NCBI RefSeq assembly: GCF_030656875.1
Contig: NZ_CP130943.1
Location: 930,001-994,000, forward strand
Length of the DNA stretch: 64,000 nt
Direction: 5' to 3'
DNA from: Prescottella sp. R16
GTDB lineage: Bacteria; Actinomycetota; Actinomycetes; Mycobacteriales; Mycobacteriaceae
Shown here piece by piece: positions 1 to 64,000 of this stretch (positions are counted from its first letter, which is position 1; every line of letters begins with the position of its first letter). The position numbers and the translations under genes were made by a program. The notes beneath the pieces were generated by a model. The model ran no database searches. It saw only the letters and a list, made by a program, of their open reading frames with translations, and was not told where the DNA came from.

Positions 1-522
1 TGCACGCTGTTCGCGCTGGGCTTCCTGCTCATGGGCGGATTCGTGTCGGCCTACAACTTTCTCGGGTTCCGACTGCTCGCCGCGCCGTTCTCGCTGCCCG
101 CCGCGGCGGTGGGGCTGGTGTTCCTGCTGTACCTGGCGGGCACGTGGACGTCGACCGCAGCCGGTTCGGCGGCCGACCGGTTCGGGCGCCCCCGAGTCCT
201 GCTCGGTGCGATCGTCGTGATGGCGGTGGGGCTGATGGTCACGCTGATCCCGGTGCTGCCCGTCGTGCTGGTCGGCATGCTGCTGTTCACCGGCGGTTTC
301 TTCGCCGCTCACGCCGTGGCCAGCGGGTGGGTGGGGCTGCTCGCGACCGAGCACCGGGCCGAGGCGTCGTCGATGTATCTGTTCGCGTACTACCTCGGTT
401 CCAGCATCGCCGGGGCGTGCGCCGGACTCGCGTACGCGGCGGGCGGATGGCCCGCGACCGTCGTGTTCGTCGGTGCCCTCCTCGTGGCCGCAGCAGCATC
501 CGCGGCGACACTCCGCCGGTAG
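1..522 (+). CDS. MFS transporter, C-terminal part (cut by window edge)
   Basis: The reading frame is open from base 1, so the gene starts outside the window; 173 residues are visible. They form about five or six hydrophobic helices with a cytoplasmic-loop motif of the MFS type (GSAADRFGRPRVL, near residue 55). The sequence at the left edge, with a GFVSAYNFLGFRL stretch, resembles the second half of YnfM-type inner-membrane permeases. These are proton-coupled efflux proteins, often for drugs or sugars. The substrate cannot be told from this part. It ends 87 bp before the next gene on the same strand. Confidence 0.85.
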   Translation, partial: CTLFALGFLLMGGFVSAYNFLGFRLLAAPFSLPAAAVGLVFLLYLAGTWTSTAAGSAADRFGRPRVLLGAIVVMAVGLMVTLIPVLPVVLVGMLLFTGGFFAAHAVASGWVGLLATEHRAEASSMYLFAYYLGSSIAGACAGLAYAAGGWPATVVFVGALLVAAAASAATLRR

Positions 523-609
523 GTGTTGCGGCACCGACCACGGTGAGCACACAATTTCGCCAGGGTCGCGCTCGCGGACGGCGGCACCTTCTACGACGGG
601 AGGACGAGC

Positions 610-1206
610 GTGAACGACATATCGGCTCCATCCGGTGATCCGGCCACCACCACGAAGCCGGGAATGCCGGCCTGGGCGAAGAAGACGATCTGGGTGGCGG
701 TGATCGTCGCGGCACTCGTGATCGCCTACTTCGTTCTGGCCGCGTTCCTGCCGCGCTGGTGGTCACAGCGCGTCGCATCGCTCGCGGACGGAAGCTTCGG
801 CCGAGGTATCGCCTGGGGACTGCTGTACGGGGTGGTGTGCACCGCGGTGCCACTGCTGCTCTTCGCCCTCGCCTGGCGGTCCCGGCGACGGACACACGCC
901 AAGATATGGGTGCTCGCGAGCCTGGTCCTCGGTGTCGTCGTCGCGATTCCGAACCTCCTCACCCTGACCGTGGTCCTCGGCGGCAGCAGCGCGGCACACG
1001 CCGGTGAACGCACCCTCGACGTATCGGCACCCGGCTTCCGCGGCGCGTCCCTGTGGGGCGCGATCATCGGCGTCGCCCTGTTCGCGGTGGCCGTCTTCCT
1101 GCAACGCCGCTACCGCAAACGCGGAGAGGAAGTGACGCGACTGCGCAACGACCTGCACCAGCGCGAACCCGAGTCGCCCGGCGAGTCACCCGCACCGGAG
1201 ATCTGA
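610..1206 (+). CDS. Hypothetical four-helix membrane protein
   Basis: This 198-residue protein is not one I recognise. A short Pro/Thr-rich N-terminus is followed by four predicted membrane segments (about residues 25-47, 70-88, 98-122 and 144-164) and a charged, Glu/Arg-rich C-terminal tail (RRYRKRGEEVTRLRND) that probably lies in the cytoplasm. The start is a plausible GTG/ATG-region start (GTG at 610) preceded by GGGAGGACGAGC. It lies between an MFS gene and tRNA-Lys. No catalytic motif is visible. Confidence 0.75.
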   Translation: MNDISAPSGDPATTTKPGMPAWAKKTIWVAVIVAALVIAYFVLAAFLPRWWSQRVASLADGSFGRGIAWGLLYGVVCTAVPLLLFALAWRSRRRTHAKIWVLASLVLGVVVAIPNLLTLTVVLGGSSAAHAGERTLDVSAPGFRGASLWGAIIGVALFAVAVFLQRRYRKRGEEVTRLRNDLHQREPESPGESPAPEI

Positions 1207-1291
1207 CCCGACCACCGCGAACACGCCTGACGGGGGCGTGGTTTCCGTGCGCGAACCGATCCCACTAGACTGCTCGCCGCACGTACTTCTC

Positions 1292-1364
1292 GCCCCTATA
1301 GCTCAGTTGGTAGAGCTACGGACTTTTAATCCGCAGGTCGTAGGTTCGAGCCCTACTGGGGGCA
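1292..1364 (+). tRNA. tRNA-Lys (anticodon UUU)
   Basis: The sequence folds as a cloverleaf. The acceptor arm is GCCCCTA paired with TGGGGGC, with discriminator A at 1364. The D loop contains AGCTCAGTTGGTAGAGCT, the anticodon loop is CTTTTAA (anticodon TTT), and the T arm contains GGTTCGAGCC. CCA is not encoded. A possible -10 box (TAGACT, 1266-1271) lies upstream. Confidence 0.97.
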
Positions 1365-1392
1365 CGTGCAGGCGGTGGATTCCGCCGCAGCG

Positions 1393-1426
1393 CAGCGGCC
1401 CGCTCCGAATTCGGAGCGGGCCGCTG
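1393..1426. terminator. Perfect 17-bp inverted repeat, bidirectional terminator
   Basis: CAGCGGCCCGCTCCGAA (1393-1409) is followed directly by its exact reverse complement (1410-1426), centred on an EcoRI-type GAATTC. It lies between tRNA-Lys and the converging PhoX-like gene, so it can serve both. There is no long T-run, as is common in actinobacteria. Confidence 0.75.
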
Positions 1427-1451
1427 TCGTTCGTCCGGTGTGAGGATTTTC

Positions 1452-2912
1452 CTACGAGCCGAAGCGGGGGCCCAGGGAGCCGGTGGACGATCCCGCGGCC
1501 GACCCGGTGGCCGGACGCCACGGCCCGCGGATCGCGAGGGTGATGCCGGGTGACTGGATGTTGGCGTAGAGGGTGGTGCCGTCGGCGCTGAACGCGGGTC
1601 CGCAGAATTCGCTGTCGTTCAGTTCGTTCCGGGCGACGGAGAACGGTTCGCCGCTCTCGGTCACACCGATCAGGTGGCTGATGCCGTCGCCGTCCTCGGC
1701 GAGGATCAGGCCGCCGTGCGGTGACACGGTGATGTTGTCGGGGCCGTCGTAGTTGCCGGTGTCCACGGACGGGTCCGGGTTCACGCCGAACAGGGTTTTC
1801 AGTTCGACGGTCTCGGTGGCCGGGTCGTAGAACCACACCTGCCCGTCGTGTTCGGCCACGCTGCCGTCGCTGGTACGGGCGAAGCTGGCGACGAAGTATG
1901 CGCCGCCGTCGCCCCACCACTGGCCTTCGAGTTTGCGGCTGCGGGTGACCTGGTCGTTCGTGAACTGCTTGCGCACCGAGGTGGTCTTGGCGTCGCGGTC
2001 GGGGACGTCGATCCACTGCACGGTGTACGTGACCCCCGGTGTGGCGGCCTGGGCGAGATCGGGCACGTGGGTGCCGTCCTGGAAGCACGTCATCGCCTGC
2101 AGGCTGCCGGCGGTGTCGCCGCCCGGCGACTGCGCGAGCGCGTGGAACGCCCCCGGGCCGCCGACGAAGCCCTGCGGCGGCGTCCACCGGTAGAACAGGC
2201 CGTTGGGGCTACCGGCGTCCTCGGTGAGGTAGACGACGCTCGACGCCGGGTCGACGGCGACCGCTTCGTGTGCGTAGCGGCCGAGGAACTTCAGCGGGAT
2301 CGGGCTCTTGTCGATGTTGGCGGCCGGGCCGGCGGGGTCGACTTCGAAGACGTAGCCGTGATCGAGGGCGAATCCTTTCGAGCCGGCTCGGGCCTCGGTC
2401 TCCTCGCACGTGAGCCAGGTGCCCCACGGAGTGATGCCGCCGGCGCAGTTGTTGACGGTGCCGGCGACGCTCACGTACTGCTCCCGGCGGGTGCCGTCCG
2501 GGCCGATCGTGGTCGTGGTGGTGCCGCCGCGGGCACCCGGATCGTAGGTGAGGCCGTCGACGACCGGGACGCCGAACGGTTCGTCGCCGCCGACCTCGTG
2601 GTTGGTGACGAGTGCGGTGCCGGCGGCGGTCGCGAACACACCGTTCGCGTCGGGGTCGCTGGGGAACGCCGCGCCGCCGTCGAGTGTGGTTTCGCCGGAA
2701 CGGGATACGACGGTGTACGAGAAGCCTGCCGGCAGGGCGAGGAGTCCGGCGGGGTCGGGAACGAGGGGCCCGTAGCCGACGGTGCCGGCCGGCGCGGCGG
2801 ACGCGGGGCCGGTCCGGAACAGGGTGCCGACGCTGCCGGCGAGGGTGACTCCGAGGCCCACGAGGGCGGTGCGGCCGATGAAGGCGCGGCGGTCGAACGG
2901 TGTGCTGGTCAC
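1452..2912 (-). CDS. PhoX-family (DUF839) secreted phosphatase-like protein
   Basis: This 486-residue protein begins with a twin-arginine signal: Arg8-Arg9 in FDRRAFIGR, then a hydrophobic stretch and an Ala-rich cleavage region near residues 36-41. It should therefore be exported folded by the Tat system. The body matches the PhoX/DUF839 family, a beta-propeller phosphatase that uses calcium and iron. Family-like segments include NHEVGGDEPFG, NNCAGGITPWGTWLTCEE and WGDGGAYFVASF. Members cleave phosphate from organic esters, but many DUF839 proteins are untested, so the substrate is open. It is monocistronic, converges on tRNA-Lys, and its start is preceded by GGAGGTACCG. Confidence 0.85.
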   Translation of the reverse strand: MTSTPFDRRAFIGRTALVGLGVTLAGSVGTLFRTGPASAAPAGTVGYGPLVPDPAGLLALPAGFSYTVVSRSGETTLDGGAAFPSDPDANGVFATAAGTALVTNHEVGGDEPFGVPVVDGLTYDPGARGGTTTTTIGPDGTRREQYVSVAGTVNNCAGGITPWGTWLTCEETEARAGSKGFALDHGYVFEVDPAGPAANIDKSPIPLKFLGRYAHEAVAVDPASSVVYLTEDAGSPNGLFYRWTPPQGFVGGPGAFHALAQSPGGDTAGSLQAMTCFQDGTHVPDLAQAATPGVTYTVQWIDVPDRDAKTTSVRKQFTNDQVTRSRKLEGQWWGDGGAYFVASFARTSDGSVAEHDGQVWFYDPATETVELKTLFGVNPDPSVDTGNYDGPDNITVSPHGGLILAEDGDGISHLIGVTESGEPFSVARNELNDSEFCGPAFSADGTTLYANIQSPGITLAIRGPWRPATGSAAGSSTGSLGPRFGS

Positions 2913-3139
2913 GGTAGCGGTACCTCCGGTGGACGGGTGAGGACGCGAGGACGGTAGGCCGGGAACCGCAACGCGGCGACGACGCCGGATGGCCGGTCCG
3001 TGAAGTGGACACGAAGTTCACGCGTCGCTGCCGGATCGGCGGGTGTGAACCATGATCGGACGGGTGAGCGATGTGACGAAGCAGGGGAGCGGCCCTTCCG
3101 GCGAGGTGGCCCCCGCCGCGACGGTCGCCCGACCTGCGT

Positions 3140-3875
3140 GTGCTCGCGCCACTGCTCGGGGGCACGGTGGAGGTGCATCCTCTGGCGATCGAGAATGCCG
3201 CGGAGGGCAGTACCCGGCCCCGGCTGGTGCGCTATCGCGATCACAGCCTGCTGCAGGCGCGGGCGGTCCGGATCGACCGGGCGAGTGGGGAACTCGCGTC
3301 GACGCGGGTGGAGACGTTCATCCTGGACCGAGCGTTGATCACGATTCGCTCCGACGACGGGTTTCCGCTCGATCCGTTGCTCGAGGACTGGGACGATCTC
3401 GGCACGCTCGGCGAGCACGGCATCGGGTTGCTCGTGCACACGTTGCTGGACCGGTTGGTCGACGGCTTCTTCGAGGTTCTCGACGACCGCATCCAGGACC
3501 TCGAGGACGCGTTGTTCGAGGAGTCCGCGCCGACCCGGAACGCACGCGGCGTACGCCGAGATCGTGCCGTACTACCAGGACGTGTACGACCACGCGTTGC
3601 GGGCGACGGAGCGGATCGACGGACTGCGGGACACGATCGAGTCGATCCTGGCGACGAGCCTCGCGATGCAGGGCAATGCGTTGAACGAGATCATGAAGAA
3701 GCTCACCGCGTGGGCGGCGATCATCGCCATCCCGACGGGGGTGACCGGGTATTTCGGGCAGAACGTGCCGTTTCCCGGTTTTTCTCAGCCGTCGGGTTTC
3801 TGGTTGAGCGCGATCGTCCTGGTGGGGCTCGCGTGCGGATTGTGGATCGGCTTCCGGCGTCGTGGCTGGATCTGA
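3140..3875 (+). pseudogene. CorA-family magnesium transporter, broken by deletion and frameshift
   Basis: Two reading frames carry parts of one CorA-type protein. The frame from 3140 gives the regulatory-domain part (VEVHPLAIENA, LEDWDDLGTLGEHGIG, DRIQDLEDALFEES) up to about 3536. The other frame, from about 3543 (HAAYAEIVPYYQDVYDH), gives the long helix and the two membrane helices with GYFGQNVPFPG, the loop where CorA carries its GMN-like signature, and ends at 3875. About 40-45 residues that normally join these parts are absent, as well as a frame shift, and the N-terminal beta domain is also missing. This cannot be a single-base sequencing error. No functional transporter is expected. Confidence 0.8.
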
Positions 3876-3900
3876 GCGGGTGCTGCACGGGAATGGGTGG

Positions 3901-3933
3901 CTCGGGTGTGCACCCCCCTGTGGTACACCCGAG
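3901..3933 (+). terminator. Stem-loop after the corA pseudogene
   Basis: CTCGGGTGT (3901-3909) pairs with ACACCCGAG (3925-3933). It starts 26 bp after the pseudogene stop, and the loop can add a further ACC/GGT pairing. There is no T-run, so it is a candidate only. Confidence 0.4.
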
Positions 3934-4045
3934 CCGCCGCAAAGAATACCACTCGGTGTGTTTCGGTGGGGCGGGTCGGAGAGCCCTCGTGGTGACGTTT
4001 CGGGTGACCGGACAAGCGGACTAGTCTGATTGTCGAGCGGGGAGT

Positions 4046-4064
4046 CGGCCGAGACCATCGGCCG
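4046..4064. promoter_or_regulatory. Inverted repeat in front of the TetR gene
   Basis: CGGCCGA-GACCA-TCGGCCG lies 31 bp before the TetR start at 4095. It could be an autoregulatory operator or a hairpin in the leader. It is seen in sequence only. Confidence 0.3.
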
Positions 4065-4094
4065 GAATCACGGCTTTCGGAGGCGATCAGCGCA

Positions 4095-4778
4095 ATGGCA
4101 CGTCAACAAGAGCGTGCGCGGCGAACCCGCGCCGCGATCGTGGAAGCGGCCGCAGTGGAGTTCGGTAAGCACGGATATGCGGCAGCGTCGGTGAATGCGA
4201 TCCTCGAGGGCTCGCACGCAACCAAGGGTGCGATGTACTTCCACTTCGAGTCGAAGGAGGAACTCGGGCGTGCGGTGCTCGTCGCGGCGCTCGAGAAATT
4301 CAGAGCGGTCGCCGATCGGTGGATCGACCGCAGCGACCTCGACGCATTCCAGATCCTGCACGGTCTCGTCGACGAGGTGGCGCAGATGTTCCTGACCGAT
4401 CCGATCGTGCAGGCCGAGTTCCGGCTCATCATCGAGCCCGAGTTCTACCCGGACGTGCAGAACGGTGGCGCGCAGGTGTGGGGGACGTCGGCGCGGGATC
4501 TGGTGCATCGGGCCGTGCAGGACGGGTTGGTGCGCGACGGTGTCGACGCCGACAAGGTGACCAGGGTGCTGGCGGCGAGTCTCGCCGGTCAGCGGTACAT
4601 GGCCGATCTCACCGCGAAGCAGGTCGATCTGCGGGCCCGGTTCGAGGAGTCTCTCGAGGTGCTCCTCGCGGGTGTCGCCACCGACGAGTGGCTCGAGGCG
4701 TGGCGGCGGGACGGCTGGCCGGAGGAGCCCTCGGAAGCCGCGGAATCCGTGGAGGCGGAGTCGGCCGGCGGCGAGTAG
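4095..4778 (+). CDS. TetR-family regulator, gamma-butyrolactone-receptor-like
   Basis: The 227-residue protein has an N-terminal helix-turn-helix domain: RTRAAIVEAAAVEFGKHG, then a recognition region ending in ATKGAMYFHFESKEEL near residue 55. The order KGAMYFHFxSKEEL followed by a long ligand-binding domain resembles the ScbR/ArpA group of gamma-butyrolactone receptors. The ligand is not known here. It stands alone between a decayed corA gene and a tRNA cluster, so its target is probably itself or a distant gene. The start ATG follows TTTCGGAGGCGATCAGCGCA. The C-terminal tail is Glu/Ala-rich. Confidence 0.85.
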   Translation: MARQQERARRTRAAIVEAAAVEFGKHGYAAASVNAILEGSHATKGAMYFHFESKEELGRAVLVAALEKFRAVADRWIDRSDLDAFQILHGLVDEVAQMFLTDPIVQAEFRLIIEPEFYPDVQNGGAQVWGTSARDLVHRAVQDGLVRDGVDADKVTRVLAASLAGQRYMADLTAKQVDLRARFEESLEVLLAGVATDEWLEAWRRDGWPEEPSEAAESVEAESAGGE

Positions 4779-4900
4779 GGGTACTACTGCGGAAATATGA
4801 GTGCTGAACTGCCGATTTGTGGTTTCCGAAAGAGGTGCCCTAAGCTATCCACGCTCCCAACGGAACGCCGTTGAGGGTACTGGCTGGAGTGATCCGGCGG

Positions 4901-4973
4901 GCCCCCTTCGTCTAGCGGCCTAGGACGCCGCCCTTTCAAGGCGGTAGCGCGGGTTCGAATCCCGTAGGGGGTA
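4901..4973 (+). tRNA. tRNA-Glu (anticodon UUC)
   Basis: The acceptor arm is GCCCCCT paired with AGGGGGT (one G-U pair), with discriminator A. The anticodon loop is CTTTCAA (TTC) and the T arm contains GGGTTCGAATCCC. It is the first of a five-tRNA cluster. CCA is not encoded. Confidence 0.96.
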
Positions 4974-5021
4974 CGCTTCTCTCGCGAGAAGCGAACGTAC
5001 AGTTGAATAGCAGTACAGTAT

Positions 5022-5095
5022 GGCCCTGTGGCGCAGTTGGTTAGCGCGCCGCCCTGTCACGGCGGAGGTCGCGGGTTCGAGTCCCGTCAGGGTCG
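5022..5095 (+). tRNA. tRNA-Asp (anticodon GUC), copy 1
   Basis: The acceptor arm is GGCCCTG paired with CAGGGTC, with discriminator G at 5095. The anticodon loop holds GTC (CCTGTCACGG) and the T arm contains GGGTTCGAGTCCC. CCA is not encoded. Confidence 0.97.
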
Positions 5096-5150
5096 CTCAG
5101 CTTCACCGGAAACGGTGTGGCGCGATAGGCATTCGGTTCGGGTGCCGCCC

Positions 5151-5227
5151 GGCCAGGTAGCTCAGTTGGTACGAGCGTCCGCCTGAAAAGCGGAAGGTCG
5201 CCGGTTCGATCCCGGCCCTGGCCACCA
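5151..5227 (+). tRNA. tRNA-Phe (anticodon GAA), copy 1, CCA encoded
   Basis: The acceptor arm is GGCCAGG paired with CCTGGCC, followed by A-CCA (5224-5227), so the 3' CCA is in the gene, unlike its neighbours. The anticodon loop is CTGAAAA (GAA). A hairpin (CACGGGAA/TTTCCGTG) follows at 5226-5250. Confidence 0.97.
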
Positions 5228-5316
5228 CGGGAAGCCTTCGGGTTTCCGTGAGAGCAATACAGTTTCACGAGCAGTACGGTTCCACAAGCAGTACCCAGTT
5301 TCATGCAGTACAGCAT

Positions 5317-5390
5317 GGCCCTGTGGCGCAGTTGGTTAGCGCGCCGCCCTGTCACGGCGGAGGTCGCGGGTTCGAGTCCCGTCAGGGTCG
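5317..5390 (+). tRNA. tRNA-Asp (anticodon GUC), copy 2
   Basis: It has the same sequence as the copy at 5022-5095, including the GGCCCTG acceptor strand and discriminator G. It belongs to the second unit of the tandem duplication. Confidence 0.97.
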
Positions 5391-5443
5391 CTCTATCGTT
5401 CCGGAAACGGGACGATGCGACGACATTCGGTTCGGGTTTTTCC

Positions 5444-5520
5444 GGCCAGGTAGCTCAGTTGGTACGAGCGTCCGCCTGAAAAGCGGAAGGTCGCCGGTTC
5501 GATCCCGGCCCTGGCCACCA
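5444..5520 (+). tRNA. tRNA-Phe (anticodon GAA), copy 2, CCA encoded
   Basis: It has the same sequence as the copy at 5151-5227, including encoded CCA at the 3' end. It is the last tRNA of the cluster; the IclR gene converges on it 43 bp further on. Confidence 0.97.
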
Positions 5521-5563
5521 CTTTTCCGCGGTTCTCACATCTTCTTCCTGCGCCCGTCCGGCG

Positions 5564-6322
5564 TCATCGTCCGTCCAGTCGGGACGAGATCATCTTCGTG
5601 GCCGTGGCAATCATCGGAAGCGTGCCGCGCAGTCGCGCGATCGGGACCCGGCCGCGCAGCGACAGGCAACTGAACTGGACGTGATCGTCCTCGCCCGAGC
5701 ACAGGGCCGCTGCCGTCGACCCGACACCCCGCGAATCCGTCTCCCACGTCCGGCCGCTGCGGGTTCGGATCTGTGCGAGCTGCGCATGCAGCCGAGCGAG
5801 CGCGTCCGCGGACAGCACACCGCTGTACAGGGCGTCGACCTGCTCGGGGGGCTGCAGTGCCAGCATGGCCCTGCCCTCGGTGGACAGATCGGCGCGGGAA
5901 CGCCCGCCGACTCGCGTGGCGATCGTGTCGGCGCAGCGACCGCCGACCTTGTCCAGCCACACGACGTCGCGTCCGTCGAGAACGGACAAGTGCGCGATCA
6001 GCCGGGTGCGCAGATGCATCTGGTGCAGGTGTGGTGCGGCGGCCTCGCGGAGTTCGTCTCGTTCGTTGCTGCTACCCAGCGCGATCGATCGGCGGCCGAG
6101 GCGGTATCCGGACCTGCTGTGGCGCAGCCAGTCGAGTTCGGTGAGCTGATCGAGAATTCGATGGGTCGACGACCGGGGGATCCGGGTGAGCTGCACCAGG
6201 TCCTCGGCGGTGAGGCGGGTGCCGGCACCGTCGAACTGATCGAGGATCAGGGTGATGCGCTCGGCCATGGACGGGGGCGCGGTGGTGTCGTTCACGACTT
6301 CGTGGTTGTCGATGACGGTCAC
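5564..6322 (-). CDS. IclR-family transcriptional regulator
   Basis: The product is 252 residues. It has an N-terminal winged helix (MAERITLILDQFDG to RIPRSSTHRILDQLTELDWL) and a C-terminal effector domain (LREAAAPHLHQM, AHLSVLDGRDVVWLDKVGG, STEGRAMLA), the normal IclR order and length. The GTG start at 6322 is chosen because AGGAGG lies 4 bp before it. It is divergent from the HsaA-like monooxygenase gene, so it is the probable local regulator of the 6.6-9.5 kb catabolic genes. The effector domain usually binds an aromatic or small organic acid; here it is unknown. Confidence 0.88.
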   Translation of the reverse strand: MTVIDNHEVVNDTTAPPSMAERITLILDQFDGAGTRLTAEDLVQLTRIPRSSTHRILDQLTELDWLRHSRSGYRLGRRSIALGSSNERDELREAAAPHLHQMHLRTRLIAHLSVLDGRDVVWLDKVGGRCADTIATRVGGRSRADLSTEGRAMLALQPPEQVDALYSGVLSADALARLHAQLAQIRTRSGRTWETDSRGVGSTAAALCSGEDDHVQFSCLSLRGRVPIARLRGTLPMIATATKMISSRLDGR

Positions 6323-6463
6323 CGGGCCTCCTGTCTCGGTACGGTCATGGCCGTTCCTCAAGATTTATACCTACGGTGCCGTCGCCACGACAACTGCCGG
6401 CGGGCGGTTTCGGCGGGCCGTTCGCCCCACCGTCGGTGACCGCCGCGGATTCGGGCGTGGTAA

Positions 6464-6477
6464 TGGAACAGATTCCA
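6464..6477. promoter_or_regulatory. Candidate IclR operator in the 6323-6638 gap
   Basis: TGGAA-CAGA-TTCCA is an inverted repeat of the TGGAA/TTCCA kind bound by IclR proteins. It lies between the divergent IclR gene and the HsaA-like gene. The rest of the 316-bp gap holds no gene; no clear -35/-10 pair is evident. Confidence 0.5.
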
Positions 6478-6638
6478 CAACTGGGAAGATCGCATACCGT
6501 TCCTGTATCTACTGGTGGAAGCGTTGTCTGAGAGTCTTTCCTTCGACGTGATCGACAAAATCTGTACCCTGTTCTAGTCTCGGATCGTTCATGATCGTGC
6601 GGCCGCGGAACTGCTCCTGGCTGGGATAGGGGGCCTTC

Positions 6639-7811
6639 ATGCGGAATCGTCGGGTATCGGACGTGCACGACGCTGTCGAGGCACTGCTTCCCGAACTGCG
6701 GGGACGTGCCCGCGACACCGAGGACGCCCGGCAGGTGGCGCCCGAGACGATGCGGGCCCTCACCGAGACGGGTCTGTTCACGCTGCTGCAGCCGCACCGG
6801 TACGGCGGCCTCGAGGCCGACCCGGTCGACTTCTATGCCGCTGCCCGCCGGCTCGCGAGCGCGTGCGGGTCCACCGGATGGGTGGCGTCGGTTCTGGGCG
6901 TCCACCCGTGGCATCTTGCGTTGTTCGACGACCGGGCGCAGCAGGACGTGTGGGGTGAGGATCCGGGCACCCTGCTGTCGTCGGCGTACGCGCCTATGGG
7001 GCGGGCCGTCGCCTCGGACGGCGGCTATTTCTTCTCCGGCCGGTGGAGTTACTCGTCGGGGGTCGCACACGTCGGATGGGTGCTGGTCGGGGGATTCGTC
7101 GTCGACGACGCCGGCGACCCGATCGACTTCCGTACGTTCCTGATCCCGGCCCGCGACTATCGGGTCGACGACGTGTGGGACACCGTCGGCCTGCGTGGTA
7201 CCGGCAGCAACGACGTCGTCGTCGAGGACGCGTTCGTGCCCGAGCACCGCACACTCAGTTTTGCCGCGACGGTCCAGTGCCGGTGCCCCGGCAAGCAGAT
7301 CAATTCGTCTGCGCTGTACCGGCTCCCGTTCTCCGCGGTGTTCTCGACTGCGATCGCGACTCCGCTCGTCGGGATGGCAGACGGCGCGTACACGGCCTTC
7401 GTCGACCAGCAGGCGGCCCGGCGGGAGTCGAATGCGCTGCGCGTTCCCGACGATCCGTTCATGCATGCGGCGCTCGCCGAGTCCGCGCGCGACATCGATC
7501 TCGCCTGGATGCAGCTCCGCGCGAACCTCGATGCGCTACGGGAGACGGCGGAGACCGGGGAGCGGATTCCACTGTCGCTGCGGATCAGGACGCGCCGCGA
7601 CCAGGTGGGGGCGTCCGGTCTGGCGGTCGCGGCGATCGACCGCCTGTTCGATTTCGCGGGCGGTGCAGGTTTGCGCAGCAACGCACCGCTGCAACGATTC
7701 TGGCGGGACGCTCATGCGGGCCGCGCCCACGTGATCAACGACCCGCACCAGGCGCTCACCCTGTCCGGTCGCAGTGCGCTCGGCTACGACGTCCGCGACG
7801 CATGGGTGTGA
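6639..7811 (+). CDS. Acyl-CoA-dehydrogenase-fold flavin monooxygenase, HsaA-like
   Basis: The 390-residue protein has the acyl-CoA dehydrogenase fold but matches the oxygenase branch (HsaA, HpaB-like group D flavin monooxygenases). Matching segments are ETMRALTETGLFTLLQP, ASACGSTGWVASVLGVHPW, SGRWSYSSGVAHV, DTVGLRGTGSNDVVVED and the C-terminal GGAGLRSNAPLQRFWRDAHA. Such enzymes hydroxylate a phenolic or cyclic substrate using reduced flavin from a partner reductase, and lack the catalytic Glu of true dehydrogenases. No flavin reductase gene is next to it. Directly downstream is a KstD-like flavoprotein, which suggests degradation of a steroid-like or alicyclic compound. The substrate is inferred only from neighbours. 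Confidence 0.8.
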   Translation: MRNRRVSDVHDAVEALLPELRGRARDTEDARQVAPETMRALTETGLFTLLQPHRYGGLEADPVDFYAAARRLASACGSTGWVASVLGVHPWHLALFDDRAQQDVWGEDPGTLLSSAYAPMGRAVASDGGYFFSGRWSYSSGVAHVGWVLVGGFVVDDAGDPIDFRTFLIPARDYRVDDVWDTVGLRGTGSNDVVVEDAFVPEHRTLSFAATVQCRCPGKQINSSALYRLPFSAVFSTAIATPLVGMADGAYTAFVDQQAARRESNALRVPDDPFMHAALAESARDIDLAWMQLRANLDALRETAETGERIPLSLRIRTRRDQVGASGLAVAAIDRLFDFAGGAGLRSNAPLQRFWRDAHAGRAHVINDPHQALTLSGRSALGYDVRDAWV

Positions 7812-7848
7812 CGGTCCATCGCTGGCCCCTCGACGAGGAGACGAGAAC

Positions 7849-9471
7849 ATGAAGCCGCACAACGAGATCGAACACTGGGACGGCGAGGCGGACGTCGTGG
7901 TCGTCGGCTTCGGTGCGGCCGGTGCCAGTGCCGCGATCGAGGCGGCGGACCGGGGCGCGCAGGTACTCGTCGTCGAACGTTTCGACGGGGGCGGTGCCAC
8001 CGCGATCAGTGGCGGCATCTACTACGCGGGCGGGGGGACGGCGCAGCAGAAGGAAGCGGGGATCGACTACGACACCCCGCGGGCGATGTTCGACTACCTG
8101 AAGCTCGAGACGAACGGTGTGGTGTCCGACGAACTCCTCGACGACTTCTGCGCGCGCAGTATCGAGAACCTGCAGTGGCTCGAGTCGCTGGGGGTGCCGT
8201 TCGAGGGCAGCATGGCGCCGCGCAAGACGTCGTATCCCACCAACGACTACTACCTGTACTACTCGGGCAACGAGCTGGCGCCGCCGTACAAGGACGCGGC
8301 GAAGCCGGCGCCGCGCGGGCACCGCACGAAGGGGCGGGGGACCTCGGGCAAGGTGTTCTTCGCCGCGCTCGAGAAGGCGGCCGCGAAGCGTCGGATCGAC
8401 GTGCGCCGGCAGACCACCGTGACGTCGCTGATCACCGACGATGCGGGCGCCGTGATCGGAATCGAGTGCCGCGAGGTGGATCCGCGGGCGATCGTGCTGC
8501 GCCGGCTGCACCGCGTGCTGGGGTCGGCCAACCGCAAGTTCAACCTCTACTATCGGCCGATCGGCCGCCTCATGGACGGGCCGATCCGGCGCATCGAGGA
8601 CGGGCATACGGTGGTGCGCCGGTACCGGGCCCGCAAGGGCGTCGTCCTGGCGGCCGGTGGTTTCGTGTTCGACCGGCAGATGCTCGCCGAGCACGCCCCC
8701 CGCTACCTGAACGGCACCGGGCTCGGCACGATCGGCGACGACGGCAGCGGAATCCGCTTGGGGCAGTCCGTCGGTGGCGCCACCGACCGCATGGACCGGG
8801 TGTCGGCGTGGCGTTTCTTCAACCCGCCCATCGTGATGACCGAGGGTGTGCTCGTCAACAAGCAGGGTGCCCGCATCTGCAACGAGACGTTGTACGGCGC
8901 GAAGATCGGCGAGCACATCGCCGACCAGACCGACGTGGCCGCGTACCTGGTCATCGATTCACGGATGCTCGCCGACGCGAAACGGCAAGTACCCGAACAG
9001 ACCCTGTGGTTCCAGCGACTGCAGACCACCTACCTGTTCAGCGTCGGACACAAGAAGGGCGCGACCGCCGAGGAACTGGCCCGCCGCACGGGTATCGACC
9101 CGGCGGGCCTGGCCCGGACACTCGAGCAGTACAACGCGGACCGGCGGGACGGCCGCCCCGATGCCATGGGCAAGGACCCCGCGCACGTCACCCCGCTCGT
9201 CGACGGCCCGTTCTATGCGATCGACTGCTCCATCAAGATCCAGGCCGGGTTCCCGTGCCCGGTGCTCACCCTCGGTGGCCTCACCGTCGACGAGTGGACC
9301 GGTGCGGTCACCGATCCCGGTGGTGCCGCGGTGCCGGGACTGTACGCGGCCGGACGCAACGCCGTCGGAATCTGCTCGGAGTCGTACGTCAGCGGGCTGT
9401 CGATCGCGGACTGTGTCTATTCGGGGCGCCGGGCGGGGGCCGTCGTCGCGGAGGCCGACGACGTCGCGTAG
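7849..9471 (+). CDS. FAD-dependent dehydrogenase, 3-ketosteroid-delta1-dehydrogenase-like
   Basis: The 540-residue protein has an N-terminal FAD-binding loop (VVVVGFGAAGASA, residues 16-28), an acidic ribose-binding end (VVERFDGGG) and the C-terminal FAD segment (GLYAAGRNAVGICSESYVSG). This is the fumarate-reductase/KstD layout. The family includes 3-ketosteroid delta1-dehydrogenases and related enzymes that desaturate cyclic ketones. The exact substrate is not fixed. The ATG at 7849 is chosen because GACGAGGAGACGAGAAC precedes it. The gene lies 37 bp after the HsaA-like gene and is probably cotranscribed with it. Confidence 0.8.
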   Translation: MKPHNEIEHWDGEADVVVVGFGAAGASAAIEAADRGAQVLVVERFDGGGATAISGGIYYAGGGTAQQKEAGIDYDTPRAMFDYLKLETNGVVSDELLDDFCARSIENLQWLESLGVPFEGSMAPRKTSYPTNDYYLYYSGNELAPPYKDAAKPAPRGHRTKGRGTSGKVFFAALEKAAAKRRIDVRRQTTVTSLITDDAGAVIGIECREVDPRAIVLRRLHRVLGSANRKFNLYYRPIGRLMDGPIRRIEDGHTVVRRYRARKGVVLAAGGFVFDRQMLAEHAPRYLNGTGLGTIGDDGSGIRLGQSVGGATDRMDRVSAWRFFNPPIVMTEGVLVNKQGARICNETLYGAKIGEHIADQTDVAAYLVIDSRMLADAKRQVPEQTLWFQRLQTTYLFSVGHKKGATAEELARRTGIDPAGLARTLEQYNADRRDGRPDAMGKDPAHVTPLVDGPFYAIDCSIKIQAGFPCPVLTLGGLTVDEWTGAVTDPGGAAVPGLYAAGRNAVGICSESYVSGLSIADCVYSGRRAGAVVAEADDVA

Positions 9472-9482
9472 CCTCCGGACAT

Positions 9483-10055
9483 GTGTCTGGTCATTACGAA
9501 TCCACCCGTCGCCGTCTGACTGCCAAGCAGGCGGAGACGGTGTCCCGGCTCACCCACTGTGCGGTCGAGGTACTCCGGGAGAAGGGGTTCGCCGGGCTGA
9601 CCGTGCGTCTCGTCGCGGCGCAGGCGGGAGTGGCGTCCGCGACGGCGTACACCTATTTTTCGTCGAAGGAGCACCTCGTCGCCGAGGTGTTCTGGCGCCG
9701 GTTGTCGGCGATGCCGGAAGACACTCGGACCGGGGAGGACCGCACCACCTGTGTGGTGACCGTGCTGCGCAGTGTCGCCCTGCTGGTGTCGGACGAGCCG
9801 CAGCTCGCGTCCGCGGTCACGACCGCACTGCTCGGTCGTGACCCCGACGTCGAGCATCTGCGGATGCGGATCGGTATCGAGATCCGCAAGCGTCTCATCA
9901 CGGCGCTGGGAACGGTGTCCGAGGACGATCAGGATCTGCTCGAGGGGCTCGAGATGTTGTACGCGGGCGCGTTGCTGCGCGCCGGGATGGGGTACGACTC
10001 GTACTTGACCATCGCGGACCGGCTCGAGTCGGCTGCGCGGCTGATGCTGGCGTGA
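9483..10055 (+). CDS. TetR-family regulator
   Basis: The 190-residue protein has a TetR helix-turn-helix (AVEVLREKGFAGLTVRLVAAQAG, then SATAYTYFSSKEHLVAEVF) and an all-helical effector domain. The GTG start at 9483 lies 11 bp after the upstream stop and lacks a clear Shine-Dalgarno, so translation may be coupled to the flavoprotein gene. An ATG two bases earlier is in a frame that stops at once. The next gene (SDR) converges with a 9-bp gap; its promoter carries an 18-bp near-palindrome that this protein might bind. Confidence 0.85.
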   Translation: MSGHYESTRRRLTAKQAETVSRLTHCAVEVLREKGFAGLTVRLVAAQAGVASATAYTYFSSKEHLVAEVFWRRLSAMPEDTRTGEDRTTCVVTVLRSVALLVSDEPQLASAVTTALLGRDPDVEHLRMRIGIEIRKRLITALGTVSEDDQDLLEGLEMLYAGALLRAGMGYDSYLTIADRLESAARLMLA

Positions 10056-10064
10056 GCTGGGGCG

Positions 10065-10841
10065 TCAGACGGTGTAGCCGCCGTCGACGTTCAGTTTCTG
10101 CCCGGTGACGAAGCCGGCCTTGTCGCTCGCCAGGAAGCACACGGCTTCGGCGATGTCGACGGCGGTGCCGAAGCGCCGCAACGGAATCCGGCTCATCGTG
10201 ACGTCCAGTGCCTGCTGGTCGAGTTCCTGGGAGTCGATCAGGCGTTCGGCCATACCGTCGGTGAGCATGCCCGGACCGACCGCGTTGAACCGCACCCCGA
10301 ACCGGCCCTCCTCGGCGGCGAATCCACGCACCAGTGCCTCCACGGCGCCCTTGGTTCCGGCGGACAGGCCGTCCCGGACCGGGTAACGGTCGGTGGCCGC
10401 GGTCGTCACGGCGACGACCGACCCGGACGCGGCCCGCAGTGCCGGGAGACACGCGTGCACGAGGGTGAAGAACGCTGTCGCCTCGTCGTTCAACTGCCGT
10501 GCGTACGTGGACGGTTCGACCCGGGACAGGTGCACCATCGGGACGTGCGGGCCGGCGGCGTGCACGAGCACCGACAGGCCGCCGAAGTCGCGGACGGTGG
10601 CAGCTGCGAGCGCGGCCGTCGCCTCGGGGTCGCACAGGTCCACCGCGTGCGCCGCGCCGCGCACCCCGGTCTCCTCGATCTCGGCGACCAGTTTCGTGGC
10701 GGCCGCGGCATTCGATCGGTAGGTCAGCACCACGTCGTGGCCCTGCGCGGCGAGTTGCCGCACGATCGCGGCACCGATGCCGCCGGTCCCGCCGGTGACG
10801 AGGGCGGTGGACGGCGTCGGGTTCTGAGACGGACTGCTCAT
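10065..10841 (-). CDS. SDR-family oxidoreductase with altered catalytic residues
   Basis: The 258-residue Rossmann protein has TGGTGGIG near residue 16 and LVHAAGP where NNAG is usual. It ends in a FabG-like tail (ASDKAGFVTGQKLNVDGG). At the expected YxxxK position the sequence reads LSAGTK, so the Tyr is replaced by Ser, and the usual catalytic Ser region reads VVAVTTAAT. It may therefore be a weak enzyme, use other residues, or have lost catalysis. GGGAGTACAGC precedes the start. It is convergent with the TetR gene. Confidence 0.75.
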   Translation of the reverse strand: MSSPSQNPTPSTALVTGGTGGIGAAIVRQLAAQGHDVVLTYRSNAAAATKLVAEIEETGVRGAAHAVDLCDPEATAALAAATVRDFGGLSVLVHAAGPHVPMVHLSRVEPSTYARQLNDEATAFFTLVHACLPALRAASGSVVAVTTAATDRYPVRDGLSAGTKGAVEALVRGFAAEEGRFGVRFNAVGPGMLTDGMAERLIDSQELDQQALDVTMSRIPLRRFGTAVDIAEAVCFLASDKAGFVTGQKLNVDGGYTV

Positions 10842-10877
10842 GCTGTACTCCCATGGGCGATCGAGGATTTCGTCGAA

Positions 10878-10895
10878 ACCTAGCAGTTGCTTGGT
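10878..10895. promoter_or_regulatory. Near-palindromic TetR-type operator
   Basis: ACCTAGCA-GT-TGCTTGGT is an 18-bp inverted repeat with one mismatch per arm. It lies 36 bp upstream of the SDR start at 10841 (minus strand). The nearby TetR at 9483-10055 is the obvious candidate ligand. Confidence 0.5.
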
Positions 10896-10914
10896 CGATG
10901 CGACAGGGGTCGGT

Positions 10915-11823
10915 TCACCCAGCGGGAGGAGGCGTCAGCCGTCGCCGGCTCTCGAACCGGCGGTGCTCGCCGGTGAACGGGTCGTCGAACGCGATGCTGC
11001 GGGCGAGCAGTTGCAGCGGCGCTCGGTAGTCGTCGGGTGCGACGTCGCGGACGACGGGGTAGAAGTTGTCCCCGAGGATCGGGACGCCCAGCGAACTCAT
11101 GTGCAGCCGCAGCTGGTGCGTCTTGCCGGTGCGTGGCGAGAGCCGGTAGCGGCCGATGGTGCCGTCGATCGTCTCGAGAAGCTCGATCCGGCTCTCCGCA
11201 TTGGGTTCTCCTGATACCTCGCGGGCCTGTAGGACGCCGCGCTCCTTGACGATGCGGCTGCGGACCGTGCGCGGGAGCGACAGTGTCGGATCGTGTGGTG
11301 CGAGGGCCTCGTACACCTTGGTGACGAGTCGGGCGTCGAACAGGGACTGGTAGGCGCGGCGGACCGGCGGGCGGACGGTGAAGATCAGCACGCCCGCGGT
11401 CACCCGGTCCAGCCGGTGCGCGGGCACCAGCTCGGGGAGGTCGAGGTCGCGTCGCAACCGCACCAGCGCCGATTCGGCGACGTACGCGCCGCGCGGCGTG
11501 GTCGCGAGGAAGTGCGGCTTGTCGACGACGAGGAGATTCTCGTCGCGGTACAGGACGTCGATCTCGAACGGCACCCGCTTCTCCACCGGCGGATCCCGGT
11601 ACAGGTACAGGAAGCCGTGCGGCCGGAACGGGGACGTGGCGTCGATCGGGGTGCCGTGTTCGTCGACGACCTCACCGCTCTCGACCTTCTCGCGCAGTCG
11701 GACGGTGTCGGTGGGGAAGCGGTCGAGAAGGTAGGCGAGTGCGGTGGGCCACATCCCGGCCCGGGGGAGGCGCAGCCGGGTGGGGTTGAGTCCGTCACGG
11801 ACGGGCAGCGGGGCGGTGGGCAC
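10915..11823 (-). CDS. RluA-family pseudouridine synthase
   Basis: The protein is about 302 residues. It contains the RluA signature with the catalytic Asp (AHRLDRVTAGVLIFT), the preceding ENLLVVDKPHFL strand, and the C-terminal SPRTGKTHQLRLHMSSLGVPILGD. These enzymes convert uridine to pseudouridine in rRNA or tRNA; the site modified is not known. The start is uncertain: GTG at 11823 (VPTAPLPVRDGL) fits family length, while an ATG at 11874 would add 17 residues. No strong Shine-Dalgarno helps decide. An unusual detail is Ala in place of the common Ser in the RLDxxTSG motif. Confidence 0.85.
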   Translation of the reverse strand: MPTAPLPVRDGLNPTRLRLPRAGMWPTALAYLLDRFPTDTVRLREKVESGEVVDEHGTPIDATSPFRPHGFLYLYRDPPVEKRVPFEIDVLYRDENLLVVDKPHFLATTPRGAYVAESALVRLRRDLDLPELVPAHRLDRVTAGVLIFTVRPPVRRAYQSLFDARLVTKVYEALAPHDPTLSLPRTVRSRIVKERGVLQAREVSGEPNAESRIELLETIDGTIGRYRLSPRTGKTHQLRLHMSSLGVPILGDNFYPVVRDVAPDDYRAPLQLLARSIAFDDPFTGEHRRFESRRRLTPPPAG

Positions 11824-12060
11824 GGTTCGACGGTACCGGGCCGTCCTGTCCCGAATCGTGCTGGTCCGCGGCATCCGGCCCGGGTAGCACGAAAATAGTG
11901 AAAATGCGGAATTCCTCATAGAACTCTCATGATCGAATATCTCGAGACATTCGACACACCTTTGTCGGCTAACGCTCGACGTGGAGTCCGAGATGACACC
12001 GGTGATCGTTTTGTCCGAAGCGCAGTCGGCGCGTTCCATGAGGAATGGGAAGAAATCTCG

Positions 12061-13053
12061 ATGGAGTTCGTACGGGAAGGGTGGGGGAAGAACAGGGGGG
12101 TCGTGGCGCGGGTGCTGGTGACCGTGCTGACGGTGCTGATCACGCTGGTCGCGGCGCCGCTCGCCGCTGCCGAGGCACCGGGAACGCGGGCCGTCCCGCG
12201 CGGTGGCTACGACGAGTTGTGGGTGCCGTCGTCGATGGGGGACATCAAGGTGCAGGTCCAGTGGGCGTCGCGCGGCGGCAGCGCATCGCTGTATCTGCTC
12301 GACGGAATGCGTGCCCGCAACGACCGTAATGCGTGGAGTTTCGAGACGAATGCCATGCAGCAGTTCGCGCTCGACAACGTCACACTGGTGATGCCGGTCG
12401 GTGGGGAATCGAGTTTCTATTCCGACTGGTACAACCCCAGTAATTTCAATGCGCAGCCGTACACGTACAAATGGGAGACGTTCCTGACCCGCGACCTACC
12501 GGACCACCTGTCGCGGTACGGCGTGGACCGGACGAACACCGGCGTCGTGGGTATCTCGATGGGCGGTACCGCGGCCATGACCCTCGCCGCGTACCACCGC
12601 GACCAGTTCCGGTTCGCCGGATCGTTCTCCGGCTATCTGCACACCACCGCGCCCGGTATGCGTACCGCGATCCGGCTCGCGATGCTCGACGCGGGCCGCT
12701 ACAACGCCGACTCGATGTGGGGTTTCCCATGGGATCCGGCGTGGCTGCGCAACGATCCGTTCGTGTCGGCGCCGCAACTGCAGGGGATGTCGCTGTACGT
12801 GTCGTCCGGCAACGGGCTTCCCGGCATGTACGACCGTCCGAACGACGTCACCGGGTACTGGAACACGGCGATGGGGATGGGGCTCGAATTCCTGTCGATG
12901 GTGACGTCGCGGGCGTTCCAGGTCCGGGCCGCGACGCTCGGCCTGCCCGTCACGTTCCGGTTCAACGGCAGCGGAATCCATTCGTGGCCGTACTGGTCCG
13001 GGGAACTGTGGCAGGCCCGCCCGCAGATCCTCGACGCCCTGAACGCGTGGTGA
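12061..13053 (+). CDS. Secreted esterase / mycolyltransferase-like (antigen 85 family)
   Basis: The 330-residue protein has an N-terminal signal (RVLVTVLTVLITLVAAPLAAAEA) and an alpha/beta-hydrolase domain of the antigen-85 type. Visible features are LYLLDGMRARNDRNAWSFET, the nucleophile elbow GISMGG (Ser) and the C-terminal catalytic His segment GSGIHSWPYWSGEL. Antigen-85 enzymes move mycolic acids onto trehalose and arabinogalactan outside the membrane, which fits a mycolate-containing genus. The ATG at 12061 follows GGGAAGAAATCTCG; upstream in-frame starts would place a charged stretch before the signal. Confidence 0.85.
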   Translation: MEFVREGWGKNRGVVARVLVTVLTVLITLVAAPLAAAEAPGTRAVPRGGYDELWVPSSMGDIKVQVQWASRGGSASLYLLDGMRARNDRNAWSFETNAMQQFALDNVTLVMPVGGESSFYSDWYNPSNFNAQPYTYKWETFLTRDLPDHLSRYGVDRTNTGVVGISMGGTAAMTLAAYHRDQFRFAGSFSGYLHTTAPGMRTAIRLAMLDAGRYNADSMWGFPWDPAWLRNDPFVSAPQLQGMSLYVSSGNGLPGMYDRPNDVTGYWNTAMGMGLEFLSMVTSRAFQVRAATLGLPVTFRFNGSGIHSWPYWSGELWQARPQILDALNAW

Positions 13054-13110
13054 CGCCGCCTCTGTGACGATCTCTGCTCTGCGACACGGGTTTTCCGTAG
13101 TGTTGTGGTC

Positions 13111-13992
13111 ATGACCACATGGACGGCAGGGGACATCGTCGATCAACAGGGCCGTACGTTCGTCGTGACCGGCGCCAACAGCGGTCTCGGGGCCGAGGCG
13201 GCGACGGCACTCGTACGGGCCGGGGCCCACGTGATCCTCGCGTGCCGCGACGTCGGCAAGGGCCGGGACGTCGCGGCACGACTGGGGGAGCGCGCCGAGG
13301 TGCGCCGCCTCGATCTCGCGGATCTCGCGTCGGTGCGGGAGTTCGCGGACTCCGTCGACGCGGTCGACGTGCTCGTCGACAACGCCGGCGTCATGGCGGT
13401 TCCGTTGCGGCGCACCGTCGACGGCTTCGAGATGCAGATCGGTACCAACCACCTGGGCCACTTCGCGCTCACCGGTCTGCTGCTCGGGAAGATCCGCGAC
13501 CGGGTCGTGACGATGTCGAGTGCGATGCACCAGATCGGCACCATCGATCTCGCCGACCTGAACTGGCAGCACCGACGCTACGGGCGCTGGCGGGCCTACG
13601 GACAGTCGAAGCTCGCGAACCTGCTGTTCGCGTACGAGTTGCAGCGTCGGCTGACGGCGGCAGGCTCGGCGGTTCGGTCCCTCGCCGCCCATCCCGGATA
13701 CGCGTCGACCAACCTGCAGTCGCACACCGAATCGATCTCCAGCCGGATCATGGCGCTCGCCAACCCGGTCATCGCGCAGTCGGCGGAGATGGGTGCCCTG
13801 CCGATGTTGTACGCCGCCACCGTCCCCGACGTCACCGGCGGCAGCTACTACGGGCCGGCGTCCCTGTTCGGCACCCGCGGCTATCCGACGCGGGTGTCGT
13901 CGAACCGGAAGTCGCACGACGACACCGTTGCGCGAGAATTGTGGGCGTTGTCGGAACGACTCACCGGCATCACCTACGACTTCGGAGGCTGA
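13111..13992 (+). CDS. SDR-family oxidoreductase, retinol-dehydrogenase-like
   Basis: The 293-residue protein has TGANSGLGAEAATAL for cofactor binding, DNAGVM, the catalytic Ser in TMSSAMHQIG, and YGQSK as the YxxxK pair. The extended C-terminus and GFEMQIGTNHLGHFALTGLL are typical of the RDH/WWOX-like branch, which acts on a wide range of aldehydes and alcohols. The natural substrate is unknown. It is followed after 5 bp by the VOC gene, so the two are probably one operon. Confidence 0.85.
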   Translation: MTTWTAGDIVDQQGRTFVVTGANSGLGAEAATALVRAGAHVILACRDVGKGRDVAARLGERAEVRRLDLADLASVREFADSVDAVDVLVDNAGVMAVPLRRTVDGFEMQIGTNHLGHFALTGLLLGKIRDRVVTMSSAMHQIGTIDLADLNWQHRRYGRWRAYGQSKLANLLFAYELQRRLTAAGSAVRSLAAHPGYASTNLQSHTESISSRIMALANPVIAQSAEMGALPMLYAATVPDVTGGSYYGPASLFGTRGYPTRVSSNRKSHDDTVARELWALSERLTGITYDFGG

Positions 13993-13997
13993 CCGCC

Positions 13998-14543
13998 TTG
14001 GCGATCGAGCGACTCAACCACGCCGTCCTGTTCGTGTCCGACCTGCAGCGCAGTCTGGCGTTCTACCAGGATGTGCTCGGGTTCAAGGCATTGCCGGGCG
14101 GATTCCCGGGTGCGGCGTTCCTGCAGGCGCCGGATTCGGCGAACGACCACGACCTGGGCCTGTTCCAGAGCCCGAACCCGACCAGTCGGGTGACGCCGGG
14201 CAACGTCGGGCTCTACCACCTGGCCTGGGAGGTCGACACGCTCGGCGCGCTCGCCGACATGCGGGATCGGCTCGTCGCGGCGAACGCGCTGACCGGCGCG
14301 AGCAACCACTGCTCCACCAAGGCGCTGTACGGGGCCGACCCGGACGGCATCGAGTTCGAGGTGTGCTGGCTGGTGCCGGATGCCCTCGCGATCGACGAGC
14401 TCGTGCCCGCGCAGCCGCCGACGCGTCCGCTCGACATCGCGGCGGAGATCGCCCGCTACGGCGCCGACACCCACGGTGGTCCGCGTACCGACCGGCATCT
14501 GTGGGAGCGGGTGCACGCGGCCCGCGCACAGCTCCGCGGCTGA
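13998..14543 (+). CDS. VOC-superfamily protein (glyoxalase / extradiol dioxygenase-like)
   Basis: The 181-residue protein starts with the VOC signature IERLNHAVLFVSDLQRSLAFYQDVLGFK. A second betaalphabetabetabeta unit contains GLYHLAWEVDTLGALADM and ends in LYGADPDGIEFEVCW. The candidate metal ligands are His near residue 8, His in YHLAWEV and Glu in IEFEV, which would suit either a glyoxalase or an extradiol-type enzyme. The TTG start at 13998 is chosen because TCGGAGG lies 9 bp before it; no ATG fits. It is coupled to the upstream SDR gene. Confidence 0.75.
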   Translation: MAIERLNHAVLFVSDLQRSLAFYQDVLGFKALPGGFPGAAFLQAPDSANDHDLGLFQSPNPTSRVTPGNVGLYHLAWEVDTLGALADMRDRLVAANALTGASNHCSTKALYGADPDGIEFEVCWLVPDALAIDELVPAQPPTRPLDIAAEIARYGADTHGGPRTDRHLWERVHAARAQLRG

Positions 14544-14638
14544 CCGTCCCTGCACCTGTACCTCCCCCTCGCGTCCGGGGGTGCCCCTCGAATCTCCCCG
14601 GGCACCTTCGGGTGTGACGACCATCACCATCGAGGGTC

Positions 14639-14665
14639 GGGAATTGAATCTCCTCCAGGCATGTT
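14639..14665 (+). promoter_or_regulatory. SigH/SigE-like stress promoter before the clpC-type gene
   Basis: GGGAAT (14639-14644) and GTT (14663-14665) are 18 bp apart. This matches the GGAAY...GTT pattern used by SigH/SigE-type ECF sigma factors in actinobacteria. It directly precedes the HAIR-like box. Confidence 0.5.
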
Positions 14666-14666
14666 C

Positions 14667-14687
14667 CATGAGTCAGTAAGACTCAAC
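14667..14687 (+). promoter_or_regulatory. HAIR-like HspR operator
   Basis: CATGAGT-N7-ACTCAAC matches the HspR-associated inverted repeat (CTTGAGT-N7-ACTCAAG) at 6 of 7 bases in each arm. It lies 18 bp before the start codon, so HspR could repress the ClpC-type gene and release it on heat shock. Confidence 0.65.
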
Positions 14688-14704
14688 TTTGGAGGAGGCT
14701 GCGA

Positions 14705-17137
14705 ATGCCGGCATTCTTCGGGCCCGAGGGGCCCGGGCGCATCGATATCACCCGTCTCATGAGCAACGACACACAGCAGCTCATGGCGGAGGCCGCGCAG
14801 TTCGCGGCCGGCCGGGGTGACACGGGCCTGGACGCACTGCACATCCTGCACGTGGCCGCGGTCAAGGACCCGGTGCGCGACATGGTCAAGCGAGTGGGCG
14901 GGGACCCGGAGGCGATCTCGAGGGACGCGGAGGCGCACCTGCCCCGTGGGCGGGAGGCCGTCTCGACCTCTCCGACGGTCACGGCCGCCGGACGTCGGGC
15001 GTTGCTCGACGCGCATCAGATCGCGCGAGCACTCGGTTCGACGTACATCGACCCCGAACACATTTTCCTGTCGCTGGTCTCGAACGGGGACTCGACGACC
15101 GGCCGCATCCTCGCTTCCGCCGGCGTCACCCCGGAGTCGATGCAGTCCGCGGTCAACGCGAGCCCTGTGGAGCCGCAGCAGGAGTCGGCCACACCGACAC
15201 TCGACAAGTACGGCACGGACCTGACCGAACGGGCCCGCTCCGGCGGCGTCGACCCGGTCATCGGACGCGGCGACGAGATCGAGCAGGCCATCGAGATCCT
15301 GGCCCGCCGCACCAAGAACAATCCGGTGCTGGTCGGTGAAGCCGGCGTCGGCAAGACCGCCGTCGTCGAAGGCCTGGCGCAGCGCATCGTGGACGGAGAC
15401 GTCCCGGATGTGCTGGCGGACAAGAAGATCGTCCAGCTGGACCTGGCCGGAATGCTGTCCGGAACCCGCTACCGCGGCGACTTCGAGGAACGGCTGACCA
15501 AGGCGGTCGACGAGATCGTCGCGCAGGACGGCCGGCTCATCGTGTTCATCGACGAACTGCACACCATCGTGGGTGCGGGCGCCGGAGGCGAGGGTGCGAT
15601 GGATGCCGGAAACATCCTCAAGCCCAAGCTGGCTCGCGGCGACCTGCGGATCGTGGGGGCGACCACGCTCGACGAGTACCGCAAGCACATCGAGAAGGAC
15701 CCTGCGCTGGAGCGGCGGTTCCAGCCGGTGACCGTGAACGAGCCGAGCCAGGAGGACGCCAAGGCGATCCTGTCCGGTCTGCGCGAGCGGTACGAGGATC
15801 ACCACCGCGTCAGCTACACCGACGCGGCGATCGCGGCTGCCGTCGAACTGTCGTCGCGGTACATCGCCGATCGGTACCTGCCGGACAAGGCGATCGACCT
15901 GCTCGACCAGGCAGGTGCGCGGAAGCGCTTGCAGCTCGGGGCATCCGATCCGGACGCCAAGGCGCTGCAACAGCGGATCGCACGGCTCGAGAAGTTCAAG
16001 GAAGACGCCGTGTCCGCCGAGGACTACGAGCGGGCATCGCAGCTGCGCGACGAGATCGCGGGAGCCGAGAAGCGGCTCGCCGAGGCTCGCGCGGGCAAGC
16101 CTGCGGCAGTCGAGACGCCGGCGGTGACCGCCGAGGACATCGCGGAGATCGTCGCGCGGTCCACGGGGATTCCGGCCAGTCAGATGACGCAGAAGGACAA
16201 GGAGCGTCTGCGCCGTCTGGAGGGCGAACTGCACCAGCGGGTCGTCGGCCAGGAGGACGCGGTGAAGGCGATCGCACGAGCAGTGCGGCGCAGCCGGACC
16301 GGCATGGGTGACCCCCGTCGTCCGGTCGGCAGCTTCCTGTTCCTCGGTCCGACCGGTGTCGGTAAGACGGAACTGGCGAAGGCGTTGGCGCAGTCGCTGT
16401 TCGGCGACGAGAGCAAGATGCTGCGGCTCGACATGAGCGAGTTCGGCGAGCGGCACACCGCGAGCCGGCTGGTCGGGGCGCCTCCGGGTTACGTCGGCTA
16501 CGGCGAGGCCGGTCAGCTCACCGAACAGGTGCGCCGGAACCCGTACTCGGTGATCCTGCTCGACGAGATCGAGAAGGCGCACCCGGACGTGTTCAACGTG
16601 CTGCTGCAGGTGCTCGACGACGGACGGCTGACCGACGGTCAGGGTCGGACGGTGGACTTCAAGAACACCGTCCTGATCATGACCAGCAACCTCGGTTCGG
16701 ACATCATCTCGAGCAAGGGTGGTGCGCTCGGCTTCACCACCGGTGACGCCGCCGCGGCGGAGAAGCCGTTGCGCGAGAAGGTGATGGGCCGCCTGCGGGA
16801 GTCGTTCCGGCCGGAGTTCCTCAACCGGATCGACGAGATCGTGATCTTCCGCAAGCTCGAGACCGAGCAACTGCACCGGATCACCGATCTGCTGCTGGGC
16901 GAGAGCCGGGACCGGCTGCGGGCACAGGACATCGACATCGAGTTCACACCCGATGCGGTGGACTGGATCGCCGAGCACGGGCACGAGCCCGAGTTCGGGG
17001 CTCGGCCGCTGCGCCGGACCATCGCGCGCGAGGTCGACGACCGGATCGCCGATCTGCTGCTCGACGACGTCCTCGACGCCGGCGGACGGATCACCGTGAA
17101 GGTCACCGACGACGAGCTGGATCTCGTCGTCAGCTGA
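14705..17137 (+). CDS. ClpC-type AAA+ unfoldase (second, diverged ClpC)
   Basis: The 810-residue Hsp100 protein has two AAA+ modules: Walker A at 211-218 (GEAGVGKT) and 548-555 (GPTGVGKT), and Walker B VFIDELH near 280. Between them is a UVR-type coiled segment (about 428-455, [20 protein letters not shown]), which marks ClpC rather than ClpB. The N-terminal domain ([19 protein letters not shown]) differs from housekeeping ClpC (MFERFTDRARR type), so this is a paralogue, perhaps with other adaptors or substrates. GGAGGAGG lies 6 bp before the ATG. Upstream HspR- and SigH-like sites suggest heat or oxidative-stress control. ClpP is not in the window. Confidence 0.9.
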
Positions 17138-17148
17138 CCCAGCCGATA

Positions 17149-17193
17149 CGAAGGGCGGGGCAGGCGAACACGATTCGCCTGCCCCGCCCTTCG
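17149..17193. terminator. 20-bp stem-loop between convergent genes
   Basis: CGAAGGGCGGGGCAGGCGAA (17149-17168) pairs perfectly with 17174-17193 across a 5-base loop. It sits between the converging ClpC-type and TetR genes and can terminate both. Confidence 0.85.
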
Positions 17194-17203
17194 ACGTGTG
17201 CGG

Positions 17204-17785
17204 TCAGCGCACGCGGAGACCGTCGATGAAGATCGAGGTGATCTCGCGGGCGAAGTCGGAGTTCGACCTGTTCGGTGTTGCCGTGAACCATCGGTTCGTC
17301 ATCCACACCGCGTCGCGCATGAGCTGGTAGAAGGTGGCGGGATCGACGTCCGAGCGCAGGATCCCGGCGTCGCGCGCCTCGGTGATGCACTGCAGCCACA
17401 GGACCGCTGCGAAGTCGCCCTTCTCGGCGAGGCTGGCCTCGTCCATGACGGTGCGCATGTAGCCGGTCTCGATCTGCCAGATCGCGGTGGCGTGCGGATG
17501 GTGCTCGGCGGCGTCGATCGCGACCTGCACGAGTGCCTCGAGTCGTTCGATCGGCGGCAGGTTTCGTGCGACGACTTCGGAGCATCGTTCGTGCAGTTCA
17601 TCCACGTAGACGCGGATGATCTCCGCGACGATCGCGTCCTTGGACGGGAAGTAGTGGTAGAGCGTGCCGGAGTAGACGCCGCACGCCTCGGCGATCTCAC
17701 GGACCGTGGCCGCGGGTATGCCCTTGGTCGCGAAGATCTCCCCGGAACGCTCGAGGATCTGTTGCCGTCGTTCCTGCGGGTCCAT
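17204..17785 (-). CDS. TetR-family regulator, KstR2-like
   Basis: The 193-residue protein has a TetR helix-turn-helix (RRQQILERSGEIFATKGIPA, then VYSGTLYHYFPSKDAI). Its effector domain layout (EHHPHATAIWQIETGYMR, FYQLMRDAVWMTNRWF) recalls KstR2 and related regulators that sense acyl-CoA intermediates of steroid or fatty-acid breakdown. That resemblance is by eye only. The start MDPQERRQQ at 17785 fits family length. It is divergent from an SDR gene that precedes KshA, and an inverted repeat in the shared promoter recurs in front of the IclR gene at 20412-21182. Confidence 0.85.
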   Translation of the reverse strand: MDPQERRQQILERSGEIFATKGIPAATVREIAEACGVYSGTLYHYFPSKDAIVAEIIRVYVDELHERCSEVVARNLPPIERLEALVQVAIDAAEHHPHATAIWQIETGYMRTVMDEASLAEKGDFAAVLWLQCITEARDAGILRSDVDPATFYQLMRDAVWMTNRWFTATPNRSNSDFAREITSIFIDGLRVR

Positions 17786-17890
17786 GTGGGTTCTTCCTGT
17801 GTCGGAGCCGGATTCGTGGGCGGCCGGATTCGGGGGCGCCTCATGGTACCGATCCCGGCATGCCGCGTGCGGTTTGCCCGATTCTACATT

Positions 17891-17910
17891 GATTGATCGC
17901 TTGCTCAATC
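17891..17910. promoter_or_regulatory. TetR operator, copy 1 (TetR/SDR divergent promoter)
   Basis: GATTGA-TCGCTTGC-TCAATC is a 20-bp inverted repeat with an 8-bp spacer. Read on the minus strand its core is ATTGAGCAAGCGATCAAT, which differs at one base from the site at 21222-21239. Confidence 0.65.
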
Positions 17911-17970
17911 ACGTGTCCCGGATCACAATGATCCGGATCGGATGTGAATCGAGGAGAGGCGGAAAGCGGC

Positions 17971-18726
17971 ATGGGTGTACTCGACGGGGACGTGGCCCTG
18001 GTCACGGGGGCCGGCCAGGGCATCGGGCGCGGAATCGCGCTGGCTCTGGCTGCGGAGGGGGCGCGAGTCGCCGTCGTCGGCCGGACACTGTCCACGGTGT
18101 CCGACACCGCTGCCGAGATCGTGCGACGCGGTGGTGAGGCTCTCGCGCTGCGCTGTGACGTGACTGATGCGCGGCAGATCGAGGAGACGGTGTCGGAGGT
18201 CGTTTCGGTCTACGGCGGGCTCTCGATCCTGGTCAACAACGCCCAGATACCGGCCCACGGCACACTTCTCGACGTCGGCGAGAGTGCCTATCGCGACGGA
18301 ATGGATTCGGGCCCGCTCGCCGCCTGGCGGCTCATGCGTACCTGTCATCCGCATCTGAAGGGCCACGGCGCGATCGTGAACCTGGGTTCCGCGGCCGGCA
18401 TGCGGTCGGACCTGTCCGGGTCGGGCGTCTACGCGGCGGCGAAGGAGGCGGTGCGCGTACTCACCCGGACCGCGGCGTGCGAGTGGGGCGGAGACGGCAT
18501 CCGTGTCAACGCGATCCTGCCGCTGGCGTCGTCGCCCGCGATGGACGAGTGGGCGGAACTCGACCCACAGGCGCACGACGAGTACCTGCGGAGTATTCCG
18601 CTCGGCCGGCTGGGCGATGCCGAGACCGACATCGGGCCGGCCGTGGTGTTCCTGTGCAGCCCGGCCGCCCGGTACATCACCGGACACGCGTTGCCGGTCG
18701 ACGGAGGCCAGGCTCACCTACGCTGA
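17971..18726 (+). CDS. SDR-family oxidoreductase
   Basis: The 251-residue protein is FabG-like. It shows TGAGQGIGRGIAL, NNAQ in place of the usual NNAG, the catalytic Ser in NLGSAAG, and YAAAK as the YxxxK pair. It ends in SPAARYITGHALPVDGG. It probably oxidises or reduces a hydroxyl/keto group of a lipid-like substrate. The ATG at 17971 is preceded by AGGCGGAAAGCGGC; a GTG at 17944 would add nine residues. It is the first gene after the TetR-controlled promoter and lies before the small Cys protein and KshA, which suggests one pathway. Confidence 0.83.
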   Translation: MGVLDGDVALVTGAGQGIGRGIALALAAEGARVAVVGRTLSTVSDTAAEIVRRGGEALALRCDVTDARQIEETVSEVVSVYGGLSILVNNAQIPAHGTLLDVGESAYRDGMDSGPLAAWRLMRTCHPHLKGHGAIVNLGSAAGMRSDLSGSGVYAAAKEAVRVLTRTAACEWGGDGIRVNAILPLASSPAMDEWAELDPQAHDEYLRSIPLGRLGDAETDIGPAVVFLCSPAARYITGHALPVDGGQAHLR

Positions 18727-18753
18727 TGCCGGGCGGAAATCTTTACCGCTCAA

Positions 18754-18769
18754 CGGAAATCATGTTCCG
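18754..18769. promoter_or_regulatory. Candidate IclR operator before the small Cys gene and kshA
   Basis: CGGAA-ATCATG-TTCCG is an inverted repeat of the kind bound by IclR proteins. It lies in the 100-bp gap after the SDR gene. The IclR gene at 20412-21182 is the likely partner. Confidence 0.5.
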
Positions 18770-18826
18770 CTGAGAGTGGGAGGCTTCCTACGCTGGAGGA
18801 ATCGACGACAGCGGAAGAGGTGTGCA

Positions 18827-19099
18827 GTGCAACCTGTCGAATGTGGAATGTGCGGTAACCGGGTACTCGTCGAGAAGTACAGTCCGACGCACATCAGTAC
18901 CCAGTGGCTCGACGACGCGACGACCGCATGCGCAGAGTTCCGGCGCCTGTCCGCGGCGGGGACACCCATCGATCGGCTGCGGTCGTGCGGCGCGCTCGAC
19001 GCGAGCATCGACACGGCCGTCGTAGAGGGACGAATCACGGAGTCGCACAGGACGGTCCCGGTGTCCGGCTCGACGCACGAGGTGCGTGCGTACACGTGA
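18827..19099 (+). CDS. Small cysteine-containing protein next to kshA
   Basis: This 90-residue protein has no name I can give. It opens with VECGMCG (Cys6 and Cys9), then VLVEKYSPTHISTQWLDD, and has further Cys residues at 35 and 54. Four cysteines could bind zinc or an iron-sulfur centre, or form a small redox unit. The GTG start at 18827 follows GGAAGAGG at a normal distance. It ends 81 bp before kshA on the same strand. I recall similar short proteins beside KshA-type genes in other actinobacteria, but this is memory, not a search. An accessory role for the oxygenase is inferred from position only. Confidence 0.7.
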   Translation: MQPVECGMCGNRVLVEKYSPTHISTQWLDDATTACAEFRRLSAAGTPIDRLRSCGALDASIDTAVVEGRITESHRTVPVSGSTHEVRAYT

Positions 19100-19180
19100 T
19101 CGTGCGGAACGCGGAGCCGTTCCGAGGACACTCGTGCCGCCGCGCACTGCGGCGGCGCTCACTACCAGCAAGGAGACACG

Positions 19181-20341
19181 ATGACCGAGATCGTCGAGGA
19201 CGTCGAGGTTCGGGAGATCGAGGCGGGGGCCAATCCCGAGAGGTTCGCGCGGGGCTGGCACTGCATCGGCCGGCTCGGTGACTTCCGGGACGGAAAGCCG
19301 CACCAGGTAAAGATTTTCGGCACCGACCTGGTGGTGTTCGAGGACAGCAAGGGGCAGCTGAACGTCCTCGACGCGTACTGCCGGCACATGGGCGGCAATC
19401 TCGCGATGGGCGAGATCAAGGGGGACAGCATCGCGTGCCCGTTCCACGACTGGCGCTGGAACGGCAAGGGCAAGTGCACCGACATTCCCTACGCCCGCCG
19501 GGTACCGCCGGTCGCCAAGACCCGGTCCTGGACGACGCTCGAACGCAACGGGCTGCTGTTCGTGTGGAACGATCCGCAGGGCAATCCGCCGCCCGCGGAC
19601 GTCACGATCCCGGAGATCGACGGGTACGAGGACGGCGAGTGGAGCGAGTGGAGCTGGAACACCTACTACGTCGAGGGCTCGCACTGCCGGGAGATCGTCG
19701 ACAACGTGGTCGACATGGCGCACTTCTTCTACGTGCACTTCCAGATCCCGACCTACTTCAAGAACATCTTCGAGGGACACGTCGCGACGCAGGTGATGCG
19801 CTCGGGTGGTCGTGACGACATCCAGACCGGCGTCCAGCTGGGTATGGCCGAGGCCGAGACGATCTCGGACGCCTCGTACTACGGTCCGTCCTTCATGCTC
19901 GACACCGTCTACACGGTCGCCGGCGACGTCAAGGTCGAGACCAAGTTGGCGAACTGTCACTACCCGATCACGAACAACTCCTTCCTGCTGCAGTGGGGCA
20001 CCGTCGTCAAGCGGACCGAGGGTCTGTCGGACGAGGAGGCCAAGGCGATGGCGGAGCAGTTCACCGAGGGCGTCGAGCACCAGTTCAAGCAGGACATCGC
20101 GATCTGGCAGCACAAGAGCCGGATCGAGAACCCGCTGCTGACCGAGGAGGACGGCCCGGTCTACCAGCTGCGCCGCTGGTACCAGCAGTTCTACGTCGAC
20201 GTCGAGGACGTCACCGAGGACATGACCCGGCGCTTCGAGTTCGAGGTCGACACCACTCGCGCCCAGCAGAATTGGCGTGCCGAGGTGGCGCAGAACGTTG
20301 CCGAGGGGGTCATCCCGGACGAGCTCGTCGCCGACGTCTGA
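19181..20341 (+). CDS. kshA: Rieske oxygenase, 3-ketosteroid 9-alpha-hydroxylase oxygenase component
   Basis: The 386-residue protein aligns by eye with M. tuberculosis KshA over its full length. The Rieske centre is Cys67-x-His69 (YCRHMGG) and Cys86-x2-His89 (CPFHDW). The mononuclear iron ligands include His181 and His186 in DNVVDMAHFFYVHF. KshA with reductase KshB inserts a hydroxyl at C9 of 3-ketosteroids, opening ring B together with KstD. KshB is not in the window, and rhodococci often carry several kshA copies with different steroid preference, so the exact substrate is open. CAAGGAGACACG precedes the ATG. A strong terminator follows. Confidence 0.9.
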   Translation: MTEIVEDVEVREIEAGANPERFARGWHCIGRLGDFRDGKPHQVKIFGTDLVVFEDSKGQLNVLDAYCRHMGGNLAMGEIKGDSIACPFHDWRWNGKGKCTDIPYARRVPPVAKTRSWTTLERNGLLFVWNDPQGNPPPADVTIPEIDGYEDGEWSEWSWNTYYVEGSHCREIVDNVVDMAHFFYVHFQIPTYFKNIFEGHVATQVMRSGGRDDIQTGVQLGMAEAETISDASYYGPSFMLDTVYTVAGDVKVETKLANCHYPITNNSFLLQWGTVVKRTEGLSDEEAKAMAEQFTEGVEHQFKQDIAIWQHKSRIENPLLTEEDGPVYQLRRWYQQFYVDVEDVTEDMTRRFEFEVDTTRAQQNWRAEVAQNVAEGVIPDELVADV

Positions 20342-20355
20342 TCGAACACGTGACG

Positions 20356-20399
20356 AAAAGCGGGTGCCCCCACCGAATCCGGTGGGGGCACCCGCTTTT
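20356..20399. terminator. 20-bp stem-loop with T/A tracts, bidirectional
   Basis: AAAAGCGGGTGCCCCCACCG (20356-20375) pairs with 20380-20399 across AATC and ends in TTTTT. It lies between the converging kshA and IclR genes and can serve both. Confidence 0.92.
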
Positions 20400-20411
20400 T
20401 CGTGACGTCGA

Positions 20412-21182
20412 TCAAGCCGGAACGGGGCGGCGCACACGGTTGCCCGTCAGATGCCGCCAGGTGGCGTGGGCTGCCATCCGGACCGGTGTGGTGAGGGCGG
20501 AGGTGTTGATGCTCGCCGTCGGCCCGCACACCGAGATCGCGCCGACCGTGTGCCGGGAGTCTCCGATGGCTGCCGCGACACACGACACCCCGATCGCCGT
20601 CTCGTCCCGGTCGTGCGCGATGTTCTGCTCACGGACCCGGGCGAGCTCGGCGCGGAGCCGGTCGGCGTCGTTGATCGAGTGCGGAGTCGGCCCGGTGACC
20701 GGTTCCGGCAGGATCGTGTGGGGGTCGATCCGTGAGTGGGCGAGGAGCGCCTTGCCGATCGCGGTGCGGTGGGCGGGCTGCCGGCCACCGACCCGGGAAG
20801 GTACCGCCAGGGTGAACCGGCCGCCGAGCTTCTCCAGGTAGAGCACGTCCGTGCCGTCGAGCACCGCGAGGTGGACGACGAGCCCGGTGGTGTTGTGCAG
20901 GTCGTGGAGAACGGGCAGGGCGGCTCGATGGACACGATCGTGGTGCTGGGCGAGGGAGCCGAGCTCGAGCATCTTCATGCCCAGCTCGTACGTGTGCCCG
21001 TGCCGGCGCACCCACCCGAGCCGCACCAGCTGGACCAGCATCCGGTGCGTCGACGACCGGGGGAGCCCCGACCGCCTGGACAACTCGGACAGTGTCAGAC
21101 GGTCGGCGTTACGGAATGCGTCGAGCAGGACGGCCACGCGGTCGATGACTGCGCTCGGGGACTGGGCTTCTCTCGTCGTCAT
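20412..21182 (-). CDS. IclR-family transcriptional regulator
   Basis: The 256-residue protein has the IclR winged helix (VIDRVAVLLDAFRNADRLTLSE, SGLPRSSTHRMLVQLVRLGWV) and the GAF-like effector domain (LVVHLAVLDGTDVLYLEKLGG, AHRTAIGKALLAH, IGVSCVAAAI). It resembles the IclR at 5564-6322 and probably arose from the same subfamily. The ATG at 21182 has GGAGG 10 bp upstream. It is convergent with kshA and carries in its promoter the same inverted repeat as the TetR/SDR promoter, so TetR may control it, giving a two-step circuit. Confidence 0.88.
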   Translation of the reverse strand: MTTREAQSPSAVIDRVAVLLDAFRNADRLTLSELSRRSGLPRSSTHRMLVQLVRLGWVRRHGHTYELGMKMLELGSLAQHHDRVHRAALPVLHDLHNTTGLVVHLAVLDGTDVLYLEKLGGRFTLAVPSRVGGRQPAHRTAIGKALLAHSRIDPHTILPEPVTGPTPHSINDADRLRAELARVREQNIAHDRDETAIGVSCVAAAIGDSRHTVGAISVCGPTASINTSALTTPVRMAAHATWRHLTGNRVRRPVPA

Positions 21183-21221
21183 GCCGATCAGAACCTCCGT
21201 ACGGTGCACATTCGCCCACTC

Positions 21222-21239
21222 ATTGAGCAAGCGTTCAAT
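21222..21239. promoter_or_regulatory. TetR operator, copy 2 (IclR promoter)
   Basis: ATTGA-GCAAGCGT-TCAAT lies 40 bp before the IclR start. It matches the site at 17891-17910 (minus strand) at 17 of 18 positions, a shared sequence unlikely by chance. Confidence 0.65.
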
Positions 21240-21263
21240 CAAATGCTGAGACTGTAGCAGTGT

Positions 21264-21275
21264 GAGACGCGTCTC
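21264..21275. promoter_or_regulatory. Perfect 12-bp palindrome upstream of IclR
   Basis: GAGACGCGTCTC is self-complementary and lies between the prpC stop and the IclR start. It may be an operator. No protein is known for it. Confidence 0.3.
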
Positions 21276-21325
21276 TCCAGTGCTGTCTCGATGTGCACCG
21301 GCGGTTCCCCACCGGGTTCGAGGGT

Positions 21326-22447
21326 TCAGGCCCCCACCGACCGTTGCGGGACGCCGGAGTATTCGCTGAGCGGGCGGATCAGGGCGTTGGACTCGCCCTG
21401 TTCGATGATGTGTGCGGTCCAGCCGGTGATCCGGCTCATCACGAAGATGGGCGTGAAGACCTCGATGTCGAAGCCCATCAGGTAGTACGCCGGCCCGGTC
21501 GGGAAGTCGAGGTTCGGTTCGATCCCGGTGGCCTCGTTCATGGTGCGCTCGAGGATCTCGTACATCCGGACCCACTTGCCGCCGTCGGTCTTCGCGGCGA
21601 CGTCGAAGAACGCCTTGCGCATCGTCGGGACGCGGGAGTCGCCGTTCTTGTAGACCCGGTGGCCGAAGCCCATCACCTTGTCCCTGCGGGCCAGCTTGCC
21701 GCGCACCCACGCCTCGGCGCGTTCGGGATCGCCGATCTCGAGCATGTCGTGCATGACGGCCTCGTTGGCACCGCCGTGCAGCGGGCCCTTGAGGGTGCCG
21801 ATCGCGGCGGTGACAGCGCTGTAGATGTCGGACAGCGTCGAGGTCACCACCCGGGCGGCGAAGGTGGAGGCATTGAAGCTGTGCTCCGCGTACAGGATCA
21901 GCGACACCTCGAACGCCTTGACGATCTCCGCATCCGGGATCTCGCCGAAGCACATGCCCAGGAAGTTCTCGGCGAACCCGAGATGGCTGTGCGGGGTGAT
22001 CGGATCGAGGCCGCGGCGCCGGCGATGATCGGCCGCCACGATCGTGGGCAGCACCGCCATCATGCGAAGGGCCTTCTCTCGGTTGGCCTTCGGAGAGTTG
22101 TCGTCCTCCTCGGGATCCTCGGCACCGAGATAGCTGATCGCCGTGCGGACCACGTCCATCGGATGGCAGTTGTCCGGCATCTTCGCCACCAGCGAGAGCA
22201 GTGACCGGTCGGCCCGTCGATTCGCGCGCTCGCGCTGGCAGAACAGCTCCAGCTGGGCGTCCGAGGGCAGCTCGCCGTTCCACAGCAGATAGGCGACCTG
22301 CTCGAAGCTGCAGTTCGCGGCCAGGTCCTGGACCGCGTAGCCGCGGTAGGTCAGCGAGTTGGTCTCGGGCACGACCTTGGAGATCGCGGTGGTGTCGACG
22401 ACGACGCCGGCCAGGCCTTTGTAGATCGTCGGGACTGCACTTGTCAT
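21326..22447 (-). CDS. prpC: 2-methylcitrate synthase
   Basis: The 373-residue protein joins propionyl-CoA and oxaloacetate to give 2-methylcitrate, the entry step of the methylcitrate cycle. It is a type-II-like short citrate synthase. Catalytic segments are EHSFNASTFAAR, the His in LHGGANEAVMHDM, and GFGHRVYKNGD; a further conserved stretch is GPAYYLMGFDIEVFTPIFVMSRITGW. It is the last gene of prpD-prpB-prpC. Its ATG overlaps the prpB stop (ATGA, 22444-22447), so translation is coupled. The context makes methylcitrate rather than citrate the product. Confidence 0.93.
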   Translation of the reverse strand: MTSAVPTIYKGLAGVVVDTTAISKVVPETNSLTYRGYAVQDLAANCSFEQVAYLLWNGELPSDAQLELFCQRERANRRADRSLLSLVAKMPDNCHPMDVVRTAISYLGAEDPEEDDNSPKANREKALRMMAVLPTIVAADHRRRRGLDPITPHSHLGFAENFLGMCFGEIPDAEIVKAFEVSLILYAEHSFNASTFAARVVTSTLSDIYSAVTAAIGTLKGPLHGGANEAVMHDMLEIGDPERAEAWVRGKLARRDKVMGFGHRVYKNGDSRVPTMRKAFFDVAAKTDGGKWVRMYEILERTMNEATGIEPNLDFPTGPAYYLMGFDIEVFTPIFVMSRITGWTAHIIEQGESNALIRPLSEYSGVPQRSVGA

Positions 22448-23358
22448 TGGTTCCCTCCGAGCGTGAAGTCGAAGACTCCGGAATCGAACTCGTTGTAGCG
22501 CTCGTACTCGAGCAGTTCGTACAACCGCGACCGGGTCTGCATCTGATCGAGCTGCCCCTCCTGCGTGCCGGTCGCGTGGATCTCGCGTAGGCCCCGCTCG
22601 ATGGCGCCCATCGCCAGCCGCAGCGTGGTGACCGGGTAGATCACCGCGTTGTAGCCGATGTCCTCGAGCGTCTGCGCAGGGATCAGTCGGGACTTGCCGA
22701 ACTCCGTCATGTTCGCCAGCAGCGGGATATCCACTGCAGCACGGAAATTCGCGAAGTCTGCCTCGGTGTGCAGAGCCTCGGTGAAGATCATGTCGGCGCC
22801 GGCGTCCGCGTAGGCCTTGGCCCGGTCGATGGCGGCATCGATGCCGTCGATACCGGCGGCGTCGGTACGGGCGCAGATCACGAAGTTCGGATCGCGCCGA
22901 GCCGTGACCGCAGCGCGCAGACGGCGGACCATCTCGTCGATGGGCACGATCGCCTTGCCGTCGAGGTGCCCGCAACGCTTGGGGTTCACCTGATCCTCGA
23001 GGTGCAGGCCGGCGATGCCCGCGTCCTCGGCGGCCAGGACGGTCCGGGCCGCGGACATGGGCTCGCCGAAACCGGTGTCGGCATCGATGAGCACCGGCAG
23101 ATCGGTGACACCGGCGATCTGCCGGCTGTGCGCGACGACCTCGGTGAGCGTGGTCAGCCCGATGTCGGGGAGACCGAGCCCGGCGGAGAAAGCGCCACCG
23201 GAGACGTACACGCCCTCGAAGCCGATCTCCTGGATCAGCTTGGCGGTCAACGGATTGATCGCACCGGGCAGGCGCTGAATCCGGCCGGAGGAGAGCCCGG
23301 CGCGGAACGTGATGCGCTTGTCGGCTGCGGAGGTGGAGGCGGCGATGAGGCCGGGCAT
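22444..23358 (-). CDS. prpB: 2-methylisocitrate lyase
   Basis: The 304-residue protein belongs to the isocitrate lyase/PEP mutase superfamily. It cleaves 2-methylisocitrate to pyruvate and succinate. The catalytic loop KRCGH is present near residue 127, after LIDADTGFGEP (metal-binding Asp residues) and GLHLEDQVNP. Length and motif are normal. The gene starts one base after the prpD stop and overlaps prpC by four bases. Confidence 0.95.
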   Translation of the reverse strand: MPGLIAASTSAADKRITFRAGLSSGRIQRLPGAINPLTAKLIQEIGFEGVYVSGGAFSAGLGLPDIGLTTLTEVVAHSRQIAGVTDLPVLIDADTGFGEPMSAARTVLAAEDAGIAGLHLEDQVNPKRCGHLDGKAIVPIDEMVRRLRAAVTARRDPNFVICARTDAAGIDGIDAAIDRAKAYADAGADMIFTEALHTEADFANFRAAVDIPLLANMTEFGKSRLIPAQTLEDIGYNAVIYPVTTLRLAMGAIERGLREIHATGTQEGQLDQMQTRSRLYELLEYERYNEFDSGVFDFTLGGNQ

Positions 23359-23359
23359 G

Positions 23360-24862
23360 TCAGAACAGTCCCTTCGGCAACTCGGGGGAGCGGGCGAGAA
23401 CGTCGTCCGAGACGGTGAACGTGAGCTGGTGCAGCTCGCCGGCTTTCAGCTCCGGGGTGCGCTGCGCGGCGTCGAGGAAGCGATCCTGCTCGGCCGGATC
23501 GACGACACCCTCGGCGAGCGTGCGGAACTTCGCGATGTACTGGTCGCGCGAGAAGGGCCGGGCGCCGAGCGGGTGCGCGTCGGCGATCGCGAGCTCGTCG
23601 ACGATCACCTCACCGCTCTTCAGCGTCACCTCGGCGCGGGCGCCGAACGCTTTCTCGTCCGGATCGGTCGAGTGGTAGCGGCGGGTCCACTCCGGATCCT
23701 CGGCGGTGGAGATCTTGCGCCACAGTTCGATCGTGTCGGGGCGCTGCGCGCGCTCGGGTGCGTACGAGCGTTCGTGGTGCCACGTGCCGTCTTGCAGCGC
23801 GACGGCGAAGATGTACATCACCGAGTGGTCGAGGGTCTCGCGGCTCGCGGTCGGATCGAACTTCTGTGGATCGTTGGAGCCGGTGCCGATCACGACGTGG
23901 GTGTGGTGGCTGGTGTGCAGCACGATCGACGCGATCTGGCCCAGGTCGCCGATCTGCTCGCGCATCCGGCGGGCCAGATCGATCGGGGCCTGGCTCTGGT
24001 ACTCGGCCGAGTGTTCCTTGGTATACGTGTCGAGGATCGCGCGCTTGGCCTCGCCCGAACTGGGCAGCGGCACAGCATATTCTGTGCTCGGGCCGCCGAG
24101 CAGCCACGCGATCACGCCGTCCTCGCCCTCCCAGATCGGGGACGGTGCGCCCTCGCCGCGCATCGCCCGGTCGACGGCCTCGACGGCCATCTTGCCGGCG
24201 AACGCCGGCGCGTAGGCTTTCCAGCTCGAGATCTCGCCCTTGCGGGACTGACGGGTCGCCGTGGTGGTGTGCAGGGCCTGCCCGATCGCCTGGTAGACGG
24301 TCTCGATGTCGAGGCCGAGGAGGGTGCCGATGCCGGCGGCCGCGGAGGGGCCGAGGTGCGCGACGTGGTCGATCTTGTGCTCGTGCAGGCAGATCGACCG
24401 CACCAGGTCCACCTGGACTTCGTAGCCGGTGGCCAGGGCGCGGATCAGGTCGTTGCCGTCGCGGCCGGTGTGCTGCGCGACCGCCAGGATCGACGGAATG
24501 TTGTCGCCCGGATGCGAGTACTCGGCGGCCAGGAACGTGTCGTGGAAGTCGAGCTCACGGACGGCGACGCCGTTGGCCCACGCCGCCCATTCGGGTGAGA
24601 AGGTACCGCCGACACCGAACACCGTCGAACCGGGCCGGTACGGGTGGGACAGGGCCTGGGCGCGGGCGTTCGCGACCGGGCGGCGGGTGACGGATGCGGC
24701 CGCGACGGCGGCGTTGTCGATGATCCGGTTGACGATCATCTCGGAGGTGTCGGCCGGCACCTCGACCGGATCGGTGGCCACCTCGGCGATCTTCCACGCC
24801 AGGTGTTCGCTCTTGGGGAAGTCCTCGGCGGAGCGACGGGTGCGAACGGAGTACGTCTTCAA
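23360..24862 (-). CDS. prpD: 2-methylcitrate dehydratase
   Basis: The 500-residue MmgE/PrpD-family protein removes water from 2-methylcitrate to give 2-methylaconitate. Family segments are [59 protein letters not shown] and [15 protein letters not shown]. The start at 24862 is a TTG ([11 protein letters not shown]) with GAAGGA 9 bases before it; upstream residues do not look like the family. It is the first gene of the prp operon and divergent from prpR. Confidence 0.93.
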
Positions 24863-25014
24863 CGTGGTGTGTCCTTCGATGGGAACTGGTGGACCTGCTG
24901 CGACTGCCCCGTGGAGCCGGGGTGTACGAAGCGTCGGTAGTTGCAGCGTATGCACGAGTGATCCGGCCGGAAAGTGACTGAACATGCGTATTTTCGTGGT
25001 GTGGATCGGGTGGA

Positions 25015-25031
25015 TTTGCGAATGGTGCGAA
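25015..25031. promoter_or_regulatory. Candidate PrpR half-sites
   Basis: TGCGAA occurs twice, 9 bp apart (25017-25022 and 25026-25031), the first preceded by TT. RamB/PrpR regulators bind TTTGC-containing sites, so these are candidates in the prpD/prpR shared promoter. The match is weak. Confidence 0.3.
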
Positions 25032-25094
25032 TCCCGGTGACCGTGTTTGAGTGGACAGCGAACGGAGGGGAGCGCCGGGCGAAGGGACGCGAAG

Positions 25095-26510
25095 ATGCAG
25101 AAGATCTACGGTGGACCGAGGCTGCGGCGGTTGCGGGAGGAACGGGGCCTGACCCAGCTGGAATTGGCCCGGGTACTCGACCTGTCCGCGAGCTACGTCA
25201 ACCAACTGGAGAACGATCAGCGGCCGCTGACGGTGCCGGTCCTGCTCAAACTCAACACGACGTTCAACCTCGATGCGCAGTTCTTCGCCGCGGAGGAGGA
25301 CGCCCGGCTGGCAGCGGACCTGCAGGACGTCCTGACGGCGATCGGGCCGGCGGTACCGAGTCCGACGGTCGTCGAGGAGTTCGTGGCGAGGATGCCGGAT
25401 GTCGGCCACGCCCTCGTCGCTGTACACCGTCGGCTGCTGGCGGCGACGGAGCAGCTCGAGCAGTACAGCGCCCACCTCGAGGCGCCGGAGGTCGATTCCG
25501 TGCGACCGATGCCGTTCGAGGAGGTACGAGACTTCTTCTACGACCGGCACAACCACATCGCGGAGCTCGACGACGCCGCCGAACGACTGTTCGTCGAGAA
25601 CGGTCTGCGCATCGGCTCGCTCGACACGCAGCTGACGGCGCTGCTCGAGTCCGAGCACGGCATCGGTGTCCGGCTGCGCACGGATCCGCCGGACCGTCCC
25701 GGTCCGAAACGGGTGTACGACGCGGCCGACCGGATCCTGACGCTGTCGCGGCAGCTGTCGCCGGGACAGCGGGCATTCCAGATCGCCACACAGTTGGCGT
25801 TCCTCACCCGGTCCGCGGCGATCGACGATCTGGTGGATGCCGCGGTGGGGTTGGGCGCGAACGCCCGGGAACTTGCCAAGATCGGTCTGGCGAACTACTT
25901 CGCCGGGGCGTTGTTGTTGCCGTACAACGAGTTTCTCGATGCCGCAGAACTCCTGCACTACGACATCGAGATGCTCGCCTCGCAGTTCGAGGTGGGTTTC
26001 GAGACGGTGTGTCATCGACTGTCGACGCTGCAGCGGCCGACCCGTCGCGGTGTCCCGTTCTTCTTCGTCCGCACCGACAGGGCAGGGAACATCTCGAAGC
26101 GTCAGTCCGCCACTGCGTTCCACTTCTCGAGGGTCGGCGGCAGCTGCCCGCTGTGGGTGGTGCACGACGCCTTCGGCACGCCGGGACGCATCCTGACCCA
26201 GGTGGCGCAGATGCCCGACGGCCGCACCTATCTGTGGATCGCCCGTACCACCGACGACGGTGCCAGACCGTACGGTACGCCCGCGCGCAGTTTCGCGGTG
26301 GGCCTCGGCTGCGACATCACGCATGCCGGACGTCTCGTCTACTCGCGGGGGCTGCGGCTCGACGAGCAGATGTCGCCGGTTCCGATCGGTGCCGGCTGCA
26401 AGATCTGCGAGCGCACGGACTGCGCGCAGCGGGCCTTCCCGCAGATCGGCCGCCCTGTACGGGTCGACGTGGATTCCAGTAGCCGGTTGCCGTACCCGCC
26501 TGCGGTCTGA
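25095..26510 (+). CDS. prpR: PrpR/RamB-type activator of the methylcitrate cycle
   Basis: The 471-residue protein has an N-terminal XRE helix-turn-helix ([37 protein letters not shown]), a central metalloprotease-like IrrE/DUF955 region ([38 protein letters not shown]), and a ScfR-type C-terminus with conserved cysteines (SCPLWVV, GLGCDI, Cys435, Cys438 and Cys443). M. tuberculosis PrpR has the same layout and binds a 4Fe-4S cluster with an acyl-CoA effector. The ATG at 25095 follows GAAGGGACGCGAAG. Divergent position next to prpD supports the assignment. Confidence 0.9.
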
Positions 26511-26946
26511 CCTGGCATTTCGTGCCTCCGGGAGGGTGGGCGCGGCCCCGACTCGGACCGGTCGAATCGGGCGTCGTGCTACGGTGCAAGACGCCGACCG
26601 CGCGAATCGTCCTGGCGTGCTGAATGATCCACACACAGGTCGATCGGCGCCGGGTCCGGTGCGTGCCTTCGCATCGGCGATTCGACTCGGGATGTGCTGG
26701 GGCCGTACACGTCATCACGTGGCAGCCTTCGGTGCAGTGCCCCGTGCGCGTCGGCGGGAACGTCCTGAATCGACGTCCATAACGAACAATCGGATATCCG
26801 TGTGCCGAGCTCCGCGCGCATCCGTCCCGGCAAGGGGCGACGACTGCCTGCCGGGCCCGGACCGCGGCAGTCGCCGGGTGCGCTCACGTGCGTGCCGACT
26901 GTGTGCTGCCCGCGTGACGGACCTGATGCGAAGGAGTGGTACATCT
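26511..26946 (+). promoter_or_regulatory. 436-bp gap with a structured leader before the symporter
   Basis: No gene is seen between prpR and the symporter start. The right part can fold: CGACTGCC (26841-26848) pairs with GGCAGTCG (26866-26873), enclosing CCGGGCCCGG. An AT-richer patch (ATAACGAACAATCGGATATCC, about 26778-26798) may be promoter. I do not recognise a known riboswitch. Confidence 0.35.
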
Positions 26947-28623
26947 TTGGACGAAATGGTCAAGCTCGGTGCGCCGACGATCGTGCTGTTGCTGCTGGTG
27001 TTCTACGGCGGCACGCTGTTCGTCTCGATGCGGATCGGCAAGAAACAGGAAAACGCCGACAGCTACATGACGGCGGGCAACAGGGTCGGATTCGGTATCG
27101 CGGCCGCGAGCATGACGGCCACGTGGATCTGGGCGTCGTCGCTGTACGCGTCCGCGACCTCCGGCTACACGTACGGCATCTCGGGGCCCATCCACTACGG
27201 GCTCTGGGGTGCGCTGATGATTCTGTTCATCTACCCGTTCGGTAAGCGGATCCGGAAGGTCGCCCCCAAGGCGCACACGCTCGCCGAGGTCATGTACGCC
27301 CGGCACGGCCGTTCGAGCCAGCTCATGCTGGCCGGCTCGAACGTCGTGGGCAGCGTCATCAGCCTGATGTCGAACTTCATCGCCGGTGGTGTCCTCATCT
27401 CGATGCTGTCGCCGTTCACATTCGTCCAGGGTGTGCTGTTCGTGGCACTCGGAGTGCTCGCATACACGCTGTGGTCCGGGTTCCGGGCGTCGGTGCTGAC
27501 CGACTTCATGCAGGTCGTTGCGATGCTCGGTGCGGTCGTCGTACTGATCCCCGTCGTGTTCTTCGCCGCCGGGTTCCCGGCCTCGTTCGAGACCGGTTCC
27601 GCGAATCTCACTGCGGAGCAGGGCAACTTCTTCTCCAGCGAGGCGTTCCTGAACCAGGGAGCCCCCTATATCGCGGCAGTGCTGGCGTACGCGATCGGTA
27701 ACCAGACCATCGCGCAGCGTCTGTTCGCGGTTCGTGAGGATCTCATCAAGCCGACGTTCGTCACCGCCACCGTCGGATACGGTGCCACCGTCATCGGTGT
27801 CGGCATGTTCGGGGTGCTCGCGCTCTATCTCGGAATCGATCCAGTGGACGGCGACGTCAACAACATCGTTCCGCAGATGGCCGCGACCTATCTGCCTGCG
27901 ATCCTGATCGTGTTGTTCTTCGTGATGATCATCGGATCGCTGTCGTCGACTGCGGATTCGGATCTGGCGGCGCTCGCGTCGATCGTGATGACCGACGTCT
28001 ACGGGCAGAACATCGCCGGCCGCGGCAAGGTGGATCCGCGCCGCATGCTGCTGGTCGGCCGCATCACGATGGTCGTTGCCACGGCCCTGGCGATCGCGTT
28101 CGCGAGCATGCGACTCAACATCCTCGACCTGCTCGTGTTCGTCGGCGCCCTGTGGGGTGCGCTCGTGTTCCCGGTGATCGCGAGCTTCTACTGGGGCAAG
28201 GTCACCAACCGTGCGTTCACGACGTCGGTGCTGGTGGCACTGGCCGTGTTCATTCCGGTGCGGTTCGGCTGGTTCTCGGTCGACGGTGCTGTCGGATGGC
28301 TCGTCGACGTCGTCGCGATCGTCGGTGTCGGAGTGATCGCCGGTCTCATGGCGTTCGGGTTCTTCGGTCTGAAGGTGGCCAAGATCGTGGGCGTGGTCGC
28401 GGCGGTCGTCTGTGCTCCGTTCGCGCTCGGGTCGATCCACGACTACGCCACCCTGACGGCGTCGCTCGTCGCCTACTCGGTGAGCACGGTCGTGTGCTGG
28501 GCGATGTCCGTCGGGAACCGTGACGACTTCGACTTCGACACGATCAAGGACCGGGTCGGCGACTTCGACGACTCCGACGACGCCGACCGCGACGACCCCC
28601 GTGAACTCGACCTGCAACACTGA
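26947..28623 (+). CDS. Sodium:solute symporter (SSS family)
   Basis: The 558-residue protein has about thirteen membrane helices. Family features are TWIWASSLYASATSGYTYGISG near residue 60, the sodium-site-like SLSSTADSDLAALASIVMTDVY, and the conserved order of helices. The tail is strongly acidic (DDSDDADRDD). Substrate is not known; related proteins carry carboxylates, urea or amino acids. The TTG at 26947 is taken as start because AAGGAG lies 10 bp upstream; an ATG nine bases later is possible. It is followed 12 bp on by a tiny membrane protein, a pair seen in other symporters. Confidence 0.85.
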   Translation: MDEMVKLGAPTIVLLLLVFYGGTLFVSMRIGKKQENADSYMTAGNRVGFGIAAASMTATWIWASSLYASATSGYTYGISGPIHYGLWGALMILFIYPFGKRIRKVAPKAHTLAEVMYARHGRSSQLMLAGSNVVGSVISLMSNFIAGGVLISMLSPFTFVQGVLFVALGVLAYTLWSGFRASVLTDFMQVVAMLGAVVVLIPVVFFAAGFPASFETGSANLTAEQGNFFSSEAFLNQGAPYIAAVLAYAIGNQTIAQRLFAVREDLIKPTFVTATVGYGATVIGVGMFGVLALYLGIDPVDGDVNNIVPQMAATYLPAILIVLFFVMIIGSLSSTADSDLAALASIVMTDVYGQNIAGRGKVDPRRMLLVGRITMVVATALAIAFASMRLNILDLLVFVGALWGALVFPVIASFYWGKVTNRAFTTSVLVALAVFIPVRFGWFSVDGAVGWLVDVVAIVGVGVIAGLMAFGFFGLKVAKIVGVVAAVVCAPFALGSIHDYATLTASLVAYSVSTVVCWAMSVGNRDDFDFDTIKDRVGDFDDSDDADRDDPRELDLQH

Positions 28624-28635
28624 CAGGAGCACGAT

Positions 28636-28767
28636 ATGTCCACTGCCGCATTGACTTTCTACGTATTGATCTGGCCGGTCCTGGTGGCCGGAGTGCTGTT
28701 CACCCTCACCCGCGCGTTCTTCCGGGAATGGGCGGAGGCCCGGCGTACCGGCGAAGACCTGGTCTGA
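28636..28767 (+). CDS. 43-residue membrane protein, putative symporter small subunit
   Basis: One membrane helix (YVLIWPVLVAGVLFTLTRAFF) is followed by a charged tail (REWAEARRTGEDLV). CAGGAGCACGAT precedes the ATG. The position 12 bp after the symporter, plus the helix-tail layout, fits the group annotated elsewhere as transporter small subunits. It might stabilise the symporter. A strong terminator follows. Confidence 0.75.
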   Translation: MSTAALTFYVLIWPVLVAGVLFTLTRAFFREWAEARRTGEDLV

Positions 28768-28781
28768 CCCGACCTGATCCG

Positions 28782-28822
28782 GTTCGGCCGCCCCGCGCAC
28801 ATGCTGCGCGGGGCGGCCGAAC
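28782..28822 (+). terminator. 17-bp stem-loop after the symporter operon
   Basis: GTTCGGCCGCCCCGCGC (28782-28798) pairs with 28806-28822 across a 7-base loop; CGTTTCC follows. Confidence 0.85.
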
Positions 28823-28879
28823 TCGTTTCCGGGACACCGCTGTATTTTCTCCGGTCTCGCCACAGCCATGGACATACCC

Positions 28880-28894
28880 TACCCCCCTAGGGTA
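28880..28894. promoter_or_regulatory. TACCC-N5-GGGTA box (RicR/CsoR-type operator)
   Basis: TACCC-CCCTA-GGGTA matches the motif of RicR/CsoR copper-sensing repressors exactly. It lies 53 bp before the MFS exporter start. A CsoR-like repressor gene is not in the window. Confidence 0.6.
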
Positions 28895-28947
28895 ACAATC
28901 GTAGAGTGGTCGACGCTCGGTCGATCCGAGAACGATTGGAGGAGAGC

Positions 28948-30387
28948 ATGTCCGGTTTCGATTCCCCGCCCACATCACGACGGTGGCTGGGTCTCGCGGT
29001 CATCGCGGCCGCACAGTTCATAGTCATCATGGACACGTCGATCATCGGGGTGGCCCTGCCACAGATGGGTGACGACCTGGGCTTCTCCCAGGAGAACCTG
29101 TCGTGGGTGTTCAACGCCTATGTCGTTGCATTCGGCGGGCTCCTGCTGCTGGGTGGCAAGCTGTCGGACCTGTTCGGGGCCCGCCGGATCTTCACGGCCG
29201 GCTGGATCGTGCTGATCGCGGGCTCGGCCGCTGCGGGAATGGCGTCCACCGTCGGTGTCGAACTCGCCGGACGCGCCGTCCAGGGCGCCGGCGCCGCGCT
29301 GATTGCACCGTCGGCGCTGACATTGCTGATGATGCTGTTCGGCGGCAACCCGCGCGAACTCACCAAGGCGTTCGCGCTGTACGGTGCGGCCGCCCCCGCC
29401 GGAGGTACGGCCGGGGTGTTCTTCGGGGGTCTGATCACGGAGTACGCCGACTGGCCCTGGGTGTTCTACATCAACATCCCCATCGCGCTCGTCATCCTGG
29501 CGGTCACCCCCGCACTCATGCCGGCCGGCAGTCCCGCCGCACGGAGTCGGACAGACCTGCTCGGCGCCGTCACCGTCACCGGCGGCCTGGCCGCGCTCGT
29601 CTACGGGATCGTCGAGGCGCCCGAAGTGGGCTGGGGTGCCCTGCAAACCTGGCTCGTCCTCGCCGGTGCGGCCGCACTTCTGGTGGCCTTCGTCGTATCG
29701 CAGGCGGTCCGGCGCGAACCGCTGGTGCGGCTCGACATCTTCCGGACGCCGAACCTCGGCGCCGCGAACCTCGCACAGCTGCTGCTGGGAGGGGCATGGA
29801 TCCCCATGTGGTTCTTCCTCAACCTGTACCTGCAGCAGGTCCTGGGCTACACGGCGTTCCCCAGTGGGGCGGCACTGGTGCCCATGACGGGCCTCGTCAT
29901 GATCGTCATGATCGTGGTTGCGCCTCGAGCGCTGGGTCGGTTCGGTATCAAGGCCGTCACGGTCACCGGATTCCTGCTCCTCGCCGCCGGTATGGGCTGG
30001 TTGTCCCTCATCCGGCCGGACGGCTCGTTCGTCACCGACGTCCTGCCGGCATCGCTCGTGGTAGCACTGGGCATGTCCTTGGCGTTCATTCCGACCCTCG
30101 GGACCGCGATCTCCTCCGCGCGACCCGAGGAGGGCGGCCTGGCGTCCGGCATCGTCAACACGAGCTACCAGGTCGGCTCGGCGGTAGGCCTGGCCGTGAT
30201 GACCGCGATCGCAGCCGCCTACGGTGCCGGCCGGATCGGTGAGCCGGTAGCCCTGACCGACGGTTTTTCGGCGGCGTTCCTGGGCGCCGCGATCGTCGCC
30301 GTGATCGGTGCCGCCGCTGCCGCGGCGTTCCTCAGGAATCCCGAGAAGGAAACGGCGGCAGGAGAACCCGCCTCGATGTCGGGGTAG
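28948..30387 (+). CDS. MFS exporter, DHA2 (14-helix, EmrB/QacA-type)
   Basis: The 479-residue protein has about 14 helices. It carries the DHA2 features MDTSIIGVALPQMGDDL in helix 1, motif A GGKLSDLFGARR, AGRAVQGAGAALIAPSAL, and the helix-5 motif C region GGTAGVFFGGLI. Members export drugs or toxic organics using the proton gradient. The ATG at 28948 has GGAGGAG 5 bp before it; an upstream GTG lacks a Shine-Dalgarno. The RicR/CsoR-like box upstream suggests control by metal (copper) or a related thiol/aldehyde signal. Confidence 0.88.
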   Translation: MSGFDSPPTSRRWLGLAVIAAAQFIVIMDTSIIGVALPQMGDDLGFSQENLSWVFNAYVVAFGGLLLLGGKLSDLFGARRIFTAGWIVLIAGSAAAGMASTVGVELAGRAVQGAGAALIAPSALTLLMMLFGGNPRELTKAFALYGAAAPAGGTAGVFFGGLITEYADWPWVFYINIPIALVILAVTPALMPAGSPAARSRTDLLGAVTVTGGLAALVYGIVEAPEVGWGALQTWLVLAGAAALLVAFVVSQAVRREPLVRLDIFRTPNLGAANLAQLLLGGAWIPMWFFLNLYLQQVLGYTAFPSGAALVPMTGLVMIVMIVVAPRALGRFGIKAVTVTGFLLLAAGMGWLSLIRPDGSFVTDVLPASLVVALGMSLAFIPTLGTAISSARPEEGGLASGIVNTSYQVGSAVGLAVMTAIAAAYGAGRIGEPVALTDGFSAAFLGAAIVAVIGAAAAAAFLRNPEKETAAGEPASMSG

Positions 30388-30407
30388 TTCCTGTCGTACC
30401 GGCGGTG

Positions 30408-30450
30408 TGCCGCGGACCGGTGGTCTGTTACGGGCCAGAGGTCCGCGGCA
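30408..30450. terminator. 11-bp stem-loop between convergent MFS and metE
   Basis: TGCCGCGGACC (30408-30418) pairs with GGTCCGCGGCA (30440-30450). The loop is long (21 bases), with a possible inner TCTG/CAGA stem. It sits between convergent stops. Confidence 0.6.
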
Positions 30451-30457
30451 TGTTCGG

Positions 30458-32719
30458 TCAGAGCTCGCCGCGCACCGATCGTGCCGCCGCAACCAGGTGC
30501 CGCAGCGACGCCTCGACCTCGGCCCGGCCCCGCGTCTTCAGCCCGCAGTCCGGGTTGACCCACAGCCTTTCCGCGGGAACAGCTTTCAGCGCCACCCGCA
30601 GCGACCCGGCGATCTCGTCGACCGACGGCACCCGCGGCGAGTGGATGTCGTACACGCCCGGGCCGACACCCAGGTCGAAGCCGACGGCGCGCAGGTCGTC
30701 GAGCACCTCCATGTGCGAGCGGGCCGCCTCGATCGACGTGACGTCCGCGTCGAGCCCCGCGATCGCCCCGATGACCTCACCGAACTCGGAGTAACACAGG
30801 TGGGTGTGGATCGCGGTGGCGTCGGCGACACCCGCCGTCGCGAGACGGAACGCGCCGACCGACCAGTCCAGGTAGGCCGGCTGCTCGGCGGCCCGCAGCG
30901 GCAACAGTTCGCGCAGCGCGGGCTCGTCCACCTGGATCACCGCCGCACCGGACTTCTCGAGGTCCACGGTCTCGTCGCGGATCGCGAGCGCCACCTGGTC
31001 GGCGGTGTCGGCGAGCGGCTGGTCGTCCCGCACGAACGACCACGCCAGGATCGTGACGGGGCCGGTGAGCATGCCCTTGACCGGCTTGGTGGTCAGCGAC
31101 TGCGCGTACGCGATCCAGTCGACGGTCATCGCCTGCGGGCGCCGCACGTCACCGAACAGAATCGGAGGGCGGACACAGCGGCTGCCGTACGACTGCACCC
31201 AGCCGTTCGCGGTCGCCGCGAAACCGTCGAGCTGTTCGGCGAAGTACTGCACCATGTCGTTGCGCTCGGGCTCGCCGTGCACCAGCACATCCAGCCCCAG
31301 ATCCTCCTGCAGCGCAATCACATCGGCGATCTCCTCCCGCATACGACGCTCGTATTCGGCCCGGTCGACGGCGCCGGTGCGCAGGGCCGCGCGGGCCACC
31401 CGGATCTCGGTGGTCTGCGGGTACGAGCCGATCGTCGTGGTCGGCAGCGGCGGCAACGGCAGTGCGGCCGCCTGCACGGTGCGCCGCGCGGCGGCCGCGG
31501 CCCGGGTGCGGTCCGACGCGGTCAGCGCGGCGAGGCGGCCGCGGATCGCGTCGTCGTGCAGGCGCGGGTCGGCGGAGCGGGTGGCCACGGCCGCACGCGA
31601 CTCGGTCAGCTCGTCGGCGATCGCGTCACGGCCCGACCGCAGCGCGGTCGCGAGGGCCGAGACCTCCCGGATCTTCTCGGTGCCGAACGCCAGCCACGAC
31701 CGCAGCGCACGATCGAGACCGTCCTCACCGTCGAGGGTGTAGGGCACGTGCAGCAGCGAGCACGACGTGGACACCGCCACCGAACCGGCCCGTTCCCGCA
31801 GGGCGTCGAGAGTGTCGAGGGCACGGTCCAGGTCGGTGCGCCACACGTTGCGGCCGTCGACGACACCGGCGACGACGTGCTTGCGGTCGATGCCCTCGGC
31901 TGCGGCGACGGTAGCGAGGGATCCGGCGACGAGGTCGACGGCGATGCCCTCGACCTCGGTGTCGAGGAGGGCCGGCAACGCGTCCCCGAGGTCGCCGAAG
32001 TACGACGCCACCAGGATCGCCGGCCGTCGATCGAGCGCCGAGAGCAGTCGGTACACCGAGCGCACCGCGGCCAGTTCCGCGTCGGTGCGGTCGGCGACCA
32101 GCGCCGGCTCGTCGATCTGCACCCACTCGGCACCGGCGTCCGCGAGCCGTTCCAGCAGGTCGGCGTACAGCGCGACGACGTCGTCGAGACGGTCCAGCGG
32201 CTCGAGGTCCTCGAACTTCGACAGCAGCAGGAACGTGATCGGTCCGACGACGACGGGCCGCGCCGGCACACCGAGCGCGCGGGCTTCGGCGATCTCGCCG
32301 AGGATCTTCTCCGGGTGCAGCGAGAACGTCGTCGCCGCGGTGATCTCGGGGACCAGGTAGTGGTAGTTGGTGTCGAACCACTTCGTCATCTCGAGCGGCG
32401 GCACGGTGTCGGTGCCGCGGGCGGCCGCGAAGTAGCGGTCCAGATCGTTCTCGATCCCCGCGACCCGCTCCGGCAGTGCACCGAGCAGGACGGCGGTGTC
32501 GAGCATCTGGTCGTAGTACGAAAACGTGTTGACCGGAACGGAATCGATACCGGCGTCGGCCAGTTCGGTCCACGTCTGCCGGCGCAGATCCGCACCGACC
32601 GAGGAGAGTGCGGCGGCGTCGAGCTTCCCGGCCCAGTAGGACTCGACGGCCTTCTTCAGTTCGCGATGCGGTCCGATGCGGGGCGATCCCAGGACCGTTG
32701 CGGTGAAAGCGATGGTCAC
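30458..32719 (-). CDS. metE: Cobalamin-independent methionine synthase
   Basis: The 753-residue protein makes methionine by moving the methyl group of methyl-tetrahydrofolate(triglutamate) to homocysteine, using zinc. It has the usual two-barrel form: an N-terminal barrel ([20 protein letters not shown]) and a catalytic C-terminal barrel ([26 protein letters not shown]). The zinc ligands include His and Cys in [12 protein letters not shown] and the late Cys in NPDCGLKTR. The GTG at 32719 follows GGAGAACATC. A cobalamin riboswitch lies upstream, so MetE is expected to be shut off when B12 is present and MetH can work. Confidence 0.96.
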
Positions 32720-32851
32720 GATGTTCTCCAATTGCTCACAGCGTGGACGGTCACCGCCGGTAGACGAGAAGAACGAGCCCCTGAGGTGCCTGCCAGCGGG
32801 CAGCACGAAGTCCGAGCCGATCTACTCGCCTTTTCCTCGAGGCGGTGGACC

Positions 32852-33050
32852 GCCGGGCACGGCGTGCCCGGCACAGTCGGCAGGTCTTCGGACTCGCGGG
32901 CGCTCGGGTACACCCCGAACCTACTGGCCGTCGCTTCCCGGACCTGACGGTCCAGTGCGTGATGACGGCGGTCGTTCCCACTCACCGCTGCGGGACAGTC
33001 CCGGACTTCCACCGGGTTCCCTCTCACGTCCGACGGCCTCACGACCGGGG
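32852..33050 (-). promoter_or_regulatory. Cobalamin (B12) riboswitch upstream of metE
   Basis: On the minus strand, AACCCGGTGGAAGTCCGG (33018-33001) continues into GACTGTCCCGCAGCGGTGA, and then the B12 box GAGTCCGAAGACCTGCCG (about 32893-32876). These are the conserved blocks of cobalamin riboswitches. A hairpin follows (GCCGGGCAC/GTGCCCGGC, 32852-32872), which could end transcription. The outer ends are approximate. Confidence 0.9.
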
Positions 33051-33155
33051 ACGCTTCGACGCCGACGACGGTCTTCGGGGCTCCTCACGACCGCGCCGGC
33101 GAACCAGCTGCACCGTCCAGCATAGGCCGCCCGGGCCGAGGGAAGCGCGGTCGCC

Positions 33156-33899
33156 TCAGATCAGTGCCGCGTGCACCTGCTGCGCGGCCTCGCACACCGC
33201 ACGGCCGAAGAACTCGAACTTGTCCGGCGTCATGCGGCTGCTGGGGCCGGACACCGACACCGAACCGATCGGTTCGCCTCGGGGGCCGAGGATGGCGGCG
33301 CCGAGCGCAGTGATCCCGGTGCTCAGTCCCTGTTCGTTCACCGAATAGCCTTGGCGCCGAATCTTTTCGACGGTCGAATGCAGAACGTCCGGGTCGGTGA
33401 TCGTGTTCGGGGTGCGGGCCAGCAGCGCCGTGGCCCCGTAGCTTTCGACGAACTCGTCACTGCTCGCCGCCAGGAACGCCAGCCCGGTTGCCGAGGCGTG
33501 GAGCGGGATCCGGGTGCCCAGTGGAAGGAATGCACGCAACTGGTGCGGGGTGTCGAGGCGCTCGATGAGGATCAGTTCGTCGCCGTCGGGCACCGTCAGG
33601 TGGATCGTCTCGGTGGTGGCCAACTGCAGGTCGCTCAGGAACGGGAGTGCCGTGTCGCGGAACGTGTCCTGGTCGGCGGCCTGGGTCCCGACCGAGAACG
33701 CCCGATAGGTCAGCTTCCAGCGGGTGGGCTGTGTGTTCGTCGGGCGGAGCCAGCCGATGTCGTGCAGCGTGAGCAGGCAACGCTGGACCGTGCTCTTGGG
33801 TAGTTCGACGGCGCGAGCCAGCTCCGACAGGCCCACCGGTTGCATCCGGGCGACCTCCTCGAGCACGCGGAACGCCGAGACCACGCTGGTGGTGGACAT
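33156..33899 (-). CDS. IclR-family regulator of the malonate-type cluster
   Basis: The 247-residue protein has the IclR winged helix (VVSAFRVLEEVARMQPVGLSELARAVELPKSTVQRCL) and effector domain (DLQLATTETIHLTV, GDELILIERLDTPHQLRAF, HASATGLAFLAA, STGITALGAAI). GGAGAGGAAGAACC precedes the ATG. It is divergent from the MatC-like carrier, the usual layout for a regulator of its neighbour. A dicarboxylate such as malonate is a reasonable but untested effector. Confidence 0.88.
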   Translation of the reverse strand: MSTTSVVSAFRVLEEVARMQPVGLSELARAVELPKSTVQRCLLTLHDIGWLRPTNTQPTRWKLTYRAFSVGTQAADQDTFRDTALPFLSDLQLATTETIHLTVPDGDELILIERLDTPHQLRAFLPLGTRIPLHASATGLAFLAASSDEFVESYGATALLARTPNTITDPDVLHSTVEKIRRQGYSVNEQGLSTGITALGAAILGPRGEPIGSVSVSGPSSRMTPDKFEFFGRAVCEAAQQVHAALI

Positions 33900-33971
33900 G
33901 GTTCTTCCTCTCCGTTGACCGGCACGCCGGTGTGAGCTAGCTTACTCCGAACTGGTTCAGTAGGTAGACCA

Positions 33972-33982
33972 GTGTGCCACAC
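33972..33982. promoter_or_regulatory. Short inverted repeat in the IclR/carrier promoter
   Basis: GTGTG-C-CACAC lies in the 140-bp divergent gap, next to a second partial repeat (GAAC-TG-GTTC, about 33950-33959). Either may be the IclR site. Confidence 0.35.
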
Positions 33983-34039
33983 AGTGGACCGATTGGAAAA
34001 GTTGACCCCAGAACCGAACGACGTGTCGGAGGCGAACGG

Positions 34040-35392
34040 ATGGCAATTCAATGGGTGGCGCTGGCGATCTTCGTCGGCGTCTTCGTGGTAGGGACGCTGC
34101 GGAAGATCAACATCGGCGTGCTGATGTTCGCCGCGGCGAGCCTCGTCGGGATCGGGCTGGCGGGCATGCCGCTCGACGAGGTCGTCGGCGGGTTCCCAGT
34201 CGGCATCCTCGTGCTGCTGGTGGGCGTGACCTACTTCTTCGGGATCGCGCACGTCAACGGGACGATCGACCGGATCGTGGAATCGTCCCTCGCGAAGGTC
34301 GGCGATCGGACGGCCGTGCTCCCCACGGTGTTCTTTGTCCTGAGCGCGGGTCTCGCGTCGATGGGAGCGCCGTTGGGGGCGCTGGTGCTGTTCCCGGTGG
34401 GCATGGTGGTCGCCGACAAGCGGGGCATCGATCCGATGCTGATGGCCCTGGCGATGGGCACGGGCCTGAGCGCCGGCGCGTTCGCGCCGACCAGCCTGTT
34501 CGGCATCGTCGCCTACGGGACGGCCCAGGAGGCCGGGATTGCACTGAGTCCGCTGGTGCTCTTCGCGGTGGCCCTCGGAATCAACATCGTGCTGTTCGCG
34601 TGCGCGTACGTGCTCTTCGGTCGACGTCGAGTGCTCCGTGCCGATACGGAGCAGCGGGCGCGGGCGCGCAGTCTGGCCACGGTCGGCGGCGGTCTCGTGG
34701 ACGGCGGATCGGCCGACGAACCGCCGAGCCCCGGCGGCAGCGACCATTCCGGCGAGCGGGCAGCGTCCCCGTCCTTCACACCGGTGCAGATCATGACGGT
34801 GCTGTGCATGATCGGGCTCGTCGGCACCGTGGTGGTGCTGTCGCTCGTCGGCGCCGATCCCGAGATCGGTGTGCTCGGATTCGCGTTCGGCGCTGTGCTG
34901 ACGCTGCTCGACCCGGACGCCGGACGCAAGGCGGTCGGTCGTATCGACTGGCAGACGGTGCTCCTCGTCGGCGGCATCATCACCTTCGTCGGCGTCCTCG
35001 ACCACATCGGGGCCATCGACATGCTCGGTGAACTCGCCACCGACATCGGCTCCCCGCTCCTCGCGGCCCTGTTCCTGTGCTTCGTCGCGGCACTGGTGTC
35101 CGCGTTCGCGTCCACGACCGGGATGCTCGCGGCGCTCGTCCCGCTGACCCTGCCGCTCGTGGCATCGGGCAGCGTGCCCGGCTGGGCGTTGATCTGTGCG
35201 CTCGCGGTGTGCGCGTCCATCGTCGACGTGTCACCGTTCTCCACCGTCGGCGCGACGTGCGTGGCGAGCACGGTGGACGAGGCGCAGCGTCCGCGCATGA
35301 CCCGGTTGCTGACGCGGTGGGGCCTGTCTCTCGTCGTGCTCGGCCCGCTCGTCCTCGTAGGTGTGCTGGTGCTGCCCGGGATCGCGCTGTGA
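34040..35392 (+). CDS. MatC-like dicarboxylate (malonate) carrier
   Basis: The 450-residue protein has about 12-13 membrane helices. The N-terminus (IQWVALAIFVGVFVVGTLRKINIGVLMFAAA) and GTGLSAGAFAPTSLFGIVAYG match the MatC N-terminal dicarboxylate-carrier family. A hydrophilic loop of about 45 residues (225-268) splits the protein, as is normal. It probably imports malonate or a related dicarboxylate. GGAGGCGAACGG precedes the ATG at 34040. The next gene starts with a GTGA overlap, and a MatB-like ligase follows. Confidence 0.8.
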   Translation: MAIQWVALAIFVGVFVVGTLRKINIGVLMFAAASLVGIGLAGMPLDEVVGGFPVGILVLLVGVTYFFGIAHVNGTIDRIVESSLAKVGDRTAVLPTVFFVLSAGLASMGAPLGALVLFPVGMVVADKRGIDPMLMALAMGTGLSAGAFAPTSLFGIVAYGTAQEAGIALSPLVLFAVALGINIVLFACAYVLFGRRRVLRADTEQRARARSLATVGGGLVDGGSADEPPSPGGSDHSGERAASPSFTPVQIMTVLCMIGLVGTVVVLSLVGADPEIGVLGFAFGAVLTLLDPDAGRKAVGRIDWQTVLLVGGIITFVGVLDHIGAIDMLGELATDIGSPLLAALFLCFVAALVSAFASTTGMLAALVPLTLPLVASGSVPGWALICALAVCASIVDVSPFSTVGATCVASTVDEAQRPRMTRLLTRWGLSLVVLGPLVLVGVLVLPGIAL

Positions 35393-36183
35393 CCCGGCCT
35401 CCGGGAGCGGGCGGCGACACCACCTCAGCCGGTGCGGTGACCGTCGAAGTGCACGACCGTATCGCCGTGGTGACGCTCGACAATCCGCGCACCCACAACT
35501 CGATCACGCGGTTCATGCGCCACAGGCTCGACGAGGTCTTCACCGACATCGCGGACTCGGACGTCGCGGCCGTCGTGCTCACCGGCCGCGGTCGCAGCTT
35601 CAGTTCCGGTATGGACATCGGTGAGATCACTCCGGACGGCGCGCACCGGGTTGCCGACGAACTGGTCGCGGTAGAGCGCCGGATCGCCGAGGCGGCCGTG
35701 CCCACGATCGCCGCCGTCGACGGGAACTGTGTCGGTGGCGGTGCCCAGTTGGCGTTCGCGTGCGACCTGCGGGTCGCGGCCGAACGGTCGTCGTTCGCTA
35801 TCACCCCGGCGAAGTTGGGCATCGTCTACCCCGCGGCGTCGGTGATCCGGCTGGTCCGGGTGGTGGGCCCCGCGGTGGCGAAGCTGTTGCTGTTCACCGC
35901 CGACCCCGTCGACGCCCGGTCCGCGCTCCGGTACGGGATGGTCCACCAGGTCGTCCGCCACGACGACGTCCGGTCGACGGCGCTCGGACTGGCGCGCACG
36001 ATCGCCGGCCGCTCGGCGGTGTCGGTGCGCGCCGCGAAATCCGTCGTGGACGCGGCCACCGTGTCCGCCGACGCCGCCGTAGACGCGCAGGAGCGGTGGC
36101 GGCGGATGGACAACCCCGATATCGCCGACGCGCTGAGCGCCTTCGGCCGCAAGGACTTCCGGACACCGGCCTCGGCCCCGTAA
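35389..36183 (+). CDS. Enoyl-CoA hydratase/isomerase family protein
   Basis: The 264-residue crotonase-fold protein has VTVEVHDRIAVVTLDNPRTHNSI, the oxyanion-hole segments RSFSSGMDIGEI and AAVDGNCVGGGAQLAFACDLRVA, and ITPAKLGIVYPAASVIRLV. The usual hydratase Glu positions look changed: the second carries the sequence PAKLGI(V) with no clear Glu. So it may act as a decarboxylase or hydrolase rather than a hydratase. Its place between a MatC-like carrier and a MatB-like ligase suggests action on an acyl-CoA such as malonyl- or methylmalonyl-CoA. The GTG start at 35389 overlaps the carrier stop. Confidence 0.78.
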   Translation: MTRPPGAGGDTTSAGAVTVEVHDRIAVVTLDNPRTHNSITRFMRHRLDEVFTDIADSDVAAVVLTGRGRSFSSGMDIGEITPDGAHRVADELVAVERRIAEAAVPTIAAVDGNCVGGGAQLAFACDLRVAAERSSFAITPAKLGIVYPAASVIRLVRVVGPAVAKLLLFTADPVDARSALRYGMVHQVVRHDDVRSTALGLARTIAGRSAVSVRAAKSVVDAATVSADAAVDAQERWRRMDNPDIADALSAFGRKDFRTPASAP

Positions 36184-36217
36184 GCATCGATCGCACACGT
36201 TGTATCAGGAGATGGAC

Positions 36218-37600
<1,383 letters not shown>

Positions 37601-37609
37601 GCCCACCGG

Positions 37610-37969
37610 TCACAACCAGCCGTTGCCGCCCGACACCGCGGCGGGGCCGGGGCCGTTGTCGACGATCTCCACCTGACGGGCATCGACGGTGACGGCGCAC
37701 CGCGTCGCCCCGCTGTGCCGGACGACGTTGGTGACGGTCTCTCGAATCGTCCACGCGAACAATTCCCGCAGCCGCGTCGGGACGGTGTCGGTGCTCCCCG
37801 GCAGATCGGCGTCGATCCCGGCGGCGCGCAATGCTTCCCGTGCCCGTGCCCGTGCCCGTGCCCGGTCGGCGTCGGCGTCGAGCAGACGGTTGGCGAGCTG
37901 TGCATTGACGGTGACGACGGTGAGCGAATGCCCCAGGATGTCGTGCAGGTCGCGGGCCACGCGCGCCCG
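37610..37969 (-). pseudogene. Remnant of a NarL/DesK-type sensor histidine kinase
   Basis: The frame holds the H-box (RARVARDLHDILGHSLTVV), a stretch of dimerisation helix, and an ATPase start (FAWTIRETVTNVVRHSGATRC, VEIVDNGPGP), then stops where GLxGMxER should follow. A stop codon lies directly before the H-box, and the membrane sensor domain is gone. Between H-box and ATPase the link is shortened near a hexanucleotide repeat. No response regulator is adjacent. It is best read as a decayed gene. Confidence 0.75.
37841..37864 (+). repeat. (TGCCCG)4 hexanucleotide repeat
   Basis: Four exact copies of TGCCCG lie inside the kinase remnant and encode a run of Arg-Ala. Such a repeat can drive slippage and deletion, in line with the missing link in this gene. 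Confidence 0.9.
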
Positions 37970-38054
37970 TCACGACCTCCCCGTGACAAATGTCAGGGGG
38001 TGTGATCGTCGTCTCCTTCGAGGGGGAGGTGCTGCGCACCCGACGAACCCGGGC

Positions 38055-38060
38055 TACTCT
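38055..38060 (+). promoter_or_regulatory. -10-like element for a leaderless leader peptide
   Basis: TACTCT ends 7 bp before the GTG at 38068, so transcription would start at or next to the start codon. No clear -35 box is seen. Confidence 0.45.
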
Positions 38061-38067
38061 CGATCTC

Positions 38068-38136
38068 GTGTCAGCGACCTATTTCTGGTTTAGCAGGCCG
38101 GCCCCGGGTGGGTCGGTCGGCGTAACCACGCGCTGA
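38068..38136 (+). CDS. 22-residue aromatic leader peptide of the DAHP synthase gene
   Basis: The short frame begins GTG TCA GCG ACC and then has TAT TTC TGG TTT (38080-38091), four aromatic codons in a row (Tyr-Phe-Trp-Phe); the product is VSATYFWFSRPAPGG plus seven residues. It ends in TGA 89 bp before the DAHP synthase start. No Shine-Dalgarno is present, but the -10-like TACTCT fits leaderless translation. Such a run next to the first gene of aromatic synthesis is the hallmark of ribosome-mediated attenuation. A comparable leader (aroR) is known before aroF in Corynebacterium glutamicum. Confidence 0.78.
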   Translation: MSATYFWFSRPAPGGSVGVTTR

Positions 38137-38183
38137 CAATCCACCCCAGAGCCGGATGACAGACCGGCTCACTGGGATTCTTC
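38106..38183 (+). promoter_or_regulatory. Transcription attenuator before the DAHP synthase gene
   Basis: A terminator-like hairpin forms from CCCAG-AGCCGG (38145-38155) and CCGGCT-CA-CTGGG (38164-38176), followed by ATTCTTCC. A competing pair, GGGTGGGT (38106-38113) with ATCCACCC (38139-38146), overlaps the first arm and would block it. The first strand lies inside the leader frame, 14 bp after the aromatic codons. A ribosome stalled on those codons would leave it free to form the antiterminator; a ribosome reaching the stop at 38134 would cover it. Confidence 0.65.
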
Positions 38184-38225
38184 CAAGTCTTCGAGGGTCG
38201 GCCTGAGAACAGGAACGAACCGAAG

Positions 38226-39308
38226 ATGACCGCTATCGCCAACGACCAGCGTCTCGACGAGCAGCGCACCGTGCAGATCAGCCCGCTGCTGGCCCCGTCC
38301 GCCGTGCGCGCCGAGCACACCCCCGACGATGTCGCCGCCGCCACCGTGCGGTCCGGCCGTGCCGAGACCGTCGCCATCCTCAGCGGCACCGACGACCGTC
38401 TCGTCGTGGTGGTCGGCCCGTGCTCCGTGCACGATCCCGACGCCGCGATCGACTACGCCCGCAGGCTCGCCGCCAAGGCCGGGGAACTGCGCGACGACCT
38501 GCAGATCGTGATGCGGGTCTACTTCGAGAAGCCGCGCACCACGCTCGGCTGGAAGGGTCTGCTCAACGACCCGCACCTCGACGGCACGTACGACATCAAC
38601 ACCGGTCTCGGTATCGGCCGCAAGCTGCTGCTCGACATCTCCCGGCTGGGCCTGCCGGTGGGCTGCGAGTTCCTCGACCCGATCCTGCCGCAGTACATCG
38701 CCGACCTCGTCACGTACGGCGCGATCGGTGCCCGCACCGCCGCCAGCCAGGTGCACCGTCAGCTGTGCAGCGCGCTGTCGATGCCGGTGGGCATCAAGAA
38801 CTCCACCGAGGGTGACGTCCAGGTCGCCGTCGACGGTGTCCGGGCGGCCGCCGCGAGTCACGTCTTCCCCGGCGCCGACCTCGACGGTCAGGTCGCGCTC
38901 GTCCACACCGTCGGCAACCCGGACTGCCACGTCATCCTGCGCGGCGGCACCGACGGCCCCAACTACGACGCCGAAACCGTCGCCGACACCCTGGCACGGC
39001 TGAACAAGGCGGGTCTGGCCGAGCGGGTCGTGATCGACGCGAGCCACGGCAACAGCCGCAAGGACCACAACAAGCAGGTCGACGTCGCCGCCGACGTCGC
39101 CGACCGGATCGCCGCCGGTGACCGTGGCATCGTCGGCATCATGCTCGAGAGCTTCATCGAGGCCGGCCGCCAGGATCTGACGCTCGGCAAGGCCGACGAG
39201 CTCACCTACGGGCAGTCGATCACCGACGCGTGCATCGACTGGGACACCACCGCGGCGACCCTCGACCGGCTCGCCGCCGCCGTCGCCGAGCGTCGCGCCG
39301 GCAAGTGA
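38226..39308 (+). CDS. aroF: 3-deoxy-7-phosphoheptulonate (DAHP) synthase, class I
   Basis: The 360-residue protein condenses phosphoenolpyruvate and erythrose-4-phosphate, the first step of the shikimate pathway. Class I (AroF/G/H) features are VVVGPCSVHDPDAAIDYA, MRVYFEKPRTTLGWKG, GARTAASQVHRQ, VGIKNSTEGDVQVA, DASHGNSRKDH and GIMLESFIEAG. Enzymes of this class are usually inhibited by an aromatic amino acid. The leader peptide and attenuator upstream add control by aromatic amino acid supply. A strong terminator follows. Confidence 0.94.
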   Translation: MTAIANDQRLDEQRTVQISPLLAPSAVRAEHTPDDVAAATVRSGRAETVAILSGTDDRLVVVVGPCSVHDPDAAIDYARRLAAKAGELRDDLQIVMRVYFEKPRTTLGWKGLLNDPHLDGTYDINTGLGIGRKLLLDISRLGLPVGCEFLDPILPQYIADLVTYGAIGARTAASQVHRQLCSALSMPVGIKNSTEGDVQVAVDGVRAAAASHVFPGADLDGQVALVHTVGNPDCHVILRGGTDGPNYDAETVADTLARLNKAGLAERVVIDASHGNSRKDHNKQVDVAADVADRIAAGDRGIVGIMLESFIEAGRQDLTLGKADELTYGQSITDACIDWDTTAATLDRLAAAVAERRAGK

Positions 39309-39320
39309 CGGTACGGACGT

Positions 39321-39367
39321 GACAAGTGTGGTGCCCCACTCCGCCGGAGTGGGGCACCACACTTGTC
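39321..39367. terminator. 22-bp stem-loop between convergent genes
   Basis: GACAAGTGTGGTGCCCCACT and CC (39321-39342) pair with 39346-39367 across GCC. It lies between aroF and the converging acyl-CoA dehydrogenase gene. Confidence 0.9.
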
Positions 39368-39379
39368 GGGCAGGCGATC

Positions 39380-40534
39380 TCAGAGGCTGCGGGAGATGAT
39401 CAGCCGCATGATGTCCGAGGTGCCCTCCTCGATCTCCTCGAGCTTGACGTCACGCATCCACTGCTCCACCGGGTACTCCCGCGAGTAGCCCCAGCCGCCG
39501 AGGGTCTGGATCGCGGCGTGCGTGACGAACATGGCCGTCTCCGACGCCGTCAGCTTCGCCATCGCGGCCAGCGCGGTGGAGTCGTAGCCGGCGTCGATCG
39601 ACCGGGCGGAGTGCAGGACCAGCAGCCGCGCCGACGCGATCCGGTTCGCCATGTCCGCCAACCGGAATGCGACCGCCTGGTGCTCGATGATCGGCTTGCC
39701 GAACTGCGTGCGGGTCCGCGCGTAGTCGAGCGCGTACTCGTACGCGGCGCGGGCGGCACCGACCGCCGCGGCACCGAGGACGGTGCGGGAGATGTCGAAC
39801 GTCTTCATCAGACCGTAGAAGCCCTGGCCCTCGTCGCCGAGACGGTTCTCCTCGGGGACGAAGACGTTGTCGAAGAACAGTTCCCGGCACACGATCGCGC
39901 GCTGGCCCATCTTCTTCATCGGCTCACCCCACGTGAAGCCCTCGGTGTCCTTGGTGAGGAGGAACGCGGTGACACCCTTGGACCGCTCGTTGCGATCGGT
40001 CTTGGCGAACACGACGTACTGGTCGGCGGCACCGGCGTTGGAGATCCACGCCTTCTGGCCGTTGAGCCGGTAGCCGCCCTCGACCTTCTCGGCGTAGGTG
40101 ACGATGGAGGCGGCGTCCGAACCGGAACCCGGCTCGGTGGTGGCGAGGGCGGTCATCAGCGGCGAGGTGCCGGTCAGCGGCCGCAGCCACTTCTCCTTCT
40201 GCTCCTCGGTGCCCAGGGCCAACAGCGGATCGGAGAAGAAACCGTTGGAGCACATCAGGTTTCCGATGCCGGGATCACCCCAGCACAGCTCCTCCTGCAC
40301 GAGGCACTGCGTGAAGACGTCGGTGAAGCCGCCGCCACCGAACTCCTCGGGAATCATGAAGTCGGTGATACCGACCTGCGCGGCCTTGGCGAAGATGTCG
40401 ACCGGGGTGACGACGTCGGCCTCGTCCACCTCGCGGCCACGCGGCCGGATCTCCTTCTCGGCGAAATCACGGCACAGCTTGACGATCTCGCGCTGCTCGG
40501 TGGTGAGGGTCCAGGGCTCGAAGGTGTCGGTCAT
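39380..40534 (-). CDS. Acyl-CoA dehydrogenase
   Basis: The 384-residue flavoprotein introduces the alpha-beta double bond in an acyl-CoA. It shows MTALATTEPGSGSDAASI (FAD site), NGQKAWISNAGAADQYVVFA, QLGKPI-type segment TRTQFGKPIIEHQAVAFRLADM, and the C-terminal LEEIEEGTSDIMRL that carries the catalytic Glu region. It is the last gene of a four-gene operon (acyl-CoA synthetase, SDR, aldehyde dehydrogenase, this). AAAGGACTGAGCA precedes the ATG. Chain length or branching of the substrate cannot be told. Confidence 0.9.
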   Translation of the reverse strand: MTDTFEPWTLTTEQREIVKLCRDFAEKEIRPRGREVDEADVVTPVDIFAKAAQVGITDFMIPEEFGGGGFTDVFTQCLVQEELCWGDPGIGNLMCSNGFFSDPLLALGTEEQKEKWLRPLTGTSPLMTALATTEPGSGSDAASIVTYAEKVEGGYRLNGQKAWISNAGAADQYVVFAKTDRNERSKGVTAFLLTKDTEGFTWGEPMKKMGQRAIVCRELFFDNVFVPEENRLGDEGQGFYGLMKTFDISRTVLGAAAVGAARAAYEYALDYARTRTQFGKPIIEHQAVAFRLADMANRIASARLLVLHSARSIDAGYDSTALAAMAKLTASETAMFVTHAAIQTLGGWGYSREYPVEQWMRDVKLEEIEEGTSDIMRLIISRSL

Positions 40535-40607
40535 TGCTCAGTCCTTTCTCGACTGATCGGGCGGTGGGGAATCAGATGTAGGGGCGGTGTGGTGGGGGAT
40601 CAGTGCG

Positions 40608-42035
40608 TCATACCTGCACCGCCGTCCACTCGATGCACTCGTCGAATCCGACCGAGCCCAGTTCCCGGCCCAGCCCGGAGGCCTTCCACCCGCCGAACGG
40701 GGCGAGCGGATTGAACGGGGCACCGTTGACGTCCACCTGGCCGGTGTCCATCCGCAGCGCCACGTCGACCGCGCGGTCCTCGTCGCCCGACCACACCGCG
40801 CCGGCCAGCCCGTACTCGGTGGCGTTGGCGAGCCGGACGGCGTCGTCGTCCCCGTCGTGCGGTTCGACGACCAGCACCGGCCCGAACACCTCGTCGCGGG
40901 TGATCGGATCATCACGGTCGAGGTCGGCGAGCACTGTCGGGCGGTGGTAGAAGCCCTCCCCGAGACCGGGAATCGGCGCGGTGCCCCCGGCCGCGACCCG
41001 GGCACCGCGTGCGACCGCGGCGTCCACCATGGCGCGGACCGTCGACAGCTGGGCCTCCGACACGAGCGGCCCGAGATCGGTGTCCCGGGACGTCGGATCC
41101 CCGACGACGAGCGCGTCGGCGCACTCCGCGGCCAACGCCACCGCCTCCTCGTACCGGTCCCGGGGGACCAGCAGCCGGGTCCAGGCGCTGCACGTCTGGC
41201 CGCTGTTGAGCATCGCCGACGACACCGTCCCGGTCACGGCCGCCCGCAGGTCCGCGTCGTCGAGCACGACGGACGCCGACTTGCCGCCGAGCTCCAGGCA
41301 GGCCCGCTTGATCAGCCGGCCGGCCTGCGCGCCGACCAGGCGACCGACGGCCGTCGACCCCGTGAACGACACCACGGCCACGTCGGGGTGCTCGATCAGG
41401 GCCGGCCCGAGGACCGACCCGCGTCCGGGCACCAGGTTCACCGCGCCCGCCGGCAGATCCGTCTCCAGGACGGCATCGCAGAACAGGTACGTGCCGAGCG
41501 GGGTCAGCTCGGCCGGCTTGACCACGACGGTGCAGCCGGCCGCGAGCGCCGCACCGACCTTGGCGGCGAGCTGGTAGACGGGGTAGTTCCACGGCGTGAT
41601 GCACGCGACGACACCGGCCGGGCGGCGCACCGTCGTCGTGTGGCCCACCCGTTCCCGCAGCGGTGTCGACGCGGCGATCCGCGCGAACGAGTCGATGATC
41701 TCGATCGCCAGATCGATGTGGGACTCCTCGGCGACGACCACCGGCGCGCCGACCTCCGCGACGGTGGCCGCGACCAGGTCGTCGCGGCGGGCCCGCAACC
41801 GGTCCGCCAGCTGTGCGAGCGTGGCCGACCGTTCCTGCGCCGAGCTGCGGCCCCAGACCCGGCCCGCCTCGACCGCTGCCGCAACGGCGGCGTCCGCGTC
41901 GTCGGGTGTCGCGACCCCGGCCCGGCCGACGACCCGGCCGGTCGCGGGATTCGCGACGTCGGAGGTTCGGGTGCATTTGATCCATCGCCCGCCGATCAGG
42001 GCGGTCGAACGCCACAGGGTCTGTGTCGTGGTCAT
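40608..42035 (-). CDS. Aldehyde dehydrogenase
   Basis: The 475-residue NAD(P)-dependent enzyme oxidises an aldehyde to an acid. Features are ITPWNYP (Asn150), LELGGKSA (Glu248) and [12 protein letters not shown] (catalytic Cys282). GAGGAGGACATCGC precedes the ATG at 42035. It is the third gene of the operon running from 45016 to 39380, 44 bp after the SDR gene. In this setting it can turn the aldehyde made by the 2-oxoacid decarboxylase-like enzyme (45081-46673) into the acid that the synthetase activates; this link is inferred. Confidence 0.9.
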
Positions 42036-42079
42036 GCGATGTCCTCCTCGAGGTGTGGACGGATGGGTGACGACCCCGG

Positions 42080-42886
42080 TCACTGCCCGGATTCCGGGTC
42101 GGTGTAGATCGCCTTGCCGAGCCACTGGCCGCCGTCGACGACGAGCACCTCCCCGGTGACGTAGGCCGCGCGATCGGAGAGCAGGAACGCGGCCGACTCG
42201 GCGACCTCGTCGGGTGTGGTGAACCGGGCGGCGGGGACGCTCGCGAGGACCCGGGCACGGGCCTCGTCGTTCGGCCACAACGCGGCTCCCGCACCCTCGG
42301 TCTCGGTGGGGCCGGGGGCGATGCAGTTCAGGCGGACGCCGCGGGCCGCCCACTCGACGGCGAGGGTGCGGGTCATCGCGACGACACCGGCCTTGGCCGC
42401 CGCGCTGTGCACGGTGCCCGGGTGGCCGTGCCACGCATAGGTGGCGATGGTGTTGAGGATCGCGCCGCGGCCGGCGGCGAGCATGTGCTTCGACGCGGCG
42501 CGGGTGCCGTGGAAGGTGCCGTTCAGGACGATGTCGATGACGGCCTTCCAGCCGTTCGGTGACAGATTCTCGCCGGGCACGACGAAGTTGCCGGCGGCGT
42601 TGTTGACGAGCACGTCCAGGCGACCGAACCGGTCGACGACACCGTCGACGACGTCCTCGACGGCGGCCGCGTCCCGGACGTCGCACGTCAGGGCCACGCC
42701 CTTGCCGCCCGCGGCCTCGACGAGGCGGACGGTCTCCGCGAGCGGCTCCTCGCGGCGGCCGACGACGGCGACGGTGCCGCCCGCGGCCGCGTACCGGACC
42801 GCGATCGACCGGCCGATACCGGAGCCCCCGCCGGTGACGACGGCGACACGGTCGGCGAACTCGTTGCGGATGTCAGGTGCGGTCAT
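42080..42886 (-). CDS. SDR of the 2,4-dienoyl-CoA reductase type
   Basis: The 268-residue SDR has [19 protein letters not shown] and [21 protein letters not shown], the latter typical of dienoyl-CoA reductases. It lacks the classical YxxxK; instead Tyr and Lys are 15 residues apart ([17 protein letters not shown]), the spacing found in mammalian DECR1. It probably reduces a 2,4-dienoyl-CoA or related enoyl-CoA during breakdown of unsaturated chains. AAGGAGAACAATCACC precedes the ATG. It is the second gene of the operon. Confidence 0.82.
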
Positions 42887-42943
42887 GGTGATTGTTCTCC
42901 TTGTGTGGCAGCAGGTTTCGGGTTCGACTGCGGCGGGCGGCCG

Positions 42944-45016
42944 CTAGCGGGGGATCACCAGGGCGTCGACGGCGAGCACCCCGTCCGGCCCTACCCGCAG
43001 GGGATTGATCTCCACCTCGGCGACGTCGGGTGCCGACACCGCGCGCTCGGACACCGCGACGATCAGGTCGACGAGCGCGTCGACGTCGACGGCGGGGCGT
43101 CCCCGCCAGCCGAGCAGCAGGGGACGGCTGACGAGCCGGCGCAGCATGGCGTGCGCGGTGTCGGGATCCACCGGGGCCATCTCGATCGTGACGTCGCGGT
43201 ACAGCTCGGCCTCGGTGCCGCCCGCGCCGACCAGGACGACCGGGCCCATGTCGGGGTCCCGCCGGACGCCGAGGATCACTTCGACGACGTCGGGCCGTCC
43301 GTCCATCTCCTCGACGACGTAGTCGCCGTCGCCGAGCCGGGCGTGCATGTCGGCGAAGGCGTCGTGCACCGCACCGGCGTCCGCGAGGCGGATCTGCACG
43401 CCACCGGCCTCGCTCTTGTGCTCGAGCCAGGACGCCTTGAGCACGTAGGGCGGGGTGAGTTCGGTCAGGGCCGCCGTGAGCTCGACCTCGGACCGCACCG
43501 TCCGGCCGGCCGGGAACCGTACTCCCGAGGGACGCAGGAACTCTTGCGCCGCACGGTATCCGGAGCCGAGGAGCGCGACATCCGACGCGGGCGGGACCGT
43601 GAGCGGGCGGGGCGGCGTCGCGAGCCGGGTGGCCGCCGCGATCGAGTCCACCGCGGTCTCGATGCTCGGGTAGGCGGGCAGGCCGTGCTCGCGCATCGCC
43701 TCGATGGTGGACCCGGCCGCGACCATCGAATGGACGAGCAGCGGCTTGCGGGCCGCGCGGGCCGCTGCCGCCATCTGCCCGACCAGGGCGGCCTCGTGTC
43801 CGGCGAGTCCCGGATTGTCGACCGCGTAGCTGCCGAAATAGCCTGTGAGCAGGACGGAGTCGGTCTCGTCGGATGCGAGCAGCTCCGACACGAGCGTCAG
43901 ATAGTTCGTGAGGTCCTGCTCGCCGGCACCCGCCAGATCGACCGGGTTGGCGCACGCGGCACCGGCGGGCAGGAGCCCGGCGAGCCGGGACACCGTCGGC
44001 GCCGAGAACTCGACGACGTCGAGGCCCGCGCGGGATGCCACGTCGGCGGCGATACCGGTCTGCCCGCCGCTGTCCCCGACGATCGCGAGGCGCGGCCCGG
44101 TGGGGAGGGCGGACGACGTGAGCAGCCGGGCGACCTGCACGATCTGGGCGGGCGTGTGGACCCGGATCGCGCCCGCGGCCCGCGCCGCGGCGTCGACGAC
44201 GTCGAGGGCCGACGTCATCGACCCGGTGTGCGAGCGGGCGAGCCGCGTGCTGGCGGCCGAGTCGCCGACGGTGAGCAGCAGCGTGAACTTGCCGGCCTCG
44301 CGTAGCCGGGTCACGGCACGGATCAGGTCGGTGCCCCCGGCGAAGCTCTCGAGGTAGAGGGCCACGACCCGGGTCCGGTCGTCGTCGACGAGGACGTCGA
44401 GCAGTTCCGCGGCGGTCACGTCGGTCTGGTTGCCGATCGAGACGAACCGCGAGACCCCCATTCCGGCCCGCGCCGCCAGGCCTGCGATCTCGGAGCCGAG
44501 CTGGCCGCTCTGCGAGACGATCGCGATGTGGCCGGCCGTGAAGTTGCCCCAGGCCAGTTGCAGGTCGGTGGAGGTGTCGACGAGTCCGAGGCTGTTCATG
44601 CCGACCAGGCGGGCACCCGCCGCCCGGATCCGGTCGGCGATCGCGGCCTCGTCGGGAACCCCGGCGGTGATGCCGAGGAATCCGCGCACACCCAGGGCGA
44701 GCGCCTCGTCGACGACCGCCTCGACGGCGGCGGGCGGCACGCACAGGGCGACGAGTTCGGGCACTGCGGGCAGCTCGGTCAGGGACCGGTGCGCGGGGGC
44801 GTCCTGCAGGGTGCCGCCGGCCCGGTTGACGAGGTACACGTCGCGCCGGTCGCGTCCGGTCAACGCGCCCCGGGCGAGCCAGTATCCCCATTTTCCGGGA
44901 TCCGCGCTCGCGCCGACGACGGCGACCGAGGCGGGATCACGGAACACGTCCGGACGCGGTGCGCGGGTCGGGTGCGGGTGCTCGACAGGGGCGGCGAGCG
45001 GGGGACTCTGAGTCAT
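42944..45016 (-). CDS. ADP-forming acyl-CoA synthetase (acetate-CoA ligase family)
   Basis: The 690-residue protein joins an alpha part (CoA-binding Rossmann unit VAVVGASADPGKWGYWLARG and ligase-CoA part GIGNQTD-like SIGNQTDVTAAELL, with the phospho-His in SHTGS) to a beta part of the ATP-grasp type (PYVLKASWLEHKSEAGGV, VEEMDGRPDVVEVILGVRRD). Such enzymes make an acyl-CoA from acid, CoA and ATP with ADP as product, via a phosphohistidine. GAAGGACAGGACGCC precedes the ATG. It heads the operon and has the TGACT-N8-AGTCA operator just upstream. The acid is not known. Confidence 0.85.
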   Translation of the reverse strand: MTQSPPLAAPVEHPHPTRAPRPDVFRDPASVAVVGASADPGKWGYWLARGALTGRDRRDVYLVNRAGGTLQDAPAHRSLTELPAVPELVALCVPPAAVEAVVDEALALGVRGFLGITAGVPDEAAIADRIRAAGARLVGMNSLGLVDTSTDLQLAWGNFTAGHIAIVSQSGQLGSEIAGLAARAGMGVSRFVSIGNQTDVTAAELLDVLVDDDRTRVVALYLESFAGGTDLIRAVTRLREAGKFTLLLTVGDSAASTRLARSHTGSMTSALDVVDAAARAAGAIRVHTPAQIVQVARLLTSSALPTGPRLAIVGDSGGQTGIAADVASRAGLDVVEFSAPTVSRLAGLLPAGAACANPVDLAGAGEQDLTNYLTLVSELLASDETDSVLLTGYFGSYAVDNPGLAGHEAALVGQMAAAARAARKPLLVHSMVAAGSTIEAMREHGLPAYPSIETAVDSIAAATRLATPPRPLTVPPASDVALLGSGYRAAQEFLRPSGVRFPAGRTVRSEVELTAALTELTPPYVLKASWLEHKSEAGGVQIRLADAGAVHDAFADMHARLGDGDYVVEEMDGRPDVVEVILGVRRDPDMGPVVLVGAGGTEAELYRDVTIEMAPVDPDTAHAMLRRLVSRPLLLGWRGRPAVDVDALVDLIVAVSERAVSAPDVAEVEINPLRVGPDGVLAVDALVIPR

Positions 45017-45033
45017 GGCGTCCTGTCCTTCAT

Positions 45034-45051
45034 TGACTGCCTAATTAGTCA
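45034..45051. promoter_or_regulatory. TetR operator A (acyl-CoA synthetase operon)
   Basis: TGACT-GCCTAATT-AGTCA is a perfect 5+5 inverted repeat with an 8-bp spacer, 17 bp upstream of the start at 45016. The same form occurs at 47974-47991 and 48760-48777. Confidence 0.75.
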
Positions 45052-45080
45052 GTTTCGAGCCGACGGGTGGACCCGGTCCG

Positions 45081-46673
45081 TCAGACGGCGGCGGGTTCCC
45101 GCACATGGATGAGGGTCGGCCGGTCCGCGGCGAGCGCGTCCCGCACCGCGGGACCGACCGCCGCGTAGGAGTCGGCCGCCACCCCGTGGCATCCGAGCGC
45201 CCGGGCCAGCGCGGGGAAATCGGGGGTGAGGAGGTCGACGGCGTGGACGCGACCGTCCCGATCGACCATCTCGTTGCGGATCTCGCCGTAGCCGCCGTTG
45301 TCGACGATCACGACCGGCAGGGCCAGTCCCGCCTCGGCGGCCGATGCGAGCTCGGCCACCGTGAACATCACGCCGCCGTCCCCGAGGACCGCCACGACGG
45401 GCCGCTCCGGTGCCCCGAGCTTGGCGCCGATCGCCGCCGGCAGCCCGTACCCGAGCGTGCCCAGGCCCGCCGGGTAGAGGAACGAACGCGGCTGGTGCAG
45501 TGGAAGATTCGACAGCAGGCCGTAGTAGCAGGCCATCGCGCTGTCCGCCGCGATCACGGCGTCCCGGCCCAGGACCGCGGCCAGTGACTCGCACAGCCCG
45601 AGATACCGGGCTCCCTCCGCGCGGGCGTCGTCGCCCAGCCGGACCCGCCACTGCGCGGTCCGCTCGGCACCCGTTCCGGCCGGTGCCGGCAGGCGTTTGG
45701 TCAGGGTCGCGAGCACGTCGGCGGAGTCGCCGACGATGCCCACCGTGGGCTGCGCGTTCGTCGCGATCGACAGCGGGTCGACGTCGATCCGGATCAGCGT
45801 CGACTCCGGAATCGGGCCCCACCACCAGTCGGCCGGCGACAGCTCGGTGCCGACGGCGACCACGACGTCGCACTCCCGCACGAGCTCGAGCAGCGACCGG
45901 TGCTGCACGCCGGCGCCCAGCGACAGCGCGTGGTCCTCGGGGAGGACGCCCTTGCCGTTCGTCGACGTGACGACGGGCGACCCGAGTGCCTCGGCGAACG
46001 CGCGCAGCTCGTCGGCGGCGGCACTGCAGCCGCCCCCGGCGATCACGAGCGGCCGCTGCGCCGTACGGAGCAGTTCCGCGGCCGCGTCCAGCTGGGACGT
46101 CGCGGGCGTCACCGTCGCCGGTACGACGGGACGTTCGATCACGACCGCGGCCTCGTGGTCGAGCAGATCCAGTGGGATCTCGAGGTACGCGGGACGCGGT
46201 CGCCCGCTCGTCATGGCCGCGAAGCACTGGGCGACGGCGTGCGGGATCTCCGCGACGCTGGCGACGCGCTGCGCGTGCCCGACGACGGCGCTCATCGCGT
46301 CGAACTGGCTCTTCACCTCGTGCAGCAGCCCGTTGTAGCCGCCCGGATGTCCCAGCGGCATGCCCGGTGCGACGAACAGCACGGGGATCGAGTCGGAGTA
46401 GGCCTGCGCGGCCGCCGTCGCCGCGTTGAGGATCGCGGGGCCGGTGGTGGTCACGCACACGCCGGGCCGGCCGCTCACCCGCGCGTACCCGTCGGCCGCG
46501 TAGCCGCCGCCCTGCTCGTGGCGGGGCGAGACGTGCCGGATGCTCGAGTCCTTCAACGCCGAATAGATCGCGAGGTTGTGCGTTCCGGGGATACCGAAGA
46601 TCGTGTCGACATCGTGGGCGGCCAATGCGTCGACGAGCGCCTGTCCACCGTTGACGAGTGGTCGGGACATCAT
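45081..46673 (-). CDS. ThDP-dependent 2-oxoacid decarboxylase-like enzyme
   Basis: The 530-residue protein is of the acetolactate-synthase/benzoylformate-decarboxylase type. It has the catalytic Glu in RHEQGGGYAADGYARVSG, a central DHS-like domain, and the ThDP site GDGGVMFT...DNGGYGEI. The N-terminal FGIPGTHNLAIYSALKD resembles 5-guanidino-2-oxopentanoate decarboxylase (AruI), from memory. An AruI-like enzyme would give an aldehyde from a 2-oxo acid, which the aldehyde dehydrogenase of the neighbouring operon could oxidise. Acetolactate synthesis is less likely, with no regulatory subunit nearby. It lies 54 bp after the dehydrogenase gene, so both share operator B. Confidence 0.78.
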   Translation of the reverse strand: MMSRPLVNGGQALVDALAAHDVDTIFGIPGTHNLAIYSALKDSSIRHVSPRHEQGGGYAADGYARVSGRPGVCVTTTGPAILNAATAAAQAYSDSIPVLFVAPGMPLGHPGGYNGLLHEVKSQFDAMSAVVGHAQRVASVAEIPHAVAQCFAAMTSGRPRPAYLEIPLDLLDHEAAVVIERPVVPATVTPATSQLDAAAELLRTAQRPLVIAGGGCSAAADELRAFAEALGSPVVTSTNGKGVLPEDHALSLGAGVQHRSLLELVRECDVVVAVGTELSPADWWWGPIPESTLIRIDVDPLSIATNAQPTVGIVGDSADVLATLTKRLPAPAGTGAERTAQWRVRLGDDARAEGARYLGLCESLAAVLGRDAVIAADSAMACYYGLLSNLPLHQPRSFLYPAGLGTLGYGLPAAIGAKLGAPERPVVAVLGDGGVMFTVAELASAAEAGLALPVVIVDNGGYGEIRNEMVDRDGRVHAVDLLTPDFPALARALGCHGVAADSYAAVGPAVRDALAADRPTLIHVREPAAV

Positions 46674-46727
46674 TCACTTCACTTTCTCAGGGGCGGGTGT
46701 TCTCGGGTGGCGGAGACCCGGGGCGGA

Positions 46728-47951
46728 TCAGTAGGTCGGGAACGTGGCGGTGATGGTGTTCAGGCGCTGCGAGGCGAGAGCGAACGCGGCCTCGCGCAGA
46801 CTGCCGCCCGTCTCGTCGGCGCGGTCGAACATCTCGCGGCTCAGCGCCTGCATGCGGTCGGCGATCTTGCGGAACGACTGCTGCGGGGTGCCGTCGACGT
46901 CGCCGAAGAACACCCACCACCACCAGGCGTTGGTCGCCGAGTTGGCGACGAAGTCGGGGGACACCTCGACACCGCGGGCGGTCAGCAGGGCCTCCGCCTC
47001 GGGGGTGACGGGCATGTTGGCGGCCTCGGCGATGATCTGGGCGCGGATCTGTGCCTGGTTCTCGGCGGTGATGCAGTAGGAGATGGCTGCGGGCACGAGC
47101 ACGTCGGCGTCGAGTCCCAGCCAGTCGGACGACGGCAGCTGCGTGTCCTCGGGGCGCAGGGCGGCGCGGTCGACGTTGCCCTTGGCGCTGCGGGTGCGCA
47201 GCAGCTCCTCGACGTCGAGGCCCTGCTCGTTGAACACCACACCCTCGACGTCGACGATGCCGACGATGCGGACGCCGGCCTCGGCGAGATAGCGGGCGGT
47301 CGCGCCGCCCATCGACCCGAATCCTTGGATCACCGCACTCGACTCGGACGGGACCAGCCCGCGTCGCTGCATCGCGGCGAGTGCCGACTGCGCCACGCCG
47401 TACCCGCCGACGAGTTCGTCGAGCCGGACGCCACCGACCTCGCTCGAGAACGCGGTCTTCATGCGCAGTTCCGCAGCCTCGGGATCCGTCACCACCTGGT
47501 AGGCGGCCTGGATCGAGCTGTCGATGCCGAGCTCCGGGAGGAGCCGATCGACGGTGGTCTGCTGGACACCGAAGTCCTCGCCCATCGTCCAGCGCTTCTC
47601 GATCATCGGGCCCATTGCGGCGAGGAAGCGGGCGAGCACGCCGTCGGCATCGGGGTGGTAGGGGTCGAAGTCGATGCCGCCCTTGGCGCCACCGAGCGGG
47701 ACGTACGCGGCGCCGGGCTCGTAGTGGATCGCTTCCTTGAGGGTCATGCCGCGGGCGAGACCGCGCACCTCGTCGAGCGTGCAACCGGCGCGCATGCGCA
47801 GTCCGCCGGACGAGACGCCGCGCACGAGCCGGTCGATGACGAGGTAGCCGGTCGCGTCGCTCTCGGTGTCCCGCCAGACGGCCTCGTAGAAGGCGCCGTC
47901 GTCCTGCTGGTCGCCGCTTGCGCCGATCGCGTTCGGGAGGGTCATCGACAT
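46728..47951 (-). CDS. Glu/Leu/Phe/Val dehydrogenase
   Basis: The 407-residue amino acid dehydrogenase carries the substrate-domain Lys segments (GLARGMTLKEAIHYEPG and PLGGAKGGIDFDPY) and the NAD-binding turn VIQGFGSMGGATARYL. It interconverts an amino acid and a 2-oxo acid plus ammonia. It differs in length from rhodococcal phenylalanine dehydrogenase (about 356), and the amino acid is not fixed by what I can see. An unusual run of four Trp (NAWWWWVFF) lies near the C-terminal third. CAGGAGCTCCC precedes the ATG. Confidence 0.85.
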   Translation of the reverse strand: MSMTLPNAIGASGDQQDDGAFYEAVWRDTESDATGYLVIDRLVRGVSSGGLRMRAGCTLDEVRGLARGMTLKEAIHYEPGAAYVPLGGAKGGIDFDPYHPDADGVLARFLAAMGPMIEKRWTMGEDFGVQQTTVDRLLPELGIDSSIQAAYQVVTDPEAAELRMKTAFSSEVGGVRLDELVGGYGVAQSALAAMQRRGLVPSESSAVIQGFGSMGGATARYLAEAGVRIVGIVDVEGVVFNEQGLDVEELLRTRSAKGNVDRAALRPEDTQLPSSDWLGLDADVLVPAAISYCITAENQAQIRAQIIAEAANMPVTPEAEALLTARGVEVSPDFVANSATNAWWWWVFFGDVDGTPQQSFRKIADRMQALSREMFDRADETGGSLREAAFALASQRLNTITATFPTY

Positions 47952-47973
47952 GGGAGCTCCTGACTTCCGTCTC

Positions 47974-47991
47974 TTACTGAGTGCTCAGTCA
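47974..47991. promoter_or_regulatory. TetR operator B (amino acid dehydrogenase promoter)
   Basis: TTACT-GAGTGCTC-AGTCA matches TGACT-N8-AGTCA with one mismatch, 22 bp upstream of the start at 47951. The spacer is itself palindromic (GAG-TG-CTC). Confidence 0.7.
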
Positions 47992-48071
47992 GTATGGCGT
48001 GGATCACTCACCCGGTCAAGAGTTCCGTCGAACTGCCTGACCGTGGCAGGTGCGGGCCGGCGGCCGGTGGG

Positions 48072-48665
48072 TCAGATGCCGAGCTCGCGGGACAGGGTCA
48101 GTTCCATCCAGTCGGCCACCTGTTCGGAGGTGACGGCGTCGTCGAACACGACCTGCTGGACGGTCAGCCCGTCGAGCAGGGACGTTATCCGCCAGGCTGC
48201 CGCGGCCGGGTCGGGGCAGTGGAACTCGCCGGTTCGGGTGCCCTCCTCGATGAGGTCGATCAGTACGTCGCGCCAGCCGGTGTCGAGAGTCTGGACGACC
48301 TTGCGCAGCTCCGGGTTGCGCAGGCTCGCCGACCAGGACTCGATCCACAGTCGCCAGCCGAAGGCCGTGCCGGTGGGGCCGTACTCGTGCAGGACCGCGC
48401 GCAGACGGGTCGCGGAGTCGCCGTCGGTGGACTCGAGCACGGCCCGGAGGTGGTCCATGTCGCGACTCGCGCCGAAGCGGAATGCCGAGACGATCAGGTT
48501 CTCGAGATTGTCGAAGTGATAGAAGATCAGCCCCGTGCTCACGCCGACGCGCTTGGCGAGATCGGCGCCCCGGATCCGGTCGATGCCCTGGTCTTCGATC
48601 GCGGCGAGGGTCGCGTTGAGGATGTCCTCACGCCGGATCGCTGCATCCTTCTTCACACGTGACAC
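48072..48665 (-). CDS. TetR-family regulator of the amino acid/2-oxo acid regulon
   Basis: The protein is about 197 residues, with the helix-turn-helix REDILNATLAAIEDQGIDRIR, ADLAKRVGVSTGLIFYHFDNLENL. The start is uncertain: GTG at 48665 (VSRVKKDAAIRRE) fits the family; ATG at 48704 would add 13 residues, and a GGAGG lies between them. It is divergent from the permease gene and next to operator C. Because the same repeat marks three promoters around it, it is the best candidate for their repressor. The ligand may be an amino acid, oxo acid or acyl-CoA. Confidence 0.85.
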   Translation of the reverse strand: MSRVKKDAAIRREDILNATLAAIEDQGIDRIRGADLAKRVGVSTGLIFYHFDNLENLIVSAFRFGASRDMDHLRAVLESTDGDSATRLRAVLHEYGPTGTAFGWRLWIESWSASLRNPELRKVVQTLDTGWRDVLIDLIEEGTRTGEFHCPDPAAAAWRITSLLDGLTVQQVVFDDAVTSEQVADWMELTLSRELGI

Positions 48666-48759
48666 GGCAGTGATCGTACTTGTGACCTCCGGTATCGGAG
48701 GCATGTGACATAGGTTGAGGCTTGACAAGAATGTGATGCACACCGCACTCTGATGAAGC

Positions 48760-48777
48760 TGACTGAGCGGCTAGTCA
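48760..48777. promoter_or_regulatory. TetR operator C (permease/TetR divergent promoter)
   Basis: TGACT-GAGCGGCT-AGTCA is a perfect inverted repeat (CTGACT/AGTCAG when extended). It lies in the gap between the divergent TetR and permease genes. Confidence 0.75.
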
Positions 48778-48852
48778 GTTGCCCGCGTGGTTCCACTCGC
48801 GCCGAGAGCAGCGACCGATGCCGAAGCCACGAATCATCGAGGAGCGTCCACC

Positions 48853-50292
48853 GTGAGCGATGCAATGACCACTGATTCCCCAGCCGAGTTACCTGCCGTG
48901 AGCATCACCGACGACGGTCCCGAACCCGCCTGTCTGAAACGGGTGATGACCAGCCGGCACCTGTTCATGATCACCCTCGCCGGCGTGATCGGTACCGGAC
49001 TGTTCCTCGGCACCGGTCAGGTGATCGGCCAGGCCGGACCCGGCGGCACCATCGTCGCCTACCTCGTCGGCGGCTTCCTGCTCTACCTGACGATGGTCTG
49101 CCTCGGAGAACTCTCCGTCGTCATGCCGGTGTCCGGATCGTTCCAGGCCCACGCGACCAGGTACATCGGTCCGGGAACCGGATTCACCATCGGCTGGATC
49201 TACTGGATCAGCTGGGCCAGCTTCATCGGACTGGAATTCCTGTCCGCCGGCATCGTCATGCGGTACTGGTTCCCGGACACGCCGACGTGGATCTGGTCCG
49301 CCGTGTTCATCGTCGTGCTGTTCCTCGTCAACTGCTTCACTGCCCGCTCCTTCGCGGAGACCGAATACGTGCTCGCCGGCATCAAGGTGCTGGCCGTGAC
49401 CCTGTTCATCGTCCTCGGCGGCCTGGCCATGTTCGGAATCATCGGCATGGACGGCGAATCCGCGCCGATGCTGTCGAACTTCACCGCCGACGGCGGATTC
49501 TTTCCCACCAGCATCGGGGCCGTGTGCGCCGCGATGATGACCGTCGTCTACACGTTCATGGGCTCGGAGGTCATGGGCGTCGCCGCCGGCGAGACCAAGG
49601 ACCCCGGCAAGGCCGTCCCGCGTGCCGTCAAGACCGTCGTGTTCCGGCTCGTGTTCCTGTACCTCGGCGCGATCGTCATCCTCGTCGGCCTGATTCCGTG
49701 GGACGCGGTGGGCCTGGACCAGAGCCCGTTCGTCACCGTGTTCGACGCCATCGGCATCCCGTACTCGGCGAGCCTGATGAACTTCGTCGTCCTCGTCGCG
49801 ATCCTCTCGGTCGGCAACACCGGCCTGTACATGTGCACCCGCATCCTGTGGTCGCTCTCGAAGGAACAGTCCGCGCCGAAGGCCTTCGGGCAGACCACGA
49901 AGCGGGGCATTCCGCTCGTCGCACTGATCGTCACCCTCGCCTTCGGGCTCTTCTCCCTGCTGTCGAGCGTCGTCGCCGCGGACACCCTGTTCGTCTTCCT
50001 CATCTCCGTCAGCGGCATCGGCGGGGCCCTCAGCTGGATGACGATCGCCTGGTCGCAGTACCGCTTCCGGCGTCAGTACGTCCGCGACGGCGGGAACGTG
50101 TCCGACCTGCCGTACTCGGCCCCGATGTTCCCGATCACCCCCGTCCTCGTCATCGTCATGAACATCGCGGTGTTCGTCGCGATGGCCTTCGATTCGACGC
50201 AGCGGCTGTCGCTGATCCTCGGCCTGGGCATGGTGCCCGTCTGCTACGTCGTCCACCGCGTCGTGGCCGGTCGTCGGCAGGCGGTCCGATGA
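48853..50292 (+). CDS. Amino acid permease (APC superfamily, AAT type)
   Basis: The 479-residue protein has 12 membrane helices. Family features are LFMITLAGVIGTGLFLGTGQVIGQAGPGG, YLTMVCLGELSVVMPVSGSFQAHATRYIGPGTGF, MGSEVMGVAAGETKDPGKAVPRAVK and ISVSGIGGALSWMTIAWSQYRFRR. It imports an amino acid by proton symport. GAGGAG lies 8 bp before the GTG at 48853. The next gene starts with an ATGA overlap, so import and oxidation are coupled. Substrate range (arginine, aromatic, branched) is not decided. Confidence 0.9.
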   Translation: MSDAMTTDSPAELPAVSITDDGPEPACLKRVMTSRHLFMITLAGVIGTGLFLGTGQVIGQAGPGGTIVAYLVGGFLLYLTMVCLGELSVVMPVSGSFQAHATRYIGPGTGFTIGWIYWISWASFIGLEFLSAGIVMRYWFPDTPTWIWSAVFIVVLFLVNCFTARSFAETEYVLAGIKVLAVTLFIVLGGLAMFGIIGMDGESAPMLSNFTADGGFFPTSIGAVCAAMMTVVYTFMGSEVMGVAAGETKDPGKAVPRAVKTVVFRLVFLYLGAIVILVGLIPWDAVGLDQSPFVTVFDAIGIPYSASLMNFVVLVAILSVGNTGLYMCTRILWSLSKEQSAPKAFGQTTKRGIPLVALIVTLAFGLFSLLSSVVAADTLFVFLISVSGIGGALSWMTIAWSQYRFRRQYVRDGGNVSDLPYSAPMFPITPVLVIVMNIAVFVAMAFDSTQRLSLILGLGMVPVCYVVHRVVAGRRQAVR

Positions 50293-51530
50293 CGGCACCG
50301 CGCCGGGTCGGCGTCGTCGGGGCCGGCGTGGTCGGCCTCTCCACCGCCTGGTTCCTGCAGGAGTGCGGCGTCGAGGTCACGGTGCTCGACCGGACCGGTC
50401 CGGGCGCCGGCGCCTCGTGGGGCAACGCCGGCTGGATCACCCCCACCCTGAGCACCCCGCTGCCCGAACCCTCGATGCTCGCCCACGGCCTCCGTCAGCT
50501 GTTCCGGCCGTCGTCGCCGCTGTACGTGCCGCTCGCCGCCGACGTGGACCTGACCCGATTCCTGATCCGGTTCGCGCGCAACAGCACTCGCGGTCGATGG
50601 CAAGCCGGAATGCGGAAACTGGTCGGTATCAACCGACTCGCCCTCGACGCGTTCGACGCCCTGGTCGACGGCGGTGTCGACGCGGTCGTCCGCGAGGCCG
50701 ATCCGTTCGTCGTCGGCTACACCGACCCCGACGCGCCGCAGGCCCTGCTCGCCGAGGGCCGCGAACTCGCCGCCACGGGGCAGCCCGTGACGATCGAACC
50801 ACTGACCGTGGCACAGGCGCGGGAGACGGCCCCGATCCTGTCCGAGAACATCCGGGCCGCACTGCACCTCGGCGGACAGCGGTACCTCGATCCGCCGGCG
50901 TTCGTCGCGGCCCTCGCCGAGTCCGTCGCCGAGCGCGGCGGACTGGTGAAGGGCGGCGCCGAGATCGCTGCGGTCCGGGACCGTGCGGATCGCGTCGCGG
51001 TCGTCGGCGACGGCTTCGACGAGGAGTTCGATGCGGTCGTGCTCGCGAACGGTGCGACCCTGACCTCGCTGGCCGCGGCATTCGGCGTCCGGGCGCAGGT
51101 GCGTGCCGGCCGCGGCTACAGCTTCGCCGTCCCGGCCGACCCGATGCCGTCCGGGCCGCTGTACTTCCCGTCCGGATCGGTGGTCTGCACACCCCTGGGC
51201 GGCCACCTGCGGATCGCCGGGATGATGGAGTTCCGCCCCCACGATGCACCTCTGGACCCGCGCCGGATCGAGGCCGTCGTCGCATCCGTCCGCCCGTACC
51301 TCCGGGACGTGGACCTGGACGACCGCCGCGACGAATGGGTGGGATCCCGGCCCTGCACCGCGGACGGCCTGCCACTGATCGGCCGGACGATGTCGCCGCG
51401 CGTGTTCGTCGCCGGCGGCCACGGCATGGAAGGCATGACACTCGGCCCCGCCACCGGCCGACTGCTGGCGCAGGAAATATGCACCGGCGCCGTGCCGTAC
51501 GAGCTCGCGGGATTCGATCCGCTGCGGTGA
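50289..51530 (+). CDS. FAD-dependent amino acid dehydrogenase (DadA-like)
   Basis: The 413-residue DAO-fold protein starts with RVGVVGAGVVGLSTAWFLQECGVEVTVLD, then ASWGNAGWITPTLSTPLP, and ends with GHGMEGMTLGPATGRLLAQEI, the layout of DadA-type dehydrogenases. It oxidises a D-amino acid (or a related amine) to the 2-oxo acid. The start ATG overlaps the permease stop (50289-50292). The 2-oxo acid could be decarboxylated by the enzyme at 45081-46673; D-arginine is one candidate, given the AruI likeness, but this is inference. Confidence 0.85.
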   Translation: MTAPRRVGVVGAGVVGLSTAWFLQECGVEVTVLDRTGPGAGASWGNAGWITPTLSTPLPEPSMLAHGLRQLFRPSSPLYVPLAADVDLTRFLIRFARNSTRGRWQAGMRKLVGINRLALDAFDALVDGGVDAVVREADPFVVGYTDPDAPQALLAEGRELAATGQPVTIEPLTVAQARETAPILSENIRAALHLGGQRYLDPPAFVAALAESVAERGGLVKGGAEIAAVRDRADRVAVVGDGFDEEFDAVVLANGATLTSLAAAFGVRAQVRAGRGYSFAVPADPMPSGPLYFPSGSVVCTPLGGHLRIAGMMEFRPHDAPLDPRRIEAVVASVRPYLRDVDLDDRRDEWVGSRPCTADGLPLIGRTMSPRVFVAGGHGMEGMTLGPATGRLLAQEICTGAVPYELAGFDPLR

Positions 51531-51532
51531 CG

Positions 51533-51556
51533 AAAGGTGCCCGGCGCCGGCCTTTT
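51533..51556 (+). terminator. Short stem with T-run after the permease operon
   Basis: AAAGG (51533-51537) pairs with CCTTT (51551-51555) around CCGGCGCCGG; TTTT follows. It is weak but placed right after the stop at 51530. Confidence 0.45.
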
Positions 51557-51709
51557 CCGTAATTGCGGGCAGTCGGAAGATGTACGAACACGGTGGCCCC
51601 GGAGACGGCAGGTTCGCCGGGCTCGCTCGACCCCGCCGGATCGCTCGGGTCGTCCGGCTCGCACGGCAGCCGCCCCGATCTTGTCGGTGGGGCGTCGTAG
51701 CGTCGGCCC

Positions 51710-52135
51710 ATGGGATACGACATTCAGATCACCATCGACTCGAACGATCCGCACCGGCAGGCCGCCTGGTGGGCGCAGACCCTGGGCTGGCGGGTGGAAC
51801 CCAGCGACGAACAGTTCATCCGCGGTCTCGTCGCGGCCGGGCACGCCAGGGAGGAGGACACGACGATGTTCGACGGCGTCCTGGTGTGGCGCGAGGGTGC
51901 GGCGATCAGCGACCCCGACCGCCCGGAGCGGCCGCGGGTGCTGTTCCAGCTCGTTCCGGAGGGCAAGACGGTGAAGAACCGCCTGCACTTCGACATCCGG
52001 GTCGGCGACCGCCGCGAGGAGGTGGCCGACGAACTGGTTCGCTCCGGGGCGGCGATCCTGCACCGCGGCCAGGTGGGGCCGAGCACGTGGATCACGATGA
52101 CCGACCCCGAGGGCAACGAATTCTGTGTGTCCTGA
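51710..52135 (+). CDS. VOC-superfamily (glyoxalase-like) protein
   Basis: The 141-residue protein has one VOC domain pair: IQITIDSNDPHRQAAWWAQTLGWRVEP at the start and RLHFDIRVGDRREEVADELVRSGA, then ITMTDPEGNEFCVS at the end. This form (glyoxalase_6 type) often lacks known activity. The end FCVS and the candidate ligands His and Glu could hold a metal. It is a lone gene; no strong Shine-Dalgarno is seen before the ATG. Confidence 0.75.
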   Translation: MGYDIQITIDSNDPHRQAAWWAQTLGWRVEPSDEQFIRGLVAAGHAREEDTTMFDGVLVWREGAAISDPDRPERPRVLFQLVPEGKTVKNRLHFDIRVGDRREEVADELVRSGAAILHRGQVGPSTWITMTDPEGNEFCVS

Positions 52136-52162
52136 CGGCCCGGCCGGCGCGACGGTCGCGGT

Positions 52163-53179
52163 CTAGCGGTACGTCCCGGGAGTCGCGCCGGTCCATCGTT
52201 TGAACGCGCGCCGGAATGCGCTGGGCTCGGAGAAACCCAGCCGGGCCGAGAGCTCGTCCACGGGTTCGCCGCGGCGCAGTGCGGCGACCGCGGCATCGCT
52301 CAGCACCTCCTCGCGCAGATGCCCCAGAGAAGTGCCCTCCTGGCGCAGCAGACGCCGGAGGTGCGCGGCACTGATCGACAGCATCTCGGCGATCTCGTCG
52401 GCGGTACTGGTGCGTCCGCGCACCCCCGCCTCCAGGATCCGACGGACCTGCGATGTCGCCGTGCTGTCGTAATCACGTTCGGACAGCAGAAGGTTCGGTG
52501 ATTCGCGGAGATAGTCGGCGAGGCTGTCCTCGTCCTGGACGAGCGGCGCGCGCAGGATCGCGTTCTCGAACTCCAGGGAGGCCACCGGCGCACCGAACGT
52601 GACCGGCACCCCGAAGATGGCGTCGTAGTGCTTCGCGACCCGGCGATCCGGCTCCGGATAGGGCATCGACACCGACCTCGGTTTCACGCGGCGGCCGACG
52701 AGCCACGCGGCGAACCGGTGCAGCAGGAGCAATTCGAAGTCGGTGACGAGCCGGAACGCCTCGTCGGCGAACTCGGGCGAGTGATCGTCGCCGCGCACGT
52801 CGGCCCGCACCTCGAGCCGCACCGACGTGTCACCGGGGACGAGGGTGAGCGGAGGGACCGGCAGGACACGCGTCACGTCCGCCATCCGTTCGAGGGCACT
52901 CCCGAGATCCGGACAGTGGATCAGTGTCAGGCAGATCAGCCGGAACGTGCCCCGCGGCACCGGATCCGCACCCAGCCCGAACAGTTCGTCACCGGTGCGC
53001 TGCCACACGGCCTGCACGAACGACGTGACCTGGTTCGTGGTCAGCCGGCCGCGCGGGTCGTCGAGCGCCGCGGCGTCGATGCCCGACGCCACCAGGACGG
53101 ACGTCGGATCGATACCGGCCGCCTCTGCGAGATGCCGTGCCCGCCTCAGGAAATCCGACGGGATCGTCGCCGAACTCAT
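52163..53179 (-). CDS. AraC-family regulator (OruR/ArgR-like layout)
   Basis: The 338-residue protein has an N-terminal arabinose-binding-like domain (ARHLAEAAGIDPTSVLVASGI, TFRLICLTLIHCPDLGSAL) and a C-terminal AraC double helix-turn-helix (TADEIAEMLSISAAHLRRLLRQEGTSLG, DELSARLGFSEPSAFRRAFKRWTGATPG). The ATG overlaps the stop of the aminotransferase gene (53176-53179), so both are made from one message. It probably regulates this operon or a neighbour; the effector is unknown. Confidence 0.86.
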   Translation of the reverse strand: MSSATIPSDFLRRARHLAEAAGIDPTSVLVASGIDAAALDDPRGRLTTNQVTSFVQAVWQRTGDELFGLGADPVPRGTFRLICLTLIHCPDLGSALERMADVTRVLPVPPLTLVPGDTSVRLEVRADVRGDDHSPEFADEAFRLVTDFELLLLHRFAAWLVGRRVKPRSVSMPYPEPDRRVAKHYDAIFGVPVTFGAPVASLEFENAILRAPLVQDEDSLADYLRESPNLLLSERDYDSTATSQVRRILEAGVRGRTSTADEIAEMLSISAAHLRRLLRQEGTSLGHLREEVLSDAAVAALRRGEPVDELSARLGFSEPSAFRRAFKRWTGATPGTYR

Positions 53180-54360
53180 CCCGACGCCCCGAGCCGCCGC
53201 AACCGCCGAGCCGCCTCGTCGAGCACCGCGTCACGCTTGCAGAACGCGAAGCGCACCAGATGATTCCACTGCCCCGGACGATCGGTGAACACGCTGACCG
53301 GCACAGCGGCCACCCCGATCCGCTCGGGGAGCGTCCGGCAGAACGCCACGCCGTCGGAGGTGCCGAGTGTCGTGATGTCGGCGCACAGGAAGTACGTTCC
53401 GCCACCGGAATACACCCCGAAACCGGCGTCGCGCAGAGCATCGGCAAGCAGATCCCGCTTGCGCTGCAACGCGTTGCGCATGCCGAGCACCCAGTCCTGC
53501 TCGTGCTCGAGCGCATGGGCGACCGCGGGCTGGAACGGGCCACCGGCCACGAACGACATGAACTGCTTCGCCGCCCGGACCGCATCGACGAGATCCGCGG
53601 GACCGCACGCCCATCCGGTCTTCCACCCCGTCACATTGAACGTCTTGGCGGCACTCGACACGGTCACGGTGCGCTCGTACATGCCCGGCAACGACGCCAT
53701 CGGTGTGTGGGTGCGGCCGTCGAACAGCAGATGCTCGTACACCTCGTCGCTGAGCACCAGCAGATCCCGCTCGCACGCCAACTCGGCCACCGCCCGCAGT
53801 TCCGCATCGGTGAAGACCGTGCCCGTCGGATTGTGCGGCGAGTTCACCACGAGCATCCGGGTCCGCGGCGTGACCGCGGCCCGCAGTGCATCGAGATCGA
53901 GCGCGTACCGGTCGCCGTCCCGCACCAGCGGCACCGACCGGCGCACCGCGCCGGCGAGCGCGACGGATGCCGCGTACGAGTCGTAGTAGGGCTCGACCAG
54001 CACCACCTCGTCACCCGGCTCCACCAGCCCGAGGATCGCGGCACTGATCGCCTCCGTCGCCCCCACGGTCACCAGCACCTCACGGTCGGGATCGTGGACG
54101 ATCCCGTACCGCCGCGCCCGATCGGCCGCGATCGCCCGACGCAGCACCGGCATCCCCGGCCCGGGCGGATACTGGTTGAGGCCGTCGGCGATCGCATGCT
54201 GCGCCACCTCGAGCATCGACGCCGGCCCGTCGGTGTCGGGAAAACCCTGACCCAGATTGATCGCGTCGTGCTCGGTGGCGAGCGCCGTCATCTCGGCGAA
54301 GATCGTGGACGTGAACGGCCGCAGCCGCGAGACGGTCCGGGAGCGCGAATCGTGGGGCAT
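53176..54360 (-). CDS. Class I/II aminotransferase (DapC/YbdL-like)
   Basis: The 394-residue PLP enzyme has INLGQGFPDTDGP, NSPHNPTGTVFT, LSDEVYEHL and the PLP Lys in SSAAKTFNVTGWKTGW. By sequence and by nearby genes it corresponds to M. tuberculosis Rv0858c, described as N-succinyldiaminopimelate aminotransferase (DapC); other close relatives act on kynurenine or methionine. It shares an overlap with the AraC gene. The start ATG lies 13 bp downstream of GCTGGACAA-like sequence only. Confidence 0.84.
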   Translation of the reverse strand: MPHDSRSRTVSRLRPFTSTIFAEMTALATEHDAINLGQGFPDTDGPASMLEVAQHAIADGLNQYPPGPGMPVLRRAIAADRARRYGIVHDPDREVLVTVGATEAISAAILGLVEPGDEVVLVEPYYDSYAASVALAGAVRRSVPLVRDGDRYALDLDALRAAVTPRTRMLVVNSPHNPTGTVFTDAELRAVAELACERDLLVLSDEVYEHLLFDGRTHTPMASLPGMYERTVTVSSAAKTFNVTGWKTGWACGPADLVDAVRAAKQFMSFVAGGPFQPAVAHALEHEQDWVLGMRNALQRKRDLLADALRDAGFGVYSGGGTYFLCADITTLGTSDGVAFCRTLPERIGVAAVPVSVFTDRPGQWNHLVRFAFCKRDAVLDEAARRLRRLGASG

Positions 54361-54404
54361 TTGTCCAGCGTAGCGACGGCATCCGGGTCGCGGGAACCGG
54401 GCCG

Positions 54405-54431
54405 TGTCACGTTCCCGGGCCCTGCGTCGTC
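54405..54431 (+). promoter_or_regulatory. ECF41-type promoter before the CMD gene
   Basis: TGTCACG (54405-54411), a 16-bp spacer and CGTC (54428-54431) match the TGTCACA...CGTC target pattern of ECF41 sigma factors. It lies 51 bp before the start of the gene that is the classic ECF41 partner. Confidence 0.6.
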
Positions 54432-54482
54432 CACAGGACAGACGGCGCGCGACCGGCGCGCCGACACCGGACGGAGGACGTC

Positions 54483-55073
54483 ATGGCTCGTATCCACGCA
54501 GTTGCACCGCACGAGGCCGGCCCCCTGATCAAAGCCGCCTACCGGTACACCGAACGGCAGTACGGTGAGGTGCCCGAACCGTTCGCGGTCCTCGCCAACC
54601 ACCGGAAACTGTTCCTCGTGTCCGCCGGCCACGAGATGGGCGCCCAGAAGGCGTCGACGGTGCTGCCGCCGAACGTCCGTGACATCGCCGTCTACCGGGT
54701 CGCATGGACCGTCGGCTGCTCGTGGTGCGTCGACTTCGGCACCATGCTGCAACGGCTCGAGGGCCTCGACATCGATCGACTGCAGCACATCGGCGAGTAC
54801 GAGACCTCGGAGCTGTACAGCGACGACGAACGCGCCGCGATCGCCTACGCCGACGCGATGACCGAGACCCCCACCGCCGCGACCGACGACCAGGTCGCCG
54901 ACCTCGAACGCCGATTCGGCCGCGACGGTGTCGTCGAACTGACCTACCAGATCGGCCTCGAGAACATGCGCGCCCGGATGAACTCGGCGCTCGGCATCCA
55001 CGGCCAGGGATTCAACTCCGGTGATGCGTGCCGCGTGCCCTGGGCTACGGAGGAGGAGGCGCGGAAACCCTGA
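54483..55073 (+). CDS. Carboxymuconolactone decarboxylase family protein (ECF41 partner)
   Basis: The 196-residue protein has an AhpD-like core with the redox pair in WTVGCSWCVDFGTMLQ (Cys-x-x-Cys) and DDERAAIAYADAMTETPT. Genes of this family (carboxymuconolactone decarboxylase/oxidoreductase/epimerase) sit beside ECF41 sigma factors in many bacteria and are their main target. Function is probably redox or stress related. GGACGGAGGACGTC precedes the ATG. Its 3' end overlaps the convergent sigma factor gene by 29 bp. Confidence 0.85.
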   Translation: MARIHAVAPHEAGPLIKAAYRYTERQYGEVPEPFAVLANHRKLFLVSAGHEMGAQKASTVLPPNVRDIAVYRVAWTVGCSWCVDFGTMLQRLEGLDIDRLQHIGEYETSELYSDDERAAIAYADAMTETPTAATDDQVADLERRFGRDGVVELTYQIGLENMRARMNSALGIHGQGFNSGDACRVPWATEEEARKP

Positions 55074-55968
55074 CACCGCCGAGCTTTTCGGGATTCACGA
55101 TGTCGTAGGCGGCCCACACGCGGCCGTCGCGGACGGTGAAGGCGGTGACCCGCCGCGGAAAACCGGGGTGGGTACCGTCGCCGGGGGAACCGTCACCGAG
55201 GAACCCGAGTCGGCCGTTGACGAGTACCGGGGTGGCCGACAGCAGAGCGTCGAGTCCGTACTTGCGGGCCAGGCCGATGAAGAACCGGGCCGAACGGTCG
55301 GCGCCGGTGACGACGTTGACGGCGGTCCGGGCGGTGCCGTTCGCGTCGCCGATCGTCACCGCATCCGGATGCAGCGCCGCGACCACGGCGTCGAGGTCGC
55401 CGCTCGCGAGTGCCGCCATCAACCGGCCCACGGCCTCGTCGTGCTCGGCCTCCGACGTCGGCGGGGGAGCGTCGGCCACGGCCCGGCGGGCCCGCGACGC
55501 GAGCTGCCGGGCGGCCGGGACGCTCAGGTCCAGGATCTCGGCGATCTCCCCGAACGGCACCGAGAAGCCGTCGTGCAGAACGAACGCCACCCGCTGGTCG
55601 GGGGTGAGCGTGTCCAGCACCACCATCGCCGCCATGCGGCTGTCCTCTTGCAGAACAACGAAATCCAGTGGATCCGGGGTGCGGGACGGCGTCAGGTCCG
55701 TGACGATCGGCTCGGGCAGCCACTGCCCGACGTACGTCTCCCGGCGCGCTGTGGCGGACCGCAGCCGGTCCAGGCAGATCCGTCCGACGACCGTCGTCAG
55801 CCACGCCCGCAGATCACGGATTGCGGTGGTGTCGGTGTCGGCGAGTCGCAACCACGCCTCCTGCACAGCGTCCTCGGCGTCGGACACGCTGCCGGTGAGC
55901 CGGTAGGCGGCCGACAGGAGATGCCGCCGGTGTTCCTCGAACGAGTCCACGAGCGTCGCCGTTCCCAT
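55045..55968 (-). CDS. ECF41-type RNA polymerase sigma factor (SigJ-like)
   Basis: The 307-residue protein has ECF region 2 (AAYRLTGSVSDAEDAVQEAWLRL, RDLRAWLTTVVGRICLDRLRSA), region 4 (LTPDQRVAFVLHDGFSVPFGEIAEILDLSVPAARQLASRARRAV) and a C-terminal SnoaL-like extension of about 110 residues. This is the ECF41/SigJ layout, in which the extension replaces an anti-sigma factor. The genomic partner next door and the promoter motif agree. The ATG has AGGATCGCGTC before it. M. tuberculosis SigJ is involved in peroxide survival; here this is only suggested. Confidence 0.88.
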   Translation of the reverse strand: MGTATLVDSFEEHRRHLLSAAYRLTGSVSDAEDAVQEAWLRLADTDTTAIRDLRAWLTTVVGRICLDRLRSATARRETYVGQWLPEPIVTDLTPSRTPDPLDFVVLQEDSRMAAMVVLDTLTPDQRVAFVLHDGFSVPFGEIAEILDLSVPAARQLASRARRAVADAPPPTSEAEHDEAVGRLMAALASGDLDAVVAALHPDAVTIGDANGTARTAVNVVTGADRSARFFIGLARKYGLDALLSATPVLVNGRLGFLGDGSPGDGTHPGFPRRVTAFTVRDGRVWAAYDIVNPEKLGGVRVSAPPPP

Positions 55969-56115
55969 GACGCGATCCTACGACCGGCCCGGCAGGGGAG
56001 GGGGTGCCGAATGGACGTTTGTTCCCTTTGTTACGCTGCTCACATTGATGTGATTCGCGGTAACGGACAGTGCTGACCGGCCGCCCGGACATCGGCAGGA
56101 CGGAGACCCGGCGGC

Positions 56116-57381
56116 GTGAACATGGTGTCCAAGCTGGCCAAGTGGCAGCTCGTGGCCTTCCTGATCCTCGGCATCGTCAGTGTCGTGTTCGTCGGGGCAC
56201 GCTACGCCCGGCTCGACCACCTCATGGGGTTCGGCCACTACCGCGTCTACGTCGACCTGGCCGCGTCCGGCGGCATCTTCTCCAATGCCGAGGTCACCTA
56301 CCGGGGTGTGCCGGTGGGACGGGTCGGCGACCTGGAACTGACCGCCGACGGCGTCCGAGTGGAACTACTGCTCGACGACGACGCACCCCGCGTCCCGGCA
56401 TCGGCGGCCGCAGTGGTCGCCAACCGGTCCGCGATCGGCGAACAGTACGTGGACCTGCAGCCCCCGACGGGGGACACCGGCGACGGCCCCCACCTCGTCG
56501 ACGGCGCCGTGATCGACCGCGACGACACCGCCGTTCCGACGCCCGTCGAAGACCTGATCGCATCGGTCGACGCCCTCGCCCGGTCGGTACCGACCGACGA
56601 CCTGCACACCGCCGTCACCGAACTCGGTGCGGCCTTCGACGGTCAGGGCGACAATCTGCGGATCGTCGTCGACTCGCTCGGCGCCCTCACCCGCGACGCC
56701 GCGGACGCGTTGCCGCAGACCCTCGACCTGATCTCCGACGGTCGCACCGTCCTCGACAGTCAGTCCGGGCAGTCGTCGGCGATCCGATCGTTCAGCGCCG
56801 ACCTCGACACGCTCGCCGCACAGCTGCGGTCGAGCGACCCGGACGTGCGCCGGCTGATCGGCACCGGCGGGGACACGACCGACGCGGTCGGTGCGCTCGT
56901 ACGCGACAGCGGCGCCGACCTCACGACAGTCCTGACGAACGTGCGGCAGTTGACGTCGCTCGCCCCGGGGCGAGAAGCGTTCCTGCAGACCGGATTGCAG
57001 CTGCTGCCTGCGCTTCCGGTGGCGGCGCGCGCCGTTGCCCCCGGTGACGGCACCATCCACTTCGGTCTCGTCCTGGAAACCAACAATCCCGCGCCGTGCA
57101 CGATCGGCTACGAGAGCACGTACCGCACGCTCGACGAAATGCGCAGGAACAACCCGGATTTCGACGACAGTCGTGACGACTTTCCGTTCTCCACCGACGT
57201 CCGCTGCCTCGCCCCGCAGGGCAGCCCCACCGGAGTGCGCAGCGCCGAACGCGCCGTCCTCGCCGACCCGTCGATCCCGCAGCCGTGGGACGACACCCCC
57301 AAGCGGGCGCCGGATTCGTTGAACCTCAACCCGATTGCAACGCAACTCGCGGCGCTGATGGGTGTCGTCCCGCCGGCGTGA
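56116..57381 (+). CDS. Orphan MCE-family protein
   Basis: The 421-residue protein has one N-terminal anchor helix (QLVAFLILGIVSVVFVGARYA), then an MCE domain (YRVYVDLAASGGIFSNAEVTYRGVPVGRVGDL, VVANRSAIGEQYVDLQPP), a long helical region and a C-terminal part typical of MceF-type proteins. MCE proteins form tunnels for lipid or sterol import in mycobacteria, usually in operons of six with YrbE permeases. Here no YrbE or other mce gene is adjacent. It may join a complex encoded elsewhere. The start is GTG at 56116 or ATG at 56122. Confidence 0.85.
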   Translation: MNMVSKLAKWQLVAFLILGIVSVVFVGARYARLDHLMGFGHYRVYVDLAASGGIFSNAEVTYRGVPVGRVGDLELTADGVRVELLLDDDAPRVPASAAAVVANRSAIGEQYVDLQPPTGDTGDGPHLVDGAVIDRDDTAVPTPVEDLIASVDALARSVPTDDLHTAVTELGAAFDGQGDNLRIVVDSLGALTRDAADALPQTLDLISDGRTVLDSQSGQSSAIRSFSADLDTLAAQLRSSDPDVRRLIGTGGDTTDAVGALVRDSGADLTTVLTNVRQLTSLAPGREAFLQTGLQLLPALPVAARAVAPGDGTIHFGLVLETNNPAPCTIGYESTYRTLDEMRRNNPDFDDSRDDFPFSTDVRCLAPQGSPTGVRSAERAVLADPSIPQPWDDTPKRAPDSLNLNPIATQLAALMGVVPPA

Positions 57382-57488
57382 CCCGGCGATCGCGACACAG
57401 CGGTCGATGCGGGCGCAGTTCGGCGGTTTCCTGCGAAATCGGCGCGACTGCGCGAGACTGGGACGACCCCTATGACAGGAGGTCACCC

Positions 57489-57671
57489 ATGGAACTCCGT
57501 GCGACCGGGTCGAAGCCCCTGAGCTTGCTGCTCTGGTGGGTCACACTGATGGTCATGGCAGCGGCGGTGCCGGCGTTCGCGGCATTCGTACTCATGGGCT
57601 CGGCGAGCCTCGCGGTGACGATCGGATTGATCACCGCAGGTGGTGTCGGCCTCGCGGCAGTGCTGATCTGA
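57489..57671 (+). CDS. Small two-helix membrane protein
   Basis: The 60-residue protein has two hydrophobic stretches (LLLWWVTLMVMAAAVPAFAAFVLM and LAVTIGLITAGGVGLAAVLI) after a short basic start. ACAGGAGGTCACCC gives a strong Shine-Dalgarno before the ATG. I do not recognise it. It converges with the DUF3239-like gene with a gap of 9 bp. Confidence 0.7.
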   Translation: MELRATGSKPLSLLLWWVTLMVMAAAVPAFAAFVLMGSASLAVTIGLITAGGVGLAAVLI

Positions 57672-57680
57672 CCGGTTCCG

Positions 57681-58349
57681 TCAGCGGAGCTCGCCGGGCA
57701 ACTCGGACGGGTCGAGGAGCACGAACTGCTGGTCCGCTGTGCGCACCTGCTCCGATGTCGCGATCTTCTTTTTCAGCAGGGCCCACTCGACGTCACCGAT
57801 CTGCGCCGTGGCCTTCGTGAGAACCGTGCTGTCACGGGTACCCCACGAGATCGGCATGAAACTCACCATCTGCCAGGTCTCACCGTTGGACCGGGACGTG
57901 CGGTCCCCCAGCACCGCCACCGACGGAACCTTGGCACCGACCCGGTACGCCTTGCCCGGGAGCGCCCGCACCGCCCTCGTCGCCAGCGCGTAACGCGGGC
58001 CGCCCGCGTCGGACTTGGCGATGTCGACCAGGGCGAGCAGCGTGTAGCCGCGTGGGCGGACCTCCGCGACGACGGCCGGGACCAGATCGCCCTGTGCGTA
58101 CAGGTCCTCGAGGCTCCCCACCTTGCGGGGCGTCCACACGACCATGAACAGCGACGTCAGCGCGCACACCGCGAGCACCACGCCGAGGATGTACGACCAC
58201 GGCTGCCCCAGGACGAACAGCCACGCCGCACCGCCGCCGAGGAGAACGGCCATCAGGCCCGCCGACCACTGCAGCCGGCGGATGTCGGAGAACGTCTCGT
58301 TGACGGATTTGGCGTGGTGCTTGTCGACGGGGAACTCGAAACGTCGCAC
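57681..58349 (-). CDS. DUF3239-like membrane protein
   Basis: The 222-residue protein has two membrane helices (LMAVLLGGGAAWLFVL and SYILGVVLAVCALTSLFMVVWTP, residues 32-70) followed by a cytoplasmic domain (GDLVPAVVAEVRPRGYTLLALVDIA, VSFMPISWGT). The pattern resembles DUF3239 proteins of Corynebacteriales; function is unknown. The start is GTG with AGGACATCTCACCC before it. It lies 12 bp downstream of the XPB helicase gene and may be in its operon. Confidence 0.72.
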   Translation of the reverse strand: MRRFEFPVDKHHAKSVNETFSDIRRLQWSAGLMAVLLGGGAAWLFVLGQPWSYILGVVLAVCALTSLFMVVWTPRKVGSLEDLYAQGDLVPAVVAEVRPRGYTLLALVDIAKSDAGGPRYALATRAVRALPGKAYRVGAKVPSVAVLGDRTSRSNGETWQMVSFMPISWGTRDSTVLTKATAQIGDVEWALLKKKIATSEQVRTADQQFVLLDPSELPGELR

Positions 58350-58361
58350 GGGTGAGATGTC

Positions 58362-60020
58362 CTATCCGATGGTCGGACCGAGCAGGTCGTCGGCGTCCGT
58401 GATCCGGTACGCGTAGCCCTGCTCGGCGAGGAAGCGTTGACGGTGGGCGGCGTACTCGGCGTCGAGCGTGTCCCGAGCGACCACCGAATAGAAGTGTGCC
58501 TGACCGCCGTCGTGCTTGGGACGCAGGAGTCGGCCCAACCGCTGCGCCTCCTCCTGCCGGGACCCGAACGTGCCCGACACCTGCACCGCCACCGACGCCT
58601 CCGGCAGGTCGATCGAGAAGTTCGCGACCTTGCTCACCACGAGTGTTCGGATCTCCCCGGACCGGAACCGGTCGAACAGGGCCTCACGTTCCTTGTTCCG
58701 CGTGGAACCCTGGATCACCGGCGCGTCCAGCTCGGCCCCCAGCTCCTCGAGTTGATCGAGGTAGGCGCCGATCACCAGCGTCGGAGCGTCCGGATGCCTG
58801 TCGAGGATCGACTTCACCACGGCGTGCTTGGTGCGCGCCGTCGAGCACAGCTTGTAGCGTTCGTCCGGCTCGGCCGTCGCGTACGCCATCCGCTCGGCGT
58901 CGGTGAGCGTCACCCGCACCTCGACACAGTCGGCGGGCGCGATCCAGCCCTGCGCCTCGATGTCCTTCCACGGCGCGTCGTACCGCTTGGGCCCGATCAG
59001 CGAGAACACGTCGCCCTCACGGCCGTCCTCCCGGACCAGCGTCGCGGTCAGACCGAGGCGGCGCCGGGACTGCAGGTCGGCGGTCATCCGGAACACCGGC
59101 GCGGGCAGCAGGTGCACCTCGTCGTAGATCACCAGGCCCCAGTCGCGGGAATCGAACAGCTCGAGGTGCTTGTACTCGCCCTTCGACTTGCGGGTGATCA
59201 CCTGATAGGTGGCGATGGTGACCGGGCGGATCTCCTTCTTCTCGCCCGAGTACTCGCCGATCTCCTCCTCGGTGAGCGAGGTGCGGGCGATCAGCTCCCG
59301 CTTCCACTGCCGGCCGGCGACGGTGTTGGTGACCAGGATCAGCGTCGTCGCCTTCGCCTTGGCCATCGCCGCGGCGCCCACCATCGTCTTGCCGGCGCCA
59401 CACGGCAGCACGACGACACCGGAGCCGCCGGCCCAGAACGAGTCGGCCGCCATCTCCTGATAGTCGCGCAGCTGCCAGTGGCCCTCCTCGAACGCGAGGT
59501 CGATGGGGTGGGCCTCGCCGTCGACGTAGCCGGCGAGATCCTCGGCCGGCCAGCCGATCTTGAGCAGCATCTGCTTGAGGTGCCCGCGCTCGGACGGGTG
59601 CACGATCACGGTGTCGTCGTCGATCTTCGCGCCCAGCATCGGGGCGATCTTCTTGTGGCGCATCACCTCGGTGAGCACCGCACGATCCAGGCTCACCAGT
59701 GTCAGCCCGTGCACCGGGCTCTTCACCAGCTGCAGCCGGCCGTACCGGGCCATCGTGTCGACGATGTCGACCAACAGCGGCTGCGGCACCGCGAAGCGGG
59801 AGAAGTTCACCAGCGCATCGACCACCTGCTCGGCGTCGTGCCCGGCGGCGCGCGCATTCCACAGCGCGAGCGGGGTGATCCGATACGTGTGCACGTGTTC
59901 CGGGGCGCGCTCCAGTTCCGCGAACGGTGCGATCGCCTGCCGTGCGTCGTTCGCACGCTCGTGATCCACCTCGAGCAGCAAAGTCTTGTCGGACTGGACG
60001 ATCAACGGGCCGTCGGTCAC
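58362..60020 (-). CDS. XPB/Rad25-type DNA helicase
   Basis: The 552-residue SF2 helicase has an N-terminal damage-recognition part, then motifs I (VVLPCGAGKTMVGAAAM), II (VIYDEVHLLPAP), III (GLTATLVREDGREGD, with the XPB RED triplet) and VI (RLGRLLRPK). It matches Rv0861c (Ercc3). Eukaryotic XPB opens DNA in repair and transcription; bacterial copies have 3'-5' helicase activity, and their role is less clear. GCGAGGAGGCACAC precedes the GTG at 60020. Confidence 0.93.
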   Translation of the reverse strand: MTDGPLIVQSDKTLLLEVDHERANDARQAIAPFAELERAPEHVHTYRITPLALWNARAAGHDAEQVVDALVNFSRFAVPQPLLVDIVDTMARYGRLQLVKSPVHGLTLVSLDRAVLTEVMRHKKIAPMLGAKIDDDTVIVHPSERGHLKQMLLKIGWPAEDLAGYVDGEAHPIDLAFEEGHWQLRDYQEMAADSFWAGGSGVVVLPCGAGKTMVGAAAMAKAKATTLILVTNTVAGRQWKRELIARTSLTEEEIGEYSGEKKEIRPVTIATYQVITRKSKGEYKHLELFDSRDWGLVIYDEVHLLPAPVFRMTADLQSRRRLGLTATLVREDGREGDVFSLIGPKRYDAPWKDIEAQGWIAPADCVEVRVTLTDAERMAYATAEPDERYKLCSTARTKHAVVKSILDRHPDAPTLVIGAYLDQLEELGAELDAPVIQGSTRNKEREALFDRFRSGEIRTLVVSKVANFSIDLPEASVAVQVSGTFGSRQEEAQRLGRLLRPKHDGGQAHFYSVVARDTLDAEYAAHRQRFLAEQGYAYRITDADDLLGPTIG

Positions 60021-60125
60021 GTGTGCCTCCTCGCAGACGGTAACCAGACCATTGTCCAGACCGCGGCGAGGTACCGCCACGTGGCGTCGCCGACGGTCAC
60101 CACGGCCCGGGCGTGGTGGAACGAC

Positions 60126-60166
60126 CGTGAAGGATCCCCGTACGTGGCGGACGGGGATCCTTCACG
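60126..60166 (-). terminator. 16-bp stem-loop after the small-protein operon
   Basis: CGTGAAGGATCCCCGT (60126-60141) pairs with 60151-60166. It lies just past the stop of the small gene at 60173 (minus strand) and before XPB, separating the two units. Confidence 0.8.
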
Positions 60167-60172
60167 ATCGAG

Positions 60173-60334
60173 TCAGCGGGGGGCGAGGGACTTCTTGGTG
60201 TCCATCACCTGCATCAGCGCCTCGGAAATTCCGGCGCGATAACCGACTTCCCGTTCGGTGAGTCCAACGGTGGTGTCGAGTTCGTTTTCCAGTCTCGCCT
60301 GAATTCGGTCCAGTGCGAGCAGGGTCCTCTTCAC
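60173..60334 (-). CDS. Very small protein (53 residues), third gene of small-protein operon
   Basis: The product begins VKRTLLALDRIQARLENEL and ends EALMQVMDTKKSLAPR. It is predicted to be mostly helical, with amphipathic pattern, and has no Cys. The GTG start at 60334 has AAGGA 8 bp before it. It follows the 66-residue protein by 31 bp and precedes a terminator. I do not recognise it. Confidence 0.65.
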   Translation of the reverse strand: MKRTLLALDRIQARLENELDTTVGLTEREVGYRAGISEALMQVMDTKKSLAPR

Positions 60335-60365
60335 AGTCGGGTCCTTGTCATTTTGTTCGGTTCTT

Positions 60366-60566
60366 TTATTTTCGGTCGGCGCCGATCGGAATTCCCGAAT
60401 GTTGTGCCCGTTCGTCGAGGACGAAGAGCCGCGCCGAGGCGATGCCGGATCTGAAGCCGTCCGACCCGGGTTCCGGCAGGTTCGCGCCGGGGAGCAGGTT
60501 CTCCAGCTTCCGGTGCAGCCGGTCCAGGATGTCGGGGGTGGCGTGAGAGATGGACTTGTGCGTCAT
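60366..60566 (-). CDS. Small protein (66 residues), second gene of small-protein operon
   Basis: The product starts MTHKSISHATPDILDRLHRKLENLLPG and ends SGIPIGADRK. A short amphipathic helix (ILDRLHRKLENLL) resembles that of the next gene. The Shine-Dalgarno is weak (GAGCGGACGCCCC), so it may be coupled to the gene 11 bp upstream. The function is not known. Confidence 0.6.
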   Translation of the reverse strand: MTHKSISHATPDILDRLHRKLENLLPGANLPEPGSDGFRSGIASARLFVLDERAQHSGIPIGADRK

Positions 60567-60577
60567 GGGGCGTCCGC

Positions 60578-60703
60578 TCAGCTGCGCTTGCGCTTCTTGA
60601 CGAGTTCGCCCACGTCTACGGCACGTTCCCTTTTTTCCGCGCGCTTTTCCTTGATCGACTGCGCAGATTTTTTGAGACTCTTACCCGGTTTTCTCTCGGC
60701 CAT
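60578..60703 (-). CDS. Small basic protein (41 residues), first gene of small-protein operon
   Basis: The product is very Lys/Arg-rich: MAERKPGKSLKKSAQSIKEK at the start, then RAEKRERAVDVGELVKKRKR. CAGGAGCGACA precedes the ATG. The charge suggests binding to nucleic acid or ribosome. The region upstream (60704-60780) is AT-rich (TTTTTTGGGAAATAGGATATGG on the minus strand covers the likely promoter), unusual for this DNA. Confidence 0.72.
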   Translation of the reverse strand: MAERKPGKSLKKSAQSIKEKRAEKRERAVDVGELVKKRKRS

Positions 60704-60780
60704 TGTCGCTCCTGAAGTCGAAGTGGCAATCACTCGATCGAGACCATATCCTATTTCCCAAAAAATGCCAGTCGCGCAGT

Positions 60781-63081
60781 TCAGTCCACGAGTGCGACGG
60801 ACGTGATCCGGTGCAGGGTGTACTGCCGGATCTCGCCCGTGTCGGGGTCGCGGGCGTCGAGTCGGCCGCCGCCGACGGACACGGGTGCCACGATGCGCTG
60901 TGACGCGATGCCCTGCGCGTCGACGTACCCGATCGTGACGGTCCGGCCCACCTGGGTGGCGGTCTGCAACAGCGTCATCGTCGCGGCGAGGGACGCGCGA
61001 CTGCCGTCGCTGCGCAGCCTGGCCCCGGTGGACGCGGCGGCCCGGTCCCCGGAGCGCAGCGACCGCACGAGCGTCGTGAGTTGTTCGTCGGTGGGGACGG
61101 CCGGCACCCGCACTCGGGAGACACGGGCGGCGGGGACGCGGGCGCCGCGCGGGCGCAGGTCCACGAGCGCGCCGCTGGAATCTTCTCCGGCGGGCGCGAA
61201 ACCGGCGGCCCGCAGCTCGGCCAGTACCTCGGAGAGGGGAGCCTGCGAGACGGCGACGGTGGGGGCGAGGGCCCGGAGCGCGAGTTGCTCGGCGATCGGC
61301 GACGACAGCACCTCGGTGAGCAGTGCCGGATCCTCGCAGCGGACGAACGATGCTGCGATCCCGGCCCGCAGCCGGCCGTGGCGTCGGGCGACGTCGTCGA
61401 TCAGATAGGTCAGCGACTGCGGGACCGGCGTCTTCGACCGGGTCGCGAACAGGGTGTGCAGGTCGGAGGCGCCGAGTCCGGCGTCGAGGGCCCGCCGGAT
61501 GCTCGCCTCCCCGATCCGGTACATCGATGCCGCACCCGCGGATTCGATGTCGGCGACGAGGGTGATCTGCTCGAGCAGATCGGGGACGAGGGGCCCCGGT
61601 GCGACGACGGTGAGGTCGGCCTGCACCAGCACGTAGTCGATCGGCTCGGGCAGTGCCGCATCCATCTCGGCTTCGGGGTCGCCGCCGTGCAGCAGCGCCT
61701 TGCCCGGAGACGACAGAGCGCCGTGCGCGACCAACCCGAGCGCCGTCGCCTCGGCGAGGGTGCGTTCGACGACGTGCGGTCCGAGCCGGCCCGCCCAGCG
61801 GGGACGACGCCATGCGAGGAGCCGGGCCGCGTCGGTGGCGGTGACGTCCCGGCCGCCGGCGTCGGCGAGCAGGTCGAGCAGCAGTCGCCGCTCGTGTGGG
61901 GAACCGGGGGAGCGGACCTCGTCGGACAGTGCCGAGATCGGCTTGTCGGCGGCGTCGCGGTGCCCGATCAGCCACGGCCGTCGCGGCAGCGTCGACCAGG
62001 CCCCGGCCAGAGTGGCCCACCGCCGGGCGGTCCCCGAGTTGGACCAGCCGTCGACGGCGGCCGTCGGCGCCCAGTACTCGTCCACGTCGGTGGCCGGTGC
62101 GGGGTCGGGGAGGCCGGACGCGATCAGTCCGGCGCCTGCGAGCAGTTCGAGCAACAGCCCGATCCGGGTCTCGTCGATACCGGTGCTCTTCGCCAGCCGG
62201 CGCAGTTCCCGAACCCCCAGACCGCCGGCCTTGAGCGTCGGCGCCGGTGCGTCGCCGAGCACGGCGATCAGGTCCTCGCAGTGCCGCACCAGTTCCAGCG
62301 CCTCGCCGGCGGCGGCCGCGTTGATCTCCGCCGGTTCACGGACACGGCCCGTCAGCGACGGTGGTGTCGGCGCGGTGGGGTCGTGGACGACCTCGCCGCG
62401 CAGCACCTGCCCCACGGACGTCGGCAACTCCACGGTCTCGGCGTCGATCCAGTGCAGCAGACCTCGGGCGAGGAGCCGCTGCACCGGCCGCTCGGGGGAC
62501 GTGCCGGGGGCAGCGTCGCGGGTGCGTCCGACGGGTGACGACCGCGCGAGCGTCGACAACAGTTCCCGTTCGGCCGGCTCGATGTCGTCGAGGGCGGCCC
62601 GGATCTCGTCCTCGCCGAGGGCGTCCGACGCCGTCTCCGCCCGCCCGACACGCCACGGGATCGCCTCGGCAGCGGCCGGAACGATCCGCAGGTGCTCGTC
62701 GTCACCCCACACCAGCGCGAGCGCCCGCAGCCGGGTGAGGGCCTTGTCGACGGACCGCTTCGGGGCGCGGCCGGTGAACGCGCCGGACACCGTCGTCCGC
62801 GGCACCGGCGTCCGGTCGGCGTGCGCGAGCGTGAGCACCTCGAGAACCCCGAACTCGAGGGTGTCGAGGGTGTCGGCGGCGCGCAGTACCGACGCCCGCT
62901 GCTCGGCCCGCCCGGCCAGCACCGCGCACGTCGCCGGCGGGGGTACCGCCAGGTCGGGTCGCAGCCGCAGCAGCGTGGCGAGGTCGGCGTCCTTGCGGCC
63001 GGTGAGCCAGTCGGTGAGGGTCGCGGTCACCGCGGGTCCGGTGGTGTCGGGAGTGTCCGCTGTGCCATGAGGAGAGATCAT
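60781..63081 (-). CDS. Helicase-associated domain protein (Rv0862c-like)
   Basis: The 766-residue protein matches the family found beside XPB in actinobacteria (Rv0862c). It carries winged-helix-like repeats (TLDTLEFGVLEVLTLAHAD, ELRRLAKSTGIDETRIGLLLELLAGAGLI), a helicase-C-like middle region (EPIDYVLVQADLTVVAPGPL, ESAGAASMYRIGEASIRRALDAG), and a WYL-like C-terminal part (VTIGYVDAQGIASQRIVAPVSV, YTLHRITSVALVD). It lacks helicase motifs I and II. A role as partner of XPB is inferred from neighbourhood. The ATG at 63081 has only a weak AGGCG before it. Confidence 0.85.
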   Translation of the reverse strand: MISPHGTADTPDTTGPAVTATLTDWLTGRKDADLATLLRLRPDLAVPPPATCAVLAGRAEQRASVLRAADTLDTLEFGVLEVLTLAHADRTPVPRTTVSGAFTGRAPKRSVDKALTRLRALALVWGDDEHLRIVPAAAEAIPWRVGRAETASDALGEDEIRAALDDIEPAERELLSTLARSSPVGRTRDAAPGTSPERPVQRLLARGLLHWIDAETVELPTSVGQVLRGEVVHDPTAPTPPSLTGRVREPAEINAAAAGEALELVRHCEDLIAVLGDAPAPTLKAGGLGVRELRRLAKSTGIDETRIGLLLELLAGAGLIASGLPDPAPATDVDEYWAPTAAVDGWSNSGTARRWATLAGAWSTLPRRPWLIGHRDAADKPISALSDEVRSPGSPHERRLLLDLLADAGGRDVTATDAARLLAWRRPRWAGRLGPHVVERTLAEATALGLVAHGALSSPGKALLHGGDPEAEMDAALPEPIDYVLVQADLTVVAPGPLVPDLLEQITLVADIESAGAASMYRIGEASIRRALDAGLGASDLHTLFATRSKTPVPQSLTYLIDDVARRHGRLRAGIAASFVRCEDPALLTEVLSSPIAEQLALRALAPTVAVSQAPLSEVLAELRAAGFAPAGEDSSGALVDLRPRGARVPAARVSRVRVPAVPTDEQLTTLVRSLRSGDRAAASTGARLRSDGSRASLAATMTLLQTATQVGRTVTIGYVDAQGIASQRIVAPVSVGGGRLDARDPDTGEIRQYTLHRITSVALVD

Positions 63082-63142
63082 CGCCTATGAGATTAGTGAC
63101 CTGGGCTGTACCACGGCGCCGGCTCCTGCCAAGATGGGCGAC

Positions 63143-63331
63143 GTGGCTAACAATTCGAAGAAGCACTATGTCGATCCAGGGTGGCCGGACGTTGCGGACG
63201 GTGACCACGCGGTGACCGAACTGTCGTCCAGCCGTGCAGGCAACCTCTCGCCGTTCGGTGAGGAGACGGAGTTCCCGCTGCCGGTGGAATCCCTGCCTTA
63301 CGTGCATCCGCACACCGTGATCAACCGCTGA
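63143..63331 (+). CDS. Small conserved protein (Rv0863-like position)
   Basis: The 62-residue protein starts with GTG at 63143 (VANNSKKHYVDPGWPDVADG) and ends FPLPVESLPYVHPHTVINR. An ATG at 63134 would add three residues. It is divergent from the helicase-associated gene, in the same place as Rv0863 in M. tuberculosis. It has many Pro and acidic residues and no membrane segment. Function is not known. Confidence 0.75.
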   Translation: MANNSKKHYVDPGWPDVADGDHAVTELSSSRAGNLSPFGEETEFPLPVESLPYVHPHTVINR

Positions 63332-63345
63332 CGCGCACACGACGC

Positions 63346-63383
63346 GAAGAGGGCCCCTCACCTTTCGGTGAGGGGCCCTCTTC
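63346..63383. terminator. 17-bp stem-loop between convergent genes
   Basis: GAAGAGGGCCCCTCACC (63346-63362) pairs with 63367-63383 across TTTC. It serves the small gene on the plus strand and the Rpf gene on the minus strand. Confidence 0.9.
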
Positions 63384-63401
63384 CACGTCTGACGTGGTGG
63401 T

Positions 63402-64000
<599 letters not shown>

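Follow-up and report, generated by a model that had tools for sequence, protein, structure and literature searches.

Does a short reading frame rich in aromatic codons, ending just upstream of the DAHP synthase gene aroF, sense aromatic amino acids and adjust the expression of that gene? The question is raised by a locus of Prescottella sp. R16 that lies in a 64,000-nt stretch of contig NZ_CP130943.1 (positions 930,001 to 994,000), which was analyzed as a whole and is referred to below as the window. All aromatic amino acids are reached through DAHP synthase, and one RNA element reading all three end products via tRNA charging would, if true, be an unusually complete feedback sensor.

The aromatic-codon leader

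The original prediction described a 22-codon frame with TAT TTC TGG TTT in a row, 89 nt 5′ of aroF, and a −10-like TACTCT 7 nt 5′ of its GTG. Both could be read directly from the sequence. The features of this part of the locus are as follows (window coordinates).

38055–38060, + strand: −10-like box TACTCT, with the leader GTG 7 nt downstream
38068–38136, + strand: leader open reading frame VSATYFWFSRPAPGGSVGVTTR, presumably leaderless, 22 codons from GTG (38068–38070) to TGA (38134–38136)
38069–38076, + strand: 5′ end TGTCAGCG, with 8 bp of complementarity to the stop context at 38131–38138
38080–38091, + strand: putative regulatory codons TAT TTC TGG TTT (Tyr-Phe-Trp-Phe), conserved in the type-A leaders described below
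38131–38138, + strand: stop context CGCTGACA, in which GCGCTGA is kept in type A
38226–39308, + strand: aroF, class-I DAHP synthase, 360 amino acids (PF00793, E = 5.7e-84), start codon ATG at 38226

The gap between the leader stop codon and the aroF ATG is 89 nt. Runs of four aromatic codons occur three times on the two strands of the window (38080 and 60361 on the + strand and 46925 on the − strand). The genome has one class-II DAHP synthase, and no such leader was seen upstream of its gene when the region was read by eye. Between an AMP-binding-enzyme gene and the leader, the − strand carries a 116–amino acid open reading frame (37610–37960) that matches only part of HisKA_3 (PF07730, E = 9.9e-10) and looks like a truncated histidine kinase. 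Elsewhere in the window are a cobalamin riboswitch (RF00174, 32878–33047, − strand, 85.7 bits) and a cluster of five tRNA matches (4901–5517, + strand), in which two pairs are equal in score, as if duplicated.

A VSATYFWF leader was present at the same place in all 14 genomes searched in the genus. In the family, the exact motif pattern occurred once each in 34 of 121 genomes, always at most 200 nt upstream of a listed aroF match, and the reversed pattern was absent from all 121. To cover a broader range, 298 aroF-related loci, which are part of all matches, were examined: the best 80 among the matches listed, 98 from searches of relatives, the family, the order, and the class, and 120 further upstream regions picked from the same listings. 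The 250 loci whose names are actinobacterial or that belong to the window’s own family, order, or class yielded 248 distinct upstream regions. A leader was defined as an ATG or GTG frame of 10 to 45 codons with TAnnnT located 6 to 8 nt 5′ of the start and at least three Phe, Tyr, or Trp in six residues. This rule was satisfied by 215 of the 248 regions; read on the other strand, no region satisfied it, nor did any of the five dinucleotide shuffles made from each region. The 33 misses include extra enzyme copies (e.g., L273–L275), twelve loci of family f31, two of family f16, and a few loci with weaker aromatic frames (L151, L169, L171, L258, and L279). The aromatic codons, whose conservation in relatives the original prediction had put forward as a check, are kept both in the genus and, by the rule, in most of these regions.

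The leaders fall into two forms, assigned by residue pattern. Type A (130 loci) has YFWF and its variants with the tail PAxGG; its named members include Rhodococcus, Nocardia, Antrihabitans, Amycolatopsis, and Pseudonocardia. Type B (73 loci) has YWRF, WYWR, RYPYF, and other runs with the tail APGGA, and its named members include Mycobacterium, Mycolicibacterium, Dietzia, Tsukamurella, Streptomyces, and Kribbella. Of the type-A leaders, 129 of 130 contain Phe, Trp, and Tyr together; in type B, 60 of 73 do. By these comparisons, the leader is real, widely conserved, and of the attenuator type; judging from its codons, it probably reads all three aromatic amino acids.

In the 118 distinct type-A leaders, TTT directly follows TGG in 114, TAT outnumbers TAC (112 versus 14), and TTT outnumbers TTC (133 versus 92). 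The six window open reading frames taken as genes have 4 TAT versus 40 TAC and 1 TTT versus 72 TTC. T-ending Tyr and Phe codons, rare in the window genes, would suit starvation sensing; alternatively, they might keep this stretch of the leader unstructured. The stop context GCGCTGA is found in 124 of 130 type-A leaders.

TAnnnT stands 6 to 8 nt before the in-frame start in all 203 leaders (130 of type A and 73 of type B), the commonest spacing being 7 nt (99 of 130 and 65 of 73, respectively). At three control distances, the box was found on average in 7.0 of 130 type-A and 1.7 of 73 type-B leaders; the start was picked among 1.6 to 1.7 candidates on average, a choice that the distance controls share. 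For Streptomyces lividans, the passages cited put the mean distance from TAnnnT to the transcript start at 6.3 nt and describe several leader peptides of the leaderless kind, some of which have no T-rich terminator (PMC8079986). Together with the conserved spacing, this distance gives good support to a presumed leaderless start of the aroF message. The 5′ end is complementary to the stop context in two registers (TGTCAGCG in the window and CAGCGC in MQR leaders), and this pairing is stronger than in composition-matched shuffles in 69 of 70 leaders. No covariation was found between these two segments, the native value being reached by 168 of 200 permutations.

A probable ribosome-dependent switch in the leader RNA

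The pairings considered below involve the following segments.

38096–38104, + strand: strand 1, GGCCGGCCC, partner of 38110–38118 (GGGTCGGTC) when no ribosome covers strand 1
38106–38113, + strand: strand 2, GGGTGGGT, partner of the post-stop strand
38139–38147, + strand: post-stop strand (strand 3), ATCCACCCC, partner of strand 2, its end doubling as the hairpin base
38145–38176, + strand: hairpin (core and extension), followed by ATTCTTCC (38177–38184)
38195–38205, + strand: strand 6, GGGTCGGCCTG, possible partner of the hairpin 3′ arm (38160–38170) or of the ribosome-binding region
38210–38215, + strand: likely aroF ribosome-binding site CAGGAA, whose CAGG can pair with CCTG at 38202–38205

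Our preferred reading, held with moderate confidence and built on the sequence, is that the element is a leaderless ribosome-mediated attenuator of aroF. Transcription would start at the leader GTG, as the conserved −10 box suggests. When charged tRNA-Tyr, tRNA-Phe, or tRNA-Trp is scarce (tRNA charging being the presumed trigger), a ribosome would stall at 38080–38091 and block strand 1 from strand 2. Strand 2, thus freed, would take the post-stop strand, pulling the base of the hairpin off the T-containing tract, and aroF would be read through. When amino acids are ample, the ribosome would reach the stop codon and mask the post-stop strand, and the full hairpin would form. In the last step, the extended hairpin may act as a weak intrinsic terminator, perhaps assisted by pairing over the aroF ribosome-binding site.

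The 158-nt leader folds more stably than shuffled sequences (z = −4.69; 0 of 200 shuffles equally stable), and both of the pairings foreseen from the window alone are present. Strand 2 (GGGTGGGT, 38106–38113) and ATCCACCC (38139–38146) form eight pairs, one of them G-U. When partners were swapped between loci, none of 200 permutations reached the native value for strand 2 and the post-stop strand. With 13 divergent representatives, the signal was weak (28 of 200), and in only 50 of 90 cases was the native pairing better than the mean of its swaps. Compensatory changes in relatives, the further check put forward with the prediction, were found between these two strands: GGATGGG/CCATCC in four loci and GAGTGGG/CCACTT in three. 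Five loci with GGGCGGG as strand 2 pair more poorly.

These permutation tests ignore sequence relatedness; the guard is the null outcome for most control pairs at the same loci, for which 106 to 196 of 200 permutations reached the native value. The exception is the hairpin 3′ arm with the ribosome-binding region, for which 8 of 200 did so, or 68 of 200 when representatives were used. Two further candidate pairings were rejected. The tail of strand 2 paired with the stop context more strongly than in composition-matched shuffles in just 18 of 71 leaders and showed no covariation (183 of 200). Strands 1 and 2 showed no covariation with strand 6 (162 of 200), though the lowest-energy ribosome-free fold contains that pairing.

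To follow the ribosome position, nascent RNA was folded under constraint, on the assumption that a ribosome covers positions −15 to +12 relative to its A-site codon. In the window, the probability of pairing between strands 1 and 2 was 0.75 in ribosome-free RNA, 0.00 to 0.08 when a ribosome stalled at one or another of the four codons, and 0.74 once the ribosome had reached the stop codon. The corresponding values for strand 2 and the post-stop strand, calculated as means over all post-stop bases including flanks, were 0.00, 0.60 to 0.66, and 0.00. Means over 103 loci shifted in the same way but less sharply: 0.62, 0.02 to 0.30, and 0.70 for strands 1 and 2, and 0.08, 0.36 to 0.55, and 0.00 for strand 2 and the post-stop strand. 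The placement of the regulatory codons thus lets a stalled ribosome mask strand 1 in the constrained folds, and the modeled behavior of the nascent RNA is that of a classical attenuator. One result runs against the preferred reading: in the full-length window RNA without a ribosome, strand 1 turns to strand 6, and this leaves strand 2 to pair with the post-stop strand as well (0.66). Overall, a switch of strand 2 between strand 1 and the post-stop strand is supported by the compensatory changes and the constrained folding.

Termination or translation as the output

The hairpin consists of a 7-bp core, GAGCCGG/CCGGCTC (38149–38155/38164–38170), and an extension, CCCA/TGGG (38145–38148/38173–38176). 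The original prediction had the hairpin and the competing pairing share bases. They do overlap, at 38145–38146, but only in the outer extension, and the core is left untouched. In the window, the core forms with a probability of 0.91 to 1.00 in every simulated ribosome state, a point against the preferred reading. Since the core lies outside the competing pairing and is always formed, the 4-bp extension would be the only regulated part.

The extension sets the stem against ATTCTTCC, a weak tract with four T in 8 nt; of 13 rows from the same genus, 12 have that number after the extended stem. Coevolution was also seen between the extension and the post-stop strand (2 of 200 permutations reached the native value). 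At least four T follow the extended stem in 28 of 100 distinct type-A hairpins, compared to 14% with shuffled linkers. A simpler scan found at least four T in 16 of 114 type-A regions versus 53 of 70 type-B regions; two of those 16 (L021 and L238) are laid out as in type B. Within the window’s genus, a weak terminator is plausible. Ribosome-mediated attenuation as originally proposed is supported in part: comparison backs the frame, the codons, the box, and the coevolving alternative pairings that follow ribosome position. The putative terminator role of the hairpin keeps its coevolving extension and four T, but the tract is weak and is poorer in most of the lineage, and the core is not excluded by the competing pairing. 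In our judgment, termination, alone or together with translation, is still fairly probable as the output.

The weak T tract, the ever-present core, and a coevolving helix over the aroF ribosome-binding region make control of translation a live rival. Here, the same leader and ribosome switch would act on aroF translation alone, with no termination. The short hairpin would be the remnant of an outer helix that encloses the true terminator in relatives, and its 3′ arm or strand 1 would compete for strand 6, which is otherwise paired over the ribosome-binding site. We regard this as possible but rather unlikely. Strand 6 shows coevolution with two partners. For the ribosome-binding region, none of 200 permutations reached the native value, and again none when 13 representatives were used; for the hairpin 3′ arm, 0 of 200 did, and 6 of 200 when the representatives were used. 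The control pair of 3′ arm and ribosome-binding region was, however, likewise low at 8 of 200. The T tracts are poor in most type-A loci, as the scan indicates, and leaderless short open reading frames of mycobacteria are reported, in the passages cited, to control translation of the downstream gene (PMC9031893).

In the window, the cost of opening the ribosome-binding region was 4.9 kcal/mol with the arm free, 10.4 kcal/mol with the arm blocked, and 9.0 kcal/mol with a shuffled arm (0 of 20 as low); the means over 103 loci were 6.2, 11.3, and 9.3 kcal/mol. This larger effect was obtained with an arm of 13 nt and with opening energy as the measure, a switch made once the first result had been seen. 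That first test, with a 7-nt arm, gave next to no effect: the mean unpaired probability was 0.349 with the arm free versus 0.327 with the arm blocked, with a rise at 18 and a fall at 2 of 103 loci. In folds of the whole leader, the 3′ arm paired with strand 6 at most at 0.10 on average and at 0.00 in the window. The site was easier to open only for stalls at Tyr or the first Phe (means of 4.8 and 5.3 kcal/mol versus 9.5 kcal/mol at the stop codon), whereas for stalls at Trp (7.8 kcal/mol) or the last Phe (10.0 kcal/mol), it was not more easily opened. Since equilibrium folding is a poor judge of kinetic switches, both outputs are kept.

Comparison of the two forms bears on the origin of the hairpin. 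In type B (n = 71), two mutually coevolving arms (0 of 200) enclose a hairpin, which in most cases has a T-rich tail, and coevolution also links the upstream one of these arms to the strands of the leader (0 of 200, versus 49 of 200 for a control). No conserved helix overlapping the 5′ arm of the terminator-like hairpin was seen in type B (e.g., L011, L068, L161, L170, and L239). The arms of L021, L150, L284, and L285 carry GAGCCGGC and GCCGGCTC, or nearly so, which are the words of the window hairpin arms. We infer that the window hairpin is what is left of the type-B outer helix once its loop had lost the terminator; alternatively, the terminator was gained in other lineages.

A fuller account, which we likewise hold only tentatively, is that an old actinobacterial leader sensing Tyr, Phe, and Trp lost its terminator in the Rhodococcus-Nocardia-Amycolatopsis lineage and that a stalled ribosome’s signal came to be relayed through successive helices to aroF translation. 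The relay would run, again as a less likely course, from strands 1 and 2 to strand 2 and the post-stop strand, to the hairpin arm or strand 1 with strand 6, and to strand 6 with the ribosome-binding site. In the same doubtful scenario, the message would be leaderless, its own 5′ end also pairing with the leader stop codon. Its actinobacterial spread, its presumably leaderless start, and what looks like a terminator traded for control close to the ribosome-binding site make the element a testable case of a change in attenuator output.

The leader peptide is very unlikely to act in its own right, whether by arresting ribosomes or as a small protein with a function, although the frame is kept in many genera, including the tail PAxGG. 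Within the tail of the 118 type-A leaders, the wobble base hardly varies (GCC in 115 leaders, GGG in 111), and C-any-G codes for Pro, Leu, or Arg at one site and for Ser, Pro, or His at another. With its nucleotides constant while its residues vary, the tail seems to be selected as RNA rather than as peptide; for the same reason, an arrest peptide was set aside. Conservation of the frame, codons, start spacing, and stop context leaves hardly any room for a chance or decayed open reading frame without regulatory function in the aroF 5′ region.

Relation to known attenuators

Aromatic-codon runs also precede class-I DAHP synthase genes at non-actinobacterial, mostly proteobacterial loci (L042, L028, L036, L048, L049, L056, L064, and others), for example, MSAKFYFYFFWYLRPLADREG in Burkholderia and MNASCRSFYFWYYGFPMPLAEEGSRSP in Xanthomonas. 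At least five aromatics in six residues were found at 15 of 47 non-actinobacterial loci, and L042, L028, and L049 gave no match in Rfam. No Rfam family reached threshold at the leader, either in the window’s own piece or in five relatives. No description of the leader outside Corynebacterium was found in the open-access literature. Cysteine-responsive leaderless short open reading frames of mycobacteria were reportedly described by Canestrari et al. in 2020. According to the passages cited, they resemble the window leader, itself presumably leaderless, in being leaderless and short, in having a codon run for the regulated amino acid, and in controlling a downstream gene (PMC9031893); they differ in serving cysteine genes, and the likeness is one of description, not of RNA structure. 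The uORFC-13-1 motif, described in the passages cited only from Acholeplasma and environmental sequences, has an upstream open reading frame with Phe that sits close to a terminator and precedes aroF, a gene for DAHP synthase (PMC8632094). It belongs to another phylum, and here too the comparison is of descriptions, not sequences.

A 2005 survey of Actinobacteria gives structures for Trp, Cys, and Leu genes together with T-boxes and, in the passages cited, reports none for other amino acid pathways (PMC1262725). With the trp-type attenuators of E. coli and of the Corynebacterium and Streptomyces trp genes, as outlined there (PMC1262725), the window element shares end-product codons, the alternative of 1:2 and 2:3 pairings, and a predicted dependence on ribosome position. 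Unlike them, it has codons for three amino acids in one run and a presumably leaderless start, and its T tract is weak and its hairpin core lies outside the competition. It also differs from type B, belonging to type A and having no T-rich terminator hairpin between the outer arms.

The closest known counterpart appears to be AroR, the attenuator of aroF in Corynebacterium glutamicum, said to have been described by Neshat et al. in 2014. The AroR leader, already listed in 2013 (PMC4046766), carries Phe-Tyr-Phe; its stalling is described as raising transcription under Phe limitation, and in the same account, Tyr availability is without effect (PMC11802643), a point against the preferred reading. 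Another paper terms this control of aroF translational, in the passage cited (PMC7356990). As far as these descriptions go, AroR resembles the window leader as a short aromatic-codon leader located directly before the DAHP synthase gene aroF, with stalling proposed to raise expression. The window leader has two traits of the AroR type, standing directly before a class-I DAHP synthase gene and containing Phe and Tyr codons. In the window’s own family, locus L259 has a Phe-Tyr-Phe leader (MRMWRFYFSKAPEAETS) with strands in the type-B layout and resembles AroR by description. The run in the window is Tyr-Phe-Trp-Phe, compared to Phe-Tyr-Phe in AroR, which is known here by description only. As a handle, the leader may serve the engineering of aromatic production. 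We judge the window element, from its sequence, to be a variant of the AroR kind.
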